From IMG/VR virus record IMGVR_UViG_3300021197_001702, positions 1 through 31,875 of that record: 31,875 nucleotides of DNA, one strand, 5' to 3'. This document shows positions 1 through 31,875 of the stretch, piece after piece. Each line of letters begins with the position of its first letter. The stretch's first letter is position 1. Source of the stretch: a virus. The notes beneath the pieces were generated by a model, which was not told the origin of the DNA, did not search any database, and saw only the letters and a program-made list of their open reading frames with translations. The position numbers and the translations under genes were made by a program.

Positions 1-6
1 GTCCCA

Positions 7-1197
7 CTATTGTATACATAATTCTTTCATCTCTCCAAAGTTCTTTCCTGCCGACACATTAACTTTAAATGTGCCAAAAGGAGTGTTTGAAAACTCCTTG
101 ACCATATGGTTTATCATACTTAAGTCCTCTTTGTCAAGATCTAAAACAATACTATCATGAATAATAAATGCTATGTTTGATTTTAAATCTCGCAACCTCT
201 CCTTGATCAAAAAAGCCCTGTTCATAATTAAGTCGCTACATGTGCTTTGAATGATATAGTTCAGAGAGTGATACTCATCGCTCTCTATTTCTCTTTTGTA
301 GTAGTTTTTTACGCACTTACCGTCCCAATATTTATTCATTACCTTCTTTCTGTCATAGTGCTTGTCTAAGGCTTTGTCCTTGGAATTAGGATTGTAAAGC
401 CATGAAAAGATATTCTTCTTTGCTTGCTCCCTCCCGACACTTCCCTCGTAGAGATTCTTAATGTTCCAGTCATGAATGTCTTCATCTGGTTGAGGCATGT
501 CAAGCAGCCCGATTAGAACCCTTAGTTCGGCCGCATTATAATCCAACTCCACAAACATGTCGTTGTTTGGCTGGAGGACTTTGCGAAACCTTTTGTCCAT
601 AGTGAGTATGGGAAATGAATTCTTTCTGGTTGTAAGTCTGCCTGTCTTTGTACCATATGGATTGTAGTTTACATATGGGGTGGCTGCTTTAAATCTTTTG
701 AAGAACTCCCTTGTTCTTGGATTCTCGAAAGATTCCTTGAGTGGATCTAGGTCTACATTTAGTTTTTGATTGGATATTTCTGCGGTGATAGATACGATTT
801 TCTGCTGTAGTTCATAGTTGTCTGGTCTTTGGTAGTTATCAAAGACATGCTGCGTGATCTTGTTTTTAACCTCGCAAAAATCTTTAACGAATTGCTCTGG
901 TAGGAGATCGAAGAAACAGTTTTGGTTTAGGTCTATTTTGGCAATCGTAAAAGACTTGTAGAATGCCGACATCTTCTTCCAAGCCAAATCTAACTCTTCT
1001 TTGTGCTGCGGTGGGCAGATCTCTGTTAAGTTCTTACCTTTGGCGTAGATCTCGGCAAATTCTACCTCTTTATCTTCCAAAAATGATGAATATGACCAAG
1101 TTTTGGTCAAATTAGGCGGGATATGGTCGTATACCATCTTACCATCTAGGTAAATGCCGACGCAGTATTCTTTATCATCTAACGCTTGAAATAACAA
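7..1197 (-). CDS. Family A DNA polymerase, polymerase domain only
   Basis: 396 residues from a TTG start. Palm and fingers motifs are clear: TGRLTT at 185-190, motif A ELDYNAAELRVL at 217-228 (the DYSQIELR equivalent, with catalytic Asp219), an O-helix-like GREQAKKNIFSWLY at 255-268 (Arg and Lys spacing kept), LNYIIQSTCSDL at 312-323, and motif C as IHDS at 346-349. Motif C has Ser where Pol I has Glu (HDE). There is no 3'-5' exonuclease domain; the first ~130 residues are too short and show no exonuclease motifs. Split polymerase and exonuclease genes are known in distant T4-like phages such as Rhodothermus phage RM378. No ribosome site is visible, so expression probably depends on coupling to the upstream gene, one base away. 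An alternative start is Met21. Confidence 0.87.
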   Translation of the reverse strand: MLFQALDDKEYCVGIYLDGKMVYDHIPPNLTKTWSYSSFLEDKEVEFAEIYAKGKNLTEICPPQHKEELDLAWKKMSAFYKSFTIAKIDLNQNCFFDLLPEQFVKDFCEVKNKITQHVFDNYQRPDNYELQQKIVSITAEISNQKLNVDLDPLKESFENPRTREFFKRFKAATPYVNYNPYGTKTGRLTTRKNSFPILTMDKRFRKVLQPNNDMFVELDYNAAELRVLIGLLDMPQPDEDIHDWNIKNLYEGSVGREQAKKNIFSWLYNPNSKDKALDKHYDRKKVMNKYWDGKCVKNYYKREIESDEYHSLNYIIQSTCSDLIMNRAFLIKERLRDLKSNIAFIIHDSIVLDLDKEDLSMINHMVKEFSNTPFGTFKVNVSAGKNFGEMKELCIQ

Positions 1198-1198
1198 A

Positions 1199-2383
1199 TT
1201 AAAACCATACTATCTGTTGTTTAATAGTATCGTTAATATAGTCCAAAGTGGAATCAAAGTCAAGAGAATTATAAAGTTGCTCTAATTTTATCATTTCTCT
1301 GGTGAGCATACTACCCTCTGCTCGGATTCCTACTTCTTTTAATTTAATTCTGTAATATAGTTTAAGCCAGAATAAGTCATCGTAATCAGACTGAAACTGT
1401 TCATTGGTCAGCTTAAGCCGTGGTATTGCAGAGAATTTTGGCTGCTTATATGGTGGGCACTCTTGGTTGTCATATCTGGAGTTTTCCCTGATTGCGATGG
1501 GAAAAGCGGACGTATATGTCGCATACATCTGCTCAAGGTATACCTTTAGGTTATTTATATCATACTTATAGGTTTTATAATAACAGACATCAAAAACTTC
1601 ATCTCTATTTAAATCATAGCGAGACATATAGGACTGCATTTTTGGAGAATTCAAGTTTGCTATTAATCTCCATGGCGCATTCTGATCTATTAGAAACCCA
1701 TACGAAGAAGCGGCGAGTGTATAAAATTCATAATTTCCGCTCCTGAGATATTTGCTAATCATGGAGTATCCATCAGAAAAACTCTCCTCCGATACTTCAA
1801 TACATAATCCCGTGTTTGTTGGATTAAAATATTTTGACATAATCATGCCACTTTTAGTAAGGGGGAACATTTTATCCACATTTGAATAAAATTCATTTAA
1901 AAATATCTCAATGAAATCTTCAAAATTATATATATCTTTTTCTTTGCCTCTAGCTAGCAGCGTTTGCCTAACAAAGACATCATACATGTCTTTTATTTTG
2001 TAATCGTAAAATGCGTGTGGGCTAGCAAATCCCTTTTTTGCGTCCCAATCATTAGTTATGAAATTGTCAGGTACTAATTTTTTTTGCGCCTCTATTTTGA
2101 TATATCTCCGCATTTCTTCAAAAGCATCAGCAACAAAATTTAAACACATCACTGTTTTTCCGCCGTTGCTAGTTATTTCCCTCAGAAACACCTCATCAAC
2201 ATTAATTGTATTATTTCTCGGATCTAATCTTCCATAATATATATTTTTGCCATTATGAAAATTGTACCCTCTAATATATTGTGACTGTACTCTAGCGATT
2301 AAAGCTTTGTTGCTGAATGAATTCTTTGCTCCTGAGCTGTTTTTCTTATTTATCGATAAATTTTTGTATTTTTTATATGACAT
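1199..2383 (-). CDS. Hypothetical protein between baseplate hub and polymerase
   Basis: 394 residues, with a basic N-terminus (MSYKKYKNLSINKKNSSG) followed by a mixed alpha/beta, Tyr- and Asn-rich body. No catalytic motif, signal peptide or membrane segment was found. Aromatic-rich stretches (FHNGKNIYYGRLDPR, NSRYDNQECPPYKQP) look like a virion protein. It follows the large hub gene after 11 bases with an AGGAAG ribosome site and ends one base before the TTG start of the polymerase, so it may be a late baseplate/adsorption gene or a link to the replication genes. Not recognised. Confidence 0.68.
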   Translation of the reverse strand: MSYKKYKNLSINKKNSSGAKNSFSNKALIARVQSQYIRGYNFHNGKNIYYGRLDPRNNTINVDEVFLREITSNGGKTVMCLNFVADAFEEMRRYIKIEAQKKLVPDNFITNDWDAKKGFASPHAFYDYKIKDMYDVFVRQTLLARGKEKDIYNFEDFIEIFLNEFYSNVDKMFPLTKSGMIMSKYFNPTNTGLCIEVSEESFSDGYSMISKYLRSGNYEFYTLAASSYGFLIDQNAPWRLIANLNSPKMQSYMSRYDLNRDEVFDVCYYKTYKYDINNLKVYLEQMYATYTSAFPIAIRENSRYDNQECPPYKQPKFSAIPRLKLTNEQFQSDYDDLFWLKLYYRIKLKEVGIRAEGSMLTREMIKLEQLYNSLDFDSTLDYINDTIKQQIVWF

Positions 2384-2394
2384 AAGCTTACTTC

Positions 2395-5139
2395 CTAATA
2401 GTATTCAAACTGGGCTGGAGATACGTATCCCGGACGCAAATACTCTGGCAATACAGATACAGCCTCCACTTGTGTCTCCCATTGCGGGTAATAGCTGTGG
2501 CTAACCTTGGTAACTAAATAGTAACCACCTAGCCCCATTAGGTTTGATACCGTTCCCGGCTGTAGGGGGCTTCCCAATCCTGTTATGCTAGGATCTAGGT
2601 AAATAGTTTTTCCAACTCTCATCAGATCATTACCTATAAATCTCAAACTAACATTGAAGATCGCCCACAATTGATTCGTTGGATTTCCCTGTCTTAAGTT
2701 CCTGATTATTGCTAGGTCTTCCCCAAGAGCTACTTTATTAAAGCTAAAGTCCTTCAACAGTCCTCGATCAGCACCAACATAGAAGTGTGGTCTTAAGACA
2801 TTTACATTTTTCGTATATATATCTGTGTCGTCGGACGAGTCCGATAAGTATTGCCCTACTTTGTCTGAATAATATGTTTTATCATAAATTAAGTAATATT
2901 CCCAAAGATCAGCACCGCTTAGAGTCTTGGAACTTACATCAGGATTTTTAGTTATTGCCGATATTCCAGCATTTTCCGTAACATCTGGGAGCCCATATGG
3001 CACTTCCACAGTGTCTCTCGTAAGAGACGGGCTATAATCTTGACCAATCTTGTCCGGTGATCGTGTTTTAGACGCGGCAGACGCTAGTCCGAATATCATC
3101 CTCTTTATCATACTCATAAGCGATGTAATTTGTACATCTTTAGTAATATAGTTTTTTTGAAACCACTGCGTATACATCTCTACACTTATAGGCAGCTTGC
3201 GTATATTAAATACTGATATCGTCTCTCCCTTCAAAAACTGATAGCCCATATTGTCTAAAATAAAAGCAAAATTCCTTCCCAGCATAGATTTGTAGGTTTC
3301 TGGATTTGTCGCTAACACTGCTTCCAGTAAATCCCCAAAATAGAAATAAGATATCTCCCTGTCTTCCGTATCCTGCTGTGTACTCACAAAGTCTTTTCTG
3401 TATTCTTCTACTAATTCTGACTTGAAGCCTTTATCAGTTGTGCCCGAAGATCGAATCCCCGCAAACAAATCAACTCCGGGTTGGGTAGTTAATTTGTCAA
3501 GGGCATCGACTGTCTCGGACATTTGTTCTTGCGGTATGAGGTCTCCTCTTGAATTTTTAAAAGCTTCATAATACTGACTAGCCTTAGCAGTCCTTACCAT
3601 GTCGTTGGCTGCCATGTAGTCTGTTATTCCCTTATATAGATCTATTTTACTTACTCTAGGGGGTATAGATTCCGCATCTTGGTTCTCAGGGTTATCTTCA
3701 TTCATTTGTAGTAATCTTTTTACACCCAAGATTTCATGTTTATCACTTGAAAAAAATTCCACATTCGCACTTGAATATTGTGCTGATATTTCTAAATACC
3801 CATTTGCGTCAAATGTTAGGTCATATTCAGTTAGCTGGAGTCTCAGTATCTGGTCTTGGTAACCTATGGCTTTTTTTAAATCTTTTGATATTGATCCCTG
3901 CTCCATTGGAACTTCATACCCAATTCTTAAAAATATATCATATTTTGTGTCATCATATATCTCACTTCCAAACTTTTCTCTTTGTTTTTTATCGAAAGCA
4001 AATAAATCAACAAACCTAAACCCATTTCTATCTTTTATCAATGTTCCGGCGTTTTGAAATACATATGTTATGCTACACCCTAATAGCTTCTCTGCTGTTG
4101 CTGGGTTTTGGTTGTCGTATACCAAGGATACGTCTCTAATCCCGACATCATCACCCCGATCATCCTTATTTGAGAACACATCTTTAATAAAATTTCTAGA
4201 ATCAGTTGTATACGGTATATATATCTCATCTATAACCCTTCCATCATCATCAGTAATCGCTTTCCAAAGCTGTATCTTTGGTAGTAAAGAGGCGACTTCA
4301 TTATTATCAATCTCAAGCATTTTTTTTAGCGCTTGCGTAGGCGTCTTTGTCAATCTTTCAACGGGAGAAAGTTCTTCATTCGCGTCTTCTGATATAATAT
4401 AATACTCTGGTTCTCCTTTTTGTTCAAAATATGGATCTGCGTCTTCTCTAAATATTGTTGGAAGATTCTCCATGATTGCTTGCTGATCAGATATTGTGGT
4501 TAAATATTTGCCCGGAAATCGCAGGGTGCCATCAGTGTCAGTCATTACTGGTCCGAAGGTTTCCCCCGCTGCTAAGGTTGGATCTCCCAGTTGACCGTCT
4601 CCCAGCGGATCTGGTAGTGGTCCGAGCACCTCACCTTCTGGTAGGGTATCCGCTATTGGAGCCGTAGTTTGTCCAGCGGGAATTTCCTCTAGTTGACCAA
4701 AGTCTGATACACCCTCGAATGCATCTGCTTGAGTACCTTCTCCAGTTTTGTATTGTGACAAAAATGAAAGGAAATCCTCCCTCAAAAGATCGGCTTCCTC
4801 AGATAGTGATGCCATCAAAAGTCCCGGTTGTTCCGAGTTGATTACACGATTATAAGCAAATCCATAAAATTGCGACGAATCTGGGCTTAGTTTTAATACA
4901 CATAGTCCGTAGTCATATCCGTTTAGCCTCTTGTCTTCTAGTGCCTTAAACTGATATTGCTGACCGTCTGCCTCTTCTACAATAAAAGAGCCATAAACAT
5001 TTATGCTTTCCTGTACTTCTTGAGGAGTCAGAGGTTGTCCAGTTTGTGGGTCAACCCATTCGTAGGAAAGTGTTCCAAACTCTTCCTTCAGAGCAATTTC
5101 AACTTGGTCTGCTACTGGGTCTGTATAGTTTGATGCCAT
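2395..5139 (-). CDS. Large baseplate hub protein (gp27/gpD-like C-terminal region)
   Basis: 914 residues. The C-terminal ~100 residues show the barrel pattern of hub proteins (gp27, gpD and VgrG head domain): WAIFNVSLRFIGNDLMRVGK, TIYLDPSITGLGSPL, then GGYYLVTKVSHSYYPQWETQ and VEAVSVLPEYLRPG. The middle contains long helical and beta segments such as FLRIGYEVPMEQGS and LQLTEYDLTFDANGYLEISA. The N-terminal ~240 residues, including an acidic Pro/Gly-rich linker (TLPEGEVLGPLPDPLGDGQL), are probably a separate domain. It may combine roles kept on separate hub proteins in T4. A good GGAG ribosome site precedes the ATG. Identification rests on the C-terminal pattern and context. Confidence 0.62.
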   Translation of the reverse strand: MASNYTDPVADQVEIALKEEFGTLSYEWVDPQTGQPLTPQEVQESINVYGSFIVEEADGQQYQFKALEDKRLNGYDYGLCVLKLSPDSSQFYGFAYNRVINSEQPGLLMASLSEEADLLREDFLSFLSQYKTGEGTQADAFEGVSDFGQLEEIPAGQTTAPIADTLPEGEVLGPLPDPLGDGQLGDPTLAAGETFGPVMTDTDGTLRFPGKYLTTISDQQAIMENLPTIFREDADPYFEQKGEPEYYIISEDANEELSPVERLTKTPTQALKKMLEIDNNEVASLLPKIQLWKAITDDDGRVIDEIYIPYTTDSRNFIKDVFSNKDDRGDDVGIRDVSLVYDNQNPATAEKLLGCSITYVFQNAGTLIKDRNGFRFVDLFAFDKKQREKFGSEIYDDTKYDIFLRIGYEVPMEQGSISKDLKKAIGYQDQILRLQLTEYDLTFDANGYLEISAQYSSANVEFFSSDKHEILGVKRLLQMNEDNPENQDAESIPPRVSKIDLYKGITDYMAANDMVRTAKASQYYEAFKNSRGDLIPQEQMSETVDALDKLTTQPGVDLFAGIRSSGTTDKGFKSELVEEYRKDFVSTQQDTEDREISYFYFGDLLEAVLATNPETYKSMLGRNFAFILDNMGYQFLKGETISVFNIRKLPISVEMYTQWFQKNYITKDVQITSLMSMIKRMIFGLASAASKTRSPDKIGQDYSPSLTRDTVEVPYGLPDVTENAGISAITKNPDVSSKTLSGADLWEYYLIYDKTYYSDKVGQYLSDSSDDTDIYTKNVNVLRPHFYVGADRGLLKDFSFNKVALGEDLAIIRNLRQGNPTNQLWAIFNVSLRFIGNDLMRVGKTIYLDPSITGLGSPLQPGTVSNLMGLGGYYLVTKVSHSYYPQWETQVEAVSVLPEYLRPGYVSPAQFEYY

Positions 5140-5140
5140 T

Positions 5141-5476
5141 CTAAACTCCGTAAAAATTCAATACTCTTTCGAGGGGATGTGGAACATATATAATCGACCC
5201 AAACCTAAGCTGTGCCTCTGTTGGTCTTTGGTTAAAGAAAGCGATTACCCACCACATTGTTGGGTCCCCATAGTTTTCATGGGCCAACTTATAATACATG
5301 TCCCCATAAGCCCAAGTGTGCGCGATTAGATTAAGCTGGGCGACCTGAGCCCGAGACGGGTATCTCAGGAATCTGGTGCCAAACTGTTGAACCTGCGAAA
5401 CACCCCGATTTTTAAAAAGTGTAGCATATATTCTATCGTTGTTTATTATTTCTTTTGTATTGGCATATCTCGACAT
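5141..5476 (-). CDS. 53: Baseplate wedge protein with LysM-like domain (gp53-like)
   Basis: 111 residues. The C-terminal half carries the LysM-like signature found in T4 gp53 and other baseplate/tail proteins: GDMYYKLAHENYGDPTMWWV, then IAFFNQRPTEAQLRFGSIIY and a final VPHPLERV. The 'YGD..W.I..FN' and 'G..I.VP' pattern is diagnostic. The N-terminal half is basic and aromatic, probably the part that contacts the neighbouring baseplate protein. T4 gp53 joins baseplate wedges round the hub. It is much shorter than T4 gp53 (196), so it may represent the minimal domain. It ends one base before the 914-residue baseplate protein. Confidence 0.72.
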   Translation of the reverse strand: MSRYANTKEIINNDRIYATLFKNRGVSQVQQFGTRFLRYPSRAQVAQLNLIAHTWAYGDMYYKLAHENYGDPTMWWVIAFFNQRPTEAQLRFGSIIYVPHPLERVLNFYGV

Positions 5477-5495
5477 AATCTTAATTCCTAATCAT

Positions 5496-6491
5496 TTAAT
5501 CTATTGGCTCATATGTGTTGCTTTCTTCGTCTATAATTATAGGATAGTCAACATCTTCAATGGCACCGCCGCCGCCCAATAGCACCTCTTCCGATGGTAC
5601 ATTTATAGGTGGGGAATCAGGGTCTCCAACATCTGTCCCATCTTCCCGATCAGCGTCACTAAGCCCACTTGGGTCTGGCTGTTCTCCCGGTGGTGCACCG
5701 CCCTCTTGGTCGGGGTCTTTGGGCATCTTTGGAATTCCAATTGTTTTGCCCTGTTCATTGCCGGGTCCAGTGCCGGTACCGCCTGCTCCCCCATCCTCAA
5801 GGGATGGCTGCGCTACATCTGTGGGGAAATCGTTTGTCTCAGTCACCCACCCCCTATCATAATCATGTAATATGTGGAAAGTAAAGGAAATGGTAATATA
5901 TTTTGGATATACATCATTTCCATCAGTAGAGTCCTCATAGGCACCCTGTTCAAAATTATGATTAATATTTAGACCCGACATTGTTCCCACTAGATATCCG
6001 GGTATTGATGATTTTCCCGGTCCAGATATAAGTTGAACATGCTTTATAGCGATAATAGGAGGCTCAGATAATACCCTATAATCTCCAAACCTCTTATAGG
6101 TAGGGTATAGCATATTCGACAAAACCTTTGTCACTCTATAATGATTTTTCTTTGCCTCTCTATAGGTTCCTGCTGGTATTTTTAAAGAAACAGAAATTTG
6201 TCTTTGCGTGTTCTGAAAAGTTGTTATGGGATCCATCCTACCATATGAAGCTTCTCTTCTAAAATTTGAGGTGTAATTGTCCTGTATGCTTGAGACCACC
6301 GCTGGTAGTTTTACGACTTTTCCAGTGGGCAGGTGTAGAAAGCTAAATAGGTGCCCTTTTCTTTCGAGCATATCGTTTGGATTAAAATATTTTGACTGAT
6401 TCGCAAAGTCTTCATACGGCGTACCATATGTCTGCCCTTCCTGTTGGGAAATCTTATCTTTTTTACCTGTTCTTTCGTATATTATAGCCAT
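5496..6491 (-). CDS. Baseplate tube-initiator protein (gp48/gp54-like)
   Basis: 331 residues. Residues ~45-215 are a conserved-looking structural domain: LFSFLHLPTGKVVKLPAVVS, then NYTSNFRREASYGRMDPITT and FQNTQRQISVSLKIPAGTY, followed by LSNMLYPTYKRFGDYRV and a final YPKYITISFTFHILHDY. The 'YGRMDPI..NTQR' pattern is common in phage proteins that join tube and baseplate and precede a LysM-like partner. Residues ~225-331 are Gly/Pro/Asp-rich and probably disordered. The neighbours (tape measure, then a LysM/gp53-like protein, then the hub) support a baseplate place. A gp48 or gp54 role is a guess; distal-tail protein is the alternative. Confidence 0.6.
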   Translation of the reverse strand: MAIIYERTGKKDKISQQEGQTYGTPYEDFANQSKYFNPNDMLERKGHLFSFLHLPTGKVVKLPAVVSSIQDNYTSNFRREASYGRMDPITTFQNTQRQISVSLKIPAGTYREAKKNHYRVTKVLSNMLYPTYKRFGDYRVLSEPPIIAIKHVQLISGPGKSSIPGYLVGTMSGLNINHNFEQGAYEDSTDGNDVYPKYITISFTFHILHDYDRGWVTETNDFPTDVAQPSLEDGGAGGTGTGPGNEQGKTIGIPKMPKDPDQEGGAPPGEQPDPSGLSDADREDGTDVGDPDSPPINVPSEEVLLGGGGAIEDVDYPIIIDEESNTYEPID

Positions 6492-6521
6492 TTAAATAAT
6501 CCCTCTACCCTTTACATTGCC

Positions 6522-8783
6522 CTAGAAAGGGGAAGGTCCTGTTTGTTTCGATGGGTTGAATTTTTTCTGTATCTTATCGATAGCACCTCTCGCTCCTTCG
6601 TCTCGAACAAATGCTTTAAATTCTCTAGCAGAACCCTCCTCAAAGACCAGTGTAACAGGCTGATTTAGCATCCTGTCTAGATCTGGATTTCCCGTTGTAT
6701 CTCCCGGTTGGAATGATTCAGCTTCTCTGTTCCGTACAGCATCATCCAGTGCCTGTAATTCATCTTCCAGATCAGTATCGATAAACGGGAGACTGGCACC
6801 AAAATTATCAAGTTTGCCCGATATTTCTCCAACGGGAACTTCTAATCTTTGATCAAATTCTGGCGAGAAGTATACTACTTTTCCCGCTCCGCCTTCTCCT
6901 CCGGGAATGTATCTCCCTTCTTCCATCGCTTTTCTCACTTCACCCGAGACCCTACCAAAGTTTTCTGACCCTAGAAGAGGGTCTTCCCCGGCGAGTGCCG
7001 TCACGGCGGGAGCAGCGATGGGAGCTGAGTCCCTGAGAGTCTGTTTCGTTAGGTCCAGATCGCCGAGTTGTCGTTTGATATCCTCTGAGTCAAGGATGCC
7101 AGCGTCAAGCCCACTGCTCATCTCTCTGATTGAGTCAACGAATGGTTTTAGACTTTCTTCTGAAAACTCTCTGGTACGGGGTAAAATTGCTTGGTCAAGC
7201 ATAAATTCTGATACTTTTTCTAAATTATCAGAAAACTCTGCTAAATTGGTTCCTGCAGCCTTTGCTGCCTCCAAACCGACTTCTTGAGTAAAAATCTTAA
7301 ATGTTTCTGCCAAGGGAGTTGCTGATTTGTTTAGCTCGTCAAATTGACCGCTTAAGCCACTTGTGTCTAAATCTAAAGCTTGCCTATCAGCAGCATCAAT
7401 TGCCTGTTCTCCAACGTCCCTATCTTCAAAGAACCTGATAGTGTCTTGGGCAGATCCCATACCCAGTTGACCCATCAAAGCTCTAATTTCCGCTCTTCCT
7501 GCTCCTGACTCGGTATCTAGGCGACCCGCTAATCTTTCTCTTAGCGCTGCCTCAATAGCCTCTGGACCCCCTTCATAAAATAAGGAAACTAACTCTGCTG
7601 GATCGGTGAAGATGGCTTCTCCAAATATAGAATTAATCCCTTGAATTGCTTGAGCAGCGCCACTATAGGTGGAAAAATTTTCTGCCACTCCCGTGATAGT
7701 GTCGACACTAACCCTAGACTTTGCTGCTGCAAGAGAAACCCTCGCTATTACATTCTCGGCTTGGCTACCAAATAAAGCAAGATTTGGTATGAGAGTCGCA
7801 AAATCTTGGGTAAACTGTTTTGGGGTCACTCCCAAGTCTAACATCTGCTTAGTCAAAGACTTTAGCCTTTCTGTGGCATCATCAATGCTATCCATATCTC
7901 CCTCCACTATGAGAGATTGGATAATGCTGGCGGCACCTGTTCCTCCGAGCTTTTTAATCTGACCTTCCAAGACAGCCAGAGATGAAATTACCTCTGGTGT
8001 TTCCAGAGCAAAGCGAGAAAAGCCATCTGAGGCTTCTATTGTTAGGTTCGCGAGATCTTCTAAGCTAATTCTTGCATCTCGTGACGAGAGGGCTAATTCT
8101 TGATGAGATTCTGCTGTTCTCTGTAGTGACCCAATGAATGGTATCATCGACCTTCTAGAAACATCCAATGTACTGGCGAAATCCAAAGCGGCAGCGCCGG
8201 TTTGGACTATTTTATCTGCCGCGAAATCTGCTAAATCTGCTAATGGAGCAACTCCTGCCGAGGCTAGTCCTGCTGCCCCTCCCGTTGCTGCACCGACGCC
8301 ACCGGCTGCAACGTAGCCGAGGATTTTTTGAATCCCCTTCATGATTGCGGGACCAAAACTGGCTTGCGATGAAGGACCCAGCCCAATATTGTCGGGATTT
8401 ACAGCCGCATTCCCCATATTCGAGGCGGCAGCTTGGGCGTTTTGTTCTTTAATATTGCTAATAGAATTTAAAAGCTCAATTTCTTGCTGTAAAGCTTCGA
8501 TTCTTGTTGTCTGAAAATTGCTGGATATGTCTTGGTTTTGTACGGTTTGGGATTCTAATTCGACCTCGGTTAACCTATCCTTTATGATTTGTTGTCTAAG
8601 GTCTCTCTCGGTCTCTAGGTACTGAACATATTTTATTCTTTGATCTAAATCTAAATCATTTTCGGTATTTGTATTCTGGCTTAGAGTATTAACTCTATTA
8701 AGCTCTTTTAGTTTTTCAATATACTTATCCAGAGCCTGTGTAGCTTGATTAATTTCTTCTGGAGTTTTTATATCGTCCGCCAT
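6522..8783 (-). CDS. Tail tape measure protein
   Basis: 753 residues. Residues ~10-120 form a long charged coiled coil (EKLKELNRVNTLSQ, DLRQQIIKDRLTEVELES). About 145-205 is a Gly/Ala-rich hydrophobic block (YVAAGGVGAATGGAAGLASA), as in tape measures that enter the host membrane. The middle is repetitive helical sequence, and the C-terminal third (residues ~560-753) is acidic and Pro/Gly-containing. This layout and the place after the chaperone/frameshift unit identify it as the tape measure, in the role of T4 gp29, which sets tail length and is ejected with the DNA. The modest length predicts a fairly short tail for a myovirus. Confidence 0.8.
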   Translation of the reverse strand: MADDIKTPEEINQATQALDKYIEKLKELNRVNTLSQNTNTENDLDLDQRIKYVQYLETERDLRQQIIKDRLTEVELESQTVQNQDISSNFQTTRIEALQQEIELLNSISNIKEQNAQAAASNMGNAAVNPDNIGLGPSSQASFGPAIMKGIQKILGYVAAGGVGAATGGAAGLASAGVAPLADLADFAADKIVQTGAAALDFASTLDVSRRSMIPFIGSLQRTAESHQELALSSRDARISLEDLANLTIEASDGFSRFALETPEVISSLAVLEGQIKKLGGTGAASIIQSLIVEGDMDSIDDATERLKSLTKQMLDLGVTPKQFTQDFATLIPNLALFGSQAENVIARVSLAAAKSRVSVDTITGVAENFSTYSGAAQAIQGINSIFGEAIFTDPAELVSLFYEGGPEAIEAALRERLAGRLDTESGAGRAEIRALMGQLGMGSAQDTIRFFEDRDVGEQAIDAADRQALDLDTSGLSGQFDELNKSATPLAETFKIFTQEVGLEAAKAAGTNLAEFSDNLEKVSEFMLDQAILPRTREFSEESLKPFVDSIREMSSGLDAGILDSEDIKRQLGDLDLTKQTLRDSAPIAAPAVTALAGEDPLLGSENFGRVSGEVRKAMEEGRYIPGGEGGAGKVVYFSPEFDQRLEVPVGEISGKLDNFGASLPFIDTDLEDELQALDDAVRNREAESFQPGDTTGNPDLDRMLNQPVTLVFEEGSAREFKAFVRDEGARGAIDKIQKKFNPSKQTGPSPF

Positions 8784-8789
8784 ATGTTA

Positions 8790-9116
8790 TTACCTAACCG
8801 GCCACTTAATTCCGGTTTGTTTTTCAAATTCAGCCATAGAGTTTTCTAACTCATGTCTCTGGGACATTGCTCTTGGGTCTGCCGCGTTAACGTCTTGTAA
8901 GATTAATATGTACTTTCTTTCATTATCCAAAGCTTTTGCGAAAGCTTCTAGCTTTTGTTTCTCACCCCTTACAGATAAGGGTAGATGTCGACCAGCTATC
9001 ATCGCCTTTAGTATTTCTTTTAATTTGAAAGAAAAAGATCTCAAATAGTTTTCTGTTAGATTGTCTGTGAATTGAATGGTTATTTTTTCAATTTTATCTT
9101 CTTGTATAATATTCAT
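8790..9116 (-). CDS. Small hypothetical protein before the tape measure
   Basis: 108 residues, soluble, without cysteines. It appears as an N-terminal beta strand (KIEKITIQFTDNLTENYL), a helix and basic loop (KEILKAMIAGRHLPLSVRGE), a second strand with KYILILQDVNAAD and a C-terminal helix ending in KWPVR. It starts 16 bases after a candidate late-promoter element, which itself follows the terminator of the chaperone unit, and ends 6 bases before the tape measure. A role with the tape measure or as a tail assembly factor is likely from position; no family is recognised. Confidence 0.65.
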   Translation of the reverse strand: MNIIQEDKIEKITIQFTDNLTENYLRSFSFKLKEILKAMIAGRHLPLSVRGEKQKLEAFAKALDNERKYILILQDVNAADPRAMSQRHELENSMAEFEKQTGIKWPVR

Positions 9117-9131
9117 GATTAAGTCCTCTTG

Positions 9132-9140
9132 ATAAATAGT
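9132..9140 (-). promoter_or_regulatory. Candidate late-promoter element, copy A (ACTATTTAT)
   Basis: ACTATTTAT on the coding strand, directly after the chaperone-unit terminator and only 15 bases before the ATG at 9116. If a -10-like element, the resulting leader would be very short. One of six related copies, all intergenic. Confidence 0.4.
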
Positions 9141-9150
9141 TGTTTACAAT

Positions 9151-9186
9151 AAAAAAAAAGATCAAAAACAAATTTGCTCTTGATCT
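9151..9186 (-). terminator. Intrinsic terminator after tail-chaperone unit
   Basis: On the coding strand a hairpin with arms 9173-9186 and 9159-9172 (AGATCAAGAGCAAA / TTTGTTTTTGATCT, with two G-U pairs) is followed by nine T's. It begins 15 bases after the stop of the chaperone extension. Confidence 0.85.
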
Positions 9187-9201
9187 ATAAATGTACGAAG
9201 A

Positions 9202-9429
9202 TTATAACTTTTTAGAAGCCTTTTCTCTTTTCTCGTTTTTTTCTTCGTAATATTTGATTAGTCTTTTCAAAAACCATCTTCGAACTTTAACTGGAAGACT
9301 GTAGGCTTCTTGGAATGACCAATTGCCATGCATTTTTAATGAGAAGATCTCATCATATACTTTTTCTATATATTTATGCGTCAGGCCAAAAAAAGTTAAC
9401 GTTAATCGGTACCTCCAATTCCTGTTCAT
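9202..9429 (-). CDS. Overlapping tail-chaperone extension, likely made by frameshift
   Basis: The open frame spans 75 codons and overlaps the end of the previous gene by 56 bases, one base ahead in phase. Its first ATG (9427-9429) has no Shine-Dalgarno site, and the next methionine is codon 33. The distinctive part is residues 15-75 (GLTHKYIEKVYDEIFSLKMH, then a basic helix VRRWFLKRLIKYYEEKN), helical and positively charged. After a +1 or -2 slip on the T7 run it would be fused to residues 1-285 of the upstream protein, giving about 346 residues. That mirrors the lambda G/GT arrangement upstream of the tape measure. Independent expression by re-initiation is the alternative. Confidence 0.7.
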   Translation of the reverse strand: MNRNWRYRLTLTFFGLTHKYIEKVYDEIFSLKMHGNWSFQEAYSLPVKVRRWFLKRLIKYYEEKNEKREKASKKL

Positions 9430-10243
9430 AAGCGCAGTTAGCGCAGGAAAAGAGACTAGTCAAGTTTGTCTTCGGAGAAATCTTTTTATATATATTTCTC
9501 AACTTTCTAGCTTGAAGGGCTGGCATGTTGTCAACAAAACCATTAACATATCCTCGATCAGGATTGTCATTTACCGATACTATACAAGCCTTTAAAGCAT
9601 CGGTTATTGGGGATTCCCCCAGATTATTTTTCTTTTTGGCGTTGGTTATTGATGTCAATCTCTTTTCATCATGACCATTTAAAAACTTTACTTCAACCAG
9701 TGAATCAATCTTTTCTAGATTAACTATGTATGTTCCCCTCTCTGTTTGGGTTACAGGAAAGAGTGCTGAATACTCAGTATCATCTTCATACTTAGGTATG
9801 GATTCTACTAAGTCAAAACTATATTGTGTTTTTGTTCTACACGAAGGACATGTCACATTTGTATCATACTCTGGTCCGTATCCGGTTATCCTTGCGGCAA
9901 CCAAGAGCGCACTCTTGTCACCCACGAGAAGATCGTCCGCATGAATGTTTTCCACCATAAGAGACTGTAGTAGCCTATCAAATACAATGCCTTTCTTTAT
10001 TAAGGTAGAAGAAGTTAAAATATCTTCTTCTTTGGCAGTCATATATCTTATTTCCACTGTCTTTTTATTGTGAAGAGTATGCCCCTCGGGGTAAAATCTG
10101 CCTTGGGATGGCAAATCCACAATTTCTGTTGGAACAACAAATTGTACTTGATTGTTTTGTTGCTGATTGGGCATTTGAGGCGTAAAGCCTTGCTGTCCCA
10201 TAGGCGGGGGAGCGAACCTGTCTTCATTATTTCTTTCGGTCAT
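9374..10243 (-). CDS. 26: Tail/baseplate assembly chaperone (gp26/gp51-type) with zinc ribbon
   Basis: 289 residues. A Pro/Gln-rich N-terminus (~1-35) leads into the T4-type baseplate family core: LPSQGRFYPEGHTLHNKKTV, then IRYMTAKEEDILTSSTLIKK and GIVFDRLLQSLMV (residues ~45-97), the hallmark of the gp26/gp51 hub-assembly group. Two CxxC pairs, Cys132/135 (TCPSC) and Cys267/270 (SCANC), should bind one zinc. The gene lies between tube and tape measure, the position of tail-assembly chaperones in many phages. Near its end the run TTTTTTT (9388-9394) allows a shift into the overlapping frame at 9202-9429. A sigma70-type promoter lies just upstream and GAGG precedes the ATG. Confidence 0.85.
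   Translation of the reverse strand: MTERNNEDRFAPPPMGQQGFTPQMPNQQQNNQVQFVVPTEIVDLPSQGRFYPEGHTLHNKKTVEIRYMTAKEEDILTSSTLIKKGIVFDRLLQSLMVENIHADDLLVGDKSALLVAARITGYGPEYDTNVTCPSCRTKTQYSFDLVESIPKYEDDTEYSALFPVTQTERGTYIVNLEKIDSLVEVKFLNGHDEKRLTSITNAKKKNNLGESPITDALKACIVSVNDNPDRGYVNGFVDNMPALQARKLRNIYKKISPKTNLTSLFSCANCAYEQELEVPINVNFFWPDA
9388..9394 (-). other. Candidate programmed frameshift site (T7 run)
   Basis: On the coding strand the sequence reads AAC TTT TTT TGG in the gp26-type frame, a run of seven T's four sense codons before its stop (TGG CCT GAC GCA TAA). Skipping one base after the second TTT gives GGC CTG ACG CAT, entering the overlapping frame. The run is preceded by the self-complementary GTTAACGTTAAC. 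It is not a canonical -1 heptamer for this phase; the required change is +1 or -2. Such events are known in other phages' tail chaperones. Confidence 0.5.
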
Positions 10244-10279
10244 CTTTTCCTCATATTCGAACTATGTTAGACATAAGTA

Positions 10280-10307
10280 ATTATAACACATAAAGAAAAA
10301 ATGTAAA
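10280..10307 (-). promoter_or_regulatory. Sigma70-type promoter of the tail-chaperone unit
   Basis: On the coding strand TTTACA (10302-10307) is followed after 16 bases by TATAAT (10280-10285), with TG one base before the -10 (extended -10). This is the best host-type promoter seen in the window. Transcription would start near 10273, leaving a leader of about 30 bases before the gp26-type ATG at 10243. Confidence 0.65.
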
Positions 10308-10313
10308 CTTTTT

Positions 10314-10922
10314 TTATGGTCCGACTTCGGCATCGCCAACAACTTGACCGTTTGCCGATGTGTAAGGTGCTCTATTCCCGAGATATTCGATTGTAGCCCA
10401 GTCATATCGAAGAGTGACATCAATGTTAACCATGTTGTCATCATTGTAAGCAACTTCTCCATTCGTTACCTGAGTAATAAATGCGTTTTTCAAAGTCCAC
10501 TTCTCTACAGTAGCGCCTTGACCATCATACAACCTGATACATACAGGATTGAGAGAGTCAACTGAGTCTGATTTATTAAGAGACTTATAGTTGTATGCCA
10601 AGCCACCGAATTGCTTATCTGGGAATTCATAGCCTGAAGCGTACAGCATCTTCATCATGATACCCGTCGCGTCCGGGTTAATCGGATCAACGGTTGTAAA
10701 GGATAGTGTCTGCCACTCAACTCTTCCGGGATAATAAAAGCTATGATTATAGAAATCATGCTTTGTCTCTGTTACCCTAAAGCTTGGGCGGCTTACCTTT
10801 GTAATTGTCCAGATCGGGAGACCGGCAACATCAAAGGTAAATCTATACTTTCTTTTTGGCTCGCTTCTAGCATCTGACCAAAAGCTGTCTGATGAATCGA
10901 AACTGTCTGTATACAATGGCAT
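10314..10922 (-). CDS. 19: Tail tube protein (gp19-like)
   Basis: 202 residues (T4 gp19 is 163). The tube fold signature is present: KYRFTFDVAGLPIWTITKVS, SFRVTETKHDFYNHSFYYPG with the typical 'YPGRVEWQ' turn, then LSFTTVDPINPDATGIMMKM and the late strands ITQVTNGEVAYNDDN and NIDVTLRYDWATIEY. Hexamers stack to form the inner tail tube through which DNA passes. The gene follows the sheath in the usual order, with a candidate late promoter 40 bases before the ATG and an AAGGGG ribosome site. Its C-terminus is slightly extended (PYTSANGQVVGDAEVGP). Confidence 0.95.
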   Translation of the reverse strand: MPLYTDSFDSSDSFWSDARSEPKRKYRFTFDVAGLPIWTITKVSRPSFRVTETKHDFYNHSFYYPGRVEWQTLSFTTVDPINPDATGIMMKMLYASGYEFPDKQFGGLAYNYKSLNKSDSVDSLNPVCIRLYDGQGATVEKWTLKNAFITQVTNGEVAYNDDNMVNIDVTLRYDWATIEYLGNRAPYTSANGQVVGDAEVGP

Positions 10923-10962
10923 CTTATTAATTCCCCTTATTCGGTTATATTTTCTTTATACT

Positions 10963-10971
10963 ATAAATAGT
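10963..10971 (-). promoter_or_regulatory. Candidate late-promoter element, copy B (tail tube)
   Basis: AATACTATTTAT on the coding strand, 40 bases before the tail tube ATG. The surrounding ATACTATTTATAGTAT is also self-complementary, so the orientation of this copy alone is ambiguous. Confidence 0.5.
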
Positions 10972-10986
10972 ATTTATTTATTTTTT

Positions 10987-13900
10987 TTAGTCGTCAAAAC
11001 TTGCGCCAGTGTTAGTAATGTTAAAGTCAATTGCGATGTACTCAATTGCTCTTGCTGGCTTAAGGAAGATTTTTGCGTACATAATATTCCTATCTACTAA
11101 TTCTGGCGTCGTTGTTGTTTCATCTAAAACAACTTTGAAATCAGACAATCCGAAGGCTGCTCTAATGTTACTCAAGAAGGGATCAACTTGTGTCTTGAAC
11201 CTGTCCCAAGTAGCCTCTACATTTTGGTCAAACAAGAGGTTTGCGGCGATTCTTGATACCTGCTTCTTAACAAAGATCATTAATCTTCTTACATTGATTC
11301 TATCCAAAGCTGATGGTGTGACTTGTAGGGTCTTTTGACCGAAGATTACAATTCCTTCGCTCGGGAATGAGGCAATTGGGTTAACGTTTACCTCATAAAG
11401 ATCATCTCTGTCTGCCTGAGTGAGCTTGGAGCGAACATTGGTGATTGGGAACCCTGCGGCTCCACGGCTAAGACCACCTCTGTTAAATCCGGCAGGAGCG
11501 AACCAAGGAGCTTTTTGTTTATCTGAATAGGCAATTGTTCCGATTGCTGCGATAGAAGGTGGTGCCCAGAGGGATCCTCCATTAATATCGTCAGTCATTC
11601 TAACCCATGGATAATAGGCCGCTCCATAACTGGAGTTCATTGCTCTTCTCTGCATGTTTGCTACAACTTCATCTACGTGCTGGTTAGAAATTCTATTTTG
11701 CTCGTTCTTCGCGCCTGTAGAAGATCCTTCTGCTGCCGGTACGTATCCACCTTTAGGATCGATAATGGCAAGAGCATCTCCACGGTCTTCGCAAACATTA
11801 ATCAAGTGCTGTGTCAAACTTTCATTAGTTATACCCGGAGCAGAAACCAAATTCATTTCCACGAATTCAGGATCAGCAAGGATATCAATCGCTTTCTTTA
11901 CAGAATAATACATGGCGTATGTTGTCGCTGTAGCATCATCTCTGATTGCTCTAGTATTATTTAGCGGCTCTGCTTCAATGAGGTCGTATCCATCAAACCC
12001 ACCAAAGAGCGGGGCTGTGAATCTGTTATAACCAGCATCGAGAATATTCTTATAAGATCCATTTCTAGCAGTAACCGAATTTCCGGCTGCTCTAGATCCA
12101 GATGAGTAAGAGTAAGATCCGCTTTGACCGTCAGAGCTAGCGCTAATGTCATCCAAAGAGAATAAAAACATTCTTTTTGTGTAATTATCTGTCGCAAAGT
12201 TATCAAAATCCGATGGCATTGCTCTAAGCAAGTCGTAATTGCTAGCTTCAAAAGCTGTATTCAGGCTACCACTATTTGTAGTGTACCCGAAGTTTGCTAA
12301 CGTTGGATTAGATAAGTTACCATCTTCGGCTGAATTTCTCAGATTAACATCTGGGAATTTAATGTGAGCCAAGAATTCTGGTGCTCCGCCAGAAACAAAA
12401 TTAGTTGCGGATCCGGAGTAGTAACCTGCGCCACCCCATTGTAGTTGATTTTGATATCTTGGTGCGCCTGCAGATTGATCGAACCACTTAAAAGCACTTC
12501 CTGAATTCCTAAGAACATTTAAGTGAGTTAAGTCTACAGCACCGGGGTTGTTAAACGATGCTGATGTTGGCTGGAAAGATCCCGTTGCAAGGTCTCGTGC
12601 TCCAGATCCAGTTACGAATTGTATTTGGAATCCGTTTCTTTTTACTGGACCTTGTACACCGAATGGCAACAATTCTGGGTTTGCTTGCCCCAAGTCAATT
12701 TCTGCCGATACTTCAATTCTAAGAATTTTAGAATTATTCGGATAAGTTCCATATTCAGTTATTCTTTTCTTTGTGTTATCCCACTCATAGTAAGCATCAC
12801 CAACTTTGGCACCAACGTAGTTGGTTGAATTTGGATTCAAATTACAATTATCAAACCTTTCAACCACTCTTGGCGCTGTGTCGTTATCTGTTAATGATCG
12901 AATAACAATAGAGAATGAGCCGTATGGATCCAAGTCTGCTCTGTTAGAATACTTAATATTTTCAATAGATACTTTGAAATTTCTCTGCTCTGCTTCTCCC
13001 GTGCTCAAAGTATGGAACTTAAACAACCGTGGACAAATAGCTGTGTTATCTGGATCATAATCTGGGGTTAGTGTATTATTAGTGACAATTGCGCTAGCTG
13101 CGGTTGTTCTCATATCCTGAGCCATGAACCAACCTGTCTGGGAAGCGGCTGTTGGCTTTTTGAATATGTGACCTGATCTCAGACCATCGCTTGATGCCAA
13201 TGGGAGAATAAACCCATAACACTTAGATCCAGTGATCTCAGTAGCTACCGAGCGTTCAAAAGTTTCTCCAAGGAAATAGTTCTTCCTTGTGGTAGTCGAT
13301 GTCAAAGCGTTGTTTGTTCTTGTTGGGTTAGTATTGAACACTTTTCTCGCATAAAATTTAGAATTCTTATCGAAATTAAATCTGAAGGTTTCACTTGGTG
13401 TACCTGCCCCTTCAGCTCCTGATGTGTATAACTGAGCCGTGAAATTGTATCCCGGTGAAGATCCAGCTTCGGACTCGATTAAGACTCCAGAGCCTGACAC
13501 GACAGTGGTCGGTCCACCTGCGATTGTACCAGACAACGCTATTCCGCCCTGATCAAAATACCATGTAGCGGCAAGCACTCCATTGGCTGAACCTGTGGCT
13601 CCCACGGCTGCCGAAGCGGACGTCATTAAGAATAAACCATAGGCACCACCCGGATTGCCCTCTTGAGCAGGTGTAGCGCCCATGTACCACCCAGCGGAAG
13701 CGTTTGATCTAGTTGAATTTGATACAGAGGAGTCTTGATCTCCCAAAACCCTGACAACTGTCAAGGGTGCGCCATTTTTAAGATAAGCGGCAGCAGCATA
13801 AGCACCATATGTTGGTGCGGTTGGGAGTCCTGATCTCCAAACGTCTGAACTCTCGTCGCCTCGGATGGGTGCACCAAAGATTTCTATCAATTCAGATAAA

Positions 13901-14052
13901 GATTCGACTCTGGTTGGAAGGTAGGCTGGTCCTCTTCTAAATCTACCGATTACTACGGGTCCGATTGGAGGGGCACTTCTTGTAATTTGGGAGTTGTCGA
14001 TTTCTTTTACAAAAACTCCGGGTGATACAAATTTAAAATTCTTTGCTGACAT
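10987..14052 (-). CDS. 18: Contractile tail sheath protein (gp18-like), enlarged
   Basis: 1021 residues against 659 in T4. The N-terminus SPGVFVKEIDNSQITRSAPP and the following VVIGRFRRGPAYLPTRVESL are standard for sheath proteins. The conserved C-terminal core is present: RINVRRLMIFVKKQVSRIA, LFDQNVEATWDRF, then NIRAAFGLSDFKVVLDETTT and a final beta strand (YIAIDFNITNTG). The extra length lies in the middle (residues ~110-620), a Ser/Gly/Asn-rich beta region that probably forms additional surface domains on the outside of the sheath. A strong AAGGAG ribosome site and a candidate late promoter 54 bases upstream suggest high late expression. Confidence 0.95.
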   Translation of the reverse strand: MSAKNFKFVSPGVFVKEIDNSQITRSAPPIGPVVIGRFRRGPAYLPTRVESLSELIEIFGAPIRGDESSDVWRSGLPTAPTYGAYAAAAYLKNGAPLTVVRVLGDQDSSVSNSTRSNASAGWYMGATPAQEGNPGGAYGLFLMTSASAAVGATGSANGVLAATWYFDQGGIALSGTIAGGPTTVVSGSGVLIESEAGSSPGYNFTAQLYTSGAEGAGTPSETFRFNFDKNSKFYARKVFNTNPTRTNNALTSTTTRKNYFLGETFERSVATEITGSKCYGFILPLASSDGLRSGHIFKKPTAASQTGWFMAQDMRTTAASAIVTNNTLTPDYDPDNTAICPRLFKFHTLSTGEAEQRNFKVSIENIKYSNRADLDPYGSFSIVIRSLTDNDTAPRVVERFDNCNLNPNSTNYVGAKVGDAYYEWDNTKKRITEYGTYPNNSKILRIEVSAEIDLGQANPELLPFGVQGPVKRNGFQIQFVTGSGARDLATGSFQPTSASFNNPGAVDLTHLNVLRNSGSAFKWFDQSAGAPRYQNQLQWGGAGYYSGSATNFVSGGAPEFLAHIKFPDVNLRNSAEDGNLSNPTLANFGYTTNSGSLNTAFEASNYDLLRAMPSDFDNFATDNYTKRMFLFSLDDISASSDGQSGSYSYSSGSRAAGNSVTARNGSYKNILDAGYNRFTAPLFGGFDGYDLIEAEPLNNTRAIRDDATATTYAMYYSVKKAIDILADPEFVEMNLVSAPGITNESLTQHLINVCEDRGDALAIIDPKGGYVPAAEGSSTGAKNEQNRISNQHVDEVVANMQRRAMNSSYGAAYYPWVRMTDDINGGSLWAPPSIAAIGTIAYSDKQKAPWFAPAGFNRGGLSRGAAGFPITNVRSKLTQADRDDLYEVNVNPIASFPSEGIVIFGQKTLQVTPSALDRINVRRLMIFVKKQVSRIAANLLFDQNVEATWDRFKTQVDPFLSNIRAAFGLSDFKVVLDETTTTPELVDRNIMYAKIFLKPARAIEYIAIDFNITNTGASFDD

Positions 14053-14106
14053 TTTTGCGAGTCTCCTTATTATGTATTCACTTGGAATAAAAACATTTTT
14101 TCTTTA

Positions 14107-14115
14107 ATAAATAGT
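14107..14115 (-). promoter_or_regulatory. Candidate late-promoter element, copy C (sheath)
   Basis: AATACTATTTAT on the coding strand, 54 bases before the sheath ATG; it shares 12 bases with copy B and a following AAAGAAAA stretch. Confidence 0.5.
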
Positions 14116-14139
14116 ATTCAGCATCCATAAAGGACAAAA

Positions 14140-15087
14140 TTATTCAATATATCCGGTGCGGTCGCTAGAATATGGATTTTTGCCCCTCAACTTGCCATCT
14201 CCAGAGTATTCAGGCTTGTCCCCAAACACGGTTCTCTCTCTGGGTATTTTCACCTCTACGGCGTTTTCTCTGATGCTTATTTTTGGTCTATCATCGTTAG
14301 CACCTTCACCAACTAAATATCCTAAAACTTTTATTGATATTTGTGTCTCAAACTTTCTCTCTTCGTTGTCCATAGAGGAGATATTGTTATTTTGTCTAAA
14401 GTTTCCTTGTACAAAAGCTTCATACTTATGATCATCTCTCTCAAACATCAGGTGGTTTATCGTTCCCGGTCTAGTCGCGAACACCTGAAGTAGCTCATTC
14501 ATTTGTTGTTGGTATTCAGTTCTTAATGTTATTTTATACTCTATATCAACATATACAATAGGAGGAATGGATATTGTCTCATAAACGACTTTTCTCTTGT
14601 CTGTTCTTCGAATGAATTTTGGACCAGTGGATGGGGTGAAAGAAGGGTATTTTCTTTTTTGATCGGCGTTGTTAAACTCTGATGTCTTTTTTTGTTGTAT
14701 TCTCCTAGCAACTACAAGACCTCCGCCTTTCTCATCTCTATTGATAAACTGATCTCCGTAGTAGGCACCCCTAGTGTTTAAGTCTTTTACAACATTGGCC
14801 CTCTCAATAGTGATCACGGGCAGGATTATTGTACCCTCATCATCACGAAGTTCTTTTTTATTCTTTATTTGATATGCCCTCTCGGAAGCTACCCAGATAA
14901 CTGGTACTTTTTCAGACCCCTTATTCGTTGTGACATGAAAATTGATATCTCCGTTCATATAATCATATACTGAAAAGTCTATTGTTTCCAGTGTCGACGG
15001 AGCAAAGCTAAAATCTTTTAATCCTGTTGGATATTTTCTAGATGCAGCTTCGGGTGGAAGATCTTTATATTTGTCGTCATGTGGCAT
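14140..15087 (-). CDS. 15: Tail sheath stabiliser / tail completion protein (gp15-like)
   Basis: 315 residues (T4 gp15 is 272). Family features are recognisable: an N-terminal Tyr-rich stretch, KVPVIWVASERAYQIKNKKE with the 'RVPxxWASxE' pattern, LPVITIERANV, then YVDIEYKITLRTEYQQQMNE followed by a helix and FATRPGTINHL. It ends in a basic/Gly-rich tail. In T4, gp15 forms the hexameric ring that caps the tube and sheath and joins the tail to the gp13/14 neck. The next gene is the sheath, as expected for tail-terminator genes. It overlaps the gp14-like gene by 11 bases. Confidence 0.72.
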   Translation of the reverse strand: MPHDDKYKDLPPEAASRKYPTGLKDFSFAPSTLETIDFSVYDYMNGDINFHVTTNKGSEKVPVIWVASERAYQIKNKKELRDDEGTIILPVITIERANVVKDLNTRGAYYGDQFINRDEKGGGLVVARRIQQKKTSEFNNADQKRKYPSFTPSTGPKFIRRTDKRKVVYETISIPPIVYVDIEYKITLRTEYQQQMNELLQVFATRPGTINHLMFERDDHKYEAFVQGNFRQNNNISSMDNEERKFETQISIKVLGYLVGEGANDDRPKISIRENAVEVKIPRERTVFGDKPEYSGDGKLRGKNPYSSDRTGYIE

Positions 15088-15568
15088 CGAATACTCCCCT
15101 TCTTGCTCTGGTGCATTTAGCTAATATCTCCATTTTATGTTCAACTTGACCAAATATTTCTTTTGGTTCATTTAATGATAATATTTCATATAAAAATGTT
15201 CCGTATAAAAGGAAGTCTCCCTCTCGTACAAACAGATCCTGATCTTCCGTTAATCTTCTCTTGTGAAAAAATACGTTAATAGAAGACCTCTTATCTATTC
15301 CAATATTTGTATTGGTCGATGTTATACCTTCCCACTCTACCAAAGCATGTACACGCACTGGTGGCAGGAAAGTCTTGTTTATCGCTTCTCCGTAAAGAGG
15401 GTGAAAATTTGTGTGTTCTATACTGACTGGATAATATAATATAGTTTGACCAATGACTCTTTCAATAATTTCGTCATTGATCTTTTTAACTAAGTCACGC
15501 TCCTTCTTTCCGGTGAAAAGTGGAGGTGGGGGATTACTAGGTTGTGTCCATTTGTTCTTCTTAGCCAC
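15077..15568 (-). CDS. 14: Neck protein (gp14-like)
   Basis: 163 residues (T4 gp14 is longer, ~256). A helical, basic N-terminus (KKERDLVKKINDEIIERVIG) precedes a conserved-looking beta segment: YPVSIEHTNFHPLYGEAINK, then TFLPPVRVHALVEWE, the arrangement seen in T4-type neck proteins where a peptide-rich loop joins strands of a barrel. A later stretch (FVREGDFLLYGTFLYEILS) fits barrel strands. It sits between the gp13- and gp15-like genes, overlapping the latter by 11 bases, which supports a place in the head-to-tail joint. Identification by context and weak pattern. Confidence 0.62.
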   Translation of the reverse strand: MAKKNKWTQPSNPPPPLFTGKKERDLVKKINDEIIERVIGQTILYYPVSIEHTNFHPLYGEAINKTFLPPVRVHALVEWEGITSTNTNIGIDKRSSINVFFHKRRLTEDQDLFVREGDFLLYGTFLYEILSLNEPKEIFGQVEHKMEILAKCTRARRGVFDAT

Positions 15569-15575
15569 GGTTTAT

Positions 15576-16868
15576 CTATCCTACAAAAACAGGTAAAGGA
15601 ACTCCCTGCATTGTCTTGGTTGTGTTTTCTACTACCTCTGCTGTCTGCGCTACTAATCTCGGATATGTCATTTCGTCCAACACACCTTTTAGCTCGTCCC
15701 TGAGAGCGGTTTGCTCTGCCTTAGCCTCGGATACCAATGCTGGACCGTTTAGCGTTACGCTATTTCCGGGAATTGGTATTGTAGCAAATTTACTTCGTAT
15801 ATTTCCAAGCATTTCCTTGCTCACAGTCAAGGCAAATCTCCTAATCCACTGCTTTCCGATGGAGTTAATGTTTAGATATTCAATGTTTTCGAAAGGTAGG
15901 GTGTTCATATTATTTACACCTTTAATCCCTGTATCTTGGTCTCCTTCCTCATCCCAAGCGTTTGATGTTACACTAAATTCTACCCACATTTTTGTAGGAG
16001 AAACTGAAGTAACATCTGGGAAGACTCTGAGTTTGTTGTTTTTAATCTCATATGAGAAGTGAGATATTCTTGTCCAAATAGCATCTTCGAAAGCCATTGC
16101 CTGTGCCTTGTTTTGCCACACTGGTATAACTTCAAATGTCGAGTCGTCAGCATACTGACCATAATAAGATAAGTTCCCTACTGTGTTTAGTCCACCATAA
16201 TATCCGTAGAATCTCCACATCGCATGGGGGGTCTTATAGAAAACCTTTCTAATTGTTACCTTATTGTTCCCAACCTTATTATAGAAAGGACTATCAGAGT
16301 CACTTGTTGATGTGTTCTCTATAATAGCTTGGAGGTCGTAATCTTGTCTACCCTTTACAGTATCAAAAGAAGCAGAATATATTGGAACGTCTCCACCAAA
16401 ACCCCCTTCTGTGGCGAGTGTGCTGCCCACCCTCTTAGCATATTCAAAATTAAATCTTGGATATCTCGTCTCAATGTTAGATCCGCTTAGGGCGTCCCCA
16501 ACAACCATTTCTCCATCTTGGTCAAAAGTTCCTGTGGGGTTACCCAAAAGATTAGACACGCTATTTTTAGCTTGATGGATGTTCAGGATATATGAATATT
16601 CTAGCACCGCTTCCTCATAAGCAGAATAAACTTGAAATTCAGATATTTCAATGTCTAATATGTCTCCGCCAAGTTTACTATAAACATAAGCAACTTGATC
16701 TACCGCACCAGAGACAAACGCATTAGCAGCAGCTTCAGTAGATGCTTTCGTCACATACATACCATATGGTAACGGATTTGAATCGGAATTAACACGAGAG
16801 TGTGTTCCTGTTGCTGGCAAAATAGACACACTAGTATTACTAGCTGGTGTCAAAGTTGGAAGAGCCAT
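15576..16868 (-). CDS. 13: Neck/head-completion protein (gp13-like)
   Basis: 430 residues, longer than T4 gp13 (309). The gp13-type helix is visible at about 60-95: GDILDIEISEFQVYSAYEEA, then VLEYSYILNIHQ, matching the family pattern in which a conserved 'DIEI..Q' precedes an acidic helix and a Tyr/His end. Farther on are aromatic stretches (MWRFYGYYGGLNTVG) and a helical C-terminus (EQTALRDELKGVLDEMTYPR). It is the first gene after the capsid terminator and has a candidate late promoter 40 bases before its start, with an AAGGAG ribosome site. In T4, gp13 and gp14 cap the filled head and receive the tail. The identification rests on pattern plus gene order. Confidence 0.68.
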   Translation of the reverse strand: MALPTLTPASNTSVSILPATGTHSRVNSDSNPLPYGMYVTKASTEAAANAFVSGAVDQVAYVYSKLGGDILDIEISEFQVYSAYEEAVLEYSYILNIHQAKNSVSNLLGNPTGTFDQDGEMVVGDALSGSNIETRYPRFNFEYAKRVGSTLATEGGFGGDVPIYSASFDTVKGRQDYDLQAIIENTSTSDSDSPFYNKVGNNKVTIRKVFYKTPHAMWRFYGYYGGLNTVGNLSYYGQYADDSTFEVIPVWQNKAQAMAFEDAIWTRISHFSYEIKNNKLRVFPDVTSVSPTKMWVEFSVTSNAWDEEGDQDTGIKGVNNMNTLPFENIEYLNINSIGKQWIRRFALTVSKEMLGNIRSKFATIPIPGNSVTLNGPALVSEAKAEQTALRDELKGVLDEMTYPRLVAQTAEVVENTTKTMQGVPLPVFVG

Positions 16869-16908
16869 GTTTTAGATCTCCTTATTTTAAAAACAAAATA
16901 CGCTATCT

Positions 16909-16917
16909 ATAATTAGT
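16909..16917 (-). promoter_or_regulatory. Candidate late-promoter element, copy E (neck gene)
   Basis: GACTAATTATA on the coding strand, 40 bases before the gp13-like ATG and downstream of the capsid terminator, where a new promoter is expected. Confidence 0.5.
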
Positions 16918-16947
16918 CTCGGGCATCAGTTAAAGCCGTATAGAAAT

Positions 16948-16978
16948 AAAAAAGCCCCGCCAAATTAATGACGAGGCT
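16948..16978 (-). terminator. Intrinsic terminator after major capsid gene
   Basis: Ten-pair stem on the coding strand (AGCCTCGTCA, loop TTAATT, TGGCGGGGCT), followed by six T's. It lies 26 bases past the major capsid stop codon and separates capsid from neck transcription. Confidence 0.9.
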
Positions 16979-17004
16979 CTTTGTTTGTCTAGATCCTAGC
17001 GGGA

Positions 17005-18786
17005 TTAGCCGTTAAGGTCACGACAGATAACAAGACCATACATATCTGGTCTAACCATCTTCTTAGCGTAGCGTGTCATGACACCCTTACGAGGTACAAA
17101 GTCCTCGATACCGAAGATAGTTGGAGTTACCTGAAGCGGTACATATGGAGCGTAAACATATCCGCTCTCAAGGAATGAACCACCTTTACGTCCGACGAGA
17201 AGTACGTTTCTCGGGAAATAAGGGTCGACATATACGTCCCACTTCTTGCTCAATGATCCAACATTAACAGCACCAATTGTTCCACGGTCAGCATCAGCGG
17301 TTACACTAGCACGGAAGCCAGCAGTAAACTCAAGGATGTTAGCAACCTCTGGTGAACAAACAACAAAGTTTGCTCCGCCGCGAAGTGTCTTTCTGTGGAT
17401 TTGAGCTGAAACATCATTAACGGTTTCGACAAGAGTCTCATACCATTCGGAAACGGTACCAGTAAAGTCAGCACCCATCAAAGATTCGTTGTTATAGGTT
17501 GTTCCACCCACAGTGCCAATCTGTTGTCCAGAGGCTCTGTCAAGGAATCTACCCGGACGACGTGACCAATATTGAGTTCCAGCGGCTGCGCCTTTGATAA
17601 GATCCTCAAGGATCTCACGGTCAATCTCAAGAGCAATTTGCTCAGAGAGAATGCTTGTAAGCTCAACTTCCGCATCAAGGTTGTGATAAGCATTGAGATC
17701 TTGTCCCAATTCTGGAGTCCACTTAGCCTTGAGCTTCTTTGTCATCGCAGTAACACTGATGGAATCAACTTTGATGTTGAGTTCTGGAATGTTGATGTTA
17801 TCTTCGAGTCCCCATGTATCCGCCCCAGCAACAACACCGATAGCATCGCCGGAAGCAGCAGCAGCAGTTCCGTTAAAGTTATCAGAAATTGGGAAAGAAA
17901 CAACATGTGGTACAGATGGACCAACACTGATAGCTGAACCAGTCAACTTTTTCTTAAGTTCTGTTGTGGTTTCAGAACCAGTAGCAGCCATAACAACAAG
18001 AAGGTGAGCATCAGTAGTACCACTGAGTTGAGTCAATCTTCTTACCTGTACACCACCGTTACCACCAGACGCATTTGTACCAGACATAGCGATATCTCTC
18101 AATCCGAGAGAAACAGCAACAAGGTTGTCCTTGTTTAACTGGCTAAGTGTGGAGGTTGCGATCTTACCAACAACAACAGCCGATCCAGATGGAATATCTG
18201 GGTCGAAACGACAAAGCTTTGCTGCCTCGGATGCTTCAGAACCGGGGAATGCTTCAATTTCTGCGTGAACAGTAATTACAGGTGCTGTTTGTGAGCCTGT
18301 TGGTGATGAGTAACCATTGTTAAGAGCATAGAAACTCTTTTCAGAACCACTAGCAGGTCCAGAGAGGTCTACACCGCCTGTGATCTGCTGTCCAACTTTT
18401 CCTCCACCGTATACGGAATCACCGGACTCATCTCCGAGTCTAGCTCTATCCTTGGTGAAGTCAAGAAAGAAAATGAGTCCCGATGGGAGGCTCATTGGCT
18501 GAACACTAACAAGATCGTTAGCGATCAAAGATCCGAATACACGGCGTACAATCGGGAATGCTACAGAAGCAAAACCCTCAACATCGCCATTATTCATAGC
18601 AGATGCTGCTTCTCTAAGAAGCTCTCTAGCTTGGTTCTCAAGCAAGCGAGCCATAGTGTCTTTAGAACGTTCGCTATTCATTCCCTCTAGAAGACCAGTG
18701 TTTTCCCACTTCGCAAGCAGGGCAGCACCTTCCTTCTGGAGGTCACGATTAACAATACCTTCTGTTAATTTATCTAAAACTGACAT
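17005..18786 (-). CDS. 23: Major capsid protein (gp23-like)
   Basis: 593 residues (T4 gp23 is 521). The HK97-fold T4-type signature is clear: FPIVRRVFGSLIANDLVSVQPMSLPSG in residues ~78-105, VDSISVTAMTKKLKAKWTPE, then LTSILSEQIALEIDREIL, and the C-terminal YAPYVPLQVTPTIFGIEDF. The N-terminal delta domain ends with LRE59-A60, a good site for the gp21 protease, comparable with the T4 cleavage near residue 65. An insertion-rich Ser/Gly region (residues ~110-290) accounts for the extra length. The hexameric shell protein is the most abundant virion component. The gene follows scaffold by 22 bases and ends in a strong terminator at 16948-16978. Confidence 0.95.
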   Translation of the reverse strand: MSVLDKLTEGIVNRDLQKEGAALLAKWENTGLLEGMNSERSKDTMARLLENQARELLREAASAMNNGDVEGFASVAFPIVRRVFGSLIANDLVSVQPMSLPSGLIFFLDFTKDRARLGDESGDSVYGGGKVGQQITGGVDLSGPASGSEKSFYALNNGYSSPTGSQTAPVITVHAEIEAFPGSEASEAAKLCRFDPDIPSGSAVVVGKIATSTLSQLNKDNLVAVSLGLRDIAMSGTNASGGNGGVQVRRLTQLSGTTDAHLLVVMAATGSETTTELKKKLTGSAISVGPSVPHVVSFPISDNFNGTAAAASGDAIGVVAGADTWGLEDNINIPELNIKVDSISVTAMTKKLKAKWTPELGQDLNAYHNLDAEVELTSILSEQIALEIDREILEDLIKGAAAGTQYWSRRPGRFLDRASGQQIGTVGGTTYNNESLMGADFTGTVSEWYETLVETVNDVSAQIHRKTLRGGANFVVCSPEVANILEFTAGFRASVTADADRGTIGAVNVGSLSKKWDVYVDPYFPRNVLLVGRKGGSFLESGYVYAPYVPLQVTPTIFGIEDFVPRKGVMTRYAKKMVRPDMYGLVICRDLNG

Positions 18787-18808
18787 AGTTTTATTTCTCC
18801 TTTTTAGT

Positions 18809-19831
18809 TTAATTAATACCAGCCAAACGTTTCATTCTGTCCAAATTAGGATCAGCTTTTTGTTTAGCCTCGCTGCCTTTAAGCAAAGCTGAAGAACGCT
18901 TTGTCACCGCCTCGCTAAGTGATTTCGGAGCAGAACTTTTATGTACCTGCTCTCCCACTGCGCCCTGAAGGGTTTCATAAATTACTTTCGCCTCTTCAAC
19001 TGTTTTAGATTTTGATATAGCTTCGACAAGTTTATCTTTTTGTCGCCCATTCAACGAGTCGCTATTCAAAGCCTTGTTTGTATAAAGTAACCTAGCATTT
19101 TGTAGGTTAACCTCACTTAAAGTTCCTTTTACCCTATCGGTAAATGACTTCATCTCTTGGACGTTACCAGTCATTTTTTCTAATTTTCCTCTAAGGTTTT
19201 CATTTTGTTTTTCAGAGACTTGTAGAGCCTCCTTTAATTTATCCATCTCTTCATTACTGCTGTCATCATGAGCAGCAAGAGCCTCGGCCTCAAGTTCTGC
19301 TTGGCGAGTCTCAAATTGTGGCTTTTCTAGCCATCCTGTTTTTTCTGGGTGAAAGTCAAGGGTCAGTTTTTCAACAATGTCTTTTAACTGTTCTTCCGAT
19401 ATTTCTATCTCTTCTTCTTCACCCTCGAAAAGGTTTGTTAAGTCTATTTCTTCGTCGATATTCCCAACATCTGAGTCGTTATTGGGGGCTTCTACTGCGA
19501 TCTCCACTTCTTTTGACATGTCCTCATGAGTGGTTATCTCCTCAGTCATCTCCTCTCCTAGAGCCGACTTCATGTATTGCTCCAATCCATCAAGGTCTAG
19601 TTCCATCATTCCATCACCCTGATCTTGGGGATCAGATGGGGCTCCAGTCATCTCTGGGGGTTTTTCGGCAGCATAGTCTACATTGTCTTCAGCACCTTCG
19701 TTTAACATGCTATCAACAGTTTGCCTTATTTCTTGTGAATATTTTTCTATTATTGCTGCTTCCGCATTCTTCATTGCGGCTTCTTTTAGCGCAGTAGCGT
19801 CTACAATTGCTTGATCTAGCATAGATGACAT
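18809..19831 (-). CDS. 22: Prohead scaffold (gp22-like assembly core protein)
   Basis: 340 residues from the chosen start. The frame opens five codons earlier (ATG at 19846), but GGGAG at 19840-19844 lies inside that extension and exactly 8 bases before the ATG at 19831, so translation should begin MSSMLDQAIVDATALKE. The protein is very acidic (residues ~75-160 hold an Asp/Glu-rich block), then strongly coiled-coil (KEALQVSEKQNENLRGKLEK), and ends basic (DPNLDRMKRLAGIN). This composition and its position immediately before the major capsid gene match T4 gp22, the internal scaffold degraded by gp21 before DNA entry. Sequence identity to T4 is not obvious. Confidence 0.82.
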   Translation of the reverse strand: MSSMLDQAIVDATALKEAAMKNAEAAIIEKYSQEIRQTVDSMLNEGAEDNVDYAAEKPPEMTGAPSDPQDQGDGMMELDLDGLEQYMKSALGEEMTEEITTHEDMSKEVEIAVEAPNNDSDVGNIDEEIDLTNLFEGEEEEIEISEEQLKDIVEKLTLDFHPEKTGWLEKPQFETRQAELEAEALAAHDDSSNEEMDKLKEALQVSEKQNENLRGKLEKMTGNVQEMKSFTDRVKGTLSEVNLQNARLLYTNKALNSDSLNGRQKDKLVEAISKSKTVEEAKVIYETLQGAVGEQVHKSSAPKSLSEAVTKRSSALLKGSEAKQKADPNLDRMKRLAGIN

Positions 19832-19878
19832 GTCGTTATCTCCCATATGAATATGTAAAAAAGAATAAATTTCCAGTA

Positions 19879-19887
19879 ATAATTAGT
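19879..19887 (-). promoter_or_regulatory. Candidate late-promoter element, copy F (scaffold/capsid)
   Basis: GACTAATTATT on the coding strand, 47 bases before the preferred scaffold ATG (19831). It would drive scaffold plus major capsid. Confidence 0.5.
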
Positions 19888-19926
19888 CACAACATCTTTA
19901 AAAGATCCAAAAAAACAAACTTTATT

Positions 19927-20181
19927 CTAAGATATCACAAGGTTAGATTCTTCATCCCAGTATATATTACATTTATCATCTAAAAATGACGATATTGCCT
20001 CTAAATAAAAGCCCATTTCTTCAGGGTGCATTTTTTTTAAATTTACTTGATTGATACACCATTGAACAACAGTGTTGATTAGGAAGGCTTTTGAAGCAAA
20101 CACTACATTACCTTCGATACGATAACTGGGGTCGTTCTCTTCTAAGTATTGAATGATGTCTGCCCTGCTTTTGATTTTCAT
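19927..20181 (-). CDS. Small hypothetical protein upstream of scaffold
   Basis: 84 residues from the ATG at 20181 (MKIKSRADIIQYLEENDPSY). The frame is open further, to a TTG at 20232, but that extra stretch would encode the perfect hairpin at 20194-20223, so I prefer the ATG. No clear Shine-Dalgarno site is visible before either start. The sequence is mixed alpha/beta with a Trp/Cys-containing helix (LINTVVQWCINQVNLKK) and an acidic end. It lies between the fibre and scaffold genes. It resembles no family I can name; an assembly-factor role is possible from position only. Confidence 0.6.
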   Translation of the reverse strand: MKIKSRADIIQYLEENDPSYRIEGNVVFASKAFLINTVVQWCINQVNLKKMHPEEMGFYLEAISSFLDDKCNIYWDEESNLVIS

Positions 20182-20186
20182 ATTAT

Positions 20187-20223
20187 AAAAGGTGAGGGCA
20201 GAGACCCGTAGATCCCTGCCCTC
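20187..20223 (-). terminator. UACG-tetraloop hairpin terminator after large fibre gene
   Basis: On the coding strand GAGGGCAG (20216-20223) pairs with CTGCCCTC (20194-20201), and GGATC pairs with GGTCT through G-U pairs, closing on the extra-stable tetraloop C(UACG)G. About 13 pairs are followed by ACC and four T's. The short T-tract makes it a moderate terminator or an mRNA 3'-end protector. Confidence 0.6.
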
Positions 20224-20238
20224 GGTTATCAAAAAGGT

Positions 20239-22566
20239 TTACTTCTTGAGGATTGCTTTCAATTCTTCGATCTGAACTTGTTGAGCCTTTACAGCCTCTA
20301 CGAGAACAGAAGTAAGTCTTGAGTAGTCAACACCGTGAATTCCGTCATTACCTACGGATACGGCTTGTGGAATAACACTCTTAACTTCTTGAGCGAGGAA
20401 ACCGAAGTCTCTCTCTCCAGAGTTTTTCCAAGTGAATTCAACACCGTTAAGGCTCATAACTGCATCAAGAGCGTTGTCCATAGCAGTTACTTCTTCCTTG
20501 AGGTTTTCATCGGAATAAGTTACGAAAGCAGTTGCTTTGATCTTACCAGCATCGCCAGCAAGGTTTGCAACTTCGAGAGCGTAACCGTTTGTGCTTGCGC
20601 CAAGCTCCAAGATGAGGGCATCGGAAGCGTTTTGGAACTGCAAGTGGTTAGCAGAAGCATCATAGAGCATGTACTCATCAGCATCACCACCGAAGAACTT
20701 AGCATCAACACCAGCGCCGTCAGCACCTTGGGTAAAGGTACCGTCAAGCTGCATTGCTCCGTTAGCTTGGATTGCTCCAGCGTTAGAGATGGTTACACCA
20801 GTAGATCCGTATCCACCACCGAAAGTAGCAGCATCATCAACTGTAAGACCAGAGTTAAGCTGAAGAGCACCAGCAGAACTAATAGTAGCACCAGTAGAAC
20901 CATATCCACCACCGAAAGTAGCAGAAGTATCAACTGTAAGGCTAGCGTTAAGTTGAAGGGCACCAGAATCACTGATAGTAGCACCAGTAGATCCGTATCC
21001 ACCACCGAAAGTAGCTCCACTAGTAACACCGATACCAGCAGCGAATGTTGCGTTTTGACTAGAAACACCCATCACCGCTTGTCCAGCCGCGTTAGCGATT
21101 CCACCGCCTTCTCCACCGAGAAGGACAGATCCACCAACAGAAACGTTAGAGGAAGCAGACATTGTTGTTGCAGTCAATCCGTTGCTGAATGCAGCAAGAG
21201 CAGATCCGAGCAAGTTTCCGCGAGTCATTTTCTTAGAAGCGTTGCTGTCTTCAGAGTCAATGATAACAGCCAAGTCAGCATCAACAACAGTTGTCTTTGC
21301 GCTCAACTCATCAAAGTCTACAGCAAGAACACCAGAAGAAGCAGCAAGACCAGCACCAGCAAGACCAGTTGCAACATCGTCGTTCATCATAGCATCAGTA
21401 ACTTTAGTAGCACCAATTGATGCTACACCTGCGTTGCTCAAAGTTACGTCACCGCTCATGCTTACAGCAGCAGGATCGCCATTGCTATCACCAAGAATAA
21501 ACTTAGCAGCAGCCAATCCAGCCATCTTAGCCAAAGTAACTTGATTATCAGCAACGTGTCCAGTTTGGATAGACCCAGATGCGTAGTGCTCTGAATCGAG
21601 AGCGCCGAGAGCAATGTGCTCAGAGTTAACCGCATCGTCAGCAATCTTAGCGCCATCAACTGCATCAGCAGCAATGTGAACATTGTCGATTGAACCGTCA
21701 ACGTATTGGTCAGAGTCAACAGAGTTGGCGCTCATGTGAGCCAAGTCGATTGAGCCATCAACGTATTGATCGGAATCAACAGAATTGACAGCCATCTTTG
21801 CAAGAGTGATCTGCGCGTCAGCAATGTGTGCTGTGTCGATTGAACCATCAACGTATTGATCGGAATCAACAGAGTTAACAGCCATCTTTGCAAGAGTGAT
21901 CTGTGCGTCAGCGATGTGCGCTGTGTCAATTGAGCCGTCAACGTATTGATCGGAATCAACAGAGTTAGCGCTCATGTGAGCAAGATCAACAGCGCCAGCA
22001 GCGAGTTCGTCACTGTCAACAGCGTCATCAGCGAGCATAGCGTTGGTGATACCTCCTGCTTTCACGCGGAGAGCATCGGAGTTAAGCTCGATTGAGCTAT
22101 CATCAACACCAACAGCGAGAACACCAGAAGAAGCAGCGAGACCGTTACCAGCAGCAGCGGTCATAAGGTCAGCAATGCTTTCCTTCTTTGTACTATTATC
22201 AGTTGCGTCAACAATAGCAATGCTATCAGCAGCAACGTCAACAGCAGCAGCACCAAGCTCGTTGAGGTCCATTGAGAAAGTAATTGTTTGTCCAGAAGCA
22301 GTAGTGTCAAGACCAGTACCTCCAGCAAGTGTTAAAGATTGACTGTTTGAAACAGTTCCAGTTCCGCTGTCGCCAGCGATGTCAAGAACAGAGTCAAGGT
22401 CGATAAGGGACGATTCCCCCTCGTTTTGTAAGTAAAGTTTTGAAGAGCCAACAGCACCAGAAGCAAAGAGATAAACTCCTCCTTCAGGGGCAGCGGCATC
22501 AGCAGATCCAGAGTTGTTCTGGAATGAGGCAAATTTCCCGTATTGGGATAATGTAATAGAAGCCAT
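20239..22566 (-). CDS. Large tail fibre with decapeptide repeats and S74 chaperone domain
   Basis: 775 residues. Residues ~1-150 are a Ser/Gly/Ala-rich N-terminal part. About 170-340 is a run of ten-residue repeats of the type SVDSDQYVDG / SIDTAHIADA, a pattern expected to form a trimeric beta-helical shaft. About 500-600 holds three 31-residue copies of TFGGGYGSTGATIS. The C-terminal ~92 residues are a peptidase S74 chaperone with YSDENLKEEV at 684-693 (Ser685, Lys690), DFGFLAQEV and VEAVKAQQ, ending in a short coiled coil. Self-cleavage before Ser685 would leave a mature fibre of about 684 residues. A GGAGG ribosome site precedes the ATG. Probably the main host-recognition fibre. Confidence 0.9.
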   Translation of the reverse strand: MASITLSQYGKFASFQNNSGSADAAAPEGGVYLFASGAVGSSKLYLQNEGESSLIDLDSVLDIAGDSGTGTVSNSQSLTLAGGTGLDTTASGQTITFSMDLNELGAAAVDVAADSIAIVDATDNSTKKESIADLMTAAAGNGLAASSGVLAVGVDDSSIELNSDALRVKAGGITNAMLADDAVDSDELAAGAVDLAHMSANSVDSDQYVDGSIDTAHIADAQITLAKMAVNSVDSDQYVDGSIDTAHIADAQITLAKMAVNSVDSDQYVDGSIDLAHMSANSVDSDQYVDGSIDNVHIAADAVDGAKIADDAVNSEHIALGALDSEHYASGSIQTGHVADNQVTLAKMAGLAAAKFILGDSNGDPAAVSMSGDVTLSNAGVASIGATKVTDAMMNDDVATGLAGAGLAASSGVLAVDFDELSAKTTVVDADLAVIIDSEDSNASKKMTRGNLLGSALAAFSNGLTATTMSASSNVSVGGSVLLGGEGGGIANAAGQAVMGVSSQNATFAAGIGVTSGATFGGGYGSTGATISDSGALQLNASLTVDTSATFGGGYGSTGATISSAGALQLNSGLTVDDAATFGGGYGSTGVTISNAGAIQANGAMQLDGTFTQGADGAGVDAKFFGGDADEYMLYDASANHLQFQNASDALILELGASTNGYALEVANLAGDAGKIKATAFVTYSDENLKEEVTAMDNALDAVMSLNGVEFTWKNSGERDFGFLAQEVKSVIPQAVSVGNDGIHGVDYSRLTSVLVEAVKAQQVQIEELKAILKK
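20801..21020 (-). repeat. Three 93-base repeats in the large fibre gene
   Basis: The word atccaccaccgaaagta recurs at 20811, 20904 and 20997, a 93-base period. Each copy encodes 31 residues containing TFGGGYGSTG. The copies differ mostly at synonymous positions. Confidence 0.85.
21701..21970 (-). repeat. Tandem repeats of 90/60 bases in the large fibre gene
   Basis: The + strand word acgtattgatcggaatcaac recurs at 21761, 21851 and 21941 (90-base steps), with a close variant at 21701 (60 bases earlier). In protein these are multiples of a ten-residue unit of the SVDSDQYVDG / SIDTAHIADA type. Near-identity at DNA level suggests recent duplication or a route for length change. Confidence 0.85.
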
Positions 22567-22602
22567 AAGAAAAAATCCTCCATAGATTTATTAAATTTTT
22601 AG

Positions 22603-22608
22603 ATTATA
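22603..22608 (-). promoter_or_regulatory. Possible -10 element (TATAAT) before large fibre gene
   Basis: TATAAT lies on the coding strand just after the leader terminator, 36 bases before the fibre ATG. No convincing -35 box is seen at the right spacing. It might let the fibre be transcribed independently of the upstream terminator. Confidence 0.3.
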
Positions 22609-22611
22609 GTT

Positions 22612-22635
22612 AAAGAAAAAGCGCCAGAGGGCGCT
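22612..22635 (-). terminator. Terminator in the leader of the large fibre gene
   Basis: On the coding strand AGCGCC CTCT GGCGCT forms a compact six-pair stem followed by TTTTCTTTA. It lies 46 bases before the fibre ATG and downstream of a candidate late promoter (22661-22669). A second small hairpin (22639-22655, AGCAC/GTGCT) precedes it. Confidence 0.8.
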
Positions 22636-22660
22636 ATAAGCACAAACTTCGTGCTCATAT

Positions 22661-22669
22661 ATAAATAGT
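22661..22669 (-). promoter_or_regulatory. Candidate late-promoter element, copy D (large fibre leader)
   Basis: AAACTATTTATA on the coding strand, 94 bases before the fibre ATG, with a hairpin and a terminator in between. Confidence 0.4.
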
Positions 22670-22753
22670 TTTGAGGATTAGATTTAGGTGAGGTAGTTAT
22701 GAATATTTTTTTGATTTTGCTCTAATTGTTTAGAAAGACAGCAAAAAACGACG

Positions 22754-23224
22754 TTAGTTTCCTGTATTAATACCAGAGCCAGACAATACATACATATCCG
22801 CAGTTGGTATATGAGTTAACTCAGCGGCGATTTGAAATCCGCTCTGTCCCGATCCGGCACTAGAGATGTACAAGTGGCTGCATTTAACATTCATTACAGT
22901 CGGAGAATTCTTGTAAGAGCCACTTATGTAATTATCTGCTGTCCCACTACCGTAGTGATTCAAATCAGGAGGTATGACAATATAGTTATGCTCATTAATA
23001 AGGGAAGGTGCTGCTGTGCGGTCATCGAAATGTAACAAAATGGCAGAGGAGCCAGTGTTCACGACCTGAATCGATCTCGTAATGGCACCAAATACTACTT
23101 TTTGTTGACTATTAGTTTGAGACCCGTCGCCATTTTGGACAATAGAGCCTGTCAAGTATGGTCGACCTGCGACCTGATATGCTGCCGAATTTCCGATTCC
23201 GCTTGTTCTTGGTGAGTATGCCAT
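22754..23224 (-). CDS. Probable virion protein (head decoration or fibre-associated)
   Basis: 156 residues with little Lys or Arg, rich in Ser, Gly, Asn and beta-strand-like segments. It begins MAYSPRTSGIGNSAAYQVAG and contains the stretch QVVNTGSSAILLHFDD, which looks like an Ig-like or jelly-roll beta sandwich. No signal peptide or catalytic motif is seen. A strong GGAG ribosome site precedes the start, consistent with high expression. It lies between bS21 and the large fibre gene, followed by a leader with a terminator. A decoration-type capsid protein or small fibre-associated protein is the best guess, from composition and place only. Confidence 0.68.
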   Translation of the reverse strand: MAYSPRTSGIGNSAAYQVAGRPYLTGSIVQNGDGSQTNSQQKVVFGAITRSIQVVNTGSSAILLHFDDRTAAPSLINEHNYIVIPPDLNHYGSGTADNYISGSYKNSPTVMNVKCSHLYISSAGSGQSGFQIAAELTHIPTADMYVLSGSGINTGN

Positions 23225-23235
23225 TTTATTTTCTC

Positions 23236-23472
23236 CTAGTCTTTATACTTAGCATCGTAATCTCTTTGAAGCTTTTTAATTACCCTATTTCGCTCTTTTT
23301 TCTTACGACGACGTTTGTCTGTTGGTTTCTCAAAGTACATGTGCTTTTCTCGCCATTCGTCTTGAATGCCTTCTTTTTTAACCTTCTTAGTAAATCTCTT
23401 GATCATTCTCTCAGGAGATTCATTCTTTCTTGGTGTAACTTCAACATGAACTGGTTTAGCTTTCTTTCCCAT
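23236..23472 (-). CDS. rpsU: Ribosomal protein bS21 homologue
   Basis: 78 residues, close to bacterial bS21 (about 70). After a short N-terminal extension the protein follows the bS21 pattern: ESPERMIKRFTKKVKKEGIQ, then the signature REKHMYFEKPTDKRRRKKK, then a long basic helix. In bacteria bS21 sits on the small-subunit platform next to the 3' end of 16S rRNA and helps initiation. Phage copies are known and are thought to join host ribosomes and bias initiation towards viral messages. It sits between two virion genes with an AGG ribosome site upstream, so it would be made late, together with structural proteins. Identity is confident; the effect on translation is inferred. Confidence 0.93.
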   Translation of the reverse strand: MGKKAKPVHVEVTPRKNESPERMIKRFTKKVKKEGIQDEWREKHMYFEKPTDKRRRKKKERNRVIKKLQRDYDAKYKD

Positions 23473-23479
23473 TTTATAC

Positions 23480-23914
23480 CTATTTTATTAGTTGTTTCCA
23501 TGCGGCTGATCCGCCTAGCAAGTCCGATATATCAACACCCGGATCATCCGGCTCCACATCTCCCAGAGGCGAGTTCGGAGCTGGATTGCTTGGACTGGCT
23601 GCGCCTTTTGAGATTGGCTTCGTGCCCTCAAAGACATCCACTCCTCCGTAAGCAGTTTTTCCAATCGCATCAAGCATTTTTCTCTTTGTTTCTTGGAGTT
23701 TTCTTACTTGATCTTGTTGCTTTGCTTTTCTGAAATTATTTTTACTTGTATTTTCTTCGCTCTTATCCGGGGTGGCTACTGTTACCCTTTCAGTGATTAC
23801 AGTGTTACCTATTCCCTTAACAACCTCGGAAACTATAGTTGACAAAAAGCCCTCTGTTAAGAGGACCTCTTTTACACTTTCTTTAATAAGTTGTTTAAAT
23901 TCTTCTTTTTTCAT
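23480..23914 (-). CDS. Small prohead/virion protein with likely gp21 cleavage site
   Basis: 144 residues, starting only 4 bases after the protease gene. The N-terminus is an amphipathic helix (MKKEEFKQLIKESVKEVLLT) ending in LTE21-G22, which fits the T4-type prohead protease rule (hydrophobic-x-Glu before a small residue). The middle is Lys/Gln/Arg-rich and probably coiled coil; residues 95-144 are Pro/Ser/Asp-rich and likely disordered. The size, charge and position beside gp21 resemble small prohead core components, but there is no recognisable family. Function inferred. Confidence 0.7.
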   Translation of the reverse strand: MKKEEFKQLIKESVKEVLLTEGFLSTIVSEVVKGIGNTVITERVTVATPDKSEENTSKNNFRKAKQQDQVRKLQETKRKMLDAIGKTAYGGVDVFEGTKPISKGAASPSNPAPNSPLGDVEPDDPGVDISDLLGGSAAWKQLIK

Positions 23915-23918
23915 AAAT

Positions 23919-24515
23919 CTAGCTCAATATATCCTTAATTAATCGATTTAATTTATCAGCCCTTGTAAATACATTACTATCTTTATTCTCTTTCATCATG
24001 AAGGCCCCGGCTGTTGATGGCTCAGATACCATATCAAAGCATATTAACTGAAAGTCTTCATTAACGATGGAGCCATTTGGTCCCTCTTGTAGTGTTCCTG
24101 TGCCCCTAGAAGAGATACCAATTTTACAACCGCCCTCAACTAATGCCCTCAAGATTTGACCAGAAGGAGTATTGAGAACTTGTATCTTCCCATATACATC
24201 GTTGCCTTCCATCCAGACTGCTGTCATCTTATGTGAAACATTGGCTAGCTCGACAATATTAGACTCTGGGTGGTCTAATTCTCCAAGTGCCCTGTTTTCT
24301 TTTACTAATTTTTCATACAGACCAATCTCTCTTTTAAGGACACCCTCTGTATATATTCTTCCGTTACCATTTGGTACGCCACATCTCTGAATTACTCCAG
24401 ATAAAATCATACCGCCATCTGATACGAATCTTTTTTCAGACTCAGTGAGCAAATCTTGGCATATGCCACCGTCACAAAGTTCATAGTATTCTCTAATTAC
24501 CATTTTTTCAGTCAT
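23919..24515 (-). CDS. 21: Prohead core protease (gp21-like, peptidase S80/U9)
   Basis: 198 residues, the normal size for this family. The conserved blocks are NGNGRIYTEGVL at 49-60, GELDHPE at 78-84 with the catalytic histidine His82, and GISSRG at 133-138 with the catalytic serine, followed by FDMVSEPSTAGAF. These match the T4 gp21 serine protease fold. In T4 the enzyme is built into the scaffold core, activates by self-cleavage and digests scaffold and the capsid N-terminus after a (Leu/Ile)-x-Glu sequence. Fitting sites are visible in the major capsid protein here (LRE59) and in the next gene product (LTE21). An AAGGA ribosome site precedes the ATG. Confidence 0.95.
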   Translation of the reverse strand: MTEKMVIREYYELCDGGICQDLLTESEKRFVSDGGMILSGVIQRCGVPNGNGRIYTEGVLKREIGLYEKLVKENRALGELDHPESNIVELANVSHKMTAVWMEGNDVYGKIQVLNTPSGQILRALVEGGCKIGISSRGTGTLQEGPNGSIVNEDFQLICFDMVSEPSTAGAFMMKENKDSNVFTRADKLNRLIKDILS

Positions 24516-24549
24516 AATTAAATCCTTTGACGGGCATTACCCGTGCGAT

Positions 24550-24600
24550 CTAGGAGCCCTTACAGCATCTTCTCACTGGTTGTAACATCCACTTTTCCAT
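24550..24600 (-). CDS. Candidate 16-residue micropeptide
   Basis: A 16-codon frame (MEKWMLQPVRRCCKGS) lies in the only sizeable gap of the head cluster. It has a good ribosome-binding site, AGGAG at 24609-24613, exactly 8 bases before the ATG, and that site begins straight after the TAG of the upstream membrane-protein gene. It ends about 35 bases before the prohead protease start. The frame is too short for codon statistics, so the RBS and position are the only support. It could instead be a leader that couples translation into the protease gene, or chance. Confidence 0.28.
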   Translation of the reverse strand: MEKWMLQPVRRCCKGS

Positions 24601-24613
24601 CACCTTTACTCCT

Positions 24614-24928
24614 CTACTCATGAATATGATTAATTTTAATTCCACCATCACCAATTACTGTATTTAAGGTATATGATGTAGCGGAAGCTATACAACTTAA
24701 AATCAACAAATTAGCGATATTATACTCAAAATTAAATAGTTCTGTTAAGTCATTTATGCCGAACAAAAATGCACCGACCCAAAAACCCGTACACATTGGG
24801 CAATGAATTAGTGCTCCAAGCCAATTAGATTTTTCCATAATCCAATCTCTTTGGTTTTCAAAAATTGTTCCGTAAACTAAGATTTGGGTCATGCCCCAAG
24901 AGGCGAGAACAAAGTATATAAGATCCAC
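24614..24928 (-). CDS. Small membrane protein with CPMC motif (DUF1360-like)
   Basis: 104 residues. A hydrophobic N-terminal helix (residues 2-20), a central block HCPMCTGFWVGAFLFGI at 42-58, and a second clear hydrophobic helix at about 72-90 indicate an integral membrane protein. The CPMCTGFWVG signature (CxxC-x-GFWxG) resembles DUF1360, a small membrane family found in bacteria and phages whose function is not established to my knowledge. Its start overlaps the upstream gene by one base. A membrane protein inside the head-assembly string is out of keeping with its neighbours. It might act on the host envelope (superinfection, lysis control) or anchor assembly; neither is shown. Confidence 0.72.
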   Translation of the reverse strand: MDLIYFVLASWGMTQILVYGTIFENQRDWIMEKSNWLGALIHCPMCTGFWVGAFLFGINDLTELFNFEYNIANLLILSCIASATSYTLNTVIGDGGIKINHIHE

Positions 24929-25476
24929 TATTCGTACCTATAGATCCCTGCCAAGCCATATGAATAGCCGGGGTAATAAGGTTGTTGTGTCCCCTTTGTT
25001 GTTTCTTGTGGCACTTCTCCAAGTTCCGTAGAGTCTTCTGAAGATGGGTCGAGCAAGTTTTCTTCTCTCTCCATTTCCGCCTTTGTTATAGCTTCCATAT
25101 ATTCGGTCTCATTCTTAATAAATCCAGATATGTTGTATAACACAATCTCTGTAAGATTTTGTATGTCTTTATTGTCTGGGTATTCAGCCGCTAGTGCTCC
25201 AAAGACATTTGTGCCCCTTACAGTTTCTGGTTGTACTACCCCGTTCTCCACAAGGTAATTAAAAAACCTATTTTGAGCATTATAAATGATATCGCTAAAA
25301 TTTCCCCTGCTGTATGCGACAATCTTTCTCTCCTCAGTCTTAACAACTATAGCAATATCTTTATGGTTATAAATCATCAGGTGACCAGCTAGTGATTTTT
25401 TCATATCAAGGTCGTCAATATATTCTGTAATATACTCCGGTGTTGGAGGATAATTTTTAACTTGTACTTTTATCAT
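24928..25476 (-). CDS. Hypothetical protein between portal and protease
   Basis: 182 residues. The first ~125 residues look globular (MIYNHKDIAIVVKTEERKI, then a helix containing IIYNAQNRFFNYLVENG). The last ~55 residues are acidic then Pro/Gly/Tyr-rich (QQPYYPGYSYGLAGIYRYE), a likely flexible tail. No known motif, signal peptide or membrane segment was found. It overlaps the upstream gene by 20 bases and shares one base with the downstream gene, so it belongs to the same tightly coupled string. A structural or assembly role in the prohead is inferred from its neighbours. Confidence 0.72.
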   Translation of the reverse strand: MIKVQVKNYPPTPEYITEYIDDLDMKKSLAGHLMIYNHKDIAIVVKTEERKIVAYSRGNFSDIIYNAQNRFFNYLVENGVVQPETVRGTNVFGALAAEYPDNKDIQNLTEIVLYNISGFIKNETEYMEAITKAEMEREENLLDPSSEDSTELGEVPQETTKGTQQPYYPGYSYGLAGIYRYE

Positions 25477-26287
25477 TTGATTTTAATTCCTCAACTAATT
25501 GTTGAATCTTGAGTATTTTTGTAAAATCAGAATCGACTAATTCTCTATCTTTCATACCCTGTAGAAGACTGTGTATCTCTGTCCTATCCTCTGGGAAAAC
25601 CTCCATATCAATTGATTCGTCCAGTTCCCTTTTCAGTCTTGATATCTCGTCATCCAGATATATTTTCATTTCAATGCCGTTATCATTCACAGATCCCGTA
25701 TATGCCTTTAACATTTGTTTTTGGTTTTCGTTCAAATTAGAATATGAATTGTTAAATTTTTCAACAAATGTTTTGTAAACAATGTTATCTATGTGTTTCA
25801 TACTTTTCGATTCTTCCATGTCGCCAGTCGCAACCATGGAATCAACAATGCTTTCTTCTAAAAGAACCCTTTTTTTGGCTTCAATTTTTGGATTATTAAA
25901 TATTTGATGTAGAGTTGCCAAATCTTTGTAGTTAGGAACAAAATTAGAGTAAATATCACTAGACAACTCTTTATTAATTCTAGATATCAAAGCGCTCTGC
26001 TCATTAAACAGCCTTTTGTTGTCCAGTGCGCTTCTTTCAAGTCTAGATTCTACAATTATCTTTTCTGCCAATCTTCTTTCTTCAACTTGTGTATTTACTA
26101 TATTTTCATACAACTTGTAATCTCTATACAGTGTTGTTCCCGGTTTAAAAAAATCTTTAAATATTGAAATAATAGTATTTTTTCGAACGTTATCTTTTTT
26201 TATACTAGCTTTGGTCAACTCTCTAACCAAAGCTTCGTAAAGAAAAGCGGTATTTCTTTTCTTATTATGTTTAATCTTGCTTGACAT
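25457..26287 (-). CDS. Hypothetical helical protein in head gene cluster
   Basis: 276 residues, almost entirely charged and helical, without membrane segments. The basic N-terminus (MSSKIKHNKKRN) is followed by predicted long helices (ERRLAEKIIVESRLERSAL and, near the end, an acidic EISRLKRELDESIDMEVF). It starts inside the portal gene (17-base overlap) and overlaps the next gene by 20 bases, so its synthesis is tied to portal and protease. Position between portal and prohead protease suggests a prohead core or inner-head protein, comparable in place to T4 gp67/gp68, but the sequence is not recognisable as either. Role inferred from context only. Confidence 0.75.
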   Translation of the reverse strand: MSSKIKHNKKRNTAFLYEALVRELTKASIKKDNVRKNTIISIFKDFFKPGTTLYRDYKLYENIVNTQVEERRLAEKIIVESRLERSALDNKRLFNEQSALISRINKELSSDIYSNFVPNYKDLATLHQIFNNPKIEAKKRVLLEESIVDSMVATGDMEESKSMKHIDNIVYKTFVEKFNNSYSNLNENQKQMLKAYTGSVNDNGIEMKIYLDDEISRLKRELDESIDMEVFPEDRTEIHSLLQGMKDRELVDSDFTKILKIQQLVEELKSNDKSTS

Positions 26288-28217
26288 CTTTTTTGTTCTC
26301 CAACTCTGTAATCAAACTTTTAATTTCGTTATTGTGATCAAGAATTTGTTGTTCTTGTATATCATAATTAGGTTCTTGGTCTTCAGAAACCCCTCTAGAC
26401 AGTCTTTTCATGTCATTAAAACCCTTTGGAACGCCCGTGATTCCCCTCATTCCGCCCATCGATTTCATAGATCTTTGTACGGCTCTTTTACCAGATAAAT
26501 CATTTCTTGGCTCATATATCTTGCCCTTTGAATTGCTCGTGGTAGTGTATGTCTTACCTCCGCGACCTTTGAATTCTGCTTTTTTCACATCGTCGTCACG
26601 ATTTCCCGGTACAGCCAATAAGTTTCCTTCGGGCTCCTCTGGGGTTTCTGTCTCTGTCTCTACCTCTTCAGCACCGGCATCAAGGTCTCCACCCATATCT
26701 TCAGTGTCACCCAAACCGCCCAGAGACCCCAAGCCTCCGCCAGTCATAGCTGCTGCTTCTCCGCCTTCACCATCAAGAAGATCAAATTCTGCTTGCATCA
26801 GTTTATCATATGCTAATTCTCTTTGGTTTCTCAAATATTCTGATTCTGATATATTAAACAGATTTGTAGCTACCCATCTCTTGCTAAAGAATCCATCAGT
26901 TGCTGCGCTAGCAACATCGAACTTAGTTCTCCACTGCTCCAATTCTTGTAGCTCTGCTATTTTTGATGGATTATTCAAGGACATTTTAAAAGATATCAAA
27001 TCGTTGCCCCTGTATCCAAGAGTGTAAAGATGAATTATACCAATCTTTTCTAATTCAGTTATAACAGCTCTTTGTAGCCGCTGGATTGTTCTTGCGAATC
27101 GGATATCCTTTTGAGCAAGTGTTGTTTGGTCTTCGCTTGCCCCTTCTCCTCTGAACAAATACGACTGTGGCACCTTAAGTGCGGAAAACAACTTATCTTT
27201 TAGGTATTTAACATCGTCGATGTCGCCCGTGTAAGTTCCTCCGGGCAGACTTTCTATTTTTGTAGATTGTTGTGCGCCCCTGACTGGTATAAAGTAATCT
27301 TCGTCTACAGACATTGGGTTATAGCGAAGGTCGACACGACCAGTGTTTGCGTCAACAACTTGATTTCTCTTCATTTGAGTTACAACTTTTTGCATGTATT
27401 GCTCTACTTCATTCGGATTAACACCGCCAACATCTACATAAAAAACTCGACGCTCAGGAGATCTTACAATCCTGTATGACATCATTGCATCCTCTAGAAG
27501 TGTTAGTTGCCTGAATATCCTTCTGGCGGGGTCAAGGATTGAGGTGCCATATGGCGCGTACTTATCATTACCCAGTATTCTAAAGTGCGCTACTTGCCAG
27601 TTTTCGAATGTCATTCCTGCTGAATTCCATTGGTATTGGATATAATTTGGATTTGTCTTATCTTCACCCTCCAGCCTCTCAACCTCTCTAGTTGGAAGAC
27701 CTATCGCATTGATAACCCCTTGCTCCTCCTCTATATCAAGATATAGCAGGAAATCTCCAAACTTACACATGGTCCTACACCAACTAAAAAGATTATGCTC
27801 GATATTTAAAACGTTGTGATATAGGGAATTTAGAATAAGTTTTATTTCTTCATTTGGGCAGTGGATCTTTAATAGCGGATGAAGGTGTGAAGAAGTCGTC
27901 ATTTCATCAGCATATATATCCAAAGCAGAAGCAATAATCGGCTCATACTCCATTTGATCAAAGTCAATATATCTTTGACTTCTTGACACATTTGCCAAGG
28001 CAGCACTAGTTAAATTGGAAAAAGGATTGTATGTTGTCTTTTTAAACTGCTGCCCACTAGCTGATTTGAAGTCCGATGAAAACTTGTCCGCATCAGTTCT
28101 TGAGTTTCTCACTACCACTTGGGCATCATAATTGACAAGTGGCCCCGAAAGCAACCTTGTCAGTCTCCTGAATAAAGGAGAAGCTTCATTTCTGGGGTTT
28201 CTATTTCTGTCAGCCAT
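26271..28217 (-). CDS. 20: Portal vertex protein (gp20-like)
   Basis: 648 residues. Typical T4-type portal features: residues 90-108 read MEYEPIIASALDIYADEMT, matching the conserved helical start of the core. The middle carries the family's ILDPARRIFRQLTLLEDAMM block and RIVRSPERRVFYVDVGG, then a region with FRGEG followed by EDQTTLAQKDIRFARTIQR. The C-terminal 150 residues are low-complexity and acidic (Gly-rich, then Glu/Thr/Pro-rich), probably disordered. Twelve copies form the ring through which DNA enters and to which terminase and neck bind. It overlaps the next gene by 17 bases. The acidic tail is longer than I would expect for T4 gp20 and may be processed or phage-specific. Confidence 0.95.
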   Translation of the reverse strand: MADRNRNPRNEASPLFRRLTRLLSGPLVNYDAQVVVRNSRTDADKFSSDFKSASGQQFKKTTYNPFSNLTSAALANVSRSQRYIDFDQMEYEPIIASALDIYADEMTTSSHLHPLLKIHCPNEEIKLILNSLYHNVLNIEHNLFSWCRTMCKFGDFLLYLDIEEEQGVINAIGLPTREVERLEGEDKTNPNYIQYQWNSAGMTFENWQVAHFRILGNDKYAPYGTSILDPARRIFRQLTLLEDAMMSYRIVRSPERRVFYVDVGGVNPNEVEQYMQKVVTQMKRNQVVDANTGRVDLRYNPMSVDEDYFIPVRGAQQSTKIESLPGGTYTGDIDDVKYLKDKLFSALKVPQSYLFRGEGASEDQTTLAQKDIRFARTIQRLQRAVITELEKIGIIHLYTLGYRGNDLISFKMSLNNPSKIAELQELEQWRTKFDVASAATDGFFSKRWVATNLFNISESEYLRNQRELAYDKLMQAEFDLLDGEGGEAAAMTGGGLGSLGGLGDTEDMGGDLDAGAEEVETETETPEEPEGNLLAVPGNRDDDVKKAEFKGRGGKTYTTTSNSKGKIYEPRNDLSGKRAVQRSMKSMGGMRGITGVPKGFNDMKRLSRGVSEDQEPNYDIQEQQILDHNNEIKSLITELENKKDVKQD

Positions 28218-28220
28218 TTT

Positions 28221-29795
28221 TTATCCTTTTAATATCCAACTATATTGTTGTTGCTCTCTAATCTTATCATTTTTTGATATCGGTTTATAGCCTATTTGTC
28301 CGGGTATTGATGTATTTATCTCTGTTTTTACCTTCGTCATAGCACCCAAAAACGCCTTTGTATATTCTACATCTCTCTGGTTCACTTCAAGTGCAGTATC
28401 CCTGACCCAACAACCTATAGCAAAAGCCATCACCAAGTCATCGTTGTACATACGCATAGCTTGGGGTCGACCATTGTGCCAAACAAATGTCTCTAACTCA
28501 CTAAATAGTCTAGCAGAATATATTGTAACTAGTTTATTTCTAATGAATTCTTCCATTTTCGCCACGACAAGAGGTCTGGTCTTAGAGGTCATGGAAAAGC
28601 CAGCAACGGCGTTGCTCATATTTTCACCCTGATACTGCTCAATATATTCATGCGTTGACTTTATCGAATAATACAAGTTTGGATATGCCATATCTCTTAG
28701 CTTATCCAATACAGCATATCCTACGGAGTTATTTTCAATGACCATTAGGCAGTTACCATATTCACGACCAACGTCGTTTAACATGTTAGCAAAGAGGTCC
28801 GGGGTTATCTTTGATTTGTATTCTGCGACAATCTCCATTGTTTCTAGTTTAAAGATATGAAAAACAGAAAAGTCTTTGTCATCTCCCCTAGAAACGTCTG
28901 CTACCAGAAGATACTTGCATTCAGGATTAAATTTTTCCCATATCCAAAAATTTCTATCAAACCCAGTTCTATATTCTGGATCTGCTAAGTTATCTTTAAT
29001 CAACGCCATGTCATCGGCATGAATAACGGTCTCTCCAGACATATTGAAATTACATTCATACTCTTGCGCGATTTGCCTCCGGGACATATTTTTGGTTTCT
29101 TCTGAAAACCACTCCTCATCCCTATCTGGGTGTACATCCCATGGTAGATTAGTGTAGTGAAAATCGTTATTTCTCAATTCTGCGTCGATATAGGTTTGAT
29201 GAAACCAGTTTCCCACACCATTTGGGGTAGATAGAGCGATACAACGACCACCTGTTGACAGAGTAGGGTAGAGACCCGTCCATAGTTCATCAAGCCCTTC
29301 TACGTGCGCTGCCTCATCTACAACGAGGAGAGAAAGAGCTTCTGAACGACCTGCATCTCCTGAAGTCGTAGATGCCTTGATCTGGGATCCATTATTCAAC
29401 TCGAAAGATGTTCTGTTGTCTATTTCAATACTAGCGATCTGCATCCATTCTGGCAAATTCTTCATGATTGCCTTTACTTTCTTCACTAGGTTTGCGGCCG
29501 TTTGAAACTTTGTAGCCATGACAAGAATGTTCTTATCTTTGTGGAAGAGCATCATCCAAGCAACATAGCCAGCAGTAATTGTAGATATACCTAGTTGTCT
29601 CGCCTTCAAAATAATATTGAAACGATAATCATTGAAGTCTTCCAGCAATTGATCTTGAAAGTCGTAAGTTTTAAATGGTATTTGACCCTTAATTGGGTGT
29701 GAGATTTTGGTATAGTTATTTATAAAGTAAGATGGATTTTTACCAGACTTGACAATCTCTTTGAGTTTTTCTTTCTTTGTTAATTGATATGACAT
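28221..29795 (-). CDS. 17: Terminase large subunit (gp17-like DNA packaging motor)
   Basis: 524 residues, close to the usual size. The N-terminal ATPase domain has an adenine/Q-type segment (PFKTYDFQDQL, residues 40-50), a deviant Walker A KARQLGIST at 64-72, Walker B LSLLVVDEAAH at 154-164 with the catalytic Glu, and the coupling motif STPNG at 189-193. The C-terminal RNase H-like nuclease shows the expected acidic residues: VADVSRGDD (Asp300), MVIENNSVG (Glu354) and NDDLVMAFA (Asp452/453). The enzyme docks on the portal, pumps DNA into the prohead using ATP, and cuts concatemers at initiation and headful termination. The portal gene follows after 3 bases, as expected for a packaging pair. 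Confidence 0.96.
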   Translation of the reverse strand: MSYQLTKKEKLKEIVKSGKNPSYFINNYTKISHPIKGQIPFKTYDFQDQLLEDFNDYRFNIILKARQLGISTITAGYVAWMMLFHKDKNILVMATKFQTAANLVKKVKAIMKNLPEWMQIASIEIDNRTSFELNNGSQIKASTTSGDAGRSEALSLLVVDEAAHVEGLDELWTGLYPTLSTGGRCIALSTPNGVGNWFHQTYIDAELRNNDFHYTNLPWDVHPDRDEEWFSEETKNMSRRQIAQEYECNFNMSGETVIHADDMALIKDNLADPEYRTGFDRNFWIWEKFNPECKYLLVADVSRGDDKDFSVFHIFKLETMEIVAEYKSKITPDLFANMLNDVGREYGNCLMVIENNSVGYAVLDKLRDMAYPNLYYSIKSTHEYIEQYQGENMSNAVAGFSMTSKTRPLVVAKMEEFIRNKLVTIYSARLFSELETFVWHNGRPQAMRMYNDDLVMAFAIGCWVRDTALEVNQRDVEYTKAFLGAMTKVKTEINTSIPGQIGYKPISKNDKIREQQQYSWILKG

Positions 29796-29804
29796 GCGCC
29801 TTCA

Positions 29805-30305
29805 CTATCTTGAAGCCTTAATCCAGTTCTTAATACTCTCTTCTAGTCTCTGTTGTGGTGGGAGTGTTTCTTCTTCTCCAAGACCGGGAACACCGCCGAG
29901 CTTATAGATGGTGGATGTCTGATACCAAGTTCTAATGTTCGACATCTTTTGTACAAGAATATCTGTCTCCCCCTCTTGGACTAAAGATAGGTTTTTTCCT
30001 GCGGATGTCTTGTATTCCTTTTTTAAAAAGGATACGATATCAGCTATTTTCTGCTCAACCTTGGATTCGAACTTGGGGTCTGCCACACTCTTTATATTAC
30101 ACTCCGATGAGTAGCTTAAAACCATTTTGTTCCCTTGGAATCTTACTTTAAAGCCATCGACAAGCCTACTATCAGTCACAGTATTGTCAACCTCTCTTCT
30201 GAGACCGATTTTGACTGGGTTTCCCTCTTCATCAAGTGCTCCATCGTATCCCTTAGTAGACACGATATTTTGAATTGTCTGTACAACATCTAAAACGCTA
30301 GCCAT
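29805..30305 (-). CDS. Hypothetical protein directly upstream of large terminase
   Basis: 166 residues, no signal peptide or membrane segment. The centre looks like a compact alpha/beta domain (FKVRFQGNKMVLSYSSEC followed by a lysine-rich helix SKVEQKIADIVSFLKKEYK). The C-terminal part carries a Gly-rich turn and a basic end (LEESIKNWIKASR). It sits where T4-type phages often carry the small terminase (gp16), only 9 bases before the large terminase. However, I see no helix-turn-helix or gp16-like coiled coil, so position is the only argument. It overlaps the zinc-motif gene by 8 bases. Function unknown. Confidence 0.7.
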   Translation of the reverse strand: MASVLDVVQTIQNIVSTKGYDGALDEEGNPVKIGLRREVDNTVTDSRLVDGFKVRFQGNKMVLSYSSECNIKSVADPKFESKVEQKIADIVSFLKKEYKTSAGKNLSLVQEGETDILVQKMSNIRTWYQTSTIYKLGGVPGLGEEETLPPQQRLEESIKNWIKASR

Positions 30306-30714
30306 TATCTTTCCCCTTATAAAAGTTTCCTAGAAACTCTACTCTTTGGTCTATGTTTGCCCATCTCTCTTCCCTACCTTCGACAAATTGCATATAACAT
30401 TTCCAACAACAGTCGTGCTTGTTCATGTATAGATCGTCTTTTAAATTAAAAGAATACTCAAAGCAAGCAGGACAAACACGATCTTCGTCTTTAGTAAGTA
30501 GTTTTTTTGATACGAAAAAACCATCTTTATTAATCTTTTCAGCACTTTCCCTTTGTTTGGTATCTTTTTTGTGCCTTTGCTTTATCTGATTAAGATAATC
30601 TAGTTCTTTTTCTTTAGTCCAATTGGACCTTGGGTGCTGAACTGACTCTGTGCCATACTGATCTGCTATGGCTTTCTCAAGTTTTGCGATATAATTTAAA
30701 TCTTTCCTACTCAT
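30298..30714 (-). CDS. Zinc-motif protein of unknown function, upstream of terminase
   Basis: 138 residues. The N-terminal half is charged and helical (KLEKAIADQYG near the start, then a Lys/Glu-rich segment to about residue 65). The C-terminal half holds a probable zinc site: CPAC at 81-84 and CCWKC at 102-106, with an aromatic-rich surround. The two CxxC knuckles about 18 residues apart look like a zinc ribbon or treble clef. It overlaps the next gene by 8 bases and lies two genes before the large terminase, so it is probably co-transcribed with the packaging genes. A nucleic-acid-binding role is plausible from the fold type, but I do not recognise the family. A small-terminase role cannot be excluded. 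Confidence 0.7.
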   Translation of the reverse strand: MSRKDLNYIAKLEKAIADQYGTESVQHPRSNWTKEKELDYLNQIKQRHKKDTKQRESAEKINKDGFFVSKKLLTKDEDRVCPACFEYSFNLKDDLYMNKHDCCWKCYMQFVEGREERWANIDQRVEFLGNFYKGKDNG

Positions 30715-30723
30715 GTCACACTA

Positions 30724-31626
30724 TTATACACCTAGTTTTCCTATTCTTTCACTTAAAAGATCAATTTTATTTTGCTGCTGTTTTACCGCCTCAACCAAAA
30801 ATGAAATAATTTTAGTATAATCCATGGTATTCGCATACTCTGGATCTTGTGACCATTCAACAATTTCTGGAATTACTTTACCAACCTCTTCAGCAATAAA
30901 TCCGTAATCCTTTTTCCCCGTGTCTTTCCAACTATATGATACACCTTGTAGCTTGTTAATTGTGTCAAGAGCGGAATTAAGAGGCTCAACATCCTCCTTG
31001 AATCGTATGGAAGAATAGGAAAGGAAAGCATTTGCCTTAATTTGTCCGTCTGGACGGCTGCTATCTGGTAATGTTATTGCGTGAGTTGCGGAGCAATCCC
31101 CCACCGCCAAATAATTAGCCACATGAACGCAAGAGCCCGACAAGACGAGCCCCCTGTGTTCCGAACCGGAGATTATCAAAGCCCCGTGACCACCGTCTTC
31201 GTAATATATCTTTGCCTCGTTGTTTGGTCCGAAGTTAAAAGCTGATTGGTCTCCTGTGGATACAAACTGTAGTTCACCGCCGATCTTAAGTGGAGAGGCT
31301 CCCTCTAAAGTTCCGGCTATTTGGATTGTTGAGCCGGATAAGACGATACCATTTGATGAGCCAGATATAACTAGAAAATCGTCTTGATTTTCATTGTATT
31401 CTATATGAGCATCACTGTTGGTACCAAATTTTATTTTAGTATCGTCGGCAACTTTCATATCAGTACCGTCAAAAGTAAAGGTGGATATGCCTGCGAAGGA
31501 GCCTCCGTTATTGTATTGTAAATGGGTGCTAGAGCCGCCCGGACTTGTTGTGACGCCCTCTGCGTCTGTAGAATTAGCTTTAATTATAGAAACTAGCTTT
31601 CCATGGGTGTACTTACCTATCGCCAT
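30724..31626 (-). CDS. Small tail fibre/spike protein with S74 self-cleaving chaperone domain
   Basis: 300 residues. Residues 1-200 are Gly/Ser/Thr-rich beta-type sequence with repeated ISGS and LSGS turns (for example FLVISGSSNGIVLSGS and ALIISGSEHRGLVLSGS), typical of trimeric fibre shafts. The last ~97 residues form a peptidase S74 intramolecular chaperone: YSSIRFKEDV at 204-213 carries the expected Ser205 and Lys210 (Ser-x4-Lys, as in endosialidase chaperones), followed by the conserved DYGFIAEEV and VEAVKQQQ elements and a coiled-coil end. In this family the domain trimerises, folds the shaft, then cleaves itself off just before the serine. It is a paralogue of the larger fibre at 20239-22566. 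The substrate is unknown; a fibre or host-contact role is inferred. Confidence 0.85.
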   Translation of the reverse strand: MAIGKYTHGKLVSIIKANSTDAEGVTTSPGGSSTHLQYNNGGSFAGISTFTFDGTDMKVADDTKIKFGTNSDAHIEYNENQDDFLVISGSSNGIVLSGSTIQIAGTLEGASPLKIGGELQFVSTGDQSAFNFGPNNEAKIYYEDGGHGALIISGSEHRGLVLSGSCVHVANYLAVGDCSATHAITLPDSSRPDGQIKANAFLSYSSIRFKEDVEPLNSALDTINKLQGVSYSWKDTGKKDYGFIAEEVGKVIPEIVEWSQDPEYANTMDYTKIISFLVEAVKQQQNKIDLLSERIGKLGV

Positions 31627-31875
31627 TAGTTAGTAATCCCCGCAGCAACCACAAAGACACCTACCGTCAAAACCACGCCGCCAATAACGCCGCCGACAAA
31701 CCACCAGTGGGTATAATCGTTTGGTCTCCTAAGTGCCAGTTCTTGTAATCGCTTGTTCTCCTCGTCTTTTATGCTGAGAAGACTTGTATATTTGTCTGTT
31801 GCCGAGTTTAGTTTGATCTCACTGATTTTGAGATCTAGTTCTAACTTGGCTTTTAATATTTCTATCTCTCTATCC
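31626..31875 (-). CDS. Partial coiled-coil protein with C-terminal membrane segment
   Basis: I read this reading frame directly; its 5' part lies beyond the window edge. The visible 82 residues end in a TAA that shares one base with the ATG of the next gene (TAATG), so the two are probably translationally coupled. The first ~45 residues are charged and heptad-like (DREIEILKAKLELDLKIS and onward), suggesting a coiled coil. After a short linker (RRPNDYTHWWF) comes a glycine/valine-rich hydrophobic stretch of about 25 residues (GGVIGGVVLTVGVFVVAAG), almost certainly one transmembrane helix, followed by a three-residue tail. The form is a C-tail-anchored rod. That would suit a spanin-like or other envelope-associated phage protein, or a virion membrane-interacting protein, but no family is recognisable and the function is unknown. 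Confidence 0.65.
   Translation of the reverse strand, partial: DREIEILKAKLELDLKISEIKLNSATDKYTSLLSIKDEENKRLQELALRRPNDYTHWWFVGGVIGGVVLTVGVFVVAAGITN

Follow-up and report, generated by a model that had tools for sequence, protein, structure and literature searches.

A virus-encoded ribosomal protein bS21 within the head gene cluster of a T4-like viral clade

The window, an IMG/VR virus record of 31,875 bases, encodes a true bS21 of 78 residues on its minus strand, inside the structural gene cluster of a T4-like myovirus. Among the viral contigs sampled, this gene is a fixed part of the clade; it follows a prohead protease gene and a small gene, p144, and is under strong purifying selection. Phage bS21 and its location in the head gene cluster are both already published. 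What the protein does to the host ribosome is weighed below among several readings.

A bS21 gene in a T4-like head gene cluster

The 78-residue ORF matched the Pfam family PF01165 (Ribosomal_S21) with an E-value of 1.1e-14 and 54.3 bits against a cut-off of 27, and the alignment ran over positions 1–54 of the 55 in the profile, which is the whole domain. It also scored 43.2 bits with the NCBIfam equivalog model TIGR00030 (S21p; cut-off 28.95), and its PHROG match was family 21469, 'ribosomal protein S21'. The bS21 chains of solved ribosomes in the PDB could be aligned with the window protein at E-values down to 7e-6, and the conserved residues of the family are present. In the AlphaFold model (mean pLDDT 83), residues 20–44 and 50–76 form two helices, as expected for bS21. 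A structural search of the PDB with this model gave weak matches (best E-value 0.19), the two best being bS21 chains from a chloroplast and a bacterial ribosome. The original prediction had called the bS21 signature unambiguous, and the two curated models, both above their cut-offs, together with the PHROG assignment bear this out. Because the protein is short and highly basic, an unrelated basic nucleic-acid-binding protein was also considered; since two curated bS21 models, independent of each other, exceed their cut-offs and the family residues are conserved, we regard that identity as scarcely credible.

Compared with bacterial bS21, the window protein is extended at its N-terminus and has one additional residue inserted before the KP motif. 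Gap-free counting from this shared motif, with the F. johnsoniae sequence as the comparison, places Arg63, residue 13 after the motif, at the Tyr54 position, which is thus not aromatic.

The surrounding genes are those of a T4-like head. On the minus strand they run in the order TerL, portal, p276, p182, p104, prohead protease, p144, bS21, p156, a tail-fibre-like protein, p101, p345 and major capsid protein (Table 1), and the window contains a gp20-type portal, a gp21-type protease, a gp23-type capsid protein and a sheath. The protease is two genes from bS21, and the portal, TerL and capsid genes are all at most 10 genes away. The predicted head-cluster location was therefore confirmed, with the PF03420 protease and PF07230 portal upstream, the major head protein downstream and all of them co-directional. 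The narrower statement that bS21 lies between two virion genes follows from position only: its immediate neighbours p144 and p156 lack a Pfam or PHROG family match. The scaffold candidate p345 had no PHROG match either. A T4-type late-promoter motif, TATAAATA, occurred 4 times against 2.35 expected and is not enriched.

Table 1. Coordinates of bS21 and associated features in the window
Feature	Position	Strand	Basis
Large terminase subunit (TerL)	28221..29795	-	phrog_2, E=3e-54; 43% identity to Flavobacterium phage immuto and Microcystis phage Mel-JY01
Portal protein, T4 gp20 type	26271..28217	-	PF07230, E=1.1e-75
Prohead protease, T4 gp21 type	23919..24515	-	PF03420, E=7e-27; phrog_207, E=1.5e-50
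p144, directly upstream of bS21	23480..23914	-	Constant position; without known family
p144 stop TAG overlapping weak AGG SD core, with 7-nt gap to bS21 ATG	23473..23482	-	Sequence
bS21 gene (rpsU homologue), 78 aa	23236..23472	-	PF01165, TIGR00030; ATG start
p156, directly downstream of bS21, strong SD	22754..23224	-	Without Pfam or PHROG match
Terminator-like hairpin after p156, before tail-fibre-like gene	22620..22635	-	AGCGCCCTCTGGCGCT and T-rich tail; pattern match only
p345, just before MCP, scaffold candidate	18809..19846	-	Position; weak match to equivalent immuto and Mel-JY01 genes
Major capsid protein (MCP), T4 gp23 type	17005..18786	-	phrog_138, E=1.9e-69

Several other features of the window were recorded. 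The gene after the portal (25457–26287, minus strand) gave a Glyco_hydro_2_C match barely above the Pfam cut-off (E=3e-5), which probably arose by chance in a protein of the structural cluster. Two tail-fibre-like proteins (20239–22566 and 30724–31626, both minus strand) have similar C-terminal ends resembling the intramolecular-chaperone type, and the first of them contains internal repeats (AVNSVDSDQYVDGSID). A strong GC-rich hairpin of 13 pairs, 8 of them GC (20194–20223, minus strand), lies at the start of the p101 ORF, which has a TTG start and almost no SD; the hairpin is either a terminator or a sign that the start is misassigned.

Conservation of the protease-p144-bS21 order

Two scans of viral contigs yielded slightly more than 100 loci surrounding either bS21 or the protease, from which duplicates were then removed. 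Without exception, the 74 distinct contigs with bS21 have p144 as the immediate upstream neighbour of that gene, in the same orientation. The protease is co-directional with bS21 in 73 of the 73 contigs that have it, and no more than 500 bases upstream in 55 of these. Ten contigs were without bS21, but each of them breaks off no further than about 500 bases from the protease or p144, indicating that these absences are only apparent. A Pfam search found bS21 in 39 of 40 whole records, nearly all of which had been chosen for a related protease. Median pairwise dN/dS, calculated by the Nei-Gojobori method at high dS so that only the ranking is trustworthy, rose from the protease (0.031) through bS21 (0.053, over 24 close sequences) and p144 (0.161) to p156 (0.403). 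This low ratio and the presence of bS21 at 62–100% identity in 26 further viral contigs (L002–L027) exclude a chance ORF. The claim that the gene is virus-encoded is also supported.

The constant partner p144 had no Pfam match and weak PHROG matches only, and its AlphaFold model is mostly helical and of low confidence (mean pLDDT 60). The protein has an amphipathic segment at its N-terminus, a conserved (L/I/V)FE|G motif and, towards the C-terminus, a DPGVDIS motif. The second of these resembles the T4 protease motif L/I-X-E (PMC9026906), a weak hint that p144 may be a processed prohead core protein. In one contig, LBWB01000054.1 (L142, positions 1467–2201, plus strand), p144 and bS21 form one continuous ORF of 244 residues, flanked on both sides by GIY-YIG-like ORFs; it could be a genuine fusion or result from misassembly.

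The late-cluster location had been put forward as worth noting, but it is not new. Chen et al. 2022 reported that bS21 of Bacteroidetes phages neighbours the genes for TerL, portal, protease and capsid, generally within five genes (PMC9723584). The same authors surveyed 900 published bS21 phages, in which the protease was the structural gene most often located nearby (310 genomes, usually 2–4 genes away); in lake phages, bS21 and core structural genes were highly transcribed together, as late co-expression (PMC9723584). The lake Bacteroidetes phages (clades a–e) thus share with the window both the neighbourhood and the link to late expression. In those phages, however, bS21 and the structural genes lie on opposite strands, whereas they are co-directional in the present clade, and the residue at the Tyr54 position is aromatic there (anti-SD blocking) but arginine in the window protein.

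The cultivated phage Mel-JY01 (PP395634), a complete genome from the host Microcystis elabens with an annotated bS21 (WWT39311), has the same one-strand order as the window, namely protease, hypothetical protein, bS21, a gene in the scaffold position and capsid, and likewise uses SD sites. Its bS21 is divergent, however, and fell on a long branch outside the viral clade in a first tree; its gene upstream of bS21 did not match the p144 profile, and its bS21 as a scan query found only three short contigs. Flavobacterium phage immuto (MW353175) shares the head cluster, but no bS21 was found in its genome. The pelagiphage HTVC008M resembles the window in being a myovirus with its own bS21; a tblastn search of the phage collection with the window protein gave no match at an E-value of 0.01.

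Translation signals and the host

Between the p144 stop and the bS21 ATG there are 7 nt; the sole SD-like core (AGG) overlaps that stop and is weak (-3.7). Most close relatives keep this arrangement of TAGG, 6–7 nt and ATG. The spacing and the weak SD within the preceding stop suggest that translation of bS21 is coupled to that of p144. The downstream gene p156, by comparison, has a median SD of -7.3 in the relatives. Across the window, an SD duplex at least as strong as -4.5 kcal/mol is present at 70% of 27 genes, compared with 28% of shuffled leaders, in agreement with the earlier remark that many head-cluster genes carry strong SD sites. At this threshold, 57% of Mel-JY01 genes have an SD duplex (18% when shuffled), whereas the proportion in the immuto cluster is 0%. 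From the leaders, the phage appears to be adapted to a host that uses SD sites, and the SD usage of its mRNAs sets the present clade apart from the Bacteroidetes phages.

A phylogeny with bacterial bS21 had been suggested as a route to the host lineage. Under a mixture model with 63 alignment columns, 19 viral bS21s formed one clade with 99/99 support outside all sampled bacteria. The tree covered three phyla in depth (Pseudomonadota, Cloacimonadota and Patescibacteria) and a few single PDB sequences (Firmicutes, Flavobacterium and Borreliella), none of which emerged as the host lineage. Some Woesebacteria-type proteins that had fallen inside the viral clade in a first quick tree vanished from it with a better model and more rows. 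No psbA, looked for as a sign of cyanophages, was found in 18 records. Two close matches came from MAGs, L141 from one assigned to Acidiferrobacteraceae and L142 from one assigned to Woesebacteria. A bacterial origin was rejected for both, because these contigs are phage by gene content and have the same protease-p144-bS21 order. They are either misbinned or derived from infected cells, so that the bins say little, if anything, about the host.

Possible roles of the phage bS21

An action of bS21 on the host ribosome, of whatever kind, is far more probable than any one of the individual accounts of its effect. The account we favour, to which we give roughly even odds, is that the gene would be transcribed late together with the head-assembly genes and translated in coupling with p144, that the product would take the place of host bS21, or add to it, at the 30S platform next to the anti-SD, and that late-infection ribosomes carrying it would favour the SD-rich messages of the phage. 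It builds on features seen directly, namely the identity of bS21, its strict co-directional placement after the protease and p144, the stop-start spacing, the purifying selection and the strong SD sites used by the phage; the timing of expression, the coupling to p144, the entry into ribosomes and the preference for certain messages would follow by analogy with published systems. Among these, bS21 of HTVC008M enters the E. coli 70S ribosome (Mizuno et al. 2019, PMC6375957), loss of bS21 or its C-terminal region shifts SD preference in F. johnsoniae (PMC9976891), and bS21 homologues alter protein output in Francisella (PMC9578407). The N-terminal extension and KP insertion of the window protein, as well as the lack of late-promoter enrichment, count against this account.

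Efficient initiation on natural mRNAs needs bS21 (PMC6375957, PMC9723584), and the phage protein could therefore simply keep ribosomes complete while host synthesis is shut off, leaving the choice of messages unchanged. The strong conservation of bS21 fits any ribosomal role, this one included. Simple supply does not obviously require that the viral proteins diverge into a clade of their own with a distinct N-terminus, yet it is compatible with such divergence, and we consider it possible though doubtful. An opposite emphasis comes from the observation that E. coli ribosomes with pelagiphage bS21 keep only about 5% of their activity (PMC6375957), a result compatible with inhibition and redirection alike; the protein would then be mainly an inhibitor, its ribosomes translating host messages poorly. 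That assay used a non-native host ribosome, however, and poisoning ribosomes would be poorly timed when capsid genes are being expressed, so we judge this unlikely.

Chen et al. also named encapsidation as a possibility (PMC9723584). A bS21 packaged in the head, perhaps via p144, would be injected and act at the start of infection. The position of the gene just after the protease and p144, the protease-like motif of p144 and the single p144-bS21 ORF of L142 speak for such packaging, but bS21 has no obvious targeting peptide and the one fusion seen is possibly an assembly error, which leaves it very unlikely in our estimation. Its most specific form, in which p144 would belong to the prohead core and take bS21 along into the capsid and the injected bS21 would retune host ribosomes in the first moments of infection, is highly improbable; if it were true, the L142 ORF would be its one-piece version.

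The present results add a large T4-like viral clade with a fixed, co-directional protease-p144-bS21 unit and apparently SD-led initiation. The constant presence of p144 upstream of bS21 throughout the clade provides a concrete lead, and with this clade the question whether a phage bS21 alters message choice could be addressed outside the Bacteroidetes phages.
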